63,927 nt of DNA from an uncultured Pelagibacteraceae bacterium (GTDB taxonomy: Bacteria; Pseudomonadota; Alphaproteobacteria; Pelagibacterales; Pelagibacteraceae). The DNA lies in assembly GCA_902607805.1 (NCBI GenBank), contig CACLLR010000002.1:1-63927 (forward strand), given 5' to 3'. A model generated the notes under the pieces. The model saw only the letters and a program-made list of their open reading frames with translations. It was not told where the DNA came from and did not search any database. Made by a program: the position numbers and the translations under genes. Positions within the stretch are counted from its first letter, which is position 1. Each line of letters opens with the position of its first letter. Positions 1 to 63,927 of the stretch are shown here, one piece after another.

Positions 1-1
1 A

Positions 2-1078
2 TTTAACAATGGATTAACAAAACAAGAAATACATCCCTTTTGGTTAAGAGAAAGAATAAGTGAAGAAAAATATCTTGATAAAGGAACAAATCAAAGACTT
101 TTTGATCCTGCCTCTCTTGATAGTGAAATTAAAATTAAAGAGGTAAAAATAAAAGATAATTTTTTAGAAATAAAATTTACTGATGGTGTTAATTCTAAGG
201 TAAATTTAGATAAGATAGCAAGCGAATTTTCAGGTGAAGATAATGTATTAAAACCTATTGATAAAATAAAATGGGACTCAAAACTAAAAGATGTAAAAAA
301 ATTTAATTTTTCAGATGATATTTATGATTCAAAAGAAATGTATGAAATTTTAGTTTCTTTTTATAAATATGGTTTTGTAATAATTAAAAATGTTCCAACA
401 AGTAATAATTATTTAGTAAAGTTTGCAAATTCAATTGGAAGTGTAAGAAGAACAAATTTTGGTGAACATTTCAATGTAAAATCTAAAAGAGATCCTAATG
501 ATTTAGCTTATACAAGTCTTCATTTATCACCACATACTGATAATCCTTACAGAAATCCAGTGCCTTGTATACAAATTTTACATTGCATTGAAAATGAGGT
601 TGAAGGTGGTTATTCAACTTTAGTAGATGGTTACACTGTTACTGAAGATTTAAAACAAGAAAATCCAGATTATTATAATATATTAACTGAGATTAAAGTA
701 AGATTTCAGTTTATAGATAAAGAGGTTGAATTGGAAAGTTGGTCAGAACTAATTCATTTAGATGGTCAAAAAAATTTTAAACAAGTAAGATTTAGTACTA
801 GATTAGATTATGTTCCAATATTAGATAAAAAAAAATTAGATTTATATTATAAGGCTAGGAAAAAATTATCGGATTTATATAATTCTAAAAAATATAGAAT
901 AGAATTTAAGTTAATTCCTGGAGACCTATTAATGATGGATAATTATCGTTCTTTACATGGTAGAACTTCTTTTGATGCTAGCCAAGGCAATAGATTTTTA
1001 CAAGGATGTTATATAGACTACGATAGTACAGAAGGTAAATTAAGATACTTAACAAAGAAGTTTAATATAAATGCCTAA
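2..1078 (+). CDS. Gamma-butyrobetaine hydroxylase/TmpA-like 2OG-Fe(II) (TauD/TfdA superfamily) oxygenase, 5'-truncated by window edge
   Basis: Frame 2 stays open upstream of the listed ORF start: FNNGLTKQEIHPFWLRERISEEKYLDKGTNQRLFDPASLDSE... (DUF971-type N-terminal domain) running into SPHTDNPYRNPVPCIQ (HxD) and a distal SLHGRTSF His; typical BBOX/TMLH architecture. Confidence 0.85.
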   Translation, partial: FNNGLTKQEIHPFWLRERISEEKYLDKGTNQRLFDPASLDSEIKIKEVKIKDNFLEIKFTDGVNSKVNLDKIASEFSGEDNVLKPIDKIKWDSKLKDVKKFNFSDDIYDSKEMYEILVSFYKYGFVIIKNVPTSNNYLVKFANSIGSVRRTNFGEHFNVKSKRDPNDLAYTSLHLSPHTDNPYRNPVPCIQILHCIENEVEGGYSTLVDGYTVTEDLKQENPDYYNILTEIKVRFQFIDKEVELESWSELIHLDGQKNFKQVRFSTRLDYVPILDKKKLDLYYKARKKLSDLYNSKKYRIEFKLIPGDLLMMDNYRSLHGRTSFDASQGNRFLQGCYIDYDSTEGKLRYLTKKFNINA

Positions 1079-1628
1079 AGTTAGCTTTAAAGAAATGAAA
1101 AATGGTACAAAAGAAGATTATATTCTTTTAGATAAATATGAAAAAAAATTTGCTGAAGGAACTGCAGATAGAATTCTAAAATTTATGTCTGGATTAAATG
1201 AAACCCTAGAAGGATATCAAGTTTCAAGATTAGAACATTCTCTTCAAAGTGCAACTAGAGCTTACAAGAACAATGAAACTAAAGAAATGGTAGTAGCTGT
1301 ATTGTTGCATGACATTGGAGATGAATTGGCTCCTATGAACCATTCTGAGTACGCCGCTGCTGTTCTAAAACCTTATGTTTCAGAAAAAACACATTGGATT
1401 GTTGAAAAACACGGAGAATTTCAAACATATTATTATGCTCATCATTTAGGAGGAGACAAAAACAAAAGAGAGAAATATAAAGGACATAAATATTACCAAG
1501 CATGTATTGATTTTTGTGAAAAATATGACCAAGTATCTTTTGATCCTAACTATGAATCTTTCACTCTTGAATTCTTTAAACCAATGGTTAAAGAAATATT
1601 TGCTAGAAAACCCTACAGTCATTATTAA
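1071..1628 (+). CDS. HD-domain protein of the PhnZ/TmpB-type (HD mixed-valent diiron oxygenase-like) family
   Basis: SRLEHSLQ, LLHDIGD, NHSEYAA, VEKHGEF, KYDQVSFD give the His/HD/His/His/Asp ligand pattern; ATG overlaps the 3' end of the upstream 2OG oxygenase by 8 nt. Confidence 0.75.
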   Translation: MPKVSFKEMKNGTKEDYILLDKYEKKFAEGTADRILKFMSGLNETLEGYQVSRLEHSLQSATRAYKNNETKEMVVAVLLHDIGDELAPMNHSEYAAAVLKPYVSEKTHWIVEKHGEFQTYYYAHHLGGDKNKREKYKGHKYYQACIDFCEKYDQVSFDPNYESFTLEFFKPMVKEIFARKPYSHY

Positions 1629-1640
1629 AGAAAGCAATTT

Positions 1641-2501
1641 TTGACACTTCGTGACTCTTTAATAGCTGCGATAGTTCCAATCTTTTTAGGATTTGGTTTT
1701 GTTATTGCTAAACCAGCAATGGTGGAACTACCTCCTTTTTTATTGATGGGTTTACGATTTACTTTTGTAGCATTGCTTTTAGTTTGGTGGTTTCCAATAC
1801 CAAAAGGTTTTCTTAAAAGAATATTTTTTGCATCTCTTATAGCAAATACAACACAATACAGCATTACATACACTGGGTTAAGTTTTATAGATGCATCTGC
1901 AGCTGTATTACTTGTTCAAACTGAAGTTCCTTTTGGAGTTTTATTTGCATATTTTATGCTTAAAGAAAAACCCACAATAAGAGCTTTGATAGGAATAGCT
2001 ATCGCGTTTGTAGGTGTTTATATTTTAACTGGTTCGCCAAATTTAGATGGTAAATTTTTTGGTGTAACTTTAGTAATTGTAGGATCAGGTGTTTGGGCTT
2101 TAGGACAAGTTTTAGTTAAACCATTGAGTAAAGAAATAAATCCATTAGCACTAGTCGCTTGGCTAGGTTTATTTTCTGGTCCAATATTAATAGGACTTTC
2201 AGCTATATTTGATGGCAATACAATTAGTTATTTTAAAAATGCAAGTTTTGAAACTTGGATGATTGCAATTTATTTAGGTTTTATTATGCAACCAATTACA
2301 TATGGGTGTTTTTACTATGTTTTAAAAAACAATCCTTTATACAAAGTTTTACCAATAGTCACTATGGGTATTCCTCCTACTGGATTATTAGCTGCAATTT
2401 TTCTGTTAGGTGAAGATCCTACTAAAGAATTATTTATTGGTGGTACTATAATTATTGTTGGAGTAACTTTAATAGTGTTTACGAAGCCAAAAAAAAATTA
2501 A
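1641..2501 (+). CDS. EamA/DMT-family transporter (TTG start)
   Basis: Multi-TM protein with two EamA-like repeats; follows HD gene closely. Confidence 0.85.
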   Translation: MTLRDSLIAAIVPIFLGFGFVIAKPAMVELPPFLLMGLRFTFVALLLVWWFPIPKGFLKRIFFASLIANTTQYSITYTGLSFIDASAAVLLVQTEVPFGVLFAYFMLKEKPTIRALIGIAIAFVGVYILTGSPNLDGKFFGVTLVIVGSGVWALGQVLVKPLSKEINPLALVAWLGLFSGPILIGLSAIFDGNTISYFKNASFETWMIAIYLGFIMQPITYGCFYYVLKNNPLYKVLPIVTMGIPPTGLLAAIFLLGEDPTKELFIGGTIIIVGVTLIVFTKPKKN

Positions 2502-2522
2502 CCAAGCTCTGAAAAGTTAAAT

Positions 2523-2957
2523 TTATAAAGAATCGATCAATTCTTTTGCTATTTTTTTTGATTTTGCATAAAATTTTATTTTTTTAATGCTGTCTATATT
2601 TGATTGATCATTTCCTACTATCACAAACCCTATCATTCCCATACTCTTATGAGGAGTACACCAGTAAGCATAAATACCAGGTATAGTAAATTTATATTCT
2701 GTGTCCTTATTATACTTAGATTTAAATTTTTCTACTCCTTCAGGAACTCCACCTTTAATAAACTCTACATTGTGACCATTATCTGTAGACTTCCAAAAAA
2801 CTGTGTCTCCTGGATCAATTCTTACTATTTTTTCTGAAAAAACCATACTTTCTTTGCCCAATTTATTTAGCATTTCAATTGTAACATCTGCTGCTAAAGA
2901 ATTAAAAGCTGTTCCAATAAATATTGATAGCAAAGTTATTAATTTGAAAGTTTTCAT
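2523..2957 (-). CDS. Pseudoazurin (type I blue copper protein)
   Basis: Signal peptide; VFWKSTDNGHNVEFIKGGVPEG and YWCTPHKSMGMIGFVIVG copper-ligand motif. Confidence 0.92.
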   Translation of the reverse strand: MKTFKLITLLSIFIGTAFNSLAADVTIEMLNKLGKESMVFSEKIVRIDPGDTVFWKSTDNGHNVEFIKGGVPEGVEKFKSKYNKDTEYKFTIPGIYAYWCTPHKSMGMIGFVIVGNDQSNIDSIKKIKFYAKSKKIAKELIDSL

Positions 2958-3057
2958 ATAAAATGTTTAGTTGTATAATTCATAAATATTATATGGAAAC
3001 TAAATTAATTTTTTCAATTTATTTAATTGTATCATGTTGCCACACCAGAGGATTTAA

Positions 3058-3525
3058 ATGTCAGTACATTTAGCAACAAGAAAAATAATTAAAGAATGGA
3101 CGGATTATAATGAGCATATGAACATGGCTTATTATGTTTTAGTTTTTGATGAAGCTTGGGAAACAGTTCTTAATAAATTTAATATGGGTGGTGTTACAGC
3201 AAAAAAAACAAAGAGAAGCACTATGGTAGTTGAAACTCGAACAACTTACAATAATGAAGTTAAAGAAAATGATGAAGTTGAAATAATTTGTACACATTTT
3301 GATCATGATAAAAAAAGATTACATCTGAAATGTGAAATGTACGAAAAAAAAACAAAAACTTTATCTGCTACTATGGAAAGTATATCCCTTTATATAGATT
3401 TGGATAAAAGAAAAGTAATTGAATTTGAGGAAGATAAACTCAAAATAATGGATAAATTTATAACAGAAAATAAATCTAATTTTAAATCAGATAATCTAGT
3501 TTTGTCTGAAAAACTTAAGAAATAA
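3058..3525 (+). CDS. Hotdog-fold acyl-CoA thioesterase (betainyl-CoA thioesterase-like)
   Basis: EWTDYNEHMNMAYYVLVFDEAWE hotdog thioesterase motif. Confidence 0.75.
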   Translation: MSVHLATRKIIKEWTDYNEHMNMAYYVLVFDEAWETVLNKFNMGGVTAKKTKRSTMVVETRTTYNNEVKENDEVEIICTHFDHDKKRLHLKCEMYEKKTKTLSATMESISLYIDLDKRKVIEFEEDKLKIMDKFITENKSNFKSDNLVLSEKLKK

Positions 3526-3534
3526 AATTATTTA

Positions 3535-4506
3535 ATGGTAAAAAAAAATTTTATTCCAAAAATAAACGTTTCATCACTATTAAATAATAATTTTAAAACT
3601 AATAAATCAATTAAAACAATTAAAAAAATTGAAAACGCATGTATAAATATTGGTTTTTTCCAAATACTAGGCCATGGAATAAGTTCTAAAAAAATATCAA
3701 ACTTATGCAAAGTTGGCAATAAGTTTTTTAATTCTTCAGAAAGTAATAAAAGAAAATTAGCTCCAAAAAAATGGAATAAAAGAAACAAAAATGTTTATAG
3801 AGGTTATTTTCCAAATGATGTGAATGGTAAAGAAGGATTGGATATAGGTGATTTAAAAATAACTTATAAATATTCTAAAAAATTAAATGACAAATATATT
3901 GAATATCTTAACCTTAATAAATCAATGGATAAAAATTCTATTAAAATTCTATCAAATTACTTCGATAATATTTTTTTATTAGGGGAAACTTTATTTAAAA
4001 GCATTATTAAGCTTTATAATAAAAACACTAATATTTCAAAAAAAGCATTTTTGAGATTAAAAACACTTAGTACATTAAGGTTTAATTATTATCCTAAACA
4101 AAGTAAACCTATTGAAATATCAAAACAGGATGGGAAAGCTCTTGGTTGTGAAACTCATGTAGATAGCGGTGTTTTCACAATTTTGTATCAAGATAAAAAA
4201 GGAGGACTACAAGTTCAAAATAGAAAAAATAAAAAGTGGTACGATGTACCTTTTAATAAAAAAGCTTTAGTTGTAAATACTGGAAGAGCTCTTGAATTTC
4301 TAACGGAGGGTAAATTTAAAGCAACAAATCACAGAGTGCTTTGGAATAAAACTAAAAGAATGTCAATTCCTTTCTTTTTTGAACCTTCTTATGATTTTGT
4401 AATGTCCAAATCATTCTTAAACTCAAAAAAGAAAAATAAAAATGGTTTGATTTATAAAAAATTTTTGCATAAATCTTTAAAAAAATTTGTTGAATATCAA
4501 AGATAA
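3535..4506 (+). CDS. Isopenicillin-N-synthase-like 2OG-Fe(II) oxygenase
   Basis: GFFQILGHGI, ETHVDSGVFTILYQD (HxD), ATNHRVLWNKTKRMSIPFFFEP (H...RxS). Confidence 0.9.
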   Translation: MVKKNFIPKINVSSLLNNNFKTNKSIKTIKKIENACINIGFFQILGHGISSKKISNLCKVGNKFFNSSESNKRKLAPKKWNKRNKNVYRGYFPNDVNGKEGLDIGDLKITYKYSKKLNDKYIEYLNLNKSMDKNSIKILSNYFDNIFLLGETLFKSIIKLYNKNTNISKKAFLRLKTLSTLRFNYYPKQSKPIEISKQDGKALGCETHVDSGVFTILYQDKKGGLQVQNRKNKKWYDVPFNKKALVVNTGRALEFLTEGKFKATNHRVLWNKTKRMSIPFFFEPSYDFVMSKSFLNSKKKNKNGLIYKKFLHKSLKKFVEYQR

Positions 4507-5076
4507 CTACAACTTTTTAGCTGTAATTTTTACATCATTTAAAAATTCTTTTCTTTTTTTTTCAGACACAAAGGGTACAGCAAAATATCTTTTGTAAGTA
4601 ACATCTTTTATTCCACATATATTAAACACTCCCCTTCTCAATCTTTTAGTCGGCATATTTAAAAAAAAAGTTCTAATAGCAAACTGAGGAGATCCATATG
4701 TACAAAATACAATCGCTTTTTTTCCTTTTAATTTACCAATTGGATAACCGTAGTTTCCAAATAATTTTTTAAAACTAAATGCCCAAGGAGGTGCTAAAAC
4801 CTTATCGATCCATCCTTCGACAATTGCGGGCATTCTAAAATTCCATATTGGAGCAATTAAAGCTATTACATCACATTTTTCAATTCTATTTCTATGATCT
4901 AAAACTTCTTGAGAAGGATCTTCTCCTGCAAAAACAGGATCAAATTTTTCTTTATACAAATCAACACAATCAACTTTATTACCATTTTCCTCTGCCGTTT
5001 TTACAAATGTTTCTTTTATCGCTGCGTTAAAAGATTTATCGTTATAGTGACCATAAACTAAAAAAATATTTGACAT
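4507..5076 (-). CDS. NAD(P)H dehydrogenase (quinone)/flavodoxin-fold reductase
   Basis: IFLVYGHYNDKSFNAAIKETF; DVIALIAPIWNFRMPAIVEGWIDKVL; AIVFCTYGSP. Confidence 0.82.
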   Translation of the reverse strand: MSNIFLVYGHYNDKSFNAAIKETFVKTAEENGNKVDCVDLYKEKFDPVFAGEDPSQEVLDHRNRIEKCDVIALIAPIWNFRMPAIVEGWIDKVLAPPWAFSFKKLFGNYGYPIGKLKGKKAIVFCTYGSPQFAIRTFFLNMPTKRLRRGVFNICGIKDVTYKRYFAVPFVSEKKRKEFLNDVKITAKKL

Positions 5077-5095
5077 AATATTTATAGATTTTTAT

Positions 5096-5566
5096 TTATT
5101 CATTTCTTAAAACGGGAAATACTGGTCTCGATTTTTGAAATAACTTTTGATACTCCTGTTTAATACATTTATCTGAAACATATTGCATATTTGAATTATC
5201 TGAAATTTTCTTTGCTTCATCATTATGTATACCATATTGTAACCACAAAACTTTAGAACCTACTTTTGCAGCTTTTTCTGCAATACCTGGGGTTTCTTTA
5301 GATGGACGGAATACATCTACTATATCAATTGGTATAGAAATATTTTCAATATCATCTACTACAGTTTCTCCATTTATTTTCTCACCTTTTGCAAATGGAT
5401 TCACGGGAATTACTTTATATCCAAAATCTTGCATGTATTTCATTACAACATTTGCAGGTTTTCTTTTTAAATTCTTTCGATCTTCTCCTTTTTTTTCTGA
5501 GCTTACACCTATCATCGCTATTGTTTTTGAATTTTCTAATATTTTTTTTATATGATTATCGTTCAT
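5096..5566 (-). CDS. CoA-binding-domain protein (YccU-like)
   Basis: KTIAMIGVSSEKKGEDR...VIPVNP...VLWLQYGIHNDEA. Confidence 0.88.
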   Translation of the reverse strand: MNDNHIKKILENSKTIAMIGVSSEKKGEDRKNLKRKPANVVMKYMQDFGYKVIPVNPFAKGEKINGETVVDDIENISIPIDIVDVFRPSKETPGIAEKAAKVGSKVLWLQYGIHNDEAKKISDNSNMQYVSDKCIKQEYQKLFQKSRPVFPVLRNE

Positions 5567-6348
5567 TTATTTTTCCAATTAGGTTTTCTTTTTTCAATAA
5601 ATGCAGATATTCCTTCTTTAGCATCCATTGCCATCATGTTTTCAGTCATAACTTTGCTTGTAAATTTATAAGCTTTTCTTAATGACATTTCAGATTGTTT
5701 GTAGAAAGCTTTTTTTCCAATTTTAATTGTTAAATTTGACTTTGAGGCAATTTTTCTAGCCAAAGATAAAACTTCATAATTCAATTTTGATTTAGTGTAA
5801 TGATCATTGATTAAACCAATTTCTTTTGCATATTGGGCGGTAATAGGGTCGCCTGTTAATAACATCTTCATCATTCTTTTTTTGCTTACTTTTCTGCTTA
5901 CTGCAACCATAGGAGTGCTACAAAACAGGCCGATATTAACTCCGGGTGTTGCGAACATTGCATCATTTGTGCTTAAAGCTAAATCGCAACTTGCAGCTAA
6001 TTGACATCCCGCAGCAAAAGCTGCACCATGAACTTTTGCTATTACTGGTTTTCTTCCTTCTACAATCTCTAACATTAAATCTGAACACAAATTAAACAAT
6101 TTTTTATATTCGCTTTTTTTCTTAAAAGTTTTGAGTTCTTTTAAATTGTGACCTGCACTAAATCCTTTACCGGAACCTTCTAAAATTATTACTTTTGTGG
6201 TGTTATCTTTATTTAACTTTTTAAAAATAGTTATTAATGATTTTAAAGTAATAGAAGATAGTGAATTATAAGATTTAGGATCATTAATTAATATTGATCG
6301 AATTCCATTTTCTATAGTCTTAACATTAACATTTAAAATTTTTTTCAT
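5563..6348 (-). CDS. Enoyl-CoA hydratase/isomerase family protein
   Basis: EGSGKGFSAGHNLKEL; KVHGAAFAAGCQLAASCDLALST crotonase motifs. Confidence 0.92.
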   Translation of the reverse strand: MKKILNVNVKTIENGIRSILINDPKSYNSLSSITLKSLITIFKKLNKDNTTKVIILEGSGKGFSAGHNLKELKTFKKKSEYKKLFNLCSDLMLEIVEGRKPVIAKVHGAAFAAGCQLAASCDLALSTNDAMFATPGVNIGLFCSTPMVAVSRKVSKKRMMKMLLTGDPITAQYAKEIGLINDHYTKSKLNYEVLSLARKIASKSNLTIKIGKKAFYKQSEMSLRKAYKFTSKVMTENMMAMDAKEGISAFIEKRKPNWKNK

Positions 6349-6351
6349 TTA

Positions 6352-6720
6352 TTATAGTTTTTCACCATTAAATACTGGAATATCTTTATATTTAAAAGTG
6401 TCAACTTTATCTATACATGCAACATTAAATTCATAATTCTCTGGATTAGTATAAGATCTGTGATGAGTATAAATACCGCATATTTTGCAAAAAAAATGTT
6501 CTGCAAGATGTTTTTTTCCAAATTTATATACAGACAATTTATCTTGACCTTTAATAATTTTAAGATTTTCCAATTTTATTTTTGCCATAATATATCCACG
6601 TCTTTTACATAAAGAACAATTACATCTTACCAATTCTTCAAATCCTTTTTCTAGTTTTAGTTCGATTTGAATTTCCTTACAGTGGCAAGTTAGTAACTCT
6701 AATTTATTATTTTTGATCAT
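6352..6720 (-). CDS. GFA-family (glutathione-dependent formaldehyde-activating-like) zinc protein
   Basis: CHCKEIQIELKLE, RCNCSLCKRRG, FFCKICGIYTHHR Cys pattern. Confidence 0.88.
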   Translation of the reverse strand: MIKNNKLELLTCHCKEIQIELKLEKGFEELVRCNCSLCKRRGYIMAKIKLENLKIIKGQDKLSVYKFGKKHLAEHFFCKICGIYTHHRSYTNPENYEFNVACIDKVDTFKYKDIPVFNGEKL

Positions 6721-6723
6721 TAT

Positions 6724-7575
6724 TTAGTCAGCTAAACCATCCGCTCTTACTTTGTTTCTCTCTAGGTGAATTGGAAGTACTTTTCCATAAATTGCTTTTG
6801 AGTGTTCTGGAGTATTAACTCTGTAAGGATCTAAAACATATGCTGGTATACACATATATCTTGAAAGATTGCCCTCTATTTTCGTAACTCTATGTAAAGT
6901 AAAACGACCTTTAAATATTTGAAGATCACCTGGTTCTAATTTTAGTTGACGCACTCTTTTACGCTCACCATTAATTACTTTCTTAACTTCATCAAAATTT
7001 TCATTTCCTGGGGCTCGAATATTTGGACAATATTCAAATATTCCTCCTTTTTCAGGTTTTTGAATCATTAAACTTAAAGTAAATTCACAACTATCAAAGT
7101 GCCAAGGAAGAATGCCTTTGGGCTTCATAACATTGTAGGCATGACAAGCTAGAGGATCGGCCCACCTATAAATAGGTGAAATACCTAAACAAGCAGATAC
7201 AAACTTTAAAAGTTCATCTGTTTCATAAAGAAACTTCATTTCAGAGTCTTTAGGAAAACAATCTGAATTTAAATATCCATTATAACGATTCATAAAAATT
7301 CTTTTTGGATGATCTTGTGGTAAAGCTGGATCATCTTTAGAGTACAGATATGCATTAATACTTTCTTTTGACATATAAACTTCTTCAAGTTGCTTTTCTA
7401 ATTCAGAATTCATTACTTCTAAAGATTTAGGTAATATAAAATTAGGAATTGTAGAACAGCTAAATTGATTAAGTTCTTCCCTGGATTTTTTAATTAAAGA
7501 TTTAATGGTAGGAGAATTTAAGTCGTAAATTGGATATTTTTCTAAATCTACTATCGACTTAAGTCTTTCTTTCAC
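6724..7575 (-). CDS. 2OG-Fe(II) oxygenase, ArpA/phytanoyl-type small-molecule hydroxylase
   Basis: YNVMKPKGILPWHFDSCEFTLSLMIQKPEKGG (HxD), FKGRFTLHRVTKIEGNLSRY (distal H and R). Confidence 0.78.
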   Translation of the reverse strand: MKERLKSIVDLEKYPIYDLNSPTIKSLIKKSREELNQFSCSTIPNFILPKSLEVMNSELEKQLEEVYMSKESINAYLYSKDDPALPQDHPKRIFMNRYNGYLNSDCFPKDSEMKFLYETDELLKFVSACLGISPIYRWADPLACHAYNVMKPKGILPWHFDSCEFTLSLMIQKPEKGGIFEYCPNIRAPGNENFDEVKKVINGERKRVRQLKLEPGDLQIFKGRFTLHRVTKIEGNLSRYMCIPAYVLDPYRVNTPEHSKAIYGKVLPIHLERNKVRADGLAD

Positions 7576-7979
7576 TTCAATTCTCCATCCTCTCGCATTT
7601 TTTCTCTAATTTTAGTTGCTGAAATTTTTTGTATTTCTTCAGGCATGACTATTTCTTCTATTTTATAGCCAACCCCTCTTCCGTAACAAATATTAGTTAT
7701 ATTAGGAACTAAAATAATTTTAAATCTGCCCTCGTATTTTGGATTTAACCTTTCTTCTATTTTTTTCTTTACTGTTTCGAAATCAAAAGGATTATCATCT
7801 ACTCCTTGAACATCTCTTATTTGAATACAAACTTGACCAGTCTTTTTTATAATCTCTTCAAATAAAGCATAATGACCGTCATGGAATGGTTGCCATCTGC
7901 CTAACATTTGTGCTGTTGGTTTTTTATTATCCCATTTATAAGACATTATTTTATTTCCTTTGCAATTTTTGATGCCCAA
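7572..7979 (-). CDS. Nucleotidyltransferase (cytidylyl/adenylyltransferase-like fold)
   Basis: MLGRWQPFHDGHYALFEE (HxGH-like) and ISATKIREKMRE (ISxTxIR) motifs; start may be internal at MSYKWDNK. Confidence 0.82.
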   Translation of the reverse strand: MGIKNCKGNKIMSYKWDNKKPTAQMLGRWQPFHDGHYALFEEIIKKTGQVCIQIRDVQGVDDNPFDFETVKKKIEERLNPKYEGRFKIILVPNITNICYGRGVGYKIEEIVMPEEIQKISATKIREKMREDGELK

Positions 7980-8353
7980 AGCTTAGCATCTTGTGTTGTC
8001 ACATGACAATCATATTTTTCTGGTTTTACAAACATTTGATTTGTATCTTCAAATCTTCCTTTTTTGATTGTATCTACCCAAGCTACATAATCTGCTGGAA
8101 ATAATTTTCTCGCTTCTGGAGTTGGACAAATAAAATCGGCAATAACATTATTACCATCATTTTTTAATTTAATTGCAGCATCTGCCATTCTTTTTGCTTG
8201 TCTTTTTCTACCTTCTTCTGAAAAATCCCAATCATTTGCTTCTTTCCTAATCTCATCTGCATTTAATCTTTTTGATTTAATCAATTTATCTAATTCATTG
8301 GCTAAAGTTGTTTTGCCTGCGCCTGGCAATCCCATAATTAAAATTATTTTCAT
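7946..8353 (-). CDS. P-loop kinase, adenylylsulfate (APS) kinase-like
   Basis: IILIMGLPGAGKTTLANEL Walker A; LNADEIRKEANDWDFSEEGRKRQAKRMADAA resembles APS kinase DGDxxR region; overlaps downstream nucleotidyltransferase. Confidence 0.8.
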   Translation of the reverse strand: MKIILIMGLPGAGKTTLANELDKLIKSKRLNADEIRKEANDWDFSEEGRKRQAKRMADAAIKLKNDGNNVIADFICPTPEARKLFPADYVAWVDTIKKGRFEDTNQMFVKPEKYDCHVTTQDAKLWASKIAKEIK

Positions 8354-9588
8354 TAAATATCTTCTAAAGGATGATGAGACATAAGTTCAAGATTATTTTT
8401 TCCAACTAAATACTGTTGCTCAAGTTTAACTCCTTCTTTACCTCCTACCTTACCAATATATGTTTCAACAGTAATAGTCATATTTTTTTCAAAATGACCT
8501 TCTCTTTGACCTCCATCAGTTGGATATTTTATTTGTGGCCATTCATCACAAAGTCCAATACCATGAACCATGCACGAATACCTATTACCATAATACTCTT
8601 CAGGGAGTTTCCAAGATTTTTGAGTAAATTCATTAAATGATATTCCAGGTTTAATTAATCTTGCATTGTGTTGAATATGTTCAACAGCTATTTGATATAA
8701 TTTTTTTTGATTATCATTAAATTTGTTTCCTTCTACAAATGTTCTTGATATATCGGCACAATAACCATAAGGACCAACCATATCTGTATCAAAAGATACT
8801 ATTTCACCCGTTTGAATTACTTTGTTGCTGCTTTCTTGCATCCAAGGATTTGTTCTTTCACCAGAAGATAAAATTCTACATTCAATCCATTCACCTCCAT
8901 GTTCAATATTTGTTTTATGCAAAATTGACCAGAGTTCATCCTCGGTCATTCCAGCTTTTAATTCGTTACGCATTTTTGAAACACCAATTTCAGCAACATC
9001 AATTGCAGCTTTCATACATTTTAATTCCTCTGAAGATTTAATAACTCTAGCCATTTCTAGAATTAATTTAGCATCAACAACTTCAATACCTAATTTATTT
9101 AATGCAGTTACAGAAGGACCGTTAATAACATCTATTGCTACTTTTTTACTTTTAAAATAAGAATTTGATAAATCTTTAATTTCATTAATCCATTTTTTTA
9201 ATTGAGAACTTGCTTGATCTCCATTACTAAAATAATCCCAAGTTATTGCCGGTCTTATTTCGTCAATTAAATTTAAGTGCTTGGATAAAATTTCACAGTT
9301 AAAATACTCATAAAGTATTACTGGTCCATCAACAGGAATAAAACAATACCTGGTTAGATTATGCATATTATAAACACTCATATTAGTTGTGTCTAATGCA
9401 TATCTAATATTAACTGGATCAAATAATATACAAGCTTCAAGATTATTTTTTTCTAATTCTTTTTTTACTCTGTCAAGTCTGTAAGATCTAAGCTTATCAA
9501 AATTAATTTCATCTTCTCTTAATCTTTTTTTGGTTAAATAATTTGAATTAGGTTTTAAATGAGGATTAATTTTTCTATTAAATTTCAT
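8353..9588 (-). CDS. dddP: M24-family DddP-like protein (putative DMSP lyase)
   Basis: FDPVNIRYALDTTNMSVYNMHN, GGEWIECRILSSGERTNPWMQES, IVSFDTDMVGPYGYCADISRTF, CMVHGIGLCDEWP, TVETYIG, VKLEQQ: matches remembered Roseobacter DddP motifs including D/D/D/H/E/E metal ligands; activity not proven. Confidence 0.7.
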   Translation of the reverse strand: MKFNRKINPHLKPNSNYLTKKRLREDEINFDKLRSYRLDRVKKELEKNNLEACILFDPVNIRYALDTTNMSVYNMHNLTRYCFIPVDGPVILYEYFNCEILSKHLNLIDEIRPAITWDYFSNGDQASSQLKKWINEIKDLSNSYFKSKKVAIDVINGPSVTALNKLGIEVVDAKLILEMARVIKSSEELKCMKAAIDVAEIGVSKMRNELKAGMTEDELWSILHKTNIEHGGEWIECRILSSGERTNPWMQESSNKVIQTGEIVSFDTDMVGPYGYCADISRTFVEGNKFNDNQKKLYQIAVEHIQHNARLIKPGISFNEFTQKSWKLPEEYYGNRYSCMVHGIGLCDEWPQIKYPTDGGQREGHFEKNMTITVETYIGKVGGKEGVKLEQQYLVGKNNLELMSHHPLEDI

Positions 9589-9589
9589 A

Positions 9590-10765
9590 TCAAATTATAT
9601 TTGTTGCAACCCATTTATGAAAATGATGGGTTGGATTATCCATAACTGGAGAAAAATTGCCACCATTATAAGAAGGAGAGTTTCTTCCTATTTGCATTCT
9701 CTGAATTATGTCGACATCTTCTTTTTGAATATCTTTCCACAGTTTATGATTTTGTTTTCTTAATGATTTGAATTTCTTTGAATTTGCTGCATTTTCTCCA
9801 ACATAATATAACTCCATATGTTCAATTGTATATTCATGATTTACTGGTTCTAACCAATAAGCATAAAAATGATCTTTATGTATGCCCAACATTACATTTG
9901 GAAATAAAGCTATATATTCTGCTATTTTTTCTTTTTTTTTGGGCCAATTAGGAAAGCAAGGAAATTTTTTATTACCTTTAAGTCTTGGATTATAAACTTC
10001 AGTTCCTTGGCCTGCAAATCTATTTGGTAGTCCTTGAATGTGATAATGATCATCAATTTTCGAGTATGAATTAAGTCCAGGGTGAACCCAAGGTAGATGA
10101 TAACTTTCACAATAATTTTCTATAGCAAATTTCCAATTACATTTTGCAGTTAGTTGAAAATATCCAAAATCTTTAGAGTGTTTTATTAATTTTCTATCTT
10201 TTAAAGGCCAAAATTTTGCCCATCTATCACTTAAAGGTTTTATATAATTTTCAAATGAAATTTCATTGTTACTTATATTTATCATTATTAAATCAAGCCA
10301 AACGTAAGTTCTTATTTCTTTTAAGTTATTATCAGACTTGTTAAAACTTGAAGTTTTATGTTTATTCATTCCTCCTATATGAGGTGTAGCAATTAGATTT
10401 CCATCAAAATTATAAGACCAAGAATGATAAGGGCATCTTATCACATTTTTGTTTTTTCCTATCTCACTTACAAGTTTAACTCCTCTATGACTGCAAACAT
10501 TATGAAAAACTTTAATTTTATTTTTTTTGTTTCTCACTATTAATAAAGGCAGGCCTAAAAGGTCTAGAGGTTTTATATCTCCTATATTTGGTAAAGAACT
10601 TGCAACTCCTATTACAACCCACTTATCTTCAAAAATTTTTTTTCTTTCAATAAAAGTATATTCTTTACTAGTATAACATTCATTTGGAAGTCCATGAGCT
10701 TTGTGGATCGGTTTGTTTACCAAATCTAATTTTTTTTTATTAATAATATTATAAATTTCTGACAT
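9590..10765 (-). CDS. Rieske non-heme iron oxygenase alpha subunit (choline monooxygenase/GbcA/ring-hydroxylating type)
   Basis: NVCSHRGVKLVSE...IRCPYHSWSYNFDGNL Rieske CxH/CxxH; NWKFAIENYCESYHLPWVHPGL catalytic Fe site. Confidence 0.92.
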   Translation of the reverse strand: MSEIYNIINKKKLDLVNKPIHKAHGLPNECYTSKEYTFIERKKIFEDKWVVIGVASSLPNIGDIKPLDLLGLPLLIVRNKKNKIKVFHNVCSHRGVKLVSEIGKNKNVIRCPYHSWSYNFDGNLIATPHIGGMNKHKTSSFNKSDNNLKEIRTYVWLDLIMINISNNEISFENYIKPLSDRWAKFWPLKDRKLIKHSKDFGYFQLTAKCNWKFAIENYCESYHLPWVHPGLNSYSKIDDHYHIQGLPNRFAGQGTEVYNPRLKGNKKFPCFPNWPKKKEKIAEYIALFPNVMLGIHKDHFYAYWLEPVNHEYTIEHMELYYVGENAANSKKFKSLRKQNHKLWKDIQKEDVDIIQRMQIGRNSPSYNGGNFSPVMDNPTHHFHKWVATNII

Positions 10766-11394
10766 TATTTTATAACTTCATAGAGACCTAACCAAGCATT
10801 AACATCTTTACTCGCTATATAATTTGATTTAAAAAATTCTATTTTTTTCCATTTATTTTCTTTATTTAACTGATCAATTTTTTTGTCAAATCCGTATGTT
10901 TCATAAATTCCTTCATTAATGGTAAAACAAATTAATCCTTTTTTTTTTGTAATTCTTAAAAATTCATCTAAAGCTGGAGGTTTTACATGACCAAATGTAA
11001 ATGTACCGACACACATAAGTGCATCAAAGGAATTATCTTGTTCTTGAATTTTTTTGTTTAAATCTATTTTATCCAATTTCTGGTAAAGTCCATTTGGAAC
11101 TAAATCTAAAAGTTTTTTTGAAAGATCGGCTCCATAAAAATTTTTAAAACCGTATTTTTTTAATTCAACGCCAACTAAACCTGTTCCACATCCTGCGTCA
11201 TAAATTTTAATATTTTTATTTTTTTGATATTTTATAAAAACTTCAGAGGTTTCTTGGGGCCCTGTATAGTTCCAATCTAACATATCCTTATCATATTTGT
11301 TTCCTTCCCCCCATTCGTCATAATATTTCATGACTTCATCAGTTTTTTTTAATTTGTAAATTGGAACTTTGTTTCCTACATCTTTTTGTGACAT
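10765..11394 (-). CDS. Class I SAM-dependent methyltransferase
   Basis: KIYDAGCGTGLVGVELKKYGF; NSFDALMCVGTFTFGHV. Confidence 0.88.
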   Translation of the reverse strand: MSQKDVGNKVPIYKLKKTDEVMKYYDEWGEGNKYDKDMLDWNYTGPQETSEVFIKYQKNKNIKIYDAGCGTGLVGVELKKYGFKNFYGADLSKKLLDLVPNGLYQKLDKIDLNKKIQEQDNSFDALMCVGTFTFGHVKPPALDEFLRITKKKGLICFTINEGIYETYGFDKKIDQLNKENKWKKIEFFKSNYIASKDVNAWLGLYEVIK

Positions 11395-13799
11395 TAACTT
11401 CTCATTTTTTGTCCGCTTGGATCATAGAGCGGCTCTTTAATTACCGAACAATTAAATAAATCTCCGTTAATTTCGACCTGAATTCCATTTTCTGATTTTA
11501 ATTTTTTTTGATCTATATAAGAAAAAGCAACACTTTTATTAACAAAATGAGCAAAACCTCCTGAGGTTATATATCCTATACTTTTATCATCTTTCATGAC
11601 TGCTTCATTATTTGTTACATCAATATCGTTTGTCTCTACAATTAAAGGAAGAATTTTATTTGTACTATTATCATTTTTAGCTTTGTCTTTTCCTATAAAA
11701 TCTTTTTCCCAATTTATAAAGCTATCTAATCCAGTTTCTTTAGGTGTGAAATCGGGACGATAATCTAAAGTCCAAGCTCCCCAATTTTTTTCTAACCTCA
11801 TAGACATTAAAGCACGTCCACCGAATGGTTTTATATTGAATTCTTTTCCTGCATTAATTAATTCTTCGTATAATTTTAATTGGAAATGTGGAGCAACGTA
11901 TATTTCATAGCCAAGTTCACCAGTGAATGAAATTCTATTTATAATCGCTGGAACTCCTCCTACAAACATTCTCCGTGAATCTCTAAATTTAAATTTTTCA
12001 TTAGAAACATCTTCTCTGACAATTTTTTTAAGTAATTCTCTAGATTTAGGTCCTGCAATTGCAAGCCCATGAAAATCATCTGATCTATTTTTATAATTTA
12101 AGTTAAATTTTTCTAAATGACTTTCAAACCATCTTCTATGCATATCTTGTGCAGCTCCAGATCCGAAAACCATAAATTCATTATCATCTAAACATGCAAC
12201 AGTTAAATCTCCATAGAGTTTACCTCTATAAGAAAGCATTGGACTTAAAGAAATTCTACCAGGTTTAGGTAGTTTTCCAGCCATAATATGATCTAAAAAT
12301 TTTCTTGAATCTGGTCCTTTAAATTCATGTTTTGAAAAATTAGCTACTTCAATTATACCAACATTCTCTCTAACATTAATTACTTCTTTTGAAACATAAT
12401 TGTGAGATCTAGATCTTTTTATTGTCGGGTCCTCGTAAGCGTCTGCTTTATTCTTAGCAAACCAAAGAACAGTTTCTAATCCAAAACTATCTCCCATAAC
12501 AGCGCCCTGGTTTACAAATCTATCATACAACGTTGTTGTTTTTTGTTTTCTTCCTTTAGGTAAAGTTTCATTAGGAAAAGTCATTATAAATCTTCTTTCA
12601 TAATTTTCAGAAGATTTTATTGTTCCATATTGAGGGGATGCATAATCTCCAAATCTTGCAACATCCATGGCCCAGACATCTACCTCAGGTTCTCCATCAA
12701 TTATCCATTCCGCTATACATTTTCCAACTCCTCCACCTTGACAAAATCCAGCCATTACTCCTACGGCAACCCAATAATTTTTCATTCCTGGAACAGGTCC
12801 AATTAATGGACTTCCATCAGGACCAAAAGTAAAAGGTCCATTTACAATATTTTTAATTCCGGCTTTTTCAAGAGCTGGCATTCTCTTAAATCCAATAGCT
12901 AATCTGTCTTGAATGTTTTCTAGTTTTGGCTCTAGCAATTCATGACCAAAATTTAATGGAGTACCTTCAACTTTCCAAGGAGTAGACTTTTGTTCATATG
13001 TGCCTAGTAACATTCCTTTACCTTCTTGTCTAAAATAAATATTACCTTCAAAATCTGTTCCAATTGGAAGTCTTTGATCTCCCAATGCTTCAATTTCTGG
13101 AATAGCCTCTGTAATTAGATAATGGTGTTCCATAGGCTGAACAGGTAAATTTAATCCAGCCAAATTACCAACTTCTCTCGCCCATAATCCTCCGGCATTA
13201 ATAACAATCTCAGCATTAATATTTCCTTTATCTGTTACAACATTCCATGAACCATCTTCTTTTTGTTTAGTGTCCCTTACAACTGTATGAGTATAATATT
13301 TTCCTCCATGAACTTTTGCCGCCTTAGCAAACGCATATGTAACTCCTGATGGATCAACCTCTCCATCTATTGGATCCCATAATGCTAACAAATATCTAGA
13401 AGGATCAATTAAAGGGTTTTTCTTTTTTACTTCTTCAAGAGAAATAAATTCTTGATCTAGTCCCATATATCTTGCTTTTGATCTTTCTCTTTTTAGATAT
13501 TCTGCCCAGACATCGTTTGAAGCTAAATAAAATCCTCCACTTGGTTTAAATCCACAAGAATGACCTGACTCTTTCTCTATTTCTTTGTAAAGACCTATTG
13601 TGTAGGCCATCATCCTTGAAATATTTGGGTCGTTTGAAATTACATGAACATTTCCAGCAGCATGCCATGATGAACCAGAAGTTAATTCGTTTCTTTCTAA
13701 CAAAATACAATCTTTCATTCCAAATTTTGAAAGATGATAAAGAATTGAACAACCAACAACTCCTCCTCCAATTATTACTACTTTGGCATGTTTTTCCAT
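11394..13799 (-). CDS. Dimethylglycine/sarcosine dehydrogenase-like FAD oxidoreductase with C-terminal GcvT domain
   Basis: KVVIIGGGVVGCSILYHLSKFGMKDCILLERNELTSGSSWHAAGN; C-terminal GELGYEIYVAPHFQL folate-binding domain; next to BHMT. Confidence 0.9.
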   Translation of the reverse strand: MEKHAKVVIIGGGVVGCSILYHLSKFGMKDCILLERNELTSGSSWHAAGNVHVISNDPNISRMMAYTIGLYKEIEKESGHSCGFKPSGGFYLASNDVWAEYLKRERSKARYMGLDQEFISLEEVKKKNPLIDPSRYLLALWDPIDGEVDPSGVTYAFAKAAKVHGGKYYTHTVVRDTKQKEDGSWNVVTDKGNINAEIVINAGGLWAREVGNLAGLNLPVQPMEHHYLITEAIPEIEALGDQRLPIGTDFEGNIYFRQEGKGMLLGTYEQKSTPWKVEGTPLNFGHELLEPKLENIQDRLAIGFKRMPALEKAGIKNIVNGPFTFGPDGSPLIGPVPGMKNYWVAVGVMAGFCQGGGVGKCIAEWIIDGEPEVDVWAMDVARFGDYASPQYGTIKSSENYERRFIMTFPNETLPKGRKQKTTTLYDRFVNQGAVMGDSFGLETVLWFAKNKADAYEDPTIKRSRSHNYVSKEVINVRENVGIIEVANFSKHEFKGPDSRKFLDHIMAGKLPKPGRISLSPMLSYRGKLYGDLTVACLDDNEFMVFGSGAAQDMHRRWFESHLEKFNLNYKNRSDDFHGLAIAGPKSRELLKKIVREDVSNEKFKFRDSRRMFVGGVPAIINRISFTGELGYEIYVAPHFQLKLYEELINAGKEFNIKPFGGRALMSMRLEKNWGAWTLDYRPDFTPKETGLDSFINWEKDFIGKDKAKNDNSTNKILPLIVETNDIDVTNNEAVMKDDKSIGYITSGGFAHFVNKSVAFSYIDQKKLKSENGIQVEINGDLFNCSVIKEPLYDPSGQKMRS

Positions 13800-13801
13800 A
13801 A

Positions 13802-14842
13802 CTAGTATTTAATTTCTTTATTAACTTCTTTTAAAGTTTTGTCAGTTCCATGATGAAAATGTTTACTCATGTCAGGCATATACTTCATAGAAATTGGTTT
13901 TTTTCCAACTGCAACTGCCATTTCTCTTACATGGTGAGCTTCTGCTCCACAACAAATTCCAATAAAATTAATTTTTTGTTTTAAACAATCTTTTGCAAAT
14001 TCTGCCATTTCAAATCTATTGCAAAATAAATTATCTAGAGCTACGGGGAAAGCATTTCCTCCAGGTATACAATCACAACCATGGTCTGTTTGATTTAAAA
14101 AACCTGGTTCTTCCTCAGTAGTTCTGTATGGAACAGGCAAGCCTGCTACATGACAAGAAACTTTTTTTCTAACTTCTTTAAGTAATTTCATTGTCATTTT
14201 TGGTCCTCTATAACAATTTAAACCTACTACATCAGCTCCAAGGTCTTCAATTATTTTACAAGCATCTTCAGCGCTGTAACCATCCCTGGTTAGGTCGCCT
14301 CTTGGTATTGCGTAATTTGCAACTGCTATTAAACCTTCATCTTTTATAGCTTTTAGAGCAATTTTCATTTCATCAACCCAATTTATTGTTTCTGCTACTA
14401 CAAAATCAACACCGGCTTCTTTTGCCCATCTAATTTGTTCTTCATACATTTTTTGACATTCTTTAAATGTAGATTTGTCTTTTGGATCAAAAATATTTGT
14501 ATTAGCAACATCGCCACAAACCATCAAATTTAAATCTTTAAATTCAGCTGCAGCATCTTTTGCAATTTTAAGAGCATTTTTTTGCATTAGTTCAAGCAAA
14601 TCTTCTTTTCCTATAATCCTCAATTTTTCCCTATGACCATAATAAGTAAATGCTTGAACAACATCAGATCCAGCTCTAATAAATTCTCTATGTAATTGCG
14701 TAACTACTTCAGGATTTTCTAAAACTACTTCTGGAACAAAAGCGCCTGCAGAAAGATATCCTCTTCTTTCCATGGCAAACAAATAACCTTCGGCACAAAT
14801 TATTGGACCTTTGTTTAATCGTGTAATTAAATCTTCTTTCAT
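13802..14842 (-). CDS. Betaine-homocysteine S-methyltransferase family
   Basis: AEGYLFAMERRGYLSAGAFVPE, QAFTYYGHREKL, VVGLNCYRG, GICCGAEAHHVREMA (Zn-binding Cys) homocysteine methyltransferase motifs. Confidence 0.88.
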   Translation of the reverse strand: MKEDLITRLNKGPIICAEGYLFAMERRGYLSAGAFVPEVVLENPEVVTQLHREFIRAGSDVVQAFTYYGHREKLRIIGKEDLLELMQKNALKIAKDAAAEFKDLNLMVCGDVANTNIFDPKDKSTFKECQKMYEEQIRWAKEAGVDFVVAETINWVDEMKIALKAIKDEGLIAVANYAIPRGDLTRDGYSAEDACKIIEDLGADVVGLNCYRGPKMTMKLLKEVRKKVSCHVAGLPVPYRTTEEEPGFLNQTDHGCDCIPGGNAFPVALDNLFCNRFEMAEFAKDCLKQKINFIGICCGAEAHHVREMAVAVGKKPISMKYMPDMSKHFHHGTDKTLKEVNKEIKY

Positions 14843-14975
14843 TTTTTAATTTAATTTATTTGTAATTATTAAGTGAATAAAGACAATTTTGTCACAACTT
14901 CTGGTTGATCGTGGTTTGCAATTTTCTCTTCTATATGTTCTGATTGATTATTAATTAATTAATTAGGAGATAATA

Positions 14976-15986
14976 ATGAAAATTAAAAAAATACTTCTAT
15001 CAGTTGCAGTAATTTTTGGCTTAACTTCTTTTGGAACTATAGCTAATGCAGCTTGTGGAAATATATCTATTGCTAATATGAACTGGGCTTCAGCAAACTT
15101 TATGGCCGAAGTTGATAAGGTTATATTAGAAAAGGGATACGGATGTACAGTTGAACTTGTTCCAGGAGCAACAATGCCAACATTTACATCAATGCAAGAA
15201 AAAGGTGAGCCAGATGTAGCTCCTGAGTTTTGGGCAAATGCAGCTATTGTAGAATTAGAAGCAGCTGTATCAGAAGGTAAACTGCATTCAATTAACAAAG
15301 CTCCAATTACTGGTTTAGGTGAAGGATGGTGGGTATTGCCTCATACTTTAAAAAAGCATCCAGAACTAACAAGTGCTGATGCAATTTTAAAAAGACCTGA
15401 TTTATTTCCACACCCTGAAGATCCATCAAAAGGTGGATTTCATATCTGCCCTCCGGGATGGAACTGTGAATTAAGTAACAGAAACCATTTTAGAGCATGG
15501 GGAATGGAAGCAAAAGGTTGGGCTATAGTTGAAACTGGTTCAGCTGCTGGATTAGATGGTTCTATTGCTAAAGCTGCTGAAAGAGGAGAAAACTGGTTTG
15601 GATACTACTGGTCTCCAACAGCTTTAATTGGAAAATATGATATGCAGGCTGTAGACATGGGTGAATTTGCTGGAAAGGATAACTGGGATAATTGTTTATC
15701 AAAACCAGAACAAGAATGTGCTAACCCTAAAAAATCTTCATGGGTTAAATCTGAAGTTTTCACTGTAGCCACTGATAATTTTAAAAAAACTGCTGGTGCA
15801 GATGGTATGAAATATCTTGAAAACAGAACCTATCCGGGTCCAGTAATGAATGGAATGTTGGTTTGGATGGGTGAAAACCAAGCTGAAGGTGCAGATGCTG
15901 CAATTGAATTCTTAAAAACACAAGAAGATGTGTGGACTAAGTGGGTTTCAAGCTCAGCCGCTAAAAAAATAAAAAAAGCACTTTAA
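14976..15986 (+). CDS. Glycine betaine/quaternary ammonium-type ABC transporter substrate-binding protein (OpuAC/ProX-like)
   Basis: Signal peptide; NISIANMNWASANFMAEV...DVAPEFWAN...GEGWWVLPH; followed by ProW-like permease. Confidence 0.88.
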   Translation: MKIKKILLSVAVIFGLTSFGTIANAACGNISIANMNWASANFMAEVDKVILEKGYGCTVELVPGATMPTFTSMQEKGEPDVAPEFWANAAIVELEAAVSEGKLHSINKAPITGLGEGWWVLPHTLKKHPELTSADAILKRPDLFPHPEDPSKGGFHICPPGWNCELSNRNHFRAWGMEAKGWAIVETGSAAGLDGSIAKAAERGENWFGYYWSPTALIGKYDMQAVDMGEFAGKDNWDNCLSKPEQECANPKKSSWVKSEVFTVATDNFKKTAGADGMKYLENRTYPGPVMNGMLVWMGENQAEGADAAIEFLKTQEDVWTKWVSSSAAKKIKKAL

Positions 15987-15996
15987 AATAATAATT

Positions 15997-16024
15997 ATCG
16001 AACCCGTTTAAAAACGGGTTCGAT
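15997..16024. terminator. Perfect 13-bp stem, 2-nt loop hairpin between SBP and permease (attenuator/partial terminator)
   Basis: atcgaacccgttt aa aaacgggttcgat, read directly. Confidence 0.75.
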
Positions 16025-16037
16025 CTAAAAAAAATTT

Positions 16038-16922
16038 ATGGATTTTTTAAATAAAATTCCTGTAATGGATAGAACGGCTCTTAGAGAGTTAAAAAAGGGA
16101 ATTGATTTAAGTTTTAAAGAATTTTCAAGAGCTTATGGTGATGGTATTGAGAGTTTTTTTGACCCACTTTTATATTTTTTAATCTGGTTAGAAAAATTAT
16201 TAGTAAATAGCCCTTGGCCTTTAGTCATTGGGGTCTTTGGTTTATTAGCTTGGATTGGTTCAAGAAGTATAAAGCTCGTAATTGGGACTATAGTTTGTTT
16301 TATTGTCATTGGTTACTTTGGAATGTGGAAAAACTGTATGGCAACAGTTGCTATAATTTCAGTTTCTACTTTGGTTTGTATAGTAGTTGGAATTCCAATT
16401 GGAGTGTTAATGTCAAAATCTAGCAGAGCTGAAAAAGCTATATTACCAGTCCTTGATATGATGCAAACAATTCCAAGTTTTGTTTATTTAATTCCAATTA
16501 TTATGCTTCTAGGTATTGGTAAAGTTCCTGGATTATTAGCAGTATGTATTTATGCTTTGCCACCAATTGTGAGATTAACTAATTTAGGAATAAGAGAGGT
16601 GGATAAAGAAACTCTTGAAGCTAGTGAGGCTTTTGGTGCTACTCCAATGCAAAAATTAAAATCTGTTCAAATACCATTATCTCTACCTACTATATTCGCA
16701 GGAGTTAACCAAACTATTATGATGGCATTGGCCATGGTAGTTATAGCCTCAATGATTGGTGTTAAAGGTCTGGGAGTTCCCATTTTGCAAGCAATTTCAA
16801 ATCAATATTTAGCTCTAGGTTTAATGAATGGCTTGGCTATTGTTGCTTTAGCAATAATATTTGACAGAGTGACACAACAATACGGACAAAGAATTCAAAA
16901 ACATAGAGGTCAGAAAAAATAG
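16038..16922 (+). CDS. ProW-like ABC transporter permease
   Basis: EKAILPVLDMMQTIPSFVYLIPIIMLLGIGKVPG; EASEAFGATPMQKLKSVQIPLSLPTIFAGVNQ EAA loop. Confidence 0.92.
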   Translation: MDFLNKIPVMDRTALRELKKGIDLSFKEFSRAYGDGIESFFDPLLYFLIWLEKLLVNSPWPLVIGVFGLLAWIGSRSIKLVIGTIVCFIVIGYFGMWKNCMATVAIISVSTLVCIVVGIPIGVLMSKSSRAEKAILPVLDMMQTIPSFVYLIPIIMLLGIGKVPGLLAVCIYALPPIVRLTNLGIREVDKETLEASEAFGATPMQKLKSVQIPLSLPTIFAGVNQTIMMALAMVVIASMIGVKGLGVPILQAISNQYLALGLMNGLAIVALAIIFDRVTQQYGQRIQKHRGQKK

Positions 16923-16984
16923 TAGGATACTTTATAGCTACGAATTTTGTAGACACTTATTTTAAAATAAATAAATATCCCAAA

Positions 16985-17713
16985 ATGAATTTTTCACTGG
17001 AAATTGGTCCGCATACTGAGCTTGAAAATTTACCTCCAGTTAAGGATATTTATGTAACTTTACTACCTGGAGGGGATTATAAGGAGACGTGTAAAAAGTC
17101 TGAGGATTTAGTAAAAAAAGGTTTTAATCCAATACCTCACTTTCCTGCAAGATCCATATCAAATGATGCAGAATTAAAAGATTATGTTTCTATATGTAAA
17201 GATGTGGGTGTTAAGCAAGCTTTGGTTATAGGTGGAAGTAGAGAACCAGTTGGAAAATTTGATAGCTCTTTTCAAATCTTGGAGACAGGATTTTTTAATG
17301 GGATAAAGATCGGAATTGCTGGACATCCTGAGGGGAGTCCTGATATATCCGATTCAAATTTAGAAAAAGCAATGAAAGATAAAAAGCCTTATGCAGATTA
17401 TATAGTAACTCAATGGTTATTAGATTATCAGCCTATTATTGATTTTATTTCTAAACAAACAGTACCAGTGCATGTGGGAATTACTGGGCCAATGAAAATT
17501 TCAAGCTTAATAAAGTTTGCGAATATTGTAGGGGCAAAAAATTCCATTAATTTTCTAAAATCTAATTTTAGTAAGGCGTTAGATTTATTGAAACCTAAAG
17601 ACCCTAATGATTTAATTGGGAAAGTTAAATCGCATACTGATTTTTTCCACATTTATACATTCGGCGGCTTGAAGGAAACTAACAAGTGGTTGAAGGAGAA
17701 TAATTATGTCTAA
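16985..17713 (+). CDS. metF: Methylenetetrahydrofolate reductase-like protein (compact)
   Basis: MNFSLEIGPHTELENLP...IPHFPARSI...GGSREPVG...KIGIAGHPEG; ~242 aa, divergent. Confidence 0.7.
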   Translation: MNFSLEIGPHTELENLPPVKDIYVTLLPGGDYKETCKKSEDLVKKGFNPIPHFPARSISNDAELKDYVSICKDVGVKQALVIGGSREPVGKFDSSFQILETGFFNGIKIGIAGHPEGSPDISDSNLEKAMKDKKPYADYIVTQWLLDYQPIIDFISKQTVPVHVGITGPMKISSLIKFANIVGAKNSINFLKSNFSKALDLLKPKDPNDLIGKVKSHTDFFHIYTFGGLKETNKWLKENNYV

Positions 17714-19064
17714 AGAATTTGATTATAATAAAATAAGACACGTAACTTCAGTTGATCAATCTGATAGAAAAGTGCCATACAATTTAAGACAAAGTGGTCC
17801 AACAAAAGTTGAGATGCTTATATCTACAAGAGTAAGAAAAAATCCTTATTGGCATCTTTCTATGAGAGCTGGTTGTTGGAGAGCTACAGTTTATAATAGA
17901 GTTTACCATCCAAGAGGATATGTAAAACCGGAAGATGGTGGTGCGATGGTAGAGTACGATGCAATAGTAAATCATGTTACGATGTGGAATGTTGCATGTG
18001 AAAGACAAATAAGAGTAAAAGGTCCTGATGCAGAAAAATTTACAGATTATGTAATTACAAGAGATGCAACCAAAATTTCACCTATGAGAGCAAGATATGT
18101 TATATTATGTAATGCTTACGGTGGAGTTTTGAATGATCCAATACTTTTAAGAATTTCAAAAGATGAATTTTGGTTTAGTTTATCTGATAGTGATATCGGA
18201 CTTTACTTGCAAGGTGTTAATGCTGATGAAAGATTTAATGTAGAAATTGATGAAATAGATGTAAGTCCAGTTCAAATTCAAGGTCCTAAATCAAAAGCAT
18301 TAATGCAAGATCTATGTGGAGATCATGTTGATTTTGATAATATGCCTTTTTATGGTTTAGCAGAAGCTAAGGTTGGAGGAAGAAGTTGTGTAATATCTCA
18401 ATCAGGTTTTTCAGGTGAAGCAGGTTATGAAATATATTTAAGAGAATCTACTTTATATGCAGAAGATATGTGGAATGCTGTTCTAGAAGCAGGTAAAAAA
18501 CATAATCTTATGGTTATAGCGCCAGCTCACCATAGAAGAATTCAAGCAGGAATACTTTCTTGGGGACAGGATATGGATAATCAACATAATCCATTTCAGT
18601 GTAATTTAGGTTACCAAGTTTCTTTGTCTGGAAAAGGTGAATGGAATAAACAAGGAGATTATGTAGGCAAAAAAGTACTAGAAAAAATGGGAAGTGATAT
18701 TAAGGCAGGACAAAAACCATATAAACTTCAACTTGTTGGACTAGAATTAGGAGGTAAACCAATTGAAGAGTATGCACCTGATTTTTGGTTAATTTCCGGA
18801 GAAAGCGGAGGAGAGCCAATCGGTTTTATTACTTCTCCTTGGTATCATCCTGAAAAAAAACAAAATATTGCAATGGGTTATGTGCCCTTTGATGGAACAT
18901 TGAATTCGAATGGTTTTCCAAAAGGTAAAGTTGGAACTAAATATAAAGTGCATTTGCCTGACAAATACTCAGAAACACCAGGTCAGCCAGTAGATGCAGT
19001 CGTTGTAGATATTCCATTTAAAGAATCTTACAACGCTAATACCAGAGAGGTCGTAAAAGGATAA
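17706..19064 (+). CDS. GcvT/DmdA-superfamily folate-dependent methyltransferase (demethylase), substrate unknown
   Basis: WNVACERQIRVKGPDAEKFTDYVITRD; GGVLNDPILLRISKDEFWFSLSDSDIGLYLQG; QSGFSGEAGYEIYL; overlaps MTHFR-like gene by 8 nt. Confidence 0.85.
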   Translation: MSKEFDYNKIRHVTSVDQSDRKVPYNLRQSGPTKVEMLISTRVRKNPYWHLSMRAGCWRATVYNRVYHPRGYVKPEDGGAMVEYDAIVNHVTMWNVACERQIRVKGPDAEKFTDYVITRDATKISPMRARYVILCNAYGGVLNDPILLRISKDEFWFSLSDSDIGLYLQGVNADERFNVEIDEIDVSPVQIQGPKSKALMQDLCGDHVDFDNMPFYGLAEAKVGGRSCVISQSGFSGEAGYEIYLRESTLYAEDMWNAVLEAGKKHNLMVIAPAHHRRIQAGILSWGQDMDNQHNPFQCNLGYQVSLSGKGEWNKQGDYVGKKVLEKMGSDIKAGQKPYKLQLVGLELGGKPIEEYAPDFWLISGESGGEPIGFITSPWYHPEKKQNIAMGYVPFDGTLNSNGFPKGKVGTKYKVHLPDKYSETPGQPVDAVVVDIPFKESYNANTREVVKG

Positions 19065-19069
19065 AATTC

Positions 19070-19096
19070 TTTTGGGGGATAAAATATCCCCCAAAA
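19070..19096. terminator. Perfect 12-bp stem, 3-nt loop hairpin
   Basis: ttttgggggata aaa tatcccccaaaa directly after the GcvT-like CDS. Confidence 0.85.
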
Positions 19097-19106
19097 TATT
19101 TTAATA

Positions 19107-19652
19107 ATGTTTGCTCAATTTTTAGATATTGTTTTTAAATCTTTAAAATTAGATAAGAATCTATACAAGGATTCTAGGTATTTTGGAGAAGCTGCAATTT
19201 ATTTTGCTGGTTTAATAATGATTTTAGATGGTGTAGCTGGGGCAGTCGCGGCTAACACAATTATAAAAACTTCAATAGGAATTTCAGGTCTTACAGCGAT
19301 ATTGACATGGTTGGTGTGGGCAATATTTATATTTGTAATCGGTGTTAAAATTTTTCCAGACAAAGAGAGTAAAATACCTTTTAAAAAAATATTAATTGCT
19401 GTTGGTTATGCGCATGCTCCAGGATTAATAAGATTTTTTGCTGTTACACCAGATTTGATCATTCCAATAGTATTCCTTACTCAATTTTGGATTTTTGCAT
19501 CTTTAATTATATCTACAAAACAAGTTCTTAATCTTAAATCTAATTTTAAATCATTTGGAATAGTTTTTCTTTCTTTTTTAATTATTGTATTTTTGTCAAT
19601 TTCTTTTGTAATGAGTAGAATTAATGCTTTGCCTATTAGTAATATAAGCTAA
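19107..19652 (+). CDS. YIP1-family integral membrane protein
   Basis: Five predicted hydrophobic segments, SRYFGEAAIYFAGLIMI start typical of Yip1 family. Confidence 0.6.
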   Translation: MFAQFLDIVFKSLKLDKNLYKDSRYFGEAAIYFAGLIMILDGVAGAVAANTIIKTSIGISGLTAILTWLVWAIFIFVIGVKIFPDKESKIPFKKILIAVGYAHAPGLIRFFAVTPDLIIPIVFLTQFWIFASLIISTKQVLNLKSNFKSFGIVFLSFLIIVFLSISFVMSRINALPISNIS

Positions 19653-19807
19653 ATAGGAAAAATTGTTTTAGATATTCTGCATGATTTGCAAAGTTTATAT
19701 CCTGTTAAGATAAGATTTTGAGATACAGTTTCATCTTCCTTTTTGCATTCTTCGCAAATATCATTTAAATCTTTTAAATCTTGATCTTTTAATTGTTTTT
19801 CTTCCAT
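19649..19807 (-). CDS. 52-aa CxxC...CxxC zinc-ribbon-like small protein (not in ORF track)
   Basis: Manual translation MEEKQLKDQDLKDLNDICEECKKEDETVSQNLILTGYKLCKSCRISKTIFPI*; sits 4 nt downstream of the 19812 minus-strand ORF end. Confidence 0.6.
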   Translation of the reverse strand: MEEKQLKDQDLKDLNDICEECKKEDETVSQNLILTGYKLCKSCRISKTIFPI

Positions 19808-19811
19808 TTAT

Positions 19812-20423
19812 TTAATCATTGTCAGTCAAACCTGCCCCTGCTGCTCCTTTTTTTAATCTTTCATTTTCTTCAACAAATGTTTCTTCGGAAAGTTTGTAAA
19901 GTTGACTCCATTCATGTTCAGAAAAAGAGTCCGAATTTTCTAAAAATCTTACCGAAGCTAAGTTTGTTACATTGATGATTTCATTTTTTATAAAATTTGT
20001 AAAAATACTTATATTAAAATTTAATATAAATTGATTATTGTCTAATTTTAATAGTAATCTTTTTCCTACTATTTCAGATCCTCTGCTTAAAAATGGTAAA
20101 AATAATAAAGGATAAGCTAATTTTTCAAATTTAATTTCTTGTAATTTATCTAATGATTGAATTTGATCTAAAAAGCTAATACCAGAAATAATAGGACAAA
20201 ATTGATATGTTTTCATTTTATTTTCTTTATTTACAAATTTTAAATATTCAAATTTATTTTCTTTTTTAATATTATAATATTCAGTTAAATTTTTTATCCC
20301 CGGCAAACCAAACATTTCAAGTATTCTAATATTTTTTCCAACTTCTTCTGATATGCCCCAAGAATATCCTGCGGCTTTGGATGCTCTTTTACTTGTAGTT
20401 TCTATTTCGCTTAAAGATTTCAT
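19812..20423 (-). CDS. DUF3726-like protein of unknown function
   Basis: SLSEIETTSKRASKAAGYSWGISEEVGKNIRILE start; directly abuts the 553-aa unknown gene. Confidence 0.55.
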   Translation of the reverse strand: MKSLSEIETTSKRASKAAGYSWGISEEVGKNIRILEMFGLPGIKNLTEYYNIKKENKFEYLKFVNKENKMKTYQFCPIISGISFLDQIQSLDKLQEIKFEKLAYPLLFLPFLSRGSEIVGKRLLLKLDNNQFILNFNISIFTNFIKNEIINVTNLASVRFLENSDSFSEHEWSQLYKLSEETFVEENERLKKGAAGAGLTDND

Positions 20424-22085
20424 TTAATTTAATGAATTATATACCCACTGATCATTATGGTTTTTTAATTCATGTGGAAGAGGCGCTCCTTGAAACATAG
20501 AAATTCTTAACCATTTATCAGATCTTGGATCAAATTTTATAGCACCAAAAAATGATAATTTTAATCTAAGCATATCAATTGGTACTAGCGAGCGACCAAT
20601 TATGTTATCTTGAATTTCTGAATAAGGAAATTTTTCAGCTATAAAAGCTCTTCTAACAACATGTCTTAGATCGTTATTATGCGCTAAAAAATTATCAATA
20701 GTTGAACTATTTTTTGACACATCTAATACTTCATAAAGTTTTTTAATATCTCTTGCTATAGCTAAAGGTTGTTCTAAATCTCCTCCAATTTCTTCAAATC
20801 TATTTGCCAATCTTGGTTCTTCTTTGTTTTTTGAAATAAACCAAAAATTTTGATTATTTTCTTTTTTAGAAAAATCTATTTTTAATATCTCAGAATACTT
20901 TGCTTCTATAATTTTTCTTAAATCTTCTACAGTTCTATTGGTTGGAATATTAAAATATTTATCTTCATCGGAACTCATTTGGCTTATTAAAGAGTTTGCT
21001 ATATCATCATAAGGCTCGATCATTAGAGATACAATATATTCAATGCACTCTTCTCCTAAATTTTTTTCACTCCATAAATATATATTATTAAATAAATATA
21101 ATTCTGAAAAATTTATATTTCTTTCAAAAAAAGCAATAAATTTATTTAAATCATTTAACAAATCTTTGATTTTTTTTTGTTGATATTCGCTATTGGTATT
21201 CCAAGAAGTTATATTTTTTATTGATTTTTTTAAACAGCTTAAAAATAATTTTATATCTTCTTTTTTTACATTTTTTATTTCCCTTATTTTTTTTAAAGCT
21301 TTTTCTCTAGACATTATCCAATTATTAAGAAGTGTTGGATGATTAACTATAAATGGTGCCATTCCTAATCCTGTTGAGTTCCCTATTCCTAAGTTTCTGC
21401 AAATTTTATCGTCCAAATTTATTGCTTTTTTAGGATTTTTATATTTTGCAATATGATTCACTTGATCAAAAGTAAATTGCCTTACTAAATAAACTAACAT
21501 CATTTCTAACCTAAATGGACCGTAAATTTCTTTTCTATTCTTAATTCTAAACCTGTCAGCTAATCCAAATTTTCCAGATCCATAAACAGCAGTTGTTCTA
21601 TACAAATATCCAACTTTTGATAAAAAATTAACATCAGGTTGTTTTCCTTTGCTTAAGTTTTCAACAACATGATCAAATGCACGAAGAGATTTATTTGCTC
21701 TAGACAATGTAAGTTCTTTATATGAAAGTCTTCCTATTTCCTGTTTTGGAACTTCAGACCTTAATCTTTCTATATCTTGTTTTGATGGAACGCCATCGTA
21801 CAAAGTAAAAGCTGCATCCCATTTTGTAGCAATAACTCTATCTGATCTTTCACTTTCTTTAAGTTCATTAGAAAAACAAATTAAAGAATAAATTCTTTTT
21901 TCTTTTCTTAAAGAGTAAACTGCTGTCCCATATCCCGATTCATTTAAATCAAATAAATCTTTTTTAAATTCCCAAGTTTTAAATTCGTTTAAAAAGCTTC
22001 TTAAAAATGAAAGCTTTGATTGATGAAATGAACCCAGCCGAGATAGCTTCATTAAAATATTTGGATCTCTCAATTCTATTTTCAT
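20424..22085 (-). CDS. Conserved-looking protein of unknown function (553 aa)
   Basis: Long ORF with coding-like composition, translationally coupled to neighbours on both sides; no motif I recognise. Confidence 0.75.
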   Translation of the reverse strand: MKIELRDPNILMKLSRLGSFHQSKLSFLRSFLNEFKTWEFKKDLFDLNESGYGTAVYSLRKEKRIYSLICFSNELKESERSDRVIATKWDAAFTLYDGVPSKQDIERLRSEVPKQEIGRLSYKELTLSRANKSLRAFDHVVENLSKGKQPDVNFLSKVGYLYRTTAVYGSGKFGLADRFRIKNRKEIYGPFRLEMMLVYLVRQFTFDQVNHIAKYKNPKKAINLDDKICRNLGIGNSTGLGMAPFIVNHPTLLNNWIMSREKALKKIREIKNVKKEDIKLFLSCLKKSIKNITSWNTNSEYQQKKIKDLLNDLNKFIAFFERNINFSELYLFNNIYLWSEKNLGEECIEYIVSLMIEPYDDIANSLISQMSSDEDKYFNIPTNRTVEDLRKIIEAKYSEILKIDFSKKENNQNFWFISKNKEEPRLANRFEEIGGDLEQPLAIARDIKKLYEVLDVSKNSSTIDNFLAHNNDLRHVVRRAFIAEKFPYSEIQDNIIGRSLVPIDMLRLKLSFFGAIKFDPRSDKWLRISMFQGAPLPHELKNHNDQWVYNSLN

Positions 22086-23053
22086 TAAAGTATTTTTTTA
22101 TAAAAATTATACCAATTATTTCCTAAAATTCCGCCTACTTCATCCTCATTAAAACCAATTTTTTTTAAACCTTTTTCAATATTATCAAAGCCTCTTGCGT
22201 CTAAAAACCAATCAGGTTGATTTGGAAATCCAGGTTTGTTTTGTGATCCTTCACCAAATTTTTTTGATTTAGACCATGTTCCATTTCTCATCCATTCAAC
22301 TACACTATCTGGATGATTTATACATAAATCTGAACCTATTCCTATATTTTGTACTCCCATTATTTCGGCAGTTTTTGCTGTCATCTCACAAAAACTTTCT
22401 AATGTACAATTTGATCCATTTTTTAAATGATGAGGGTACAAAGACAATCCTAACATTCCTCCACTGCCTGCTAAAATTTTTAATAATTCATTTGACTTAT
22501 TTCTTAATGCCTTGTGCCAAAACAAAGGGTTTGCATGTGTAATAGCAATAGGTTTTTCGCTTATATCAATTGCATCAAAAGTACTTTTTTCAGCTGAATG
22601 AGACATGTCAATCACAATTCCTACTCTATTCATTTCCTTGATTGTTTCTCTTCCAAAATTTGTAACTCCACTATCATTTTTTTCATAACAACCTGTTGCA
22701 AGCAAAGATTGATTATTATAAGTGAGTTGCATAAATCTACATCCGTGTTGATGAACTTTTTCAACTAATGCTATGTTGTCTTCTATTGGAGAACAATTTT
22801 GAAATCCAAAAAAAATTGCTGTTTTTTTTTCTTTATTTGCCTTTTCTATATCATCAAAGTTTTTACCCAAAAAAATTAAATCTGAATTTTCCTCAAAAAA
22901 CTTATTCCATTCTTTAGTCCTTTGAATAAATTCATCAAAATCTTCATGGTAAACTATAGTTACATGAACTGCGTCTAAATTGGCCTCTCTATTTATTTGA
23001 AATATATCTCTTGACCAATTACAATATTGAAGATTATCAATTCTAAATTTCAT
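22085..23053 (-). CDS. M19 membrane (renal) dipeptidase-like
   Basis: GIVIDMSHSAEKSTFDAIDISEKPIAITHANP; IGIGSDLCINHPD; GGILGNNWYNFYKKIL. Confidence 0.9.
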   Translation of the reverse strand: MKFRIDNLQYCNWSRDIFQINREANLDAVHVTIVYHEDFDEFIQRTKEWNKFFEENSDLIFLGKNFDDIEKANKEKKTAIFFGFQNCSPIEDNIALVEKVHQHGCRFMQLTYNNQSLLATGCYEKNDSGVTNFGRETIKEMNRVGIVIDMSHSAEKSTFDAIDISEKPIAITHANPLFWHKALRNKSNELLKILAGSGGMLGLSLYPHHLKNGSNCTLESFCEMTAKTAEIMGVQNIGIGSDLCINHPDSVVEWMRNGTWSKSKKFGEGSQNKPGFPNQPDWFLDARGFDNIEKGLKKIGFNEDEVGGILGNNWYNFYKKIL

Positions 23054-23102
23054 AAGATTAGATATATATTAGTAATTAATTTTTTGATATTAAAAGATTA
23101 AT

Positions 23103-23597
23103 ATGAAAAATAAAATAGCAAGACCTAAAGTAGCAATAGTAATGGGTAGCCAATCGGACTATTCTATAATGAAATTGTGCGAAAAAGTTCTAAAAATTTT
23201 AAAAATTAAATATGAAACTAAAATAGTATCAGCACATAGAACTCCAACTAGATTATATAAATTTGCAAAAACTGCTGAAAAAAACAATATTTCAATAATT
23301 ATTGCTGGAGCAGGTGGATCGGCCCATTTACCTGGAATGATAGCAGCCATAACTTCAATTCCAGTGATTGGTGTACCTATAGAAAGTCAAAAATTAAAAG
23401 GATTAGATAGTTTATTATCTATTGTTCAAATGCCAAAAGGCATTCCAGTAGGTACCGTAGCTATTGGTAAAGATGGAGCTATTAATGCTGCATTATTTTC
23501 AGCATCAATTATTTCAATAAAAGATTCTAAAGTTAAAAAAAATCTTGAAAATTGGAGAACAAAACAAACTAATTCTGTAAAAAAAAAACCCAAATAA
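23103..23597 (+). CDS. purE: N5-carboxyaminoimidazole ribonucleotide mutase
   Basis: VAIVMGSQSDYSIM...VSAHRTPTRLYKFAK...IIAGAGGSAHLPGMIAA. Confidence 0.96.
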   Translation: MKNKIARPKVAIVMGSQSDYSIMKLCEKVLKILKIKYETKIVSAHRTPTRLYKFAKTAEKNNISIIIAGAGGSAHLPGMIAAITSIPVIGVPIESQKLKGLDSLLSIVQMPKGIPVGTVAIGKDGAINAALFSASIISIKDSKVKKNLENWRTKQTNSVKKKPK

Positions 23598-24644
23598 ATG
23601 GCTAAACTTACTCTAGGAATAATAGGTGGTGGTCAACTTGGAAGTATGCTGTGTATTGCTGCAAAAAAAATAGGAATAAATACTATTATATTTTGTGATG
23701 ATGAAAATGCACCAGGTAAAAATTTTTGTGATGAATTTATATTCGGAAAATATGAGTCAATTTCAAATATAGAAGAATTTTCAAAAAAAGTTGATTTAGT
23801 AACTTATGAATTTGAAAATATTCCCTATGAAACATTAAAATATATAAATAAAATAAAAAAAGTTTTACCTAAGCCAAAAATTAACAAAATAATACAGAAT
23901 AGATTAACAGAAAAAGATTTCTTAAATTCATGCAACATCAGAACAGTTAATTATGTCTCCATAAATAGCTATAAAGATTTAAAATCAAATAGTAATTTAT
24001 TACCTGGTATTTTAAAAACCTGCACTATGGGTTATGATGGAAAAGGCCAAATCAAAATTAACTCTGATAATAATCTAGAAGATATTGTAATAAATAAAGA
24101 TGAAAAATATATTCTTGAAAAAATTGTTAATATAAAAAAAGAAATCTCAATTATTATTACAAGATATGGACAAAACAAATTTGAAATTTATGAACCAATT
24201 GAAAATTTACATGAGGATCAAATATTAAAATATTCTAAAATTCCTGCTAACATTGGTAATGAAATATTAGAAAAATCGACTGATTGGGCCAAAATTATTT
24301 CTGAAGAGTTGGATTACATAGGAACTTTATGTGTTGAATATTTTATTGATAAAAATGATAATTTATATGTTAATGAAGTAGCGCCCAGAGTACATAACTC
24401 AGGACATTTAACAATTAATACGCACAATGTAAATCAATTCGAAAATCACATAAGAGCTATTTGCGGATTAGAAAAAATTTTAACAAAAAAAATTTGTAAT
24501 GGAAAAATGATTAATTTATTAGGTGAAGATATTAACGTTTATAGAAATAAAAAATTTAATAGTAACGAATTTTTTTTTGATTATTTAAAAAAAGATATAA
24601 AACCTAAAAGAAAAATGGGTCATATAACTATTTTAGAAAAATAA
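23598..24644 (+). CDS. purK: N5-carboxyaminoimidazole ribonucleotide synthase
   Basis: LGIIGGGQLGSMLCIAAKKIG...MGYDGKGQ...VNEVAPRVHNSGHLTIN. Confidence 0.95.
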   Translation: MAKLTLGIIGGGQLGSMLCIAAKKIGINTIIFCDDENAPGKNFCDEFIFGKYESISNIEEFSKKVDLVTYEFENIPYETLKYINKIKKVLPKPKINKIIQNRLTEKDFLNSCNIRTVNYVSINSYKDLKSNSNLLPGILKTCTMGYDGKGQIKINSDNNLEDIVINKDEKYILEKIVNIKKEISIIITRYGQNKFEIYEPIENLHEDQILKYSKIPANIGNEILEKSTDWAKIISEELDYIGTLCVEYFIDKNDNLYVNEVAPRVHNSGHLTINTHNVNQFENHIRAICGLEKILTKKICNGKMINLLGEDINVYRNKKFNSNEFFFDYLKKDIKPKRKMGHITILEK

Positions 24645-24648
24645 TACT

Positions 24649-25707
24649 GTGGCAAGATACATAATTTTTTTTTATGTACTTTTTAATTACTCTATAAGTT
24701 CAAATTCTATGGAAAATAAACCTTATCATCATCTGCCAGATGGAACTTTTAGAAATCCCGAAGGTTCTCCTCAAAGAGATTCATCATTTAATTGGAGTTT
24801 TAAAGTATTCAATGAAGAGAAAAGAAAAATAAATATGAATATTCGAGCAGATCATGTAATTGATAAAAAAAAAGTTTTAGAAAATATAAAAAAATATAAA
24901 AATAATAACTATATAGCTTGGATAGGACATGCTACTTTTTTAATTAAACTTGGTAACACAACAATAATTACAGATCCTGTTTTTGAAAAAAATATGGGAC
25001 CTTTTATCTTTGGTCCAAAAAGATTTGTAGATCCCGCAATTAGTCTTAAAGAAATACCAGATATAAATTTATTCTTATTAACACATAACCATTATGACCA
25101 TTTAAGCTCTAGAACTATACAAAGATTTCCTCACAAAAAAGCTAAAGTTTTAACTCCACTTAAACTTGGAAAATATTTTACAAGAAATGGTTTTAGAGAT
25201 GTAAATGAAATGGATTGGTATGATGAAATAAAGGTAAATGACTTAAAAATTACCTTTGTTCCTGCTGTGCATTGGTCAAAAAGAAGTTTGTGGGATGCAA
25301 ATAAGACTTTATGGGGAAGTTTCATAATCGAATACAATGGTAAAAAATTATTTTTTGCATGTGATACTGGTTATGGCAATATTTACAAAGAACTTGGAGA
25401 TAAATATGGTCCTATAGACCTAACTTTCATAAATATAGGAGCATATAATTTTTACCCTATGGCTCCTAAAAAAGATAAATCAATTTATCATACAAACCCT
25501 GAGGAAGCTTTAAATATTGGTCAAGATTTAAAAAGTAAAAAAGTTTTAGGTATGCATTGGGGTACTGTAGTTTTGTCTTTAGAGCCTATATTTGATCCTC
25601 CAAAACGTTTCAAAAATTCTTCAAATCAATATGGATACCACGCTGATGATGCAATTATTTTTAAGATAGGCCAAGTTGAATTATTAGAAAACATTTTAAA
25701 TAACTAA
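24649..25707 (+). CDS. MBL-fold metallohydrolase (NAPE-PLD/UlaG-like), GTG start
   Basis: WIGHATFLIKLGNTTIITDPVF; LLTHNHYDHLSSRTIQ. Confidence 0.9.
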   Translation: MARYIIFFYVLFNYSISSNSMENKPYHHLPDGTFRNPEGSPQRDSSFNWSFKVFNEEKRKINMNIRADHVIDKKKVLENIKKYKNNNYIAWIGHATFLIKLGNTTIITDPVFEKNMGPFIFGPKRFVDPAISLKEIPDINLFLLTHNHYDHLSSRTIQRFPHKKAKVLTPLKLGKYFTRNGFRDVNEMDWYDEIKVNDLKITFVPAVHWSKRSLWDANKTLWGSFIIEYNGKKLFFACDTGYGNIYKELGDKYGPIDLTFINIGAYNFYPMAPKKDKSIYHTNPEEALNIGQDLKSKKVLGMHWGTVVLSLEPIFDPPKRFKNSSNQYGYHADDAIIFKIGQVELLENILNN

Positions 25708-26330
25708 TTAGAAAATTTTTGGATTAAAGAAATACTATTATTAGTAGGTTTATTTACATCTTTAGATATTTCATAAAATTCTAAATCTGGTTTTTTGCAT
25801 TCTTTTAGGAATGTGTATCCTTCTAATTCAATATTTAAATATCGATTAATATCTTTTTCATAAATTATTACTGGTTGTCTATGATGAATTTTACTTATGT
25901 GTTCACTAGCTTGTTCAGTTATTAAGCAAAATTGATTTCCCTCATAAATGCCTGCGAAATATAAATTTTTTTTATCTTTTCTTAAAAAATAATATGGGAT
26001 TTTATTTTTTTCCTCTCTTTTCCATTCATAAAAACCATCTGCAGGTGCAACACATCTGCTAACTTTAATTAACTTTTTAAATGAAATTTTTTCATTTATA
26101 GTTTCTAATCTAGCATTTATAAGAGGTTTAAAATCTTTATTTTTAAACCATGATGGGATTATACCCCATTTCAAATTTTCAAGAGTATTTCCGTTAGTAT
26201 ATTTTTTTATAACTGGAAGATTTTGATATGGATGAGCATTATAATTTTCGATATCTTCAACTTTTATAGCTGATTTAACAATTTTTTTTGTTTTAGAAAC
26301 TGGATTAGTAACTACGTATCTACCACACAT
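25704..26330 (-). CDS. SOS response-associated peptidase (SRAP/YedK-HMCES family)
   Basis: MCGRYVV catalytic Cys2; NARLETI; RCVAPADGFYEWKR; HHRQPVII. Confidence 0.95.
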   Translation of the reverse strand: MCGRYVVTNPVSKTKKIVKSAIKVEDIENYNAHPYQNLPVIKKYTNGNTLENLKWGIIPSWFKNKDFKPLINARLETINEKISFKKLIKVSRCVAPADGFYEWKREEKNKIPYYFLRKDKKNLYFAGIYEGNQFCLITEQASEHISKIHHRQPVIIYEKDINRYLNIELEGYTFLKECKKPDLEFYEISKDVNKPTNNSISLIQKFSN

Positions 26331-26371
26331 AAAAATAAATTTTTTCTTGGTTTAATTTATATTTAGATTAT

Positions 26372-26842
26372 ATGTTTTCCAAATTTATGAAATCAATAGA
26401 AAATAATTTTGATGATCCTTTGGTAAATGATCTTCTGATAAAGCATTTCATCGAATTAAGATCAGTTTCGCCTGAGGGTAGTACTCATGTTTTAGATATC
26501 CCAGGCTTAAAAGACCCGAGTATAAAATTTTGGAGTTTATGGGAAGAAAATGAATTAATGGGTTGTGGAGCATTAAAGTTCTTAAGTGAAAACCATGGTG
26601 AATTCAAATCTATAAGAATCTCTGATAAATTTCGTGGAAAGGGCCATGGAGTCAAAATTATTCAACATTTGGTTGTAGAAGCAAAAAAATTAAATATAAA
26701 AAAATTAAGCATAGAAACTGGTTCTGGAGATTTTTTTGCTCCAGCAAGGAAATTATTTATAAAATTTGGATTTAAACCCTCTGAACCCTTTGCACATTAC
26801 AAAATAGATCCTAATTCTTGTTACTTTAGTTTAAATTTATAA
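26372..26842 (+). CDS. GNAT-family N-acetyltransferase
   Basis: RISDKFRGKGHGVKIIQHLV acetyl-CoA site; SIETGSGDFFAPARKLFIKFGF. Confidence 0.92.
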   Translation: MFSKFMKSIENNFDDPLVNDLLIKHFIELRSVSPEGSTHVLDIPGLKDPSIKFWSLWEENELMGCGALKFLSENHGEFKSIRISDKFRGKGHGVKIIQHLVVEAKKLNIKKLSIETGSGDFFAPARKLFIKFGFKPSEPFAHYKIDPNSCYFSLNL

Positions 26843-26848
26843 ATTAAT

Positions 26849-27160
26849 TTAATTTACCGATATATATTGGGATAAAAGAGTTTTTCTTGTTTTTTCATAA
26901 TTTGATTTAATTAATGCAAGTAATTTTTTTTCAAATTTTTTTTCTTTATTTTTTTTCTTTATTTTTTTATTTAAATGTTCACTAGCGGTCATGCCAGTCT
27001 CATTTTCAATAGCTTTATTTGCGCCTAAAGTTAATCCTGCTTGATATATATTACCAGTGCTTACAAGTGTCATGGTTGGACCCACCATTGCAGTTGATTG
27101 CATACAGCCATTTAAAAAAATTAATATTCCTATGAAAAAAAATATTTTTTTTCTCTCCAT
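26849..27160 (-). CDS. Small putative lipoprotein, unknown function
   Basis: MERKKIFFFIGILIFLNGCMQS lipobox; basic C-terminus. Confidence 0.6.
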   Translation of the reverse strand: MERKKIFFFIGILIFLNGCMQSTAMVGPTMTLVSTGNIYQAGLTLGANKAIENETGMTASEHLNKKIKKKNKEKKFEKKLLALIKSNYEKTRKTLLSQYISVN

Positions 27161-27249
27161 AGTTGCATGTTAACTTAAATATAGATTTACTCAATACTCC
27201 AAATAAAAAAGCTTATAAATTAAGACTATTTAACCGTTTATTAAAAATA

Positions 27250-27837
27250 TTAAATTGCTTTATACCCAAACTCTAAACTGGCGTCAGTGATTGAATGATA
27301 TAAAGACTCTCCAAAACTTCTCAAAGAAAATAGTCTTATTTTATTAGGATTATTATCTATCATGTCCACTGTGAATGCTATGCCATTGTATGTAGAGTTT
27401 ATTGAATTATTTTTTTCTAAAATATTAAAATTAAAAGGACATCCTTTTTTTAAAACTTCTTTAACATCTTGTCCTTCTAGTTCAATTATGGCTCTTGAAT
27501 GAGATAAATCTGTTACAGCAAAATCTGTTTCTTTAAAAACTTCTGAGATATTTTTAAGTAAATTTTTTTTTGTTGATACTAAAAGCCAATTTTTTGGTCC
27601 ACTCCATAAAATTCTTGTATCGTTATTACTAACTACAGTTAATGGTTCGTTTTTTAATTTTAAACTATCAAGATTAAAATTTTCAAATAAAACTGTAGAA
27701 TTTTTATACTGAACTATTTGAACAATAAGTAAATTTTTTATTTCCGAAACTTTTAATAATTTTTCTTCTTTTTTATTCTCATGATTTCCAAAAAGACCTG
27801 TTTTATGAATATGATTTAATGCTGATACCGATGTCAT
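27250..27837 (-). CDS. soxG: Sarcosine oxidase gamma subunit-like (or MgdD-like)
   Basis: Position after soxA; ILWSGPKNWLLVS; ATDLSHSRAIIELEG. Confidence 0.8.
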   Translation of the reverse strand: MTSVSALNHIHKTGLFGNHENKKEEKLLKVSEIKNLLIVQIVQYKNSTVLFENFNLDSLKLKNEPLTVVSNNDTRILWSGPKNWLLVSTKKNLLKNISEVFKETDFAVTDLSHSRAIIELEGQDVKEVLKKGCPFNFNILEKNNSINSTYNGIAFTVDMIDNNPNKIRLFSLRSFGESLYHSITDASLEFGYKAI

Positions 27838-30830
27838 GATCTTACTCTTTCTCCTTGAGGATCAACATAATGTGATGATACTATTTCAACAGGAATTGTT
27901 TTATTTTTTAAAGGAGACATTGCAAAAAGTTTTTGTCCAATCATATTTTTTCCATCTTTTATTATTGCAAGTGAAAAGGGATTATCATATTCAACACTCC
28001 AACAAGAAGCTGATACATGGCCTAACTTTGGTATTGGTAATTTTACATTTGGATCTTTAACTATATATGATCCTTCTGGAATACTCGTTTTTTTATCTAA
28101 TGGCACAACACCAACTACTTTCTGTCTATCTGTAGCAACGAAAGCTGTTTTGCTTAAAGATCTTTTTCCAATAAAATCTTTCTTTTTGCTAACTAATCCT
28201 TCTAGTGAATTGTCATATGGAATTGTACGTCCATCTAATTCAGATCCTGCGACGTGTCCCATTTCAATTCTTAAAGTTGATAATGCTTCTGTTCCATATG
28301 GTTGAATATTAAAATCTTTTCCAATATCCATTATTTTTTCCCACATAAAGTTACCATTATCAGATTCAACATTTACCTCATAAGCAAGTTCACCAGAAAA
28401 TGAAATTCTGAAAATTTTTGCATTAACGCCAAATAAATTGTCTTCGATATATCCCATGAATGGTAAACCTTCGTTTGAAACATCTAAATCTGGAAATAAT
28501 TTTTGCAATACATCTCTAGACTTTGGTCCAGCTATAGCTGCACCTGCCCATTGTTCTGTACTTGAAACTACATTTACATTCAATTCAGGCCAAACTAATT
28601 GCAAATAATATTCAAGATGAGATAAAACATTTGCAGCTTGAGCGGTAGTAGTTGTCATATGATAATGGTTTTCTGAAATTCTTGTTGTTGTTCCATCATC
28701 CATTACAATTCCATCTTCTCTTAACATCACACCATATCTAGCTTTACCAATAGGCAATTTAAGCCAAGCATTAGTGTATACTCTATTTAAAAATTCAGCA
28801 GCATCAGGTCCTTTGATATCAATTTTACCTAAAGTTGTTACATCACAAACACCTACATTTTGTCTAACATTTTTTGCTTCTCTTTTTGAAGCTTCAAATA
28901 AGTTTTCATTTCCTTGTTTATAGTATCTTGGACGCAACCAAACACCTGCATCAACAAAAACGGCGTTATTTTTTTCGTGCCAATAATGCATTGGCGATTT
29001 TCTTGTTGGTTTAGAATGTTTTCCAATTTCTCTTCCAACAATAGCTCCTATTGAAATAGGTGAGTAAGGTGGTCTAAAAGTAGTATGACCCACTTGAGGT
29101 ACAACTTTGTTTTCTATATCTGAGACTAATTGTAATCCATTAAGATTACTTGTCCTGCCTTGGTCTGTAGCCATTCCTAATGTTGTATATCTTTTAACAT
29201 GCTCGATTGATCTATAACCTTCTCTTAATGCGAGCTGAATATCAGAGACAGAAACATCGTTTTGAAAATCTAAGAATCTTTTATAATTTTTACCTTCTGG
29301 TAATGGTACACACCAAAATTTATCGTGATTAGAAGATTTTTTTTCAATTACAGCAGGAACAGAAATATTATTTTCTTTATTTGTTATTTGTTTCGATAAT
29401 TCAGCTCCTTTTTCAAAAGATGTTTTTAATGTTTCTTCTAGTGTAAAAATTCCATTAGCAGATCCTAAGGTTGTTTCTTTTTGTTTTGATTGGCTTGGAA
29501 CAAATGCATCTATTTCTTCATTGAATTTAGTTTTATTCCCTGATTGTGAAGCTAAATGAATTGTTGGTGTCCAAAATCCCGAGACACAAATACAATCGCA
29601 TTTTATATTTTCAATGTTGCTTATATTTTTTTTATCCTCTGATATATTAGCAATATCTGCGGAATTAACTTTTTTATAACCTTTAGCTGCTACAACAACA
29701 TAAGAAAATTTTATATTTATATTTAAGTCTTTAGCTTCTTTTATAATTTCTGAATTAGGATCTTTTCTTGTATCTAAAACAACAGGATCTATTCCATTTT
29801 TTTTAAATTCTATAGCGGTTTCATATCCGCTATCATTATTTGTAAATACTAATGGTTTTTTTCCAACTAATGCTCCATAAATTTTTAAGTACTCTTTAGC
29901 TGCAGAAGAAAGCATAACACCTGGGGTGTCGTTATTTCCAAAAACTAAAGGTCTTTCTATTGATCCAGACGAAATAATAACTTCTTTTGCACGGATGTAC
30001 CAAAGTCTCTGTTTAGGGCTATATTTTTCTGTTTTAGGTAAATGATCACTAATTCTCTCGGACATAACAAGCATATTATGATCGTAATAACCAAAAACTT
30101 GAGATCTATTTTTAACAACTACATTTGGCATTGATTTAAGTTCAGACATTATTTTTTCTGCCCATTCTCGTCCACTTTGGTTTCCAATTGTAACTTCACT
30201 GGTTAGAAGACTTCCACCAAACCTTGATTTGTCCTCAGCTAAAATTACTTTTGCTCCATTTTGTGCTGCAGCATAGGCACTTGCTAAACCAGAGGGACCT
30301 GATCCCGTTATTAATAGATCGCAATATTCATATTTATGTTCATATTTTTCTTTATCATGTTTAATTGAAGCGGCTCCAAAACCTGCGGCTTTTCTTATGA
30401 TTGGTTCATAAACTTTATACCAAAAGCTTTTAGGCCACATAAAAGTTTTATAGTAAAAACCTGCAGGAAAAAATTTACCTAAAAAATTATTTATTGCTCC
30501 AATATCAAAATTTACATTTGGCCAACAATTTACACTTTTTGCCTCTAAACCTTCGAATAACTCTTGTTCCGTCGCTCTTACATTGGGATCAACTTCATTA
30601 TTTCTATTCATTTGAACTATCGCATAAGGTTCGTCTACACCTGCTCCAAAAAAACCTCTAGGCCTATGGTATTTAAAACTTCTACCAACTAAATGAACTC
30701 CATTTGCAATTAAAGCTGAAGCTAAAGTATCACCTTCATAACCATAATATTTTTTATTATTAAACTTAAATGAAATTTTTTTATTTCTATTGATTAATCC
30801 ACCTTTATCTAATCTAAATTTTTCTGACAT
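27834..30830 (-). CDS. soxA: Sarcosine oxidase alpha subunit-like (or N-methylglutamate dehydrogenase subunit)
   Basis: ISFKFNNKKYYGYEGDTLASALIANGVHLVGRSFKYHRPRGFFGAG; TGSGPSGLASAYAAAQNGAKVIL; C-terminal GcvT domain. Confidence 0.93.
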   Translation of the reverse strand: MSEKFRLDKGGLINRNKKISFKFNNKKYYGYEGDTLASALIANGVHLVGRSFKYHRPRGFFGAGVDEPYAIVQMNRNNEVDPNVRATEQELFEGLEAKSVNCWPNVNFDIGAINNFLGKFFPAGFYYKTFMWPKSFWYKVYEPIIRKAAGFGAASIKHDKEKYEHKYEYCDLLITGSGPSGLASAYAAAQNGAKVILAEDKSRFGGSLLTSEVTIGNQSGREWAEKIMSELKSMPNVVVKNRSQVFGYYDHNMLVMSERISDHLPKTEKYSPKQRLWYIRAKEVIISSGSIERPLVFGNNDTPGVMLSSAAKEYLKIYGALVGKKPLVFTNNDSGYETAIEFKKNGIDPVVLDTRKDPNSEIIKEAKDLNINIKFSYVVVAAKGYKKVNSADIANISEDKKNISNIENIKCDCICVSGFWTPTIHLASQSGNKTKFNEEIDAFVPSQSKQKETTLGSANGIFTLEETLKTSFEKGAELSKQITNKENNISVPAVIEKKSSNHDKFWCVPLPEGKNYKRFLDFQNDVSVSDIQLALREGYRSIEHVKRYTTLGMATDQGRTSNLNGLQLVSDIENKVVPQVGHTTFRPPYSPISIGAIVGREIGKHSKPTRKSPMHYWHEKNNAVFVDAGVWLRPRYYKQGNENLFEASKREAKNVRQNVGVCDVTTLGKIDIKGPDAAEFLNRVYTNAWLKLPIGKARYGVMLREDGIVMDDGTTTRISENHYHMTTTTAQAANVLSHLEYYLQLVWPELNVNVVSSTEQWAGAAIAGPKSRDVLQKLFPDLDVSNEGLPFMGYIEDNLFGVNAKIFRISFSGELAYEVNVESDNGNFMWEKIMDIGKDFNIQPYGTEALSTLRIEMGHVAGSELDGRTIPYDNSLEGLVSKKKDFIGKRSLSKTAFVATDRQKVVGVVPLDKKTSIPEGSYIVKDPNVKLPIPKLGHVSASCWSVEYDNPFSLAIIKDGKNMIGQKLFAMSPLKNKTIPVEIVSSHYVDPQGERVRS

Positions 30831-30832
30831 AT

Positions 30833-31099
30833 CTATACTTTTTCGTTTGCTTTTAATGTTTTAAATATTTCGTGGGTTAGTGTGTCTCTTTCAACTTTAA
30901 TCCATTGTCTACATCCAGAAATATGTTGCCATAATTCTAGATGTTTTCCTCTTGGACTTTTTCTTAAATAAACAAAATTATCCCAATCTTGATCTGAAAC
31001 TTCTTTATTTAATTCTGGTCTTTTAACTGTGGCGTCTCCACCATATGAAAATTCATTTTGAGATCTTAATCCACAGTGAGGGCATTTAATATGCAGCAT
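30833..31099 (-). CDS. soxD: Sarcosine oxidase delta subunit-like
   Basis: MLHIKCPHCGLRSQNEFSYGGDA; FVYLRKSPRGKHLELWQHISGCRQW. Confidence 0.93.
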   Translation of the reverse strand: MLHIKCPHCGLRSQNEFSYGGDATVKRPELNKEVSDQDWDNFVYLRKSPRGKHLELWQHISGCRQWIKVERDTLTHEIFKTLKANEKV

Positions 31100-32356
31100 T
31101 TAAGAAATCCAAGTCTTTGTTCCAAGACCTTTTTCGTCAATTAAATGTCCAGTACTAAATCTATTTAGGCTATATCCTTCATTTAATTCGTGCGGTCTAT
31201 CTTGAGCAATTGTATGAGCAAAAGTCCATCCAGATGCAGGAGTTGCTTTAAATCCTCCATAACACCATCCACAATTTAAATATAAACCTTTAATATGCGT
31301 TTTATCAATAATAGGTGATCCATCCATAGACATATCCATAATTCCTCCCCATGTTCTAAGCATTTTTAGTTTACTTAGAAACGGAAACATTGCTATTCCT
31401 TCAGTTAATACATGTTGTAATGTTGGTAGATTTCCTCTTTGAGCATAACTGTTGTACCCGTCTAGATCTCCACCCATAACCATTTCACCTTTATCAGATT
31501 GACTACAATAAAAGTGTCCTGCGCCAAAAGTTACAACGTTATCTAATATTGGTTTAATTGGTTCTGAAACACATGCTTGCAAAAGATGTGTTTCTATGGG
31601 TAATTTCATGTTTAATTTTTCTGCTAAAATATTTGTACTTCCAGCAACGCAAAGACCAATTTTTTTTGCTTTAATGTTGCCTTTTGAAGTTCTTATTCCT
31701 AAAATTTTTCCTTTTGAAATATCAAATCCTGTGACTTCACAATTTTGAATAATGTCAACACCCATCGAGTCTGCTTGACGTGCATACCCCCAAGCAACCG
31801 CATCATGCCTAGCTGTTCCTGCACTTGGTTGCATCAATCCTCCAAATATTGGGAATCTTACATTTTCTGAAAAATCTGCCATAGGTATGATTTTTCTAAC
31901 TTCTTCTCTATTTAAAAGAACTGCATCAATTCCATTTAAACGCATTGAATTTCCTCTTCTAGAATAAGTATTCATTTGTGCATCAGAATGTGCAAGATTA
32001 ATTATTCCTCTTGGAGAAAACATTACGTTAAAATTTAAATCCTGACTCATGTTTCTCCACAAATTCATACCGAATTCACTGAACAAACCATTTTCATCGT
32101 GCATATAATTTGATCTGATTATTGTAGTGTTTCTTCCAACATTGCCACCACCTATCCATCCCTTTTCAATAATTGCAACTTTCGTAATACTGTGTTCTTT
32201 AGCTAAATAATAAGCCGTAGCCAAACCATGTCCTCCACCGCCAATAATTATTACATCGTACTCAGCTTTAGGGGTTGGGTCCTTCCATGCTAATTGCCAA
32301 TCTTTATGACCTTTAAAAGCATTTTTAATAAGACTAAATACAGAATATTTTTGCAT
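31100..32356 (-). CDS. soxB: Sarcosine oxidase beta subunit-like
   Basis: AEYDVIIIGGGGHGLATAYYLAKEH; LYLNCGWCYGGFKATPASGWTFAHTIA. Confidence 0.94.
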   Translation of the reverse strand: MQKYSVFSLIKNAFKGHKDWQLAWKDPTPKAEYDVIIIGGGGHGLATAYYLAKEHSITKVAIIEKGWIGGGNVGRNTTIIRSNYMHDENGLFSEFGMNLWRNMSQDLNFNVMFSPRGIINLAHSDAQMNTYSRRGNSMRLNGIDAVLLNREEVRKIIPMADFSENVRFPIFGGLMQPSAGTARHDAVAWGYARQADSMGVDIIQNCEVTGFDISKGKILGIRTSKGNIKAKKIGLCVAGSTNILAEKLNMKLPIETHLLQACVSEPIKPILDNVVTFGAGHFYCSQSDKGEMVMGGDLDGYNSYAQRGNLPTLQHVLTEGIAMFPFLSKLKMLRTWGGIMDMSMDGSPIIDKTHIKGLYLNCGWCYGGFKATPASGWTFAHTIAQDRPHELNEGYSLNRFSTGHLIDEKGLGTKTWIS

Positions 32357-32493
32357 TATATAATTTTATCTAAATAAATATAAATATTTCTTATTTTTTT
32401 TATATATAATTTTTAGATGTTTAAAAAATTGATAAAAAAGGATAATAATTCAGCTTCGAAAATGAGAAATTAATATATAAGGCACCTAACTTT

Positions 32494-34176
32494 ATGTCAA
32501 AATCAGATATTCAAATTGCAAGAGAAGCTAAAATGAAACCGATCAATGAGGTTCTTGCAAAAATTAATGTACCAAATGAACCCGAAGCTTTTAGTCCAAT
32601 GGGCAGACATATAGCAAAAATAAATTTTGAATATCTAGATAAATTAAAAAATGAAAAAGATGGAAAACTGATTTTAGTAACTGCAATTACTCCTACGCCT
32701 GCTGGGGAAGGAAAAACAACTGTTTCAGTTGGTCTTAATGATGGATTAAATAAAATTGGAAAAAAATCAATTGTTTGTTTAAGAGAACCTAGTTTAGGTC
32801 CTTCTTTTGGAATGAAAGGTGGAGCTGCAGGAGGAGGTTATGCTCAAGTTGTGCCAATGGAACAAATTAATTTACATTTTACTGGAGATTTTCATGCAAT
32901 AACTTCTGCTCATAATCTTTTATCAGCCCTAATAGATAATCATATTTATTGGGGAAACAAATTAAATATTGATGACAAAAAAATTGTCTGGAAAAGAGTT
33001 ATGGATATGAATGATAGAGCTTTAAGAGCAATTAATATTAATATTAAAGGTGCTTCAAAAAATTTTCCAAGAGAAGATGGTTTTGATATTACTGTTGCGT
33101 CAGAGGTTATGGCTATATTTTGTCTATCTAACAATTTGCAAGATTTAGAAAAAAGAATAGGAAATATAACAATTGCTTATAATAATAATAATGAACCAAT
33201 TTATGCTAAAGACTTAAATGCACAAGGTCCAATGACAGTTTTGCTAAAAGAAGCTATTAGACCAAACGTTACACAAACTTTAGAAAATAATCCTGCATTA
33301 ATTCACGGAGGTCCATTTGCAAATATTGCTCATGGTTGCAATTCCGTTATTGCAACAAAAGCTGCATTAAAATTATCTGATTATATAGTAACTGAAGCTG
33401 GATTTGGAGCAGATCTAGGTGCAGAAAAATTTATGGATATAAAATGCAGAAAAGCAAATATTAAACCAAGTTGCGTGGTAATAGTTGCAACTGTCAGAGC
33501 ACTTAAAATGCATGGGGGTGTTGAAAAAGAAAATTTAAAAAATGAAAACATTGAAGCCTTAAAAAAAGGTTTAGTAAATTTAGAAAGACACATTAATAAT
33601 GTAAAAAAATTTGGTGTAGAAGCTATCGTTGCAATAAATCATTTTGTTATGGATACAGAAAATGAAATAAAAGTTTTAAAAGAATATTGTAATAATTTAA
33701 ATGTTAAAGTAAGTGAGTGTACTCATTGGGCGGATGGAGGTGAAGGAACTAAAGATTTAGCAAAAAAAGTCGTCGAAATTTCTGAAAGTTCAAATCCTGA
33801 TAATTTTAAATTTTTATACGATGAAAATGAAACCTTATGGAATAAGATAGAAAAAATTGCTAAAGAAATTTATAAAGCAAGCAAAATTACAGCTGAAAAA
33901 AATGTTGAAGAACAACTTAAAAAATTTGAAAAAAATGGTTATGGAAAATTACCAGTTTGTATAGCAAAAACTCAGTATAGTTTTTCAATTGATCCAAAAC
34001 TTAAAGGGGCACCCTCAGATCATGAAATTCCTATTAGAGAAGTAAGGCTTTCTTCAGGAGCTGAGTTTATAGTTGTGATCTGTGGTTCAATAATGACTAT
34101 GCCTGGATTACCTAGAGTGCCAGCAGCAGATTCTATTTGTTTAAATAATAAAGGTGAAGTAGAAGGATTATTTTAA
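32494..34176 (+). CDS. fhs: Formate-tetrahydrofolate ligase
   Basis: [64 protein letters not shown]. Confidence 0.98.
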
Positions 34177-34977
34177 TTAAGCTGCCTTTAAGTAATCTAG
34201 CCAATTTTTCAATTCTAACATTCTAGAGTCTTTTTCTGATTTTTTAATTTCCTCTTCAATAAAACTAATATGATTTTGAATTTCTGCCTCGCTATTAAAA
34301 CATCTTTTTGTATTAATTAATCTATCCTTTCTAAATTTAATTAAAGTAATCATTTTATGATATGTAATTTCTGGATGATATTGTAGACCCCATATGTCAC
34401 TAATTCCTGATTTAAAATTTATGCTTTGCACTTTATTAATTTTATTTGAAGCTAAATGGAGGGCACCTTTGGGTAGTGACACTACTTCATCAAAATTAAA
34501 GGCTGGCGAATTAAATTTCTTATTTTTTGATCTATATAAAGGATGTTTTAAGCCTTCGTTATTTATTTCTATATCGTTAGCAATTCCTATATGAGCACCT
34601 TTTGTAGCTTTTTTTACCTCTCCTCCTGCTGCTGTAACTGCTACTTGCATTCCCCAGCATATTGCTAAAATTTTTTTTATATTTTTAAAACACTCTTTCA
34701 TAAAAGAAATTTGACGACGAATTTCAATGCAATCATTGTAAATATTCAAACTACTTCCTCCCCAAATTAATCCATCATATTTTTTAAGATTTGGTAAAAT
34801 TTTATCAAAACTTTTTTCAGAACAAGGATTAAATACATCAATATTTAAATTCTTTGTGTAATAAGAAATACTTTCCTTTAAACTTTCAGCATGAGTTTGA
34901 ATTCCAGAATCTTTAAAATTATTATTCTCTTTTTCTAAATTTCCTTCAACAATTAATATTCTTTTTTTTTCCATCAA
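34177..34977 (-). CDS. Class I glutamine amidotransferase-like protein
   Basis: YDGLIWGGSSLNIYN; KILAICWGMQVAVTAAGG (Cys nucleophile); IWGLQYHPEIT. Confidence 0.88.
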   Translation of the reverse strand: MMEKKRILIVEGNLEKENNNFKDSGIQTHAESLKESISYYTKNLNIDVFNPCSEKSFDKILPNLKKYDGLIWGGSSLNIYNDCIEIRRQISFMKECFKNIKKILAICWGMQVAVTAAGGEVKKATKGAHIGIANDIEINNEGLKHPLYRSKNKKFNSPAFNFDEVVSLPKGALHLASNKINKVQSINFKSGISDIWGLQYHPEITYHKMITLIKFRKDRLINTKRCFNSEAEIQNHISFIEEEIKKSEKDSRMLELKNWLDYLKAA

Positions 34978-36131
34978 AATAATTTTCCTAAAAGACTATA
35001 TTCATATAATATTTTAAAATCGTCAATTGACATTTTCCTTGGATTTGAACTAGTTGATGGATCTTCAAAAGCCATTTTGGATAATTTATCTAAATTTATC
35101 TTATCTTTTTCAACCACATCAGAAAGTTTGTGAGGTATATTAATACTTTTTCTTAGATTTAATATCCATTCTAAAAAACTATCAAAATCTTTACTTAAAT
35201 TAAGATAATCACAAATTGATATAATCCTATTTTTTATTAATTTTTTATTAAAAGTTAAAACATATGGCATAAATATTGCATTGGATAATCCATGATGCAC
35301 ATTAAATTGAGAGTTAATTGGATGGCTTAAAGAATGAATTGCTCCTAAGCCTTTTTGAAAAGCTGTGGAACCCATGCTGGCAGCAGTCAACAAATCTGTT
35401 CTTGCTTCCAAATCATTTCCATTTTTAAATGCAATTAAAAGAGATTTTTTTATTAATCTGATTCCTTCTAAAGCAATTCCATCTGCCATAGGATGAAAAC
35501 CGGGGGCACAAAAAGCTTCTAAATTATGTGCTAGAGCATCCATTCCTGTTGCAGCAGTAAGTCTTGGAGATAATTCAACAGTTAAAGTTGGATCCAAAAT
35601 TACAATGGATGGTAAAAATTTTGGATGAAATATTATTTTTTTTACTCCTGTTTGTTTATTTATAATGGCAGAAGCTCTTCCTGTTTCAGAGCCAGTACCT
35701 GCTGTGGTTGGTATGGCTACTATAGGAGCTATATTATTATTTTCAGCTCTTTTCCAATAATCACCAATGTCTTCAAAATCCCATATGGGTCTTGATTGAG
35801 CTGACATAAAAGCAATTGCTTTACCTACATCTAATCCACTACCACCTCCAAAAGCAATTACTCCATCGCATTCATTTTTTTTAAATATCAAAACTCCATC
35901 TGAAACATTTTCTCCAAAAGGATTTCCTGAAAAATCTGAAAATACTGATAAGTTACTAAATTTTTTTTTTAAATCTAAAATAATATTTTTGACCATATCA
36001 AGATTAATAAGATCTTTATCTGTAACAAATAACGGTTTTTTAATATTTAAATTTGAACAAGCTTTGGATAATTCATTAATTCTATTCTCTCCTACCCAAA
36101 TAGTTGTTGGATAATTCCAATTTGATTTCAT
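34974..36131 (-). CDS. Iron-containing alcohol dehydrogenase
   Basis: DGVIAFGGGSGLDVGKAIAF; IAIPTTAGTGSETGRASAI; AATGMDALAHNLEAF; HGLSNAIFMPYVL. Confidence 0.95.
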   Translation of the reverse strand: MKSNWNYPTTIWVGENRINELSKACSNLNIKKPLFVTDKDLINLDMVKNIILDLKKKFSNLSVFSDFSGNPFGENVSDGVLIFKKNECDGVIAFGGGSGLDVGKAIAFMSAQSRPIWDFEDIGDYWKRAENNNIAPIVAIPTTAGTGSETGRASAIINKQTGVKKIIFHPKFLPSIVILDPTLTVELSPRLTAATGMDALAHNLEAFCAPGFHPMADGIALEGIRLIKKSLLIAFKNGNDLEARTDLLTAASMGSTAFQKGLGAIHSLSHPINSQFNVHHGLSNAIFMPYVLTFNKKLIKNRIISICDYLNLSKDFDSFLEWILNLRKSINIPHKLSDVVEKDKINLDKLSKMAFEDPSTSSNPRKMSIDDFKILYEYSLLGKLF

Positions 36132-36293
36132 ATTTTTTTATTTAATTGAGTTAACCTTATTATTTATAAAAATATATTAGAAAATAATTCCTGATTCAAT
36201 TGATAGTTGCATTGTTATTTAATTGTTGTTTGCATTTATTGATAATTATTTTTATTCTAAGGAATTATTAATTTAACAAACTAGGAAAAAATA

Positions 36294-37535
36294 ATGAAAA
36301 AAATAATTACTACTTTATTGCTAATTTTTGGATTTACTTTTTCAACTTCTTATGCCGGTACTCTGGTAATTAATACAGATACTTCAGACCCTGCACCAAA
36401 AGCAGCTTTCGAAATGATAATTAAGAAATTTGAAGAAGAAAATCCTGATGTTACAGTTGAATGGAATTTGTTTGACCATGAAGGTTATAAACAATCAATA
36501 AGAAACTTTTTAAATACAGATCCGCCCGATGTTGCTAACTGGTACGCAGGAAACAGAATGCTTCCTTTCGTTCGAGCAGGTCTTTTTGAAGATGTTTCTG
36601 ATATTTGGGCAGATTCAGGCTGGGTAGATGGCAACTTAAGTGAAAATATGGAACATGCAAAAAAATCAATGACTATTGGTGGTAAACAATGGGGTATACC
36701 TTACACTTATTATCAATGGGGCGTATATTATAGAAAAGACATTTTTGAAAATTTAGGAATTGATGTTCCTACTAATTGGAGTCAATTTCTTGCTGCATGC
36801 GCAACATTAAAAGCAAATAATGTTACACCTATAACTATAGGTTCAAAATACCTTTGGACCACAGCAGGTGTTTTTGACTATCTAAATTTAAGAACAAATG
36901 GATACGAATTTCACATGGATTTAACTTTAGGAAAAGTTTCTTATACAGATCCAAAAGTTCAAGCTGTATTTGATAAATGGGATGACCTTGTAAAACCAGG
37001 TTATTTTTTAGAAAATCATGCAGCATTAAGCTGGCAAGAAGCTTTGACACCAATGATTAATGGTGAAGCAGCTATGTATGTAATGGGTAACTTTGCAGTA
37101 GCTCCTTTAAAAGAAGGTGGACTAACTGATGACACTTTAGGATTTTTTCAGTTTCCTGAAATAACAGCAGGAATTCCAAAGGCTGAAGAAGCACCGACAG
37201 ATACTGTACATATACCATCTAAAGCAAAAAATAAAACTGATGCTAAAAGATTCTTAATCTTTATGTCTAGAGCAGATGTTCAAGAAGAGATTAATAAGAC
37301 TTTAGGTCAACTTCCAATTAACAAAAATTCAGGAGTTAAAGAAGGAGATCCTTTCTTAGCAGCTGGTTTAAATATGTTAAATAACGCTTACGCAATGGCG
37401 CAATTTTACGATAGAGATGCTCCAGCTGAAATGGCGTCTGAGGGCATGAAAGGCTTTCAAGAATATATGTCTAATCCGGATAGAAGACAAAAAATTCTTG
37501 AACGTTTAGAAAAAGTACGTCAAAGAGTTTACTAA
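36294..37535 (+). CDS. Sugar ABC transporter substrate-binding protein
   Basis: Signal peptide; family 1 SBP pattern (PPDVANWYAGNRMLPF; GEAAMYVMGNFAVAPLK). Confidence 0.92.
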   Translation: MKKIITTLLLIFGFTFSTSYAGTLVINTDTSDPAPKAAFEMIIKKFEEENPDVTVEWNLFDHEGYKQSIRNFLNTDPPDVANWYAGNRMLPFVRAGLFEDVSDIWADSGWVDGNLSENMEHAKKSMTIGGKQWGIPYTYYQWGVYYRKDIFENLGIDVPTNWSQFLAACATLKANNVTPITIGSKYLWTTAGVFDYLNLRTNGYEFHMDLTLGKVSYTDPKVQAVFDKWDDLVKPGYFLENHAALSWQEALTPMINGEAAMYVMGNFAVAPLKEGGLTDDTLGFFQFPEITAGIPKAEEAPTDTVHIPSKAKNKTDAKRFLIFMSRADVQEEINKTLGQLPINKNSGVKEGDPFLAAGLNMLNNAYAMAQFYDRDAPAEMASEGMKGFQEYMSNPDRRQKILERLEKVRQRVY

Positions 37536-37547
37536 TCAACTTAATTT

Positions 37548-37572
37548 GTGTGGGGCTTATAATGCCCCACAC
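37548..37572. terminator. 9-bp GC-rich hairpin between sugar SBP and permease (attenuator/terminator)
   Basis: gtgtggggc ttataat gccccacac followed by ttttaaaaaaa. Confidence 0.75.
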
Positions 37573-37609
37573 TTTTAAAAAAATCATTTAACTGTTAAAA
37601 TATATACTG

Positions 37610-38530
37610 ATGATATCTACAAATATAGATTTTACTAGAAAAAGATCAAGTTGGTGGAAAAGAAATCAACAAAGATTAACTCCTTGGATCTTTTTAGCTC
37701 CTGGACTAATTTTTTTTTGTATTTACGTAATCGGTCCAATTTTTGGATCTTTAACAATATCGTTGTATAAATGGGACGGTCTTTCACCTGCAACATTTGT
37801 TGGTCTAAAAAATTACATTTTACTTTTAGATGATGAATACTTTTATATTTCACTGTGGAACAATTTAAAATGGCTAATTTTTTTTATGCTTGCTGTTCCA
37901 ATAGGGCTAGGACTAGCAATTTTTTTAAATCAAGTTATTTTTGGAATTAGATTAATTAAATCTTTATTTTTTTTTCCATTTGTAATTTCTCAAGTAGTAA
38001 TAGGACTTATTTTTACTTGGTTTTATCAACCTAAATATGGTGTGATCGCTCCTTTTCTAAACCTTTTTGGATTAGAAGGTTTTTCAATATTGGCTAATGA
38101 AACTTCGGCAACCTATGGAATTATTTTTGCCGGTCTTTACCCTCAAATTGCATACTGTTTAATTTTATATTTAACAGGTTTAAATAATCTTAACCAAGAA
38201 CAGATAGAAGCTGGAAGAATGGATGGGGCTAAAGGATTTTCGTTATTTTGGAATATTGTGCTCCCTCAGCTAAGACCAGCTACATTTTTAGCAATTGTTG
38301 TAACTGTGATTGGTGCGCTAAGGAGTTTTGATATGGTTGCAATAATGACTCAAGGTGGGCCATATGGTTATTCTAATGTCTTAGCTTATTATATGTTTGA
38401 ACAAGCCTTAAGTGAGTATGGTTATAGAATGGGATATGGATCAGCTATAGCAACCATTTTATTTTTTATAATGATGATTTATATAATTTTCTTTATTTAC
38501 AAAATGTATCAAAATGAAAAAAAAGGATAA
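37610..38530 (+). CDS. Sugar ABC transporter permease (MalF/UgpA-like)
   Basis: TPWIFLAPGLIFFCIYVIGPI; EAGRMDGAKGFSLFWNIVLPQLRPA. Confidence 0.94.
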   Translation: MISTNIDFTRKRSSWWKRNQQRLTPWIFLAPGLIFFCIYVIGPIFGSLTISLYKWDGLSPATFVGLKNYILLLDDEYFYISLWNNLKWLIFFMLAVPIGLGLAIFLNQVIFGIRLIKSLFFFPFVISQVVIGLIFTWFYQPKYGVIAPFLNLFGLEGFSILANETSATYGIIFAGLYPQIAYCLILYLTGLNNLNQEQIEAGRMDGAKGFSLFWNIVLPQLRPATFLAIVVTVIGALRSFDMVAIMTQGGPYGYSNVLAYYMFEQALSEYGYRMGYGSAIATILFFIMMIYIIFFIYKMYQNEKKG

Positions 38531-38537
38531 TCAATAA

Positions 38538-39389
38538 ATGTTTCCAATTCAAATACAAAAAAGACCACGTTTAAATCAGATATTATATAAAGTTATGATA
38601 CCTGTGGCTTTATTAATTTGGCTGATTCCTTTATTTGGAATAATGATGACTTCTATTAGAGGATTAGGAGATATTACTGCTGGAAATTTATGGGGAACGC
38701 CTAGTGAATTCTTATTATTCTCAAACTTAAAAGATGTTTTTACAAATACTCCAATGCTAAAATATATTCTTAACAGCTTTAAAGTAACTATACCTACTAT
38801 GATAGGAGCAGTAGCTTTAAGTTGTATGACTGGTTTTGCTTTAGCAAATTATAAATTTAAAACCAATCTATTAATATTTTTTATATTTATTGCTGGAAAT
38901 TTTGTTCCTTTCCAAATTTTAATGATACCTGTAAGAGATTTTACATTTAAAATTGGTTTATATAATACTGTAACAGGACTCGTTTTATTCCATGTTGCTT
39001 TTCAAACAGGCTTTTGTACTTTATTTATGAGAAATTTTATTAAAGCTTTACCAAATGAATTAATAGAAGCTGCAAGAATAGATGGAACTTCTGAATTTAG
39101 AATTTTTACTAAAATTATTTTACCTTTAACAAGACCCGCTATTGCTGCACTTTGTGTATTAGTTTTTACTTTTATTTGGAATGATTATTTTTGGGCAACC
39201 GTCTTAATTCAAGGAGATCATGCAATGCCAATTACTGCTGGTTTGAAATCTCTTAATGGTCAATGGATAACCGCATATCACTTACTTTCTGCAGGATCAA
39301 TAGTTGCAGCAATACCTCCAGTTATAATGTTTTTTTTAATGCAAAAACATTTTATTGCAGGTTTAACTCTTGGAGCAAGTAAAGGTTAA
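38538..39389 (+). CDS. Sugar ABC transporter permease (MalG/UgpE-like)
   Basis: EAARIDGTSEFRIFTKIILPLTRPAIAAL EAA loop. Confidence 0.94.
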   Translation: MFPIQIQKRPRLNQILYKVMIPVALLIWLIPLFGIMMTSIRGLGDITAGNLWGTPSEFLLFSNLKDVFTNTPMLKYILNSFKVTIPTMIGAVALSCMTGFALANYKFKTNLLIFFIFIAGNFVPFQILMIPVRDFTFKIGLYNTVTGLVLFHVAFQTGFCTLFMRNFIKALPNELIEAARIDGTSEFRIFTKIILPLTRPAIAALCVLVFTFIWNDYFWATVLIQGDHAMPITAGLKSLNGQWITAYHLLSAGSIVAAIPPVIMFFLMQKHFIAGLTLGASKG

Positions 39390-39391
39390 AA

Positions 39392-40747
39392 ATGTCTAAT
39401 GATTTTCCAAAAGATTTTTTATGGGGAAGTGCTACCGCAAGTTATCAAATAGAAGGAGCAGCAAACGAAGATGGTAAAGGTAAAAGTATCTGGGATACTT
39501 TTACACATACTCCTGGAAAAATAAAAAATAATGAAAATGGAAATATAGCTGTTGATCATTACCATAGATACAAAGAAGACATATCTCTTATGAATGATGC
39601 TAAGTTTAATTCTTATAGATTTTCAATTTCTTGGCCTAGAATAATACCTGAGGGTACTGGTTCTATAAATCAAAAAGGTATTGATTTTTATTCTAAAGTT
39701 ATAGATGAATGTTTAAAATATAACATAAAACCTTTCATTACACTTTATCATTGGGATCTTCCTCAAAAACTACAAGATACTGGTGGATGGGCAAACAGAG
39801 ATATAACAAAAATATTTTCTGATTATTCAGAAATAATTGCAAAAAAATTTGGTGACAGGTGTAAAGATTTTATAACTTTTAATGAACCGGCTGTATTTTC
39901 AATTCATGGATATACAGATGGCTATATGGCTCCAGGATATAAAAATAAAGAAAAATATTTAGCTGCTGTTCATCATATAAATCTTTCGCATGGTGAGTCT
40001 TTTCAAGCAATAAAATCTATTTCAACAAAAATTAATGTTGGTTGCACATTAAATATGGCCCCCTGTATTCCAGCTACTGATGATAAAAAAGATAAAGTTG
40101 CAACAAAAATATTTGATACGCATTGGAATAGGTCTTATGCAAATCCTATGTATTTAGGAAAATATCCCGATTTATTAATTGATGATTTATCTAAATACAT
40201 CAAGCAAGATGATATGAAAATAATTTATCAAAAAAATGATTTTATTGGATTAAATCATTACCAACATATACGAGTAAAGGCTGATGAAAATCATTTATTA
40301 AAAGCTAGAGGAGCCTTTAATGACGAATTACCTTTTGGTTTAAATAATGATGCAAAATTAACTTTTATGGGTTGGGAAATTGTTCCAGACGCATACTATG
40401 ATCAGATAATGGATTTAAAAAATAATTATGGAGATCCTGATATATATTTAACTGAAAATGGTTGTGCTTACCCTGATAAAATTGATAAAAATGGAGAGGT
40501 TCAAGATTTAGATAGAATAGATTATTTTCAAAAATATTTAGGTGCGGTAAAAAAAGCAATAGATCATGGAGCAAAAGTAAAAAGTTATTTTGCTTGGACA
40601 TTTATGGATAATTTCGAATGGGCTTTAGGTTTTGAAAAAAGATTTGGTATTGTTCATGTGGATTTTAAAACCTTAAAAAGAACTCCAAAAAAATCATATT
40701 ATTTTTTTCAAAAGTTAATTAAAAACAATTCTATACCAACAAATTAA
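39392..40747 (+). CDS. GH1 family beta-glucosidase-type glycoside hydrolase, no signal peptide
   Basis: FPKDFLWGSATASYQIEGAANEDGKGKSIWD; TFNEPAVF (acid/base); YLTENGCAY (nucleophile); AWTFMDNFEWALGFEKRFGIVHVDF. Confidence 0.96.
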   Translation: MSNDFPKDFLWGSATASYQIEGAANEDGKGKSIWDTFTHTPGKIKNNENGNIAVDHYHRYKEDISLMNDAKFNSYRFSISWPRIIPEGTGSINQKGIDFYSKVIDECLKYNIKPFITLYHWDLPQKLQDTGGWANRDITKIFSDYSEIIAKKFGDRCKDFITFNEPAVFSIHGYTDGYMAPGYKNKEKYLAAVHHINLSHGESFQAIKSISTKINVGCTLNMAPCIPATDDKKDKVATKIFDTHWNRSYANPMYLGKYPDLLIDDLSKYIKQDDMKIIYQKNDFIGLNHYQHIRVKADENHLLKARGAFNDELPFGLNNDAKLTFMGWEIVPDAYYDQIMDLKNNYGDPDIYLTENGCAYPDKIDKNGEVQDLDRIDYFQKYLGAVKKAIDHGAKVKSYFAWTFMDNFEWALGFEKRFGIVHVDFKTLKRTPKKSYYFFQKLIKNNSIPTN

Positions 40748-41772
40748 ATTCTCTTATTTTCCTTATTAAAATAATGAATTTTTGAACTATCCCAAAATAA
40801 ATTTATTTTATCACCTATCTTTCTATCTCCAACATTATCTACTTTAGCTATAATTTCTTCATTATTTTCTAAGCTTATATAAGTCAATAAATGTTCTCCT
40901 AGATTTTCAAGGTGTCTAATTTTACCAGACAATTTAAAATTATCTTCATTTGAAATTAAAATGTGCTCAGGTCTTATTCCAATTTTAGATGTATTAGGTT
41001 TAATTTCTTCATTTTTAATTATTAATTTATTATTATTTTCAACCTCTAAAATATTCATTTTAGGACTTCCAATAAATTCAGCTACAAATTTATTTTGAGG
41101 ATCTGAATATAATTCTATAGGTGTTCCAATTTGTTCTATAATTCCATTATTTATTACTACAATTCTGTCGGCAAGCGTCATTGCCTCAATCTGATCATGA
41201 GTTACATAAACCATAGTTGATTTTAATTGTTTATGAAGTTTGGAAATTTCAATTCTAGTTTGAACTCTTAATGCAGCATCTAAGTTAGACAATGGCTCAT
41301 CAAACAAAAATATTTTTGGATTTCTTACAATTGCTCTACCAATTGCAACTCTTTGTCTTTGTCCTCCAGATAATTGTTTTGGAAGTCTTTCTAAATAATC
41401 ATCAATTTGAAGAATTGAAGCAGCCTCTTTTACCCTTTCGTTAATTTCATTTTCATTAACTTTTGCATTTTTTAAACTAAATGCCATATTATCAAACACA
41501 GTCATATGAGGATACAATGCGTATGATTGAAAGACCATAGCCACTCCCCTTTCGGCTGCAATAACTTCATTTACAATTTCTTTATCAATTTCTATTGTTC
41601 CTTTGGTTGCTTCTTCTAAGCCTGCTATAATTCTTAAAAGAGTTGATTTTCCACAACCTGATGGTCCAACAAAAACTACAAATTCACCAGATTTTACTTC
41701 TAAATCTACTCCATGTATCACAGGTACATTTCCAAAACTTTTGTGTATTTTTTTTAAAGATAAATCTGACAT
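40744..41772 (-). CDS. Sugar ABC transporter ATP-binding protein (UgpC/MalK-like)
   Basis: GPSGCGKSTLLRIIAGLE; LSGGQRQRVAIGRAIVRNPKIFLFDEPLSNLDA; TOBE-like C-terminus. Confidence 0.97.
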   Translation of the reverse strand: MSDLSLKKIHKSFGNVPVIHGVDLEVKSGEFVVFVGPSGCGKSTLLRIIAGLEEATKGTIEIDKEIVNEVIAAERGVAMVFQSYALYPHMTVFDNMAFSLKNAKVNENEINERVKEAASILQIDDYLERLPKQLSGGQRQRVAIGRAIVRNPKIFLFDEPLSNLDAALRVQTRIEISKLHKQLKSTMVYVTHDQIEAMTLADRIVVINNGIIEQIGTPIELYSDPQNKFVAEFIGSPKMNILEVENNNKLIIKNEEIKPNTSKIGIRPEHILISNEDNFKLSGKIRHLENLGEHLLTYISLENNEEIIAKVDNVGDRKIGDKINLFWDSSKIHYFNKENKRI

Positions 41773-41846
41773 ATAAAATAATTATTATTTTATTATATAA
41801 TCAATTAAGGTAAAGTTCTAAAAAATTATTAGATGAAAGAAATATA

Positions 41847-43187
41847 ATGACAAAAGTAGCTATTATTGGAACGGGACCATGTGGTCTTTCAATGTTAAGA
41901 TCATTTGAACACTTAGAAAAAAATGGCAACGAAATACCAGAGATAGTTGCCTTTGAGAAACAAAGTGATTGGGGAGGTTTATGGAATTACAGTTGGAGAA
42001 CTGGATCTGATCAGTATGGGGATCCTATTCCAAATAGTATGTATAGATATCTTTGGTCCAATGGTCCAAAAGAATGTTTAGAATTTGCAGATTATTCATT
42101 TGATGAACATTTTGGAAAGCCAATTCCTTCGTTTCCACCAAGAGAAGTTTTGTACGATTATATAATTGGTAGAGTAAAAAAAGGTAATTTAAAAAGTAAG
42201 GTAAGATTTAACACTAGCGTTTCTAGTGTTATTTTTAATGGAAATAATTTTGAGATTACTTCTCACGATAAACAAAATGATAAATTTACTAAAGATATTT
42301 TTGATTATTTAGTCGTCTCTACTGGACATTTTTCTGTTCCTTTTATTCCTGAATACCCAGGGATGAAATCTTTTCCAGGAAGAATTATGCATTCGCATGA
42401 CTTTAGAGATGCAGAAGAATTTAGAAATAAAAATGTTATCGTGTTAGGAAGTAGTTATTCGGCTGAAGATGTAGCTCTTCAATGTCACAAGTATGGAGCC
42501 AAAAGTGTAACCATAGGTTATAGAAATAACCCAATGGGATTTAAATGGCCTAAAGGAATGAAAGAAGTACATTATTTAGACAGACTAAATGGAAATAAAG
42601 CAATATTCAAAGACGGTCACGAACAAGAAGCTGATGCAATAATTTTGTGTTCTGGTTATCTTCATCATTTTCCTTTTTTGACTGAGGATCTAAAGTTAAA
42701 AACTAGAAATAGATTGTATCCACCAAAACTATATAAAGGTGTTGTATGGCAAGATAATCACAAATTAATTTACTTGGGCATGCAAGATCAATTTCATACT
42801 TTTAATATGTTTGACTGTCAGGCTTGGTATGCAAGGGATATTATAATGGGTAAAATTAAGCTTCCAAATAATACTGAAATAGAAAAAGATATAAATAAAT
42901 GGGTTGCCTTGGAAGAAAAGTTAGAAAATCCTGATCAAATGATAGACTTTCAAACTGAATATACAAAGGAACTTCACGACTTATCTGATTATCCAAAAAT
43001 TGATTTTGAATTAATTAGAAAGCATTTTAAAGAATGGGAGCACCATAAAGTGGAAGATATTATGACTTATAGAAATAAATCTTTTTCTTCACCAGTTACC
43101 GGTTCAGTTGCTCCAGTTCATCATACACCCTGGGAATCTGCTATGGATGATTCCTTAAAAACTTTTTTAAATCAATCAAAAAATTAA
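41847..43187 (+). CDS. tmm: Trimethylamine monooxygenase (flavin-containing monooxygenase)
   Basis: IIGTGPCGLSMLRSF; PNSMYRYLWSNGPKECLEFADYSFDEHFGKPIPSFPPREVL; VLGSSYSAEDVALQCHKYGAK; FNMFDCQAWYARDIIMG: close to remembered bacterial Tmm sequence. Confidence 0.92.
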   Translation: MTKVAIIGTGPCGLSMLRSFEHLEKNGNEIPEIVAFEKQSDWGGLWNYSWRTGSDQYGDPIPNSMYRYLWSNGPKECLEFADYSFDEHFGKPIPSFPPREVLYDYIIGRVKKGNLKSKVRFNTSVSSVIFNGNNFEITSHDKQNDKFTKDIFDYLVVSTGHFSVPFIPEYPGMKSFPGRIMHSHDFRDAEEFRNKNVIVLGSSYSAEDVALQCHKYGAKSVTIGYRNNPMGFKWPKGMKEVHYLDRLNGNKAIFKDGHEQEADAIILCSGYLHHFPFLTEDLKLKTRNRLYPPKLYKGVVWQDNHKLIYLGMQDQFHTFNMFDCQAWYARDIIMGKIKLPNNTEIEKDINKWVALEEKLENPDQMIDFQTEYTKELHDLSDYPKIDFELIRKHFKEWEHHKVEDIMTYRNKSFSSPVTGSVAPVHHTPWESAMDDSLKTFLNQSKN

Positions 43188-43194
43188 ATTTAAT

Positions 43195-44157
43195 TTACAA
43201 TCTTATATTTAATTTTTTATTTTTTGAGATTGCTTTTAATAATTCGATCATCAAGGGAATTTTTCCATTATTAATTTTTTTCAATATAAATGGAGCAATT
43301 TCAAATGCCAATTCTGCGCCCTCAATTGTATCATTTGGCATAAATTTTTTTTTCACATTCTTAAAAGTAAAACCTTTTCCCAAATATTCTCCCATTCTGC
43401 TATTTCTACCTCCTAATGCGCTGACATATAAATCGCCTATTCCTGCCAGACCATAAACGGTCTCTTCTTTTCCTTTAAAAAATTTTGTTAAATAAACCAT
43501 TTCTGAAATTGACTTTCGAAAAATTGAAGATGAGGTGTTTAAACCTTCTCCTGCACCAATCATCATTGAGTAGATATTTTTAATTGCTGAACATATCTCA
43601 ACACCTCTTACATCATTAGAATATTCTATTTTATAGTATCTAGTAGAAATTAATTTACCTATTGATTTAGCAATCTTAATATTCTTATTTGCTATTACTA
43701 CACTTGATTTTATTTTTCTAGCTAACTCTCCAGCTAAACATGGTCCTTTTAGTACAGACAAATTATATTTCTTATTGCCTTTGTTTAATTGCTCAGACAT
43801 TGTAATAATTCTTTTATTATTTTTTTCAAATTTAAGTCCCTTCGTTAAAATTAATATTGGACATTTTTTTTTTAAATATTTTAAATTTTCTCTAATTAAA
43901 TTTATGCCTGCTGAACTTACGGCTATGACTATAAGATCCCATTTTTTTTTAAAAATTAATGGTGTAAATTTTTTTACAACTAATTTTCTAGATAAATTTA
44001 ATTTCAAATTTGGGTGGAAATTTTTTTTTTTTAATATTTTATTAATAAGTTTAAAATTATAGGGTTCACATAAAGTAACCTTATGATTATTATCTATACA
44101 AGGGACAGTAAAGGCTGCACCCATAACACCAGAGCCTATAACTAAAATATTTTTCAT
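43195..44157 (-). CDS. gpsA: Glycerol-3-phosphate dehydrogenase [NAD(P)+]
   Basis: ILVIGSGVMGAAF; LSVLKGPCLAGELA; AIKNIYSMMIGAGEGL; GLAGIGDLYVSALGGRNSRMGEYLG. Confidence 0.9.
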   Translation of the reverse strand: MKNILVIGSGVMGAAFTVPCIDNNHKVTLCEPYNFKLINKILKKKNFHPNLKLNLSRKLVVKKFTPLIFKKKWDLIVIAVSSAGINLIRENLKYLKKKCPILILTKGLKFEKNNKRIITMSEQLNKGNKKYNLSVLKGPCLAGELARKIKSSVVIANKNIKIAKSIGKLISTRYYKIEYSNDVRGVEICSAIKNIYSMMIGAGEGLNTSSSIFRKSISEMVYLTKFFKGKEETVYGLAGIGDLYVSALGGRNSRMGEYLGKGFTFKNVKKKFMPNDTIEGAELAFEIAPFILKKINNGKIPLMIELLKAISKNKKLNIRL

Positions 44158-44159
44158 AA

Positions 44160-45638
44160 TTATATTAGAGTTTTTCTAATTGCTTGTCCCCAACCTTTCA
44201 ATAGAATAGTGCGGTTTCGTTTACTTATTTTTGGGATAAATTTTTTATCTATTTTCCAATTTTTTGAAATATCTGAAAGAGATTTATAAACACCTATTTT
44301 TAATCCAGCCATAAAAGCGGCTCCTAGTGCTGTTGTCTCTTGAACTTTTGGTATTATAACTTTCGTGTTAATTACATTTGATAAAAATTGAGAAAACCAT
44401 TTATTTTTGACCATACCTCCATCTACTTTAATTAAATTAGGTTTTAGTCCATCGTTTTTCATAGCATTAAATAAATCATAAGATTGATAAGCAACTGACT
44501 CTAGTGTTGCTCTAATAATTTCATTCTGACTTGTGTCTCTTGTTAATCCACAAATTATGCCTCTTGCATTTGGATTCCAATATGGAGCTCCTAAACCAGT
44601 AAATGCCGGTACAAGATAAACTCCATTATTACTTTTTAATTTTTTAACTATTTTTTCTGTTTCTGAAGCATTGGTTATAATTTTTATTTTATCTCTAAGC
44701 CATTGAACTCCGGCACCAGCGATGAATATTGAGCCTTCAAGTGCATATGTTGTTTTGCCGTTAAGTCGATAACAAATTGTAGTTAGTAATTTATTTTTTG
44801 AATATATTTTTTTATTTCCAGTATTCATAATTATAAATGCTCCAGTTCCATAAGTACTTTTTAATGATCCAACATTGAAACAAGACTGACCAATTGCTGC
44901 TGCCTGTTGATCTCCAACAACACCATTTATAGGATAGGATTTTTTTGTTATTGATTTATCTGTATAACCAAATTCATCTGAACAATCTTTAACTTCGGGA
45001 AGAATATTTTTTGGAATTTTTAAACTATTTAAAATATCTCTATCCCATTTATTTTTAGTTATATTAAATAACATTGTTCTAGACGCATTTGTAGCATCAG
45101 TTGCATGTACTTTACCTTTTGTAAGTTTCCATATTAAAAAAGTATCGACAGTTCCAAAAAGAATTTGATTTTTTCTTACCAATTTTTTTGCCTTAGGAAC
45201 ATTTTCTAAAATCCATTTAATTTTTGTTGCTGAAAAATAAGGATCAATTAATAATCCAGTTTTTTTATTAATTATTTTTTCTTTTTTATGTGTTTTGTAT
45301 TTTTTACAAAACTCTGCTGTTCTCCTATCTTGCCAAACAATTGCATTATAAATATGTTTACCTGTTTTTTTGTCCCAAAGTATTGTGGTTTCTCTTTGGT
45401 TAGTTATTCCAATAGTTAAAATTTTTCCTTTTAGTTTTTTACATTTATTGATTGCATCTATTAATACTTTTTTTGTAGTTAGCCAAATTTCATTTGGATT
45501 ATGCTCAACCCAACCATCTTTCGGAAAATATTGTGTAAATTCTTTTTGAGAAGTATAAATAGGTTCACCAGATAGATTAAATAAAATAGCTCTAGTGGAT
45601 GTAGTGCCTTGATCAATAGCAACAATAAATTTTTTCAC
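44160..45638 (-). CDS. glpK: Glycerol kinase
   Basis: VAIDQGTTSTRAILFNLSGEPIYTSQKEFTQYFPKDGWVEHNP; WQDRRTAEFCKKY; KVDGGMVKNKWFSQF. Confidence 0.96.
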   Translation of the reverse strand: MKKFIVAIDQGTTSTRAILFNLSGEPIYTSQKEFTQYFPKDGWVEHNPNEIWLTTKKVLIDAINKCKKLKGKILTIGITNQRETTILWDKKTGKHIYNAIVWQDRRTAEFCKKYKTHKKEKIINKKTGLLIDPYFSATKIKWILENVPKAKKLVRKNQILFGTVDTFLIWKLTKGKVHATDATNASRTMLFNITKNKWDRDILNSLKIPKNILPEVKDCSDEFGYTDKSITKKSYPINGVVGDQQAAAIGQSCFNVGSLKSTYGTGAFIIMNTGNKKIYSKNKLLTTICYRLNGKTTYALEGSIFIAGAGVQWLRDKIKIITNASETEKIVKKLKSNNGVYLVPAFTGLGAPYWNPNARGIICGLTRDTSQNEIIRATLESVAYQSYDLFNAMKNDGLKPNLIKVDGGMVKNKWFSQFLSNVINTKVIIPKVQETTALGAAFMAGLKIGVYKSLSDISKNWKIDKKFIPKISKRNRTILLKGWGQAIRKTLI

Positions 45639-45642
45639 AATT

Positions 45643-47796
45643 TTAATTTATACCAAGATGTTTTTTTCTTTTTTCTACCCAGGTTCTAATTAAATTATCA
45701 AATATTAAACCTATGAAAGCAACACAAATCCCAAGTGTAAATCCTATACCTGCTCCTTTTTTATCAGATAATGCTTTTAGAATATACTGACCTAAATCTT
45801 CAGTTCCAATAAATGCTCCAATGATCACCATAAACAATGCAAATACGATTGTTTGATTTAAACCAAGCATCATGTGAGGAAATGCTAAAGGAAATTCTAT
45901 TTTGGTCAATCTTTGGAATTTATTAACACCAGACATTGTTGCAGCATCATGCAAACCAACCGGAACACTTCTAAGACCTTCAATTGTATACCTTGTTGCT
46001 GGTATTGTTGCATAAACTATAACAGCAATTAAAACTGATGTATCTGTTATACCAAAAAGCATCATCACTGGAATTAAGTATACGAAAGAAGGAAAAGTTT
46101 GAAATATATCACAAACTCCCAACATAAAACTCGCGGAATGTTTGTTTTGAAAGCATAAGGTTCCAACTGTAAATCCAATTATACAAGATATAACGACTCC
46201 AAAAGTTGCCATATATGCTGTCACTAATGCTCTATCCCACCATGGACTTAAAGCTATAAATAATGTTAATCCACAAACAACTAATGCCGAACGAATCCCG
46301 CCAATTAAATATCCAGCTCCAACAACCAAAACTAATGTGGCAACCGCAGGCATTCTTAAATATAAAGCTCTCATTGGCTGAAGCACGTCTTGAATCAACC
46401 ATGTATTAAATGCTTTTATATACACAAAGAATGTATCAAAAATCCAATCAACACCTTTATTCCAAAAATCTGCTGTTGATATTCCTTTGTTATGTGGAAC
46501 TTCAAATAAATAGTTGTAACTACCTTTGAATAAAAAAGTTCCAATATAAGCAAGTACAATTCCTATAATTACTGTTGCAACAAAAAATAAAATATTTCTA
46601 TTTCTTTGATAGAATGTCAGATTGCCGAAATAATCTGTTTGTTTATTTGCCCAAGCTAAAGACATTTTATCTAAAAGAATAGCAATTAAACTAATACACA
46701 ATCCAGCTTCTAAGGCTAAACCGATATTGAGTTGGTTTAAGGCTAGCAATAAATTAAACCCTAAACCTTTTGCACCTATAAATGCAGAAATAACAGCCAT
46801 AGAAAAACACACCATGATGACCTGGTTTACTCCAATTAAAATATCTCTTCTTGCAGTTGGAATTAATACTTTAAACATTAGTTGCCAATTATTACACCCG
46901 CTCATTCTACCTGCTTCAATAACTTCTGGTGGTATTGCTCTTAAGCCTAATATAGTTAATAATATCATTGGTGGAACAGCAACAACCATAGTTATAATTA
47001 CTGCTGCATGATCACCAACTCCAAAAAGAACAAGCGCAGGAACCAATACCGCGTATTGTGGCATTGTTTGCATAACTAAAAGTATTGGATATAAAGCTTT
47101 CTCAACACGTTTGCTTTTATATGCTGCTATACCTAAGCCTAAGCCAAAAATAAATGATAGTGGTGCTGCAACTAATATAAATGAAAGAGTTTGCATCGAA
47201 GGTTTCCATTGACCAAATATAGAAATGTAAACCATAACTAAACCAGCAAACAAAGCTAGACCTTTACCACTTAACTTATAAGCAAGTATTGCTGAACCCG
47301 CAGCAACAATAGTCCATGGTAAACCTGGTAGCTCTGCCCAAGGGTTTTTGTCTATCCAATCCCAACTAGTAAATGCAACAATGGTTTCAAGTCCACCTAA
47401 TAAAATCTCTCTAATCAGCTCTATTAAAAACGTCATAAAAGCAGTTAAATTTCTACTTATTTGTAAAACTAAAGGTCTAGTTCTGAATTCTTGAGTATCT
47501 TCGTTCCAAAACTCAATTGGCATCCATTCATTCATTAAAAAAAATAATGAATCATTTATCCAGATAGGTACCCATCCAAGTAAAGGAGGTAATCTCCAAA
47601 ATACATCAAAGGCATAATATCTTACTTCTTTACCGAGAAAAACGTAGAAGCTTTGGTTAGGATCTTTAACGAATTCTGCTTGGCCTCGTATAAATTTATA
47701 TGTTTCAGGAACATCAATTGCAAAACATAAAGCAAAAAATACAATTAATAAAAATAACCATTGAAATAACTTTGGATATTTTTTTATAAATTCCAT
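45643..47796 (-). CDS. tmoV: Dual-domain betaine/TMAO-type ABC permease (TmoV-like)
   Basis: Two ProW-like EAA domains (EAGRMSGCNNWQLMFKVLIPTA; DAATMSGVNKFQRLTKIEFPLAFP); adjacent to ATPase, tmm and tdm. Substrate by context. Confidence 0.75.
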   Translation of the reverse strand: MEFIKKYPKLFQWLFLLIVFFALCFAIDVPETYKFIRGQAEFVKDPNQSFYVFLGKEVRYYAFDVFWRLPPLLGWVPIWINDSLFFLMNEWMPIEFWNEDTQEFRTRPLVLQISRNLTAFMTFLIELIREILLGGLETIVAFTSWDWIDKNPWAELPGLPWTIVAAGSAILAYKLSGKGLALFAGLVMVYISIFGQWKPSMQTLSFILVAAPLSFIFGLGLGIAAYKSKRVEKALYPILLVMQTMPQYAVLVPALVLFGVGDHAAVIITMVVAVPPMILLTILGLRAIPPEVIEAGRMSGCNNWQLMFKVLIPTARRDILIGVNQVIMVCFSMAVISAFIGAKGLGFNLLLALNQLNIGLALEAGLCISLIAILLDKMSLAWANKQTDYFGNLTFYQRNRNILFFVATVIIGIVLAYIGTFLFKGSYNYLFEVPHNKGISTADFWNKGVDWIFDTFFVYIKAFNTWLIQDVLQPMRALYLRMPAVATLVLVVGAGYLIGGIRSALVVCGLTLFIALSPWWDRALVTAYMATFGVVISCIIGFTVGTLCFQNKHSASFMLGVCDIFQTFPSFVYLIPVMMLFGITDTSVLIAVIVYATIPATRYTIEGLRSVPVGLHDAATMSGVNKFQRLTKIEFPLAFPHMMLGLNQTIVFALFMVIIGAFIGTEDLGQYILKALSDKKGAGIGFTLGICVAFIGLIFDNLIRTWVEKRKKHLGIN

Positions 47797-47799
47797 GAT

Positions 47800-48831
47800 T
47801 TAATTATTATTTTTTCTTCCTCCAAAAACTGTATTAATTATTTTTGATGGATTAATAGAGCCTACAATTTTGTTTTTATTATCTATAACTGCTACTGATT
47901 TTTCTTGTGTTAAAATTTTTTCAGCAACATTTTCAATAATTTCATCTTTTAAAACTTTCAGATCACCCAAATTATCAGTAGTAGATGGGTCCATTACATC
48001 TTCTATTAATAGAACTTTTTCTCTAGGTACTTCTTCAGTAAATTTCCTTACATATTCAGTTGCTGGATTTAAAACAATATTTGCAGGTGTGTCTAGCTGT
48101 TCAATTATTCCATCTTTCATAATGGCAATACGATCAGCAAGCTTTAGTGCTTCATCAAAATCATGAGTAATAAACATAATTGTTTTTTTTAATTTTTCTT
48201 GTAACCTTAAAAATTCATCCTGCATTTCTTTTCTAATTAATGGATCTAGAGCAGAAAAAGGTTCGTCTAAAAACCAAATATCAGGTTCTACAGCCAATGA
48301 TCTAGCTATACCTACTCTTTGTTGTTGTCCTCCAGAAAGTTCTCTTGGAAAATAGTTTTCTCTTCCATCAAGACCAACAAGTTTAACCATATCCATCGCT
48401 TTACTAATACTGTCTTCAGTTTTAATTCCCTTAATTTGAAGTGGAAAAGCAATATTTTCTACAACTGTTTTGTGAGGAAGTAGAGCAAAACTCTGAAAAA
48501 CCATTCCCATTTTATTTCTTCTAAGCTCTATCAGTTCTTTATTGTTTAATTGAAGTAAGTCTTGACCCTCTATAAAAATTTTTCCACCTGTAGCATCTGT
48601 TAGTCTAGAAATGCATCTTAATAATGTTGATTTACCTGAGCCTGATAAGCCCATTACAACTAACATCTCTCCTTTGGAAACTTCAAAAGAAGCATTGTTT
48701 ACTCCAACTATGCATCCATTTTCTTGAAAGGTTTTTGCATCTACATTGCCATTTGACTCTTGAAGCATTTTTTTGGCATTTGCTCCAAAAATTTTATAAA
48801 CAGCTTCACATTTAATTACTGGTTCAGACAT
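47800..48831 (-). CDS. tmoW: ProV/OpuAA-type ABC ATPase with CBS-like C-terminus (TmoW-like)
   Basis: GLSGSGKSTLLRCISRL; LSGGQQQRVGIARSLAVEPDIWFLDEPFSALDP; substrate by context. Confidence 0.78.
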   Translation of the reverse strand: MSEPVIKCEAVYKIFGANAKKMLQESNGNVDAKTFQENGCIVGVNNASFEVSKGEMLVVMGLSGSGKSTLLRCISRLTDATGGKIFIEGQDLLQLNNKELIELRRNKMGMVFQSFALLPHKTVVENIAFPLQIKGIKTEDSISKAMDMVKLVGLDGRENYFPRELSGGQQQRVGIARSLAVEPDIWFLDEPFSALDPLIRKEMQDEFLRLQEKLKKTIMFITHDFDEALKLADRIAIMKDGIIEQLDTPANIVLNPATEYVRKFTEEVPREKVLLIEDVMDPSTTDNLGDLKVLKDEIIENVAEKILTQEKSVAVIDNKNKIVGSINPSKIINTVFGGRKNNN

Positions 48832-48897
48832 AAATTTTTAATCAAGTTATACGAAATTAAGATAAAATAAAATCTATATAATTTATTCCTTTCCCCT

Positions 48898-49485
48898 TTA
48901 AAAATTTTTAATAAAATAAACCCTTGTATCAATACCAGTGCTTAAAAAACTTAAAACCTCTCCACTAACATTTGCCGATTTATTTACTCCGACATTATTT
49001 CCACTTACAGTATAACCAGCAAAACATTTTTTTTTATCATTGTTCCATTTAACATATGTTTCATCAATTTTATTACCATTGATAGTATATAATTCGTAAG
49101 CTTCATAATTTAAAAAATGAGCAGCCATGATAGCTCGTTGAGGAATAAGTTTTGTTGCATTACAAACTGCCTCATATAGTTCATCCGACAATCTATAATT
49201 ATCTGTTCCATCAAAAGTTACTAGAACACCTGATGGAAGTTTTGATATAAGTGCATTAAGTTTTTTTTCTTGCGCGATTCTTTCCTCTTCTAATTTCATT
49301 TTTCTAATTAATTCATCTCCTCCACCCCAAAAAATATTCAAAATACCAAAAGATAAAATTATAATAATTGTTATAGTAACAAGACCACCAATTTGTTTTA
49401 TTGCTACTGGCAACTCTTTTAATCTATTTAAATAATTATTTTTTAGCATTAGTTTAATTATTCTTGTAATTTTCCATTTACCCAA
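48898..49485 (-). CDS. Hypothetical protein with single N-terminal TM segment (true start probably MLKNNYLNRL at 49449)
   Basis: Hydrophobic ITIIIILSFGILNIFW; no family recognised. Confidence 0.55.
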   Translation of the reverse strand: MGKWKITRIIKLMLKNNYLNRLKELPVAIKQIGGLVTITIIIILSFGILNIFWGGGDELIRKMKLEEERIAQEKKLNALISKLPSGVLVTFDGTDNYRLSDELYEAVCNATKLIPQRAIMAAHFLNYEAYELYTINGNKIDETYVKWNNDKKKCFAGYTVSGNNVGVNKSANVSGEVLSFLSTGIDTRVYFIKNF

Positions 49486-49835
49486 GTGCCTGTTTTTTCT
49501 TTACCATCAGACCAAGTAAAAGTTCCTTTTCCATTTATAAAACCATTGGCCCATTCTCCAACATACGTGGCACCATTTGGAAAGGTTAATGTGCCTTTTC
49601 CACTCCACTCACTATTCTTAAATTCGCCCTTATAAATATATCCATTAGGCCATGTTTCTGTTCCTTGGCCATGTTTTTTTGTATTAACCCATTCACCTTC
49701 ATATGTTGTTTTATCTGTGTAAACCCACTTTCCATATCCATTTTCACAATTTCCTTCCTTACATCCTGTGCTTCGAGCTAAAGCTGCAAATGTAATTAAT
49801 AAAGTTAAAATTATGCTTATAATAATTTTTTTCAT
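49458..49835 (-). CDS. Secreted MORN-repeat protein
   Basis: Signal peptide; repeated YxGEWxNxxxxGxGTxTxPNGxxYxGE units. Confidence 0.88.
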   Translation of the reverse strand: MKKIIISIILTLLITFAALARSTGCKEGNCENGYGKWVYTDKTTYEGEWVNTKKHGQGTETWPNGYIYKGEFKNSEWSGKGTLTFPNGATYVGEWANGFINGKGTFTWSDGKEKTGTWVNGKLQE

Positions 49836-49869
49836 AACAATATTTTACACAAAATTAATTAAAAAAAAA

Positions 49870-50331
49870 TCAGGCATTTTCCTCAGTTTTTCTGCATGAA
49901 TAAAAAGAAATATCTTTTTCTGAGTTTTCACTTTTTACATTTCTTGTAATTTCATGAACTAATTCTCCTGATTTTCTATTTATAATACCAGACTCTGAGT
50001 AATTTTTTTCTTGATCAATTGCTTTGAATAAAACCACATCTTTATTTACTACTTTAACATTTAATTTTGCTGTATCTGAAAGAAATAAAGATAATCCTTT
50101 AATCAAAAGTGTTTCTGGTTTTTTTGCCTCAATATCAAATTTATCTAAATCCTTATCATCTAAATCTTTAGCTAAAAAGGTTTGATAATTGTATTCAGAA
50201 TTCTTAAGTATTTTTTTTTCTAAATCACATACAAAACTAAGATTAATATCCTCTTGAATATCTACATCTTTTGCTAATGATAAATTAAAAAATAATAAGC
50301 TAATAGATATATAAAATATATATTTTATCAT
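49870..50331 (-). CDS. Secreted hypothetical protein
   Basis: MIKYIFYISISLLFFNLSLAKD signal peptide; no family recognised. Confidence 0.55.
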   Translation of the reverse strand: MIKYIFYISISLLFFNLSLAKDVDIQEDINLSFVCDLEKKILKNSEYNYQTFLAKDLDDKDLDKFDIEAKKPETLLIKGLSLFLSDTAKLNVKVVNKDVVLFKAIDQEKNYSESGIINRKSGELVHEITRNVKSENSEKDISFYSCRKTEENA

Positions 50332-50380
50332 TAGACTAGTTTAAATTTTTTATTAATCATCTTTCTGAAATTAATATAAA

Positions 50381-50413
50381 AAAATCCCCCTCAACATAGT
50401 TGAGGGAGATTTT
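50381..50413. terminator. 15-bp stem (one mismatch/wobble), 3-nt loop hairpin downstream of tmoX-like gene
   Basis: aaaatccccctcaac ata gttgagggagatttt. Confidence 0.85.
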
Positions 50414-50432
50414 ATAATTTTAGCTTTAAACC

Positions 50433-51380
50433 TTATTTAGTAAAAGCTTTCCAAACAGACTCGTTATCAGCTAACCATTTTTTAGCTGCATCTTCGTGAG
50501 TCATTTTGTCAACGTCAACTAAAGCTGCCATTGCACCAATCTGACTTGTAGAAAATGAAAGTTTTCTGAAAGCTCCGGCTGCTGCTGGATGAGTTTTTGG
50601 AAAGTCTGCGTTAACAGCCTTCTTCAAATATCCATCAGGTGAACCACATTTTCCATCACCACCATCTTCTGGTCTGCAACCAGCTGTATATGGAGGGAAG
50701 TCTATAAATGTAAAACCAGCACCATCTGTAAAGTTTGGTGTCCAGTTAAAGATTATAGTTCCTCTTCCTTCTTTTTCAGCTGCTGCTAACTCTGCCCAAA
50801 GCGCATCTGCACTTCCAGCAAATTTAACCCACCAAAGGTCTCCTAAGCCTAATGCATCAACTCTTTGAGGAATTAAATCACCGTGCCAAGTTTGTGGACC
50901 TTCCAACATTCTTCCTTTTCCATCTGGTGAATCAGGTGTTGTAAAGTTTTTTGCACAATCAGGGTTTTTTAAAGCAGTCCAGTCTGGTAGACCTGGGCAT
51001 AATCCTTTATCAACAACCCAATTAGGATATCCCATATCCTCTAGAGTTCTTGCTTCGTGATCTCCCCAATCAAGCAAACCACCTTTATCTAAAGCTGTAG
51101 TAAATGATTTACCAAAAGCAGATTCCCATACTTCGTGCGATATATGTACATCGCCAATACGTATTGATTCATAAACTGCTTGTGAGTCAGCGTTTACATA
51201 TTTTACATTATTTCCCATACTTTCAAAAATTCCACCAATTACGTAAGCCATTACAATTTGGCTAGACCAATTGTGTGTTGGGATTACTATAGGTTTTTTA
51301 CTATCGGCTGCATTTGAAATTCCTGAAAAACTTACAGCAGAAATCAATATAGCTGATAATAGAGATATTATTTTTCTCAT
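50433..51380 (-). CDS. tmoX: Betaine/TMAO-type ABC substrate-binding protein (TmoX-like)
   Basis: Signal peptide; VIPTHNWSSQIVMAYVIGGIFESMG; W-rich ligand-binding residues; divergent from tdm. Confidence 0.75.
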   Translation of the reverse strand: MRKIISLLSAILISAVSFSGISNAADSKKPIVIPTHNWSSQIVMAYVIGGIFESMGNNVKYVNADSQAVYESIRIGDVHISHEVWESAFGKSFTTALDKGGLLDWGDHEARTLEDMGYPNWVVDKGLCPGLPDWTALKNPDCAKNFTTPDSPDGKGRMLEGPQTWHGDLIPQRVDALGLGDLWWVKFAGSADALWAELAAAEKEGRGTIIFNWTPNFTDGAGFTFIDFPPYTAGCRPEDGGDGKCGSPDGYLKKAVNADFPKTHPAAAGAFRKLSFSTSQIGAMAALVDVDKMTHEDAAKKWLADNESVWKAFTK

Positions 51381-51485
51381 TTTTTTCCCCTTTCTTAATA
51401 TATTAAGTAACTAATTATGTGCTTAAGTAAATTTATAGTCAACAAGAACATATTTATATAATATAGACTTAAATAAATACTTATA

Positions 51486-53825
51486 ATGGCTGAAACTAGT
51501 TTAAATATTAAAGAACCGGGCTTAAATGTTTTGCCACCTGGAGTTGAAAGATACATAGTAAGCGGTGGCGGTATAACAGGAATTCAAATTTTACCTGAAG
51601 ATGAAATAGAAATTATAAATAATGAAGGTAACCAAATTTGTGAAATTTCAGTTTTTAACAAAGATGGAAAATCAGAAACTGGAATTTTAAATTTAAAAAA
51701 TGATAAAGATGCTTCGGAAATAAAAAAAATTCTTTTAGCTAATGACGAAAATTCTAAAATAGCAGCATATCAATTAAAAAAGAGAAATTTAGATATTTTA
51801 AAATCCAAATCTTCTATTGTTTTCGATAAAAATACAAATTGGGGAGAAAAAATAAAACTAAAATCGAAAGATAAATGTTACTGTATTTTTGCTGCGCCTG
51901 GACAGGATATGTTAATTCACGAACAAAACCCACCAACTGATTTAACTGTTTTTATTAAAAGAGCAAAAATTACCAAGGACAAAGAACATACGGTAATCCC
52001 AGATCCAATGTATGACCCTATGGATGAAACAAACATAGATCGTAAAACATCAATTTCTTATCAAGTTAAAGAAGGAGATTATATCCAAATTATTTCACCA
52101 ACAGGAAGACAATGTTCTGATTTTGTAGCTTTTGATACTTCAAAATTAGATAAAAAAATAGAAAAAGGTTTAGATTGGCAAACAACAAGAACTTTTATGG
52201 GAAATACTTTTCCAGGACCAGGTTTGTTTTCTAAATTTTATGACACTGATCATGAACCTTTAGTAGAAGTTGTTAGAGATACAGTTGGTAGACATGATAC
52301 TTTTAATTTAGCATGTACATCAAAGTACTATGAGGATTCTGGATATTTTGGTCATCCAAATTGTTCTGATAATTTAAATAATTCTATGGAAAAATTTGGT
52401 GCTAAAAAAAGAAAAGGTTGGCACGCAATTAATCTTTTTTTTAATACATCTGCTGGTGGATTAAATTCGGTATTATCAGACGAGTCTTTTGCTAGACCAG
52501 GTGATTATGTGATATTTAGAGCTTTAAAAGATTTAACTTGTGGAACTACTGCATGTCCAAGTGATATTGATGCTTGTAATTCATGGAATCCAACTGAAAT
52601 TTTTGTTAGAACTTATGATAAAAAAAAAGAATTTACGAAATCTTTTGCATTTAGAATGAAAACTGACTCTGAAACAAAATTAACAAAAAATACTGGCTTT
52701 CATGCAAAAACTTCTAAGCTTACAAGAAATTTTATTGATGCAAGAGGGTTTTGGTTGCCAAATGACTACACAAAGCACGGAGTGATTAATGAATACACTG
52801 CATGCCGAGAAAAAGCAGTTGTTATTGATTTATCTTCATTAAGAAAATTTGAAATTTTAGGACCTGATGCAGAAGAATTAATGAATTATACACTAACAAG
52901 AAATGTAAAAAAACTTTCAGTTGGCCAAGTAGTTTATTCATCTATGTGTTATGAAAATGGATCAATGTTTGACGATGGCACATTATTAAAAATGAGTGAC
53001 CACGGTTTTAGATGGGTATGTGGCGATGAATATGCTGGAGAATGGTTAAAAGAACAAGCAAAGAAAAAAAACTATAAAGTTTTTATTAAAAATTCAACTG
53101 ATCAAATTAATAATATTTCATTACAAGGTCCTAAAAGTAGAAAAATACTTGAAAAATTTGTGTTTACACCTCCAACTCAACCTTCCATTTCTGAACTACA
53201 GTGGTTTAGATTTACTATTTGTAGAGTTAAAGAACTAAATGGAATTCCTATTATAGTTTCAAGAACTGGTTACACGGGAGAATTAGGATATGAAATTTGG
53301 TGTCATCCTTCTGATGCGCCAAAAGTTTGGGATCAAGTGATTGAGTCTGGAAAAGATGAAGGATTAATTCCTGCAGGATTTGGTGCTTTAGATTTATTAA
53401 GAATTGAAGCTGGATTAATTCTATTTGGAAATGAATTTGATGGTCAAGTCGACCCTTTTGAAGCTGGAGTTGGATTTACAGTTCCTTTAAAAACTAAAAC
53501 AGATGATTTTATAGGAAAAGAAAACTTGATTAAAAGAAAAGAAAATCCACAAAGAAAACTTGTTGGATTAGAATTAATTGGAAAAGAAAAAGCGAACCAT
53601 GGTGATTGTGTGCATATTGGAAGATCTCAAGTAGGAATTGTTACTAGTGGATGCATATCTCCAGCCTTAAATAAAAATATTGCATTATGCAGAATAGACG
53701 TAGGTCATTCTGAAATTGGCAAAGATGTAGAAGTTGGCAAGATTGATGGTCACCAAAAAAGAATTCCTGCTAAAATTGTAAATTTCCCTCATTACGATCC
53801 ACAAAAACTTCGCGTAAAATCGTAA
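51486..53825 (+). CDS. tdm: Trimethylamine N-oxide demethylase (DUF1989 + GcvT folate domain fusion)
   Basis: N-terminal DUF1989 (GDYIQIISPTGRQCSDFVAFD) and C-terminal GcvT (GYTGELGYEIWCHPSDAP); LAC-TS, HPNC-SDN (+16) and TTAC-PSD (+64) match remembered 3-Cys zinc spacing of Methylocella Tdm. Confidence 0.9.
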   Translation: MAETSLNIKEPGLNVLPPGVERYIVSGGGITGIQILPEDEIEIINNEGNQICEISVFNKDGKSETGILNLKNDKDASEIKKILLANDENSKIAAYQLKKRNLDILKSKSSIVFDKNTNWGEKIKLKSKDKCYCIFAAPGQDMLIHEQNPPTDLTVFIKRAKITKDKEHTVIPDPMYDPMDETNIDRKTSISYQVKEGDYIQIISPTGRQCSDFVAFDTSKLDKKIEKGLDWQTTRTFMGNTFPGPGLFSKFYDTDHEPLVEVVRDTVGRHDTFNLACTSKYYEDSGYFGHPNCSDNLNNSMEKFGAKKRKGWHAINLFFNTSAGGLNSVLSDESFARPGDYVIFRALKDLTCGTTACPSDIDACNSWNPTEIFVRTYDKKKEFTKSFAFRMKTDSETKLTKNTGFHAKTSKLTRNFIDARGFWLPNDYTKHGVINEYTACREKAVVIDLSSLRKFEILGPDAEELMNYTLTRNVKKLSVGQVVYSSMCYENGSMFDDGTLLKMSDHGFRWVCGDEYAGEWLKEQAKKKNYKVFIKNSTDQINNISLQGPKSRKILEKFVFTPPTQPSISELQWFRFTICRVKELNGIPIIVSRTGYTGELGYEIWCHPSDAPKVWDQVIESGKDEGLIPAGFGALDLLRIEAGLILFGNEFDGQVDPFEAGVGFTVPLKTKTDDFIGKENLIKRKENPQRKLVGLELIGKEKANHGDCVHIGRSQVGIVTSGCISPALNKNIALCRIDVGHSEIGKDVEVGKIDGHQKRIPAKIVNFPHYDPQKLRVKS

Positions 53826-54176
53826 ATGTCAAAAAATACAATTGATCTGTTAGATTTTTGGGAAAATCAAATGAAAAAATCTCACACTTCGAGTAACTAT
53901 TTTTTTAGAAAATCTCCTTCTCATTATCACATGATGTTGCTTGTCATGTCTGCGTATAAATTAAATCAAAATCTTTCTGTTGAAGAATTAAAAACTAAAC
54001 TATTCAAAACATCTAGGCCCAAATCTGCGTTAATTATTAATGAAGCGTGTGAAAAAGGTTTTTTTTATCTTGAAAAAACTTCAAACGATCAAAGAAAAAA
54101 ATTTATAAAACCAAGTGATTCATTTATAAAAGAATTTAACGAATATTTAGATACGCTTAAAAGCCTCAGTTTTTAA
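53826..54176 (+). CDS. Small winged-helix (MarR-like) putative regulator
   Basis: MMLLVMSAYKLNQNLSVEELKTKLFKTSRPKSALIINEACEKGFFYLEKTSNDQRKKFIKPSD resembles MarR wHTH with D-x-R-K wing. Confidence 0.55.
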   Translation: MSKNTIDLLDFWENQMKKSHTSSNYFFRKSPSHYHMMLLVMSAYKLNQNLSVEELKTKLFKTSRPKSALIINEACEKGFFYLEKTSNDQRKKFIKPSDSFIKEFNEYLDTLKSLSF

Positions 54177-54273
54177 TGTAAAAACACATTCCAAGTTGTA
54201 AAATAATTTATTTATATTTTTTATATATAAAAAAAATTATATATTTCTTTTTTCGGGAAAATAAAGTCTAATT

Positions 54274-55599
54274 ATGACATTACCAACAAAAGCAAAAGTC
54301 GTGATTGTGGGTGGAGGAATTCATGGTTTAAGTACAGCCTGGAAGCTCTCTGAAACATATAAAAATCCAAACGACATAATAGTATTAGAAAAAAAAGATA
54401 CAGCGGCAGGTGCTAGTGGAATAGCTTGTGGTGTTGTAAGAAATAATTATTTTCAACCAGCGATGAGAGAATTAATGGCACATTCTGTAGGAGTTTGGGA
54501 AAGTGATGCAAAATCATTTAAATATAATCCTGTTGGATATATGCAAATTTCACCAGAAGTTATGCACGAAGATGTTTCTAGTATTTATGAACAACAAAAA
54601 GCAATTGGCTATGAATCAGTTTTTGTTGAAGGAGAAAAAGACTGTTTAAAATACATGAAAAGTATTTTTAATGATTGGCAAGCAAAAGGTATTACATCTG
54701 TTTTGCATGAAAAAAAAGGTGGTTACGCATTTAATAAAGACTCTATTAAAGCATTGGAAAGTAAAGCAAACAGTAATGGAGTTAATGTACATAAAGGAAT
54801 AAAAGTTACAGGTTTTAAAAGAGGAAGTAATAGTAATGCAATTACAGGTGTTGTTACTAATCAAGGTACAATTGATTGTGATCAAGTAGTAATTGGAGCA
54901 GGACCGTGGGTAAGAGATTTTTGGAATATGCTTGAATTACCAAAAACAACAGATGTAAAAAGCAAAGATGGAAAAATTCATAAAGTTGATATGTGGAAAT
55001 ATTGGTTCCTTCAAGAAGGTGTTTTAGGCGTTGAAGCAAATTATTTAAAAACTAACGATAATAAACTACCACCGGTAATTCACGTTGACACCGATGCTCC
55101 TTTGTATTCAGATAAAAGTGGAAAATTAATAACAGATAAACTTTGGGGAATTTATTACAAACCAGACATTGATGGATTAGGTGTTCAAGGTGGAACTTCG
55201 CCATACATAGTTAATGAACATTTTGATAAAGTTAAAGTTGACCCATATGGAATTGAATCTCCAGATTATCAAACAACTGATACTTTTTCTGAGATGTGGT
55301 GTTCAGCTTTAGCACATTGCCAAAAGAGATTTGAAGGAAAGTCAAATTTATATAGAAAAGGACCGTCAGGTGGATTGGGTTGTTTAACTCCAGACTCATT
55401 TCCTATTTTTGATAGGTTTTGTGAAAATGTTTATATGATTGCTGATGCCAACCACGGATATAAAATGATAGGTGTTGGTCATTTAGTAGCGCAAGAAATT
55501 TTAGGAAAAGAAAGTGAATTACTGAAACCTTTTAGATTCAACCGATACGCGAATGGGGAATTACATCCCACTTCAAATAGTCCGTTTCCTTGGAGTTAA
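54274..55599 (+). CDS. DadA/SoxB/DMGDH-family FAD-dependent amine oxidoreductase
   Basis: KVVIVGGGIHGLSTAWKLSETYKNPNDIIVLEKKDTAAGASGIACG; C-terminal YMIADANHGYKMIGVGHLVA. Confidence 0.9.
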   Translation: MTLPTKAKVVIVGGGIHGLSTAWKLSETYKNPNDIIVLEKKDTAAGASGIACGVVRNNYFQPAMRELMAHSVGVWESDAKSFKYNPVGYMQISPEVMHEDVSSIYEQQKAIGYESVFVEGEKDCLKYMKSIFNDWQAKGITSVLHEKKGGYAFNKDSIKALESKANSNGVNVHKGIKVTGFKRGSNSNAITGVVTNQGTIDCDQVVIGAGPWVRDFWNMLELPKTTDVKSKDGKIHKVDMWKYWFLQEGVLGVEANYLKTNDNKLPPVIHVDTDAPLYSDKSGKLITDKLWGIYYKPDIDGLGVQGGTSPYIVNEHFDKVKVDPYGIESPDYQTTDTFSEMWCSALAHCQKRFEGKSNLYRKGPSGGLGCLTPDSFPIFDRFCENVYMIADANHGYKMIGVGHLVAQEILGKESELLKPFRFNRYANGELHPTSNSPFPWS

Positions 55600-55666
55600 T
55601 TAATCTAAGTAGACAGATTATTTTTTTTCAGTTAACTTTTTGATCATAAAATATTAAAGGGGGACA

Positions 55667-57136
55667 ATGACCGATCTAGAAAAACATGTAAATCAACCGG
55701 GTAGAGCAAAATTAGTAAAAAAAGTTAGAGAAAAAATTAACGAATTAGGAATAACTTATATTTATTATCAATTCATTTCTGTAACAGGAAGAGTTGTTGG
55801 AAAAGGTATTCCGGCTGATCATTGGGAAAGAACTGCAGAAAAAGGTTTTCAATTAGTTTATGGATCTACTGCCAACTTATTTGTAGACAGACACAAAAAT
55901 TATATCGGTTACGGTCCTGAAGCTATGGAGCTTGTTGGCATACCTGACCCTGAAACTTTTGTACAACTCCCTTGGGATAAAAGAATTGGAAGAGTTTTTG
56001 TTACGTGTTTTAGAAATAGAGAAGAAAGAAAAAATCCAGGAGGACATTTAACCTCTGATTGTAGAGGAAATCTTAGAATATTTATGGATGAATTTCAGAA
56101 AAAACATGGTCTAGAATTAAGAGTTGGAACTGAACCTGAAATGATGTGGTTGACAAAAAATCCTGATGGAACCCCTACTGGATCAGGTTTTTCTAAACCA
56201 TACTGTTATCATATCGATCAATTTGAGTCATTAAGACCTGTATTTATGAAAGTAATTGAATACGCTTCAGCCATGGGTTTAGATATGATCCAAGGTGACC
56301 ATGAAGATGCTCCAGGACAATTAGAATTAAACTGGACATACGATAATGTTTTAAGAAACGCTGATAGACTTTCTACTTACAGACAAATTTGCGCTCAAGT
56401 AGCAAGAGAACATAATTTAATAGCATGCTTTATGACAAAACCGTTTATGGGTGTGTCTGCAAGTGGTTGTCATACGAACATGTCATTATGGAAAGGTGGA
56501 AAAGTTGTAACAAACAAATTAGGTAATAAAAAATTACCTGGAGTAGAGGAAGTGTTTGGTTATGTGCAGGGAGGCACAAATACTTTTATGCCTGATACTA
56601 AAGATATGCAACTACCAGGTAAAATTGGTTTACAGTCCATTGCTGGAATAATGGAACATTTACCAGCGTTAACTGCTTTAGGATCTTCTACTGTTAATTC
56701 TTACAGAAGACTTTGGGACCAAGGTTTTTGGGCTCCTGTTTATGCTGATTGGGGATATCAAAATAGAACTTGCGGTCTAAGAGTATCAGCTCCTGGAAGG
56801 TTTGAGTATAGATCAGTTGACTCTATGCATAATCCATATCTTTTAGGTGCAGCTTTATTAAAAGCGTGTGACCATGGTATTTCAAAAAAACTAACACCAT
56901 CTAAGCCTGAATCTAGAAGTATGTATGAAGCTAAAAAAGCAGGTAAAGATGTTAAAAAACTTCCATTAAGTTTAGGAGAGGCTTTAGACAGATTAGCTGA
57001 AGACGAAGTTATAAAATCAGCAATGCCTGATGAAATGTATAAAGTTTTCCATTGGTATAAAAACGATGAATGGGAAAAATTCTTGGGTGCGACCACTCAA
57101 TGGGATCTTGATACTTATTTGGATTGTCTTCCATAG
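55667..57136 (+). CDS. gmaS: Glutamine synthetase family (GlnT-like), probable gamma-glutamylmethylamide synthetase
   Basis: GTEPEMMWL, DHEDAPGQLELNW, GCHTNMSLWKGG, STVNSYRRL GS motifs; immediately upstream of mgsABC-like genes. Confidence 0.82.
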   Translation: MTDLEKHVNQPGRAKLVKKVREKINELGITYIYYQFISVTGRVVGKGIPADHWERTAEKGFQLVYGSTANLFVDRHKNYIGYGPEAMELVGIPDPETFVQLPWDKRIGRVFVTCFRNREERKNPGGHLTSDCRGNLRIFMDEFQKKHGLELRVGTEPEMMWLTKNPDGTPTGSGFSKPYCYHIDQFESLRPVFMKVIEYASAMGLDMIQGDHEDAPGQLELNWTYDNVLRNADRLSTYRQICAQVAREHNLIACFMTKPFMGVSASGCHTNMSLWKGGKVVTNKLGNKKLPGVEEVFGYVQGGTNTFMPDTKDMQLPGKIGLQSIAGIMEHLPALTALGSSTVNSYRRLWDQGFWAPVYADWGYQNRTCGLRVSAPGRFEYRSVDSMHNPYLLGAALLKACDHGISKKLTPSKPESRSMYEAKKAGKDVKKLPLSLGEALDRLAEDEVIKSAMPDEMYKVFHWYKNDEWEKFLGATTQWDLDTYLDCLP

Positions 57137-57163
57137 TTTATAAGTATAAAAAAGGAAAATATT

Positions 57164-58105
57164 ATGTGCGGAATAGCTGGACTAATTCATAGAGGAAAAT
57201 CTTCAAACGTAGGTGAAGAACTTCAAAGTATGCTTCAAGCATTAAAACATAGAGGTCCTGACTCAACTGGATATGCACTTTATGCCCAAAATGATGGCCA
57301 AAACTTTATAATGAGATTTAAAGTTGGAGAAAATGTAGGAGAAGGAAGCACATCTGTGAATGAAGATGCTAGTGTTTACGATGAAAGAAAAAAACTAGTA
57401 GATAATAATCTTTCGGAATTAGGAGCAACAATTGAAAAAGAAGAAAAATTAACTCCTTATTCATATAGATATGAAATTAAGTATGACAAAGATCTAATGG
57501 ATTTTTCAAAAAAAATTGAAAGTGTTGAAATGGTTGAAATACTATCAATTGGAAAATCTCTCGAATTAATTAAAGATCTTGGTGATGCTAAAACAGTATG
57601 TGAAAGATATAACCTAGATAAAGTCCAAGGTACTCATGGAATAGGACATGCAAGAATGGCGACTGAATCTGGTGTTGATATTAAATCGGCTCATCCTTTT
57701 TGGGGATATCCTTTCGCTGATGTGTCTGTAGTTCATAATGGCCAATTAACTAACTATTGGAATAATAGAAGAGCTCTAGAAAATAAAGGCATGCGTTTTA
57801 TGTCAGAATGTGACTCAGAATTAATAGCAGTTTTTCTTGCTGAAAAAATGAGAAATGGTGCAACTTTAGAAGAAGGAATGAAAGAGTCTTTAACAGGACT
57901 CGACGGAGTATTTACTTATTTTGTAGCTACAAAAGATTCATTAGGAATGGCTAAAGATACTATGGCAGCAAAACCATTGGTTTTGTATGAGTCTGATGAT
58001 CTAGTAGCTATGGGATCAGAAGAAATAGCAATTAGGTCTATTCTTCCACAAGAAATTGATACTTATGATCCTTTTGATGGAGAAGTTAAAGTATGGCAAA
58101 TTTAA
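57164..58105 (+). CDS. mgsA: Class II glutamine amidotransferase domain protein (GlxB/MgsA-like, N-methylglutamate synthase subunit)
   Basis: MCGIAGLIHRG (Cys2), LKHRGPDSTGYALYA, GIGHARMATES. Confidence 0.85.
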   Translation: MCGIAGLIHRGKSSNVGEELQSMLQALKHRGPDSTGYALYAQNDGQNFIMRFKVGENVGEGSTSVNEDASVYDERKKLVDNNLSELGATIEKEEKLTPYSYRYEIKYDKDLMDFSKKIESVEMVEILSIGKSLELIKDLGDAKTVCERYNLDKVQGTHGIGHARMATESGVDIKSAHPFWGYPFADVSVVHNGQLTNYWNNRRALENKGMRFMSECDSELIAVFLAEKMRNGATLEEGMKESLTGLDGVFTYFVATKDSLGMAKDTMAAKPLVLYESDDLVAMGSEEIAIRSILPQEIDTYDPFDGEVKVWQI

Positions 58106-58947
58106 AAACAACAGAAAAAAAAACAAAAGCCCAATCAATGGGTATGCACACAGAAGTTCTAACAGGAAAAACTCAACAAAAATTCTTTAATCCTGATGAA
58201 GCTGAGAATTTCTTCTATTGGGGAACTTATGATGTAGATTTTAATAAAAGAACTGAATTAGACGTTAAAGAAATGGATTGTAAAGAAGCAAATGGAAAAA
58301 TTGACCAATTAATGAGTGAAGGTTATGGATCAATTGTAATTAAAAACCCACAAGGTAAACACAGTTTAGGTGTTGGAATACTAAATAAGCTTAACTTAAT
58401 CTTTGAAGGTAGTTTAGGTTATTTTGGAATTGGTTCAATTGATGGCCCTATTGTGAGAGTTAATGGAAGAGTTGGATGGTCATGTGCTGAAAATATGATG
58501 TCAGGAAAAGTAGTTATTGAAAAAAATGCTGGATCTTGTTTTGGTGCAGCTATAAGGGGTGGTGATTTAATTTGTAAAGGAAGTGTTGGCGCTCGAACAG
58601 GAATTGACCAAAAAGGTGGTACAATAATTGTTGGTGGTGATGCTGGAGCATTTACAGGATTTATGATGCAAAGAGGAAGAATTGTGATTTTAGGAGATGT
58701 AGGAATCAACCTTGGAGATTCAATGTACGACGGAACAATTTATGTGGGTGGAAAAATTGGATCGTTTGGTAGCGATGCGGTAGAAGATCCTATGACAAAA
58801 AATGATATAGATTGGTTAAAAAGAAAACTTAAAGTTGCTGAAATTGGCGATAATTTTGATGTATCAAAAATGACTAAAATTGTTGCAGGCAAAAAACTTT
58901 GGAACTATGACGCTTTGGAGCCAACTGAGAAAAAAGGAGCTATTTAA
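58093..58947 (+). CDS. mgsB: GltB C-terminal-domain-like protein (GlxC/MgsB-like)
   Basis: Repeated GxxGxxxG beta-helix (SGKVVIEKNAGSCFGAAIRGGDLICKGSVGARTGIDQKGGTIIVGGDAGAFTG). Confidence 0.88.
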   Translation: MANLKTTEKKTKAQSMGMHTEVLTGKTQQKFFNPDEAENFFYWGTYDVDFNKRTELDVKEMDCKEANGKIDQLMSEGYGSIVIKNPQGKHSLGVGILNKLNLIFEGSLGYFGIGSIDGPIVRVNGRVGWSCAENMMSGKVVIEKNAGSCFGAAIRGGDLICKGSVGARTGIDQKGGTIIVGGDAGAFTGFMMQRGRIVILGDVGINLGDSMYDGTIYVGGKIGSFGSDAVEDPMTKNDIDWLKRKLKVAEIGDNFDVSKMTKIVAGKKLWNYDALEPTEKKGAI

Positions 58948-60317
58948 TGCCAAAAAAAAAAAATGGAAATGGAAAAACTGGATTTTCAAAAAGAAATAAA
59001 AGTTTACTTGGATACAATTCTATTTTTACTCCTGAAGTAATTGACGATATTCATATTAAAGCTCAATTAGGAAGATACAGAATGCGTGGAATGGCTTTGA
59101 TGAAAAAAATTCCAACATTTGACGATTTGGTATTTTTACCAGGAACATTAACAAGATTTGTAATTGAAGGTTATAGAGAAAAATGCGAAACTAAAACTGT
59201 AATTGGTCCAAGATGTGAAAATCCTATTGAATTAGATATTCCAGTTTACATAACAGGTATGAGTTTTGGTGCTCTTTCATATGAAGCTAAAACTGCTTTG
59301 GCTAGAGGAGCGACAATGGCTGGAAGCGCCACATGTTCTGGCGAAGGAGGAATGATTCCTGATGAAAGAAGATATTCTGAAAAATGGTATTATCAATGCA
59401 TTCAGTCTAGATATGGATTTAATCCTCATCATGCACAATTAGCAGATGGAATAGAAGTATTTATAGGACAAGGACAAAAAGTAGGAATGGGCGGCCACTT
59501 GATGGGTCAGAAAGTTACTGATCAAGTTGCTGAAATGAGATCTTTGCCAGCTGGAATTGATCAAAGATCACCAGCGAGACATCCTGATTGGCTGGGTCCA
59601 GATGATTTAGCATTAAAAGTACAAGAGCTTAGAGAATTAACAAAAAATAAAGTTCCTATTCAGTTGAAATTAGGAGCTGCTAAAGTTTATGATGATGTTC
59701 GTATGGCTGCAAAATGTGATCCTGACTCTATTTATTTAGATGGTATGGAAGGATCAACTGGAGCAGGTCCTCATATAGCAGCAGCAAATACTGGAATTCC
59801 TGGAATAGCAGCAATTAGAGAAGCTAGAAGAGCCTTGGATGATGTAGGACAAACTGGAAAAGTAACTCTTATTTATGCAGGAGGTGTAAGAGATGGCGCA
59901 GATATGGCTAAAGCTTTAGCCTTGGGTGCAGATGCTATTGCAATTGGAACTGGGGCTATGATAGCTCTAAACTGTAACAAAGAAATTCCAGAATCTAATT
60001 TTGAAAAAGAAATGGGTGTTCCTGCTGGTCATTGTTATCATTGTCATACAGGACGTTGTCCAGTAGGTGTTGCAACTCAGGATCCAAAATTAAGAAAAAG
60101 ACTAAACCCAGATGATGCAGCATTAAGGGTTTACAATTATTTACATACAATGACTTTGGAAGCTCAATTATTAGCTAGAGCTTGCGGTAAAACAAATATT
60201 CATTCATTAGAACCAGAAGATATGGCAGCATTAACTATGGAAGCTTCTGCTTTAGCAAAAGTACCATTGTCTGGCACAAATCATACTGTAGGAGTAGACG
60301 ACTTTCATAAAATTTAA
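58947..60317 (+). CDS. mgsC: FMN-binding glutamate synthase domain protein (GlxD/MgsC-like)
   Basis: TGMSFGALSYEAKTALARGA; DGMEGSTGAGP; PAGHCYHCHTGRCPVGVATQDP Fe-S cysteines. Confidence 0.92.
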   Translation: MPKKKNGNGKTGFSKRNKSLLGYNSIFTPEVIDDIHIKAQLGRYRMRGMALMKKIPTFDDLVFLPGTLTRFVIEGYREKCETKTVIGPRCENPIELDIPVYITGMSFGALSYEAKTALARGATMAGSATCSGEGGMIPDERRYSEKWYYQCIQSRYGFNPHHAQLADGIEVFIGQGQKVGMGGHLMGQKVTDQVAEMRSLPAGIDQRSPARHPDWLGPDDLALKVQELRELTKNKVPIQLKLGAAKVYDDVRMAAKCDPDSIYLDGMEGSTGAGPHIAAANTGIPGIAAIREARRALDDVGQTGKVTLIYAGGVRDGADMAKALALGADAIAIGTGAMIALNCNKEIPESNFEKEMGVPAGHCYHCHTGRCPVGVATQDPKLRKRLNPDDAALRVYNYLHTMTLEAQLLARACGKTNIHSLEPEDMAALTMEASALAKVPLSGTNHTVGVDDFHKI

Positions 60318-60325
60318 GGTTAAAT

Positions 60326-60736
60326 ATGGCGAAAAAAAAAAATAAAAAAAAAATAAAAATAAATAAAATCAAAGGTCAGTTAGGGAAAAAAAAAGAAACT
60401 GCAAGAGAAAAAATGATCGGACAAACTATAGGTTACCGATATGATGTTAACTTGTTGCCTGATTATAAAAGACTTACTCCATTTTTAAAAAAATACATTG
60501 AAGCTATGGGATGGGATGATCTCAATTGGCTTGAAGACGTACATATGGGTTATGAAGAAAATAGGCCAGCTGTTTTTGATAGAAATGCAAATGGTTGGGT
60601 TACTATTCCAAAAAAAATTAAACTACCAAACAATCAACAAGATAGAGATATGATTGCAAGAGAACTGCTTGTAAAATTTCAAATGTCTCCAAATCATCCT
60701 TTGGTTGATCTGAAAAAAGCTTATAGAAAATTTTAA
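60326..60736 (+). CDS. Lys-rich-N-terminus hypothetical protein, in operon with mgsABC-like genes
   Basis: Co-directional 9 nt downstream of mgsC-like CDS; MAKKKNKKKIKINKIKGQLGKKK; no family recognised. Confidence 0.65.
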   Translation: MAKKKNKKKIKINKIKGQLGKKKETAREKMIGQTIGYRYDVNLLPDYKRLTPFLKKYIEAMGWDDLNWLEDVHMGYEENRPAVFDRNANGWVTIPKKIKLPNNQQDRDMIARELLVKFQMSPNHPLVDLKKAYRKF

Positions 60737-60739
60737 GAA

Positions 60740-60777
60740 TCGTTGAAATTTTTAATCTACCGTAGGTTGTTCAACGA
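60740..60777. terminator. Inverted repeat tcgttgaa...ttcaacga after 60736 CDS (weak terminator or leader structure)
   Basis: 8-bp arms separated by 22 nt, read directly. Confidence 0.4.
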
Positions 60778-60846
60778 ATAATTATACATATAATTGATAT
60801 ATAATTTACCATTGTGCTCCATATTCCATTTAATAGAGTCTAAATA

Positions 60847-60862
60847 ATTTGTTTAAACAAAT
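60847..60862. promoter_or_regulatory. 16-bp perfect palindrome abutting the amt Shine-Dalgarno
   Basis: atttgtttaaacaaat followed immediately by ggaggt and ATG at 60872. Confidence 0.45.
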
Positions 60863-60871
60863 GGAGGTTAA

Positions 60872-62272
60872 ATGACTGATCAATTAGGTGCATTGACAAC
60901 CATATTTACGGAATTTTACTACTGGGTAACAGTAGTGCTCATGTTTTTAATTCACGTGGGCTTCTGTATGTATGAAGTTGGAGCTTCCCGATACAAACAT
61001 CATCAACATACTTTAATGAAAAATACAATGCTGATACCCTTGGTAACAGTAACTTGGTTTTTATTTGGTTGGTGGATATATTGGGCTTTTCCAACAGGAC
61101 CAGGTCTTGCACCATCAATAATGAATGAAAGCGCAGCTCTTATCACTGATGATTCTGCATTTAGTGCTAAATGGTACGTACCAAATAGTGACTTAATGGC
61201 AGTTAACTTAGGTGATCATATAAGTGGAGTATTCTGGGCAGCGTTTTTATTATTCTCATGGACAGCAGCCTCAATTGTTTCTGGTGCGGTAATCGAAAGA
61301 ATAACAACTTTTGCATTCGGCATCTTGGCAATTGCGATAGGCTCAGTATTCTGGACTATAGATGCTGCATGGGGATGGCACTTTGACGGTTGGATGCTGA
61401 AAATTCTCGGATATCATGATGCTTACGCTTCTGGTGTAATTCATGCAATAGCCGGGGGATTTGCTTTAGGTGTTCTAGCTGTTTTAGGACCAAGAATAGG
61501 TAAATTCTCATCTTCTGGAGAACCAAGAAATATTGGACCAAGAAATCCTTGGTTAGTTACAGTTGGACTGTTTCTAATTTATACAGGATTCTGGGGCTTT
61601 TATGCCGCTTGTAACATTCCAATATTTGATCTTGGGCCTGAATATGGGATGGAAGGTGTAACATACTTTACTGCAACTAACATTTATGTAACTCCTACTA
61701 CATTAAGCGGTATTACAATGAACTTCTTAATGTCACTGTCAGGAGGTTTATTGGCTGGATATGTGGTTTCTAAAGGAGATCCTTTCTGGACATACTCTTC
61801 TGGACTAGCGGGAATAATATGTGCGTCTGCAGGAAATGATTTATATCATCCAATACAATCAATGATCATTGGTATGATCGGTGTTGTTGTAGCTTACAAA
61901 ATGCATTACTGGGTTGAACGTAAGTTCAAAATAGATGATGCTGTAGGAGCTGTAGCAGTACATGGTTATGCAGGATTTGCAGGTTTAATAATCTGTGGAT
62001 TTGTTCTTAATGGATATCCTTCTTCTGGATATAGCGTTGGCGCTATGTGGGACGGTTCTAATTACGCTGCAATAAATCCTTTAGGAATGTTCATTGGTGC
62101 AATAATAATGTTTTTCGTACTAGGAATGATACCAGGTTATATCATTGCTAAAGTTCTTCATGGAATGGGTAAATTAAGGATTCCTAGAGAAGTAGAGTTA
62201 GCTGGTCTAGATTACGAAATAATGGAAGCTGCGAAGGATGATGAAAAATCTGTCGCATCGGCCAGCAGATAA
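60872..62272 (+). CDS. amt: Ammonium/methylammonium transporter family protein
   Basis: SGVIHAIAGGFALG and AVHGYAGFAGLIICG twin-His positions; multi-TM; divergent from classical AmtB. Confidence 0.9.
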   Translation: MTDQLGALTTIFTEFYYWVTVVLMFLIHVGFCMYEVGASRYKHHQHTLMKNTMLIPLVTVTWFLFGWWIYWAFPTGPGLAPSIMNESAALITDDSAFSAKWYVPNSDLMAVNLGDHISGVFWAAFLLFSWTAASIVSGAVIERITTFAFGILAIAIGSVFWTIDAAWGWHFDGWMLKILGYHDAYASGVIHAIAGGFALGVLAVLGPRIGKFSSSGEPRNIGPRNPWLVTVGLFLIYTGFWGFYAACNIPIFDLGPEYGMEGVTYFTATNIYVTPTTLSGITMNFLMSLSGGLLAGYVVSKGDPFWTYSSGLAGIICASAGNDLYHPIQSMIIGMIGVVVAYKMHYWVERKFKIDDAVGAVAVHGYAGFAGLIICGFVLNGYPSSGYSVGAMWDGSNYAAINPLGMFIGAIIMFFVLGMIPGYIIAKVLHGMGKLRIPREVELAGLDYEIMEAAKDDEKSVASASR

Positions 62273-62286
62273 AGGAGGAATGATAT

Positions 62287-62508
62287 ATGGCTACAGTAAC
62301 TAATTGGATAGACCACCTGAGTGCTGAAGAAGTAGCGGGGGCAATTTATCCTGGTGTTGGGTCAGAAGGAATCCTAGTTATAATAGGATTTGTTCTCTGG
62401 ATAGGCTGGCATGTAATTTCTGCCAAGCAAGAAAGTGAAAAACTTGAAAAGCTTGCTAGAAAAAGACCAGGCTCCAATGACTGGAAAAGTAATGTTACCG
62501 ATGGGTAA
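62287..62508 (+). CDS. Small single-TM protein following amt
   Basis: AA-GGAGG RBS at about 62273-62278; GILVIIGFVLWIGWHVI TM segment. Confidence 0.65.
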   Translation: MATVTNWIDHLSAEEVAGAIYPGVGSEGILVIIGFVLWIGWHVISAKQESEKLEKLARKRPGSNDWKSNVTDG

Positions 62509-62521
62509 TCATTAAAATATT

Positions 62522-62546
62522 AAGGGCGCATATTTTATGCGCCCTT
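62522..62546. terminator. 11-bp perfect stem, 3-nt loop, T-tail rho-independent terminator
   Basis: aagggcgcata ttt tatgcgccctt ttta. Confidence 0.92.
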
Positions 62547-62554
62547 TTTAAATC

Positions 62555-62716
62555 ATGGAAAATAATAATTTAGAGAAACATGAAAATAAACCTCCATCAA
62601 AGATGGCAAGGCTTGCATGGCCTAAAGCTAAATATGGAGTAAGAATCGCAATTATCGTTATAATTTCAGTAATTTTAATTTACTACAAAGATTTCTTTTT
62701 ATCTTTTTTTAAATAA
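62555..62716 (+). CDS. 53-aa small single-TM protein (not in ORF track)
   Basis: Manual translation MENNNLEKHENKPPSKMARLAWPKAKYGVRIAIIVIISVILIYYKDFFLSFFK*. Confidence 0.55.
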   Translation: MENNNLEKHENKPPSKMARLAWPKAKYGVRIAIIVIISVILIYYKDFFLSFFK

Positions 62717-62735
62717 AAATATGCTAAGATAATTT

Positions 62736-63927
62736 ATGAGTAAAAATTTATCTTCAATAGCGAAATCAAAAAAAATAAAATATTTTCTTATTAGCTTCGT
62801 TGATCTTTTTGGGGTTCTAAGATCAAAATTAGTCCCAGCTAATGCTATTAAAGATATGCAAAAAAATGGAGCAGGATTTGCAGGATTTGCTACTTGGCTT
62901 GATATGTCTCCTGCTGATACAGATATGTTTGCTATACCCGATCCTAGCAGTTTAATTCAACTTCCATGGAATAAAGAAATTGGTTGGCTAGCTTCAGATT
63001 TATGGATGAATGGAAAACCAGTCCAAGCATCTCCTAGAGTAATTTTAAAAAATCAAATTTCTAAGCTTTCAAAAATGAATTTAGTGATGAAATCAGGTGT
63101 AGAATGTGAATATTTTTTAATATCTCCTGATGGCTCTCAAATAGCAGATACTAGAGACACGCAATCAAAACCTTGTTATGACCAATCGGCTTTAATGAGA
63201 AGGTATGATTTAATCAAAGAAATATGCGATAGCATGATTGAAATGGGTTGGGGTCCTTACCAAAACGATCATGAAGATGCTAATGGACAATTTGAAATGA
63301 ATTGGAATTATTCAGAATGTCTACAAACAGCAGATAGACATACTTTTTTTAAATTTATGGTCAAAACTCTTTCTGAAAAACACGGTTTAAGAGCGACATT
63401 TATGCCGAAACCATTTGAACATTTAACAGGAAATGGTTGTCATGCCCATATATCATTGTGGAATGGCAGTACAAATAAATTTTTAGATAATAATGATAGA
63501 TTTGGCTTAACTAGACTAGCGTATAATTTTTTAGGTGGAATAATAAAAAATGCTAGAACTCTATCTGCTTTTTTTAACCCTACTATAAATAGTTACAGAA
63601 GAATAAATGCGCCTCCTACAAAATCTGGAGCTTCTTGGTCTCCAAGTAGTATTTCATATTCAGGTAATAATAGAACTCATATGATTAGAATTCCTGACCC
63701 GGGAAGATTTGAATTAAGATTAATGGATGGATCTTCAAATCCTTATTTATTACAATCTGGCATTCTAGCTGCGGGTATTTATGGAATGAATAACAAATCT
63801 GATCCTGGCGATCCTTTAACATGTAATATGTATACAGATTATAAAAATTATCCTAACTTAGAAAAACTTCCAAATAATTTAGAGGAAGCATTAGATGAAT
63901 TAGATAATAGTAAAAATTTAAGAGAAG
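62736..63927 (+). CDS. Second glutamine synthetase-family (GlnT-like) protein, truncated by window end
   Basis: Manual translation MSKNLSSIAKSKKIKYFLISFVDLFGVLRSKLVPANAIKDM...GVECEYFLIS...NDHEDANGQFEMNWNYSE...GNGCHAHISLWNG...NPTINSYRRINAPP; open to window end. Confidence 0.85.
   Translation, partial: MSKNLSSIAKSKKIKYFLISFVDLFGVLRSKLVPANAIKDMQKNGAGFAGFATWLDMSPADTDMFAIPDPSSLIQLPWNKEIGWLASDLWMNGKPVQASPRVILKNQISKLSKMNLVMKSGVECEYFLISPDGSQIADTRDTQSKPCYDQSALMRRYDLIKEICDSMIEMGWGPYQNDHEDANGQFEMNWNYSECLQTADRHTFFKFMVKTLSEKHGLRATFMPKPFEHLTGNGCHAHISLWNGSTNKFLDNNDRFGLTRLAYNFLGGIIKNARTLSAFFNPTINSYRRINAPPTKSGASWSPSSISYSGNNRTHMIRIPDPGRFELRLMDGSSNPYLLQSGILAAGIYGMNNKSDPGDPLTCNMYTDYKNYPNLEKLPNNLEEALDELDNSKNLRE

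Follow-up and report, generated by a model that had tools for sequence, protein, structure and literature searches.

The two overlapping genes at the start of the analyzed DNA encode a 2OG/Fe(II) oxygenase and an HD-domain diiron oxygenase-like protein, and there is good support for regarding them as an oxygenase pair for quaternary amines, not phosphonates. Tentatively, and at not far short of an even chance, the pair may oxidize a quaternary-ammonium alpha-amino acid in two steps, with N6-trimethyllysine as the most likely substrate. The support computed in this work comprises the fold, the metal ligands, the partnership of the two genes, the loss of the phosphonate pocket, an Asp signature, and an association with carnitine genes. 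Overall, this is a real, widespread, and conserved oxygenase pair, a variation on TmpA/TmpB with an altered pocket and a quaternary-amine role that probably leads from trimethyllysine to gamma-butyrobetaine.

The window, that is, the whole 63,927-nt stretch analyzed, starts at base 1 of its contig (C2) in an assembly of 0.92 Mb that is 73% complete. The 2OG reading frame is open at its 5' end, where it is cut by the contig start, and it overlaps the HD gene by 8 nt, an overlap that the initial annotation had already read.

Features of the window, with positions counted from its first letter
Feature	Position	Strand	Remarks
2OG/Fe(II) oxygenase, TmpA/BBOX superfamily, Asp-type clade	2..1078	+	motif NDLAY + S-T-R-L-D
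HD-domain diiron oxygenase-like protein	1071..1628	+	ATG, 185 aa; clade separate from TmpB/PhnZ
EamA-family transporter	1641..2501	+	
4HBT thioesterase	3058..3525	+	matches C-terminal (thioesterase) part of carnitine 3-dehydrogenase model
IPNS-type 2OG oxygenase	3535..4506	+	
DddP-like gene	8353-9588		
GbcA-like Rieske gene	9590-10765		
DMSP-demethylase-like gene	17706-19064		
TMAO demethylase	51486-53825		just above cutoff

Three reactions are known for HD-domain diiron oxygenases, those of MIOX, PhnZ, and TmpB, and a Tyr/Glu loop has been described for PhnZ and TmpB (PMC8177086). The metal ligands of the window HD protein (H56, H80-D81, H91, H114, and D153) are complete, in keeping with the full pattern noted at the outset, and they are invariant across 15 orthologues of the order and across the wider clade as well. 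The protein has a generic Pfam HD match and scored below the cutoffs of both the TmpB model (NF049941; 27.8 bits, cutoff 300) and the Phn-HD model (TIGR03276; 34 bits, cutoff 214.6), and in a sequence search of the PDB, TmpB and PhnZ were the sole non-spurious matches. Its AlphaFold model (pLDDT 95.5) showed the PhnZ/TmpB fold: the only Foldseek matches in the PDB with E<=0.001 were ten PhnZ/TmpB chains, with PhnZ as the closest solved structure (E 5e-7). MIOX ranked next by Foldseek probability (0.99), yet at E ~0.2, and HD hydrolases in the PDB gave no significant match, so that the clustering with nucleotide phosphohydrolases envisaged as a contrary outcome did not emerge. The Pfam MIOX model (PF05153) matched 8 of 47 members of the HD clade (up to 3e-5) and did not match the window protein itself; in existing annotations, members of the clade appear as generic HD proteins or as part of the inositol-oxygenase family.

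A tree of 139 HD sequences split the window clade, where the nearest relatives of the window protein are named Pelagibacteraceae, from TmpB+PhnZ with support 100, and the distinct HD-oxygenase clade that had been suspected is borne out. Six PhnZ positions (Y24, E27, H62, K108, S126, and R158) showed little or no variation among 27 TmpB/PhnZ-type sequences, whereas the window clade has L/V, Y, D, Q, G, and E there, with the metal ligands unchanged; H62, K108, S126, and R158 of PhnZ, whose invariance was computed here, are presumably phosphonate contacts. All six positions are replaced in the modeled protein, which carries L46/Y49 at Y24/E27 and Q118 and E150 at K108/R158, and only one copy in the clade has the YxxE loop, confirming the early doubt about a Tyr/Glu gating pair. 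This turn from basic to acidic pocket residues would be expected if the leaving group bears an amine rather than a phosphonate. At L134:6212-7578, two tandem HD-clade genes lie just 3' of a gene for a Rieske-type oxygenase, one copy having YPGE at the gating position. A few genomes of the genus carry a second, PhnZ-like HD gene with a YGNE loop (L037:6411-6962 and L049:7520-8074), with no 2OG gene of the family adjoining.

The window 2OG protein is a member of the superfamily, yet it belongs to none of the TmpA, BBOX, and trimethyllysine-dioxygenase equivalogs. Its best match was the TmpA model (NF049936; 346.2 bits), whose cutoff of 400 this 5'-truncated protein does not reach, followed by the BBOX model (TIGR02409; 279 bits, cutoff 414.75) and the trimethyllysine dioxygenase model (TIGR02410; 204.8 bits, cutoff 268.3). 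TmpA binds phosphonate via N187, N287, and R288 (PMC9296572); the window protein has D, T, and R at these positions, and D and T at N191/N293 of BBOX. Of the 37 HD-adjacent 2OG proteins, 36 have Asp where TmpA has N187 and BBOX N191, the sole exception being a divergent protein in Luminiphilus, while the N287 position is S/T/P/N in the HD-paired proteins and the R288 position is conserved. The homologous residue of human trimethyllysine hydroxylase, Asp231, is thought to bind the alpha-ammonium of the substrate (PMC7764450). When the diagnostic columns were omitted, the HD-paired 2OG proteins grouped in a single clade (support 96) whose sister group is TmpA (98), and the NCBI trimethyllysine-dioxygenase equivalogs fell in a different one (99); hence, the Asp seems to have arisen twice, independently. 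Bacterial proteins above the NCBIfam trimethyllysine-dioxygenase cutoff were found at L287:1423-2580 and at L333-L337.

The 2OG and HD genes are a functional unit. Among 197 genomes of the order, 136 carried both genes, 10 the HD gene only, 7 the 2OG gene only, and 44 neither (Fisher 9e-27, uncorrected for phylogeny). Across the class, the HD gene was present in 16 of the 17 genomes with an Asp-type 2OG gene, compared with 112 of the 385 genomes overall (Fisher 1.5e-8, likewise uncorrected for phylogeny), and the pair was unlinked in five of the 16. The relation is asymmetric, since the Asp-type 2OG needs the HD gene and most HD genomes of the class (96/112) are without that 2OG. Adjacency of the two genes was seen in alpha-, beta-, and gammaproteobacteria, and pairs within 50 nt occurred in SAR11, Dongia, Alteromonas, Marinomonas, Halomonas, and Comamonadaceae. 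Most genomes of the genus keep the two apart: purF and gshA (or a DUF255 gene) flank the HD gene, and the 2OG gene is tens to hundreds of kb away; elsewhere, all 28 scored pairs were at most 50 nt apart. Because the genes are mostly unlinked in the genus, the partnership was judged on co-occurrence and not on linkage alone. Loci L034, L035, and L050 and about 30 others have the HD gene at the purF-gshA/DUF255 site, a placement for which a functional reason did not emerge, and no functional neighbors were found at the SAR11 loci of the separate 2OG gene. The window HD protein is nested in the purF-linked HD clade, no HD gene accompanies purF in its own genome, and the 2OG gene of a relative (G028) is followed directly, without an intervening HD gene, by a gene 91% identical to the window EamA gene; the pair thus seems to have been re-linked in the lineage of the window. 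One genome, G226, has an Asp-type 2OG gene (L330:7865-9013) and no HD gene, with an enolase-superfamily gene in the HD slot of its close relatives.

The neighborhood of the pair, in the window and among relatives, is associated with carnitine. Both a carnitine-type thioesterase gene and the IPNS-type 2OG gene lie within 3 kb downstream of the window pair; the thioesterase shares 69% (L193) and 61% (L194) identity with genes that relatives carry within their carnitine clusters, and the IPNS-type protein is 69% identical to that of L193:1116-2081 in the carnitine cluster of G015. On contig C4, the genome of the window also carries a BBOX-like gene. Genes for the catabolism of methylated compounds are abundant in the window. 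In one SAR11 family (f2), a BBOX-type (N-type) 2OG-CDH-BKACE series is divergent from ALDH-AACS-2OG-HD. Mesorhizobium and Rhodobacteraceae have BKACE-HD-CDH operons, in which the HD gene is flanked by BKACE on one side and by carnitine dehydrogenase/thioesterase genes on the other, with acyl-CoA dehydrogenase and CoA ligase genes present and an enoyl-CoA hydratase gene in some. In G356, the HD gene is beside thioesterase, BKACE, and carnitine dehydrogenase genes with the 2OG gene elsewhere in the genome, and in G090 ProX/ProW adjoin the 2OG-HD pair. The HD gene is present in every one of the five class genomes that have a trimethyllysine-dioxygenase equivalog, which come from only three families, and also in G602. 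The initial annotation had expected the pair to feed glycine betaine into neighboring catabolism, a claim that survives indirectly in that the gamma-butyrobetaine/carnitine genes of relatives end in glycine betaine. A TmpB-like HD gene (YIGE loop) beside a TauD-like 2OG gene was also seen inside the Pelagibacter carnitine clusters of G015 (L193:4647-5183 + 5189-6016) and G028 (L194:4343-4882 + 4885-5718), possibly a true phosphonate pair.

These data are compatible with a route in which the 2OG enzyme would hydroxylate C3 of trimethyllysine to give 3-hydroxytrimethyllysine, with its aromatic pocket holding the trimethylammonium group and the invariant Asp holding the alpha-ammonium, as is thought for trimethyllysine hydroxylase. 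The HD-oxygenase reaction on R-CH(OH)-X with O2 is established for phosphonates and, as a diol, for inositol. In the second step, the HD diiron enzyme would convert R-CH(OH)-X and O2 to RCOOH and HO-X, X being CH(NH3+)COO-, so that C-C cleavage of 3-hydroxytrimethyllysine would yield gamma-butyrobetaine and an unstable carbinolamine that would decay to glyoxylate and ammonium. Since this step would yield gamma-butyrobetaine directly, neither an aldolase nor an aldehyde dehydrogenase would be needed. Gamma-butyrobetaine would then pass via carnitine and 3-dehydrocarnitine to glycine betaine, and both of the downstream gene sets that were seen would start from it, the BBOX route of f2 and the probable acyl-CoA route of the rhizobia. 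That bacteria catabolize trimethyllysine with the HD protein cleaving the C2-C3 bond of 3-hydroxytrimethyllysine, in place of aldolase and aldehyde dehydrogenase, is a proposal to which we would give clearly less than an even chance.

Several observations run counter to this route, chief among them the rhizobial and rhodobacterial carnitine operons that have the HD gene without an Asp-type 2OG. An unlinked copy of the latter, which was predicted, was not found in the Mesorhizobium and Rhodobacteraceae genomes with BKACE-HD-CDH, so the HD protein has another substrate source there or another function. Carnitine-type BKACE is missing from many pair-bearing SAR11 genomes (G003, G005, and G048), several of them complete, and the fate of gamma-butyrobetaine in them is therefore not accounted for by the model. 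Furthermore, the aldehyde dehydrogenase of the f2 operon has no role in an aldolase-free route, the S/T found at the TmpA-N287 position is unlike the NN motif of TMLH, and G226 carries the 2OG gene without an HD gene. The HD subclades may differ in substrate.

The initial annotation had placed the pair with TmpA/TmpB or PhnY/PhnZ as a two-step cleavage pair; the hydroxylase/HD-oxygenase pairing and the quaternary-amine setting stood, but C-P cleavage fell to the scores, the tree, and the six pocket residues. Phosphonate degradation of either type is now very improbable, even though the TmpA model is the best match of the 2OG protein (346 bits, under its cutoff of 400), the HD fold matches PhnZ/TmpB, and the R288 position of TmpA is conserved. 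Against it, the six phosphonate/gating positions are replaced in the HD clade, the phosphonate-binding N187 and N287 of TmpA (PMC9296572) are replaced in the 2OG protein, both proteins lie in clades separate from TmpB/PhnZ and TmpA, and no phosphonate genes were seen beside the pair. In Halomonas urmiana, moreover, a pair of the window type directly adjoins a TmpA-type/TmpB-type pair, as would be expected if the former has a different function. On residues, scores, phylogeny, and this side-by-side arrangement, we rejected the phosphonate reading. It is equally hard to credit that the HD protein is a metal-dependent phosphohydrolase whose adjacency to the 2OG gene is incidental: most HD proteins are hydrolases (PMC8177086), the match to Pfam HD is generic, and purF and gshA flank the HD gene in most genomes of the genus, but the fold search, the phylogenetic profile, and the recurrence of close pairing with a hydroxylase across three proteobacterial classes contradict this. 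It was rejected on the fold search; the closest fold and sequence relatives are not hydrolases.

Direct cleavage of L-carnitine (or a stereoisomer or analogue) by the HD protein, with O2, to glycine betaine and glycolate is improbable. Carnitine, (CH3)3N-CH2-CH(OH)-CH2COO-, is formally an analogue of the TmpB substrate with CH2COO replacing phosphonate, the chemistry matches the known HD-oxygenase reaction type, and the substrate would already be at hand for the BKACE-HD-CDH operons without an Asp-type 2OG; however, such cleavage would be redundant with the CDH/BKACE route of the same operon, the 2OG partner has Asp where BBOX binds carboxylate with Asn, and an N-type BBOX is encoded separately at the f2 locus. 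Unlikely, albeit a serious contender, is the same two-step chemistry acting on a different cationic amino acid or quaternary amine (for example, trimethylornithine, a derivative of lysine or arginine, or 2-hydroxy-delta-valerobetaine), with HD subclades serving different substrates and hydroxylase partners. The Asp-type 2OG is lacking in 96 of the 112 HD genomes, GbcA-like Rieske proteins occur near HD genes in several loci, and in Roseicyclus (L241:9141-10004) a PhyH/chlorinating-enzyme-type 2OG gene, a different hydroxylase partner, overlaps the HD gene. Nonetheless, distant groups repeatedly show the association with carnitine genes, an indication that the product is gamma-butyrobetaine or carnitine.

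If the trimethyllysine route is true, SAR11 would have a path from free trimethyllysine to gamma-butyrobetaine and glyoxylate, and C-C cleavage by this branch of HD oxygenases would extend beyond inositol. Glyoxylate serves as a precursor of glycine. The glycine requirement of SAR11 is unusual (PMC6775983), and trimethyllysine (laminine) has been reported free in Laminaria seaweeds (PMC3890275). Carnitine biosynthesis from trimethyllysine has been stated not to be observed in prokaryotes (PMC8085414); our literature search for trimethyllysine with SAR11 or with the HD domain found nothing, and no bacterial description of a breakdown step by an oxygenase pair of this kind was found in the searchable literature. 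With the HD clade in 29% of the sampled class genomes (112/385) and about three quarters of those of the SAR11 order, a trimethyllysine pathway would be present in most sampled SAR11 genomes and in other proteobacteria.

Among known systems, TmpA/TmpB likewise consists of an adjacent BBOX-like 2OG oxygenase and HD diiron oxygenase, with about 31% identity between TmpA and the window 2OG protein in structural alignment and the same predicted fold and metal ligands in TmpB and the window HD protein. In contrast to TmpB, the window HD protein is without YxxE and equivalents of H62/K108/S126/R158; both window proteins are below the NCBIfam cutoffs, and 2OG proteins of the window type form a separate clade with Asp for N187 and S/T/P/N for N287. 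PhnY/PhnZ shares the two-step logic, but the HD pocket differs at six positions, and PhnY is, we presume, from a different 2OG family. MIOX, like the proposed HD enzyme, is a mixed-valent diiron HD oxygenase cleaving a C-C bond, and its Pfam model is matched by 8 of the 47 clade members; however, the fold match is not significant (E ~0.2), identity is low, and the window pair has no inositol context. BBOX has the superfamily, the fold, and the His-Asp-His iron site in common with the window 2OG protein, which differs in having Asp for N191; a separate BBOX-like gene is present in the same genome and at the f2 locus. Trimethyllysine hydroxylase (TMLH/TIGR02410) belongs to a separate clade, and the window 2OG protein falls short of its model (204.8 bits vs cutoff 268.3) and lacks the NN motif at the second site, yet the two have in common the Asp at the BBOX-N191 position.
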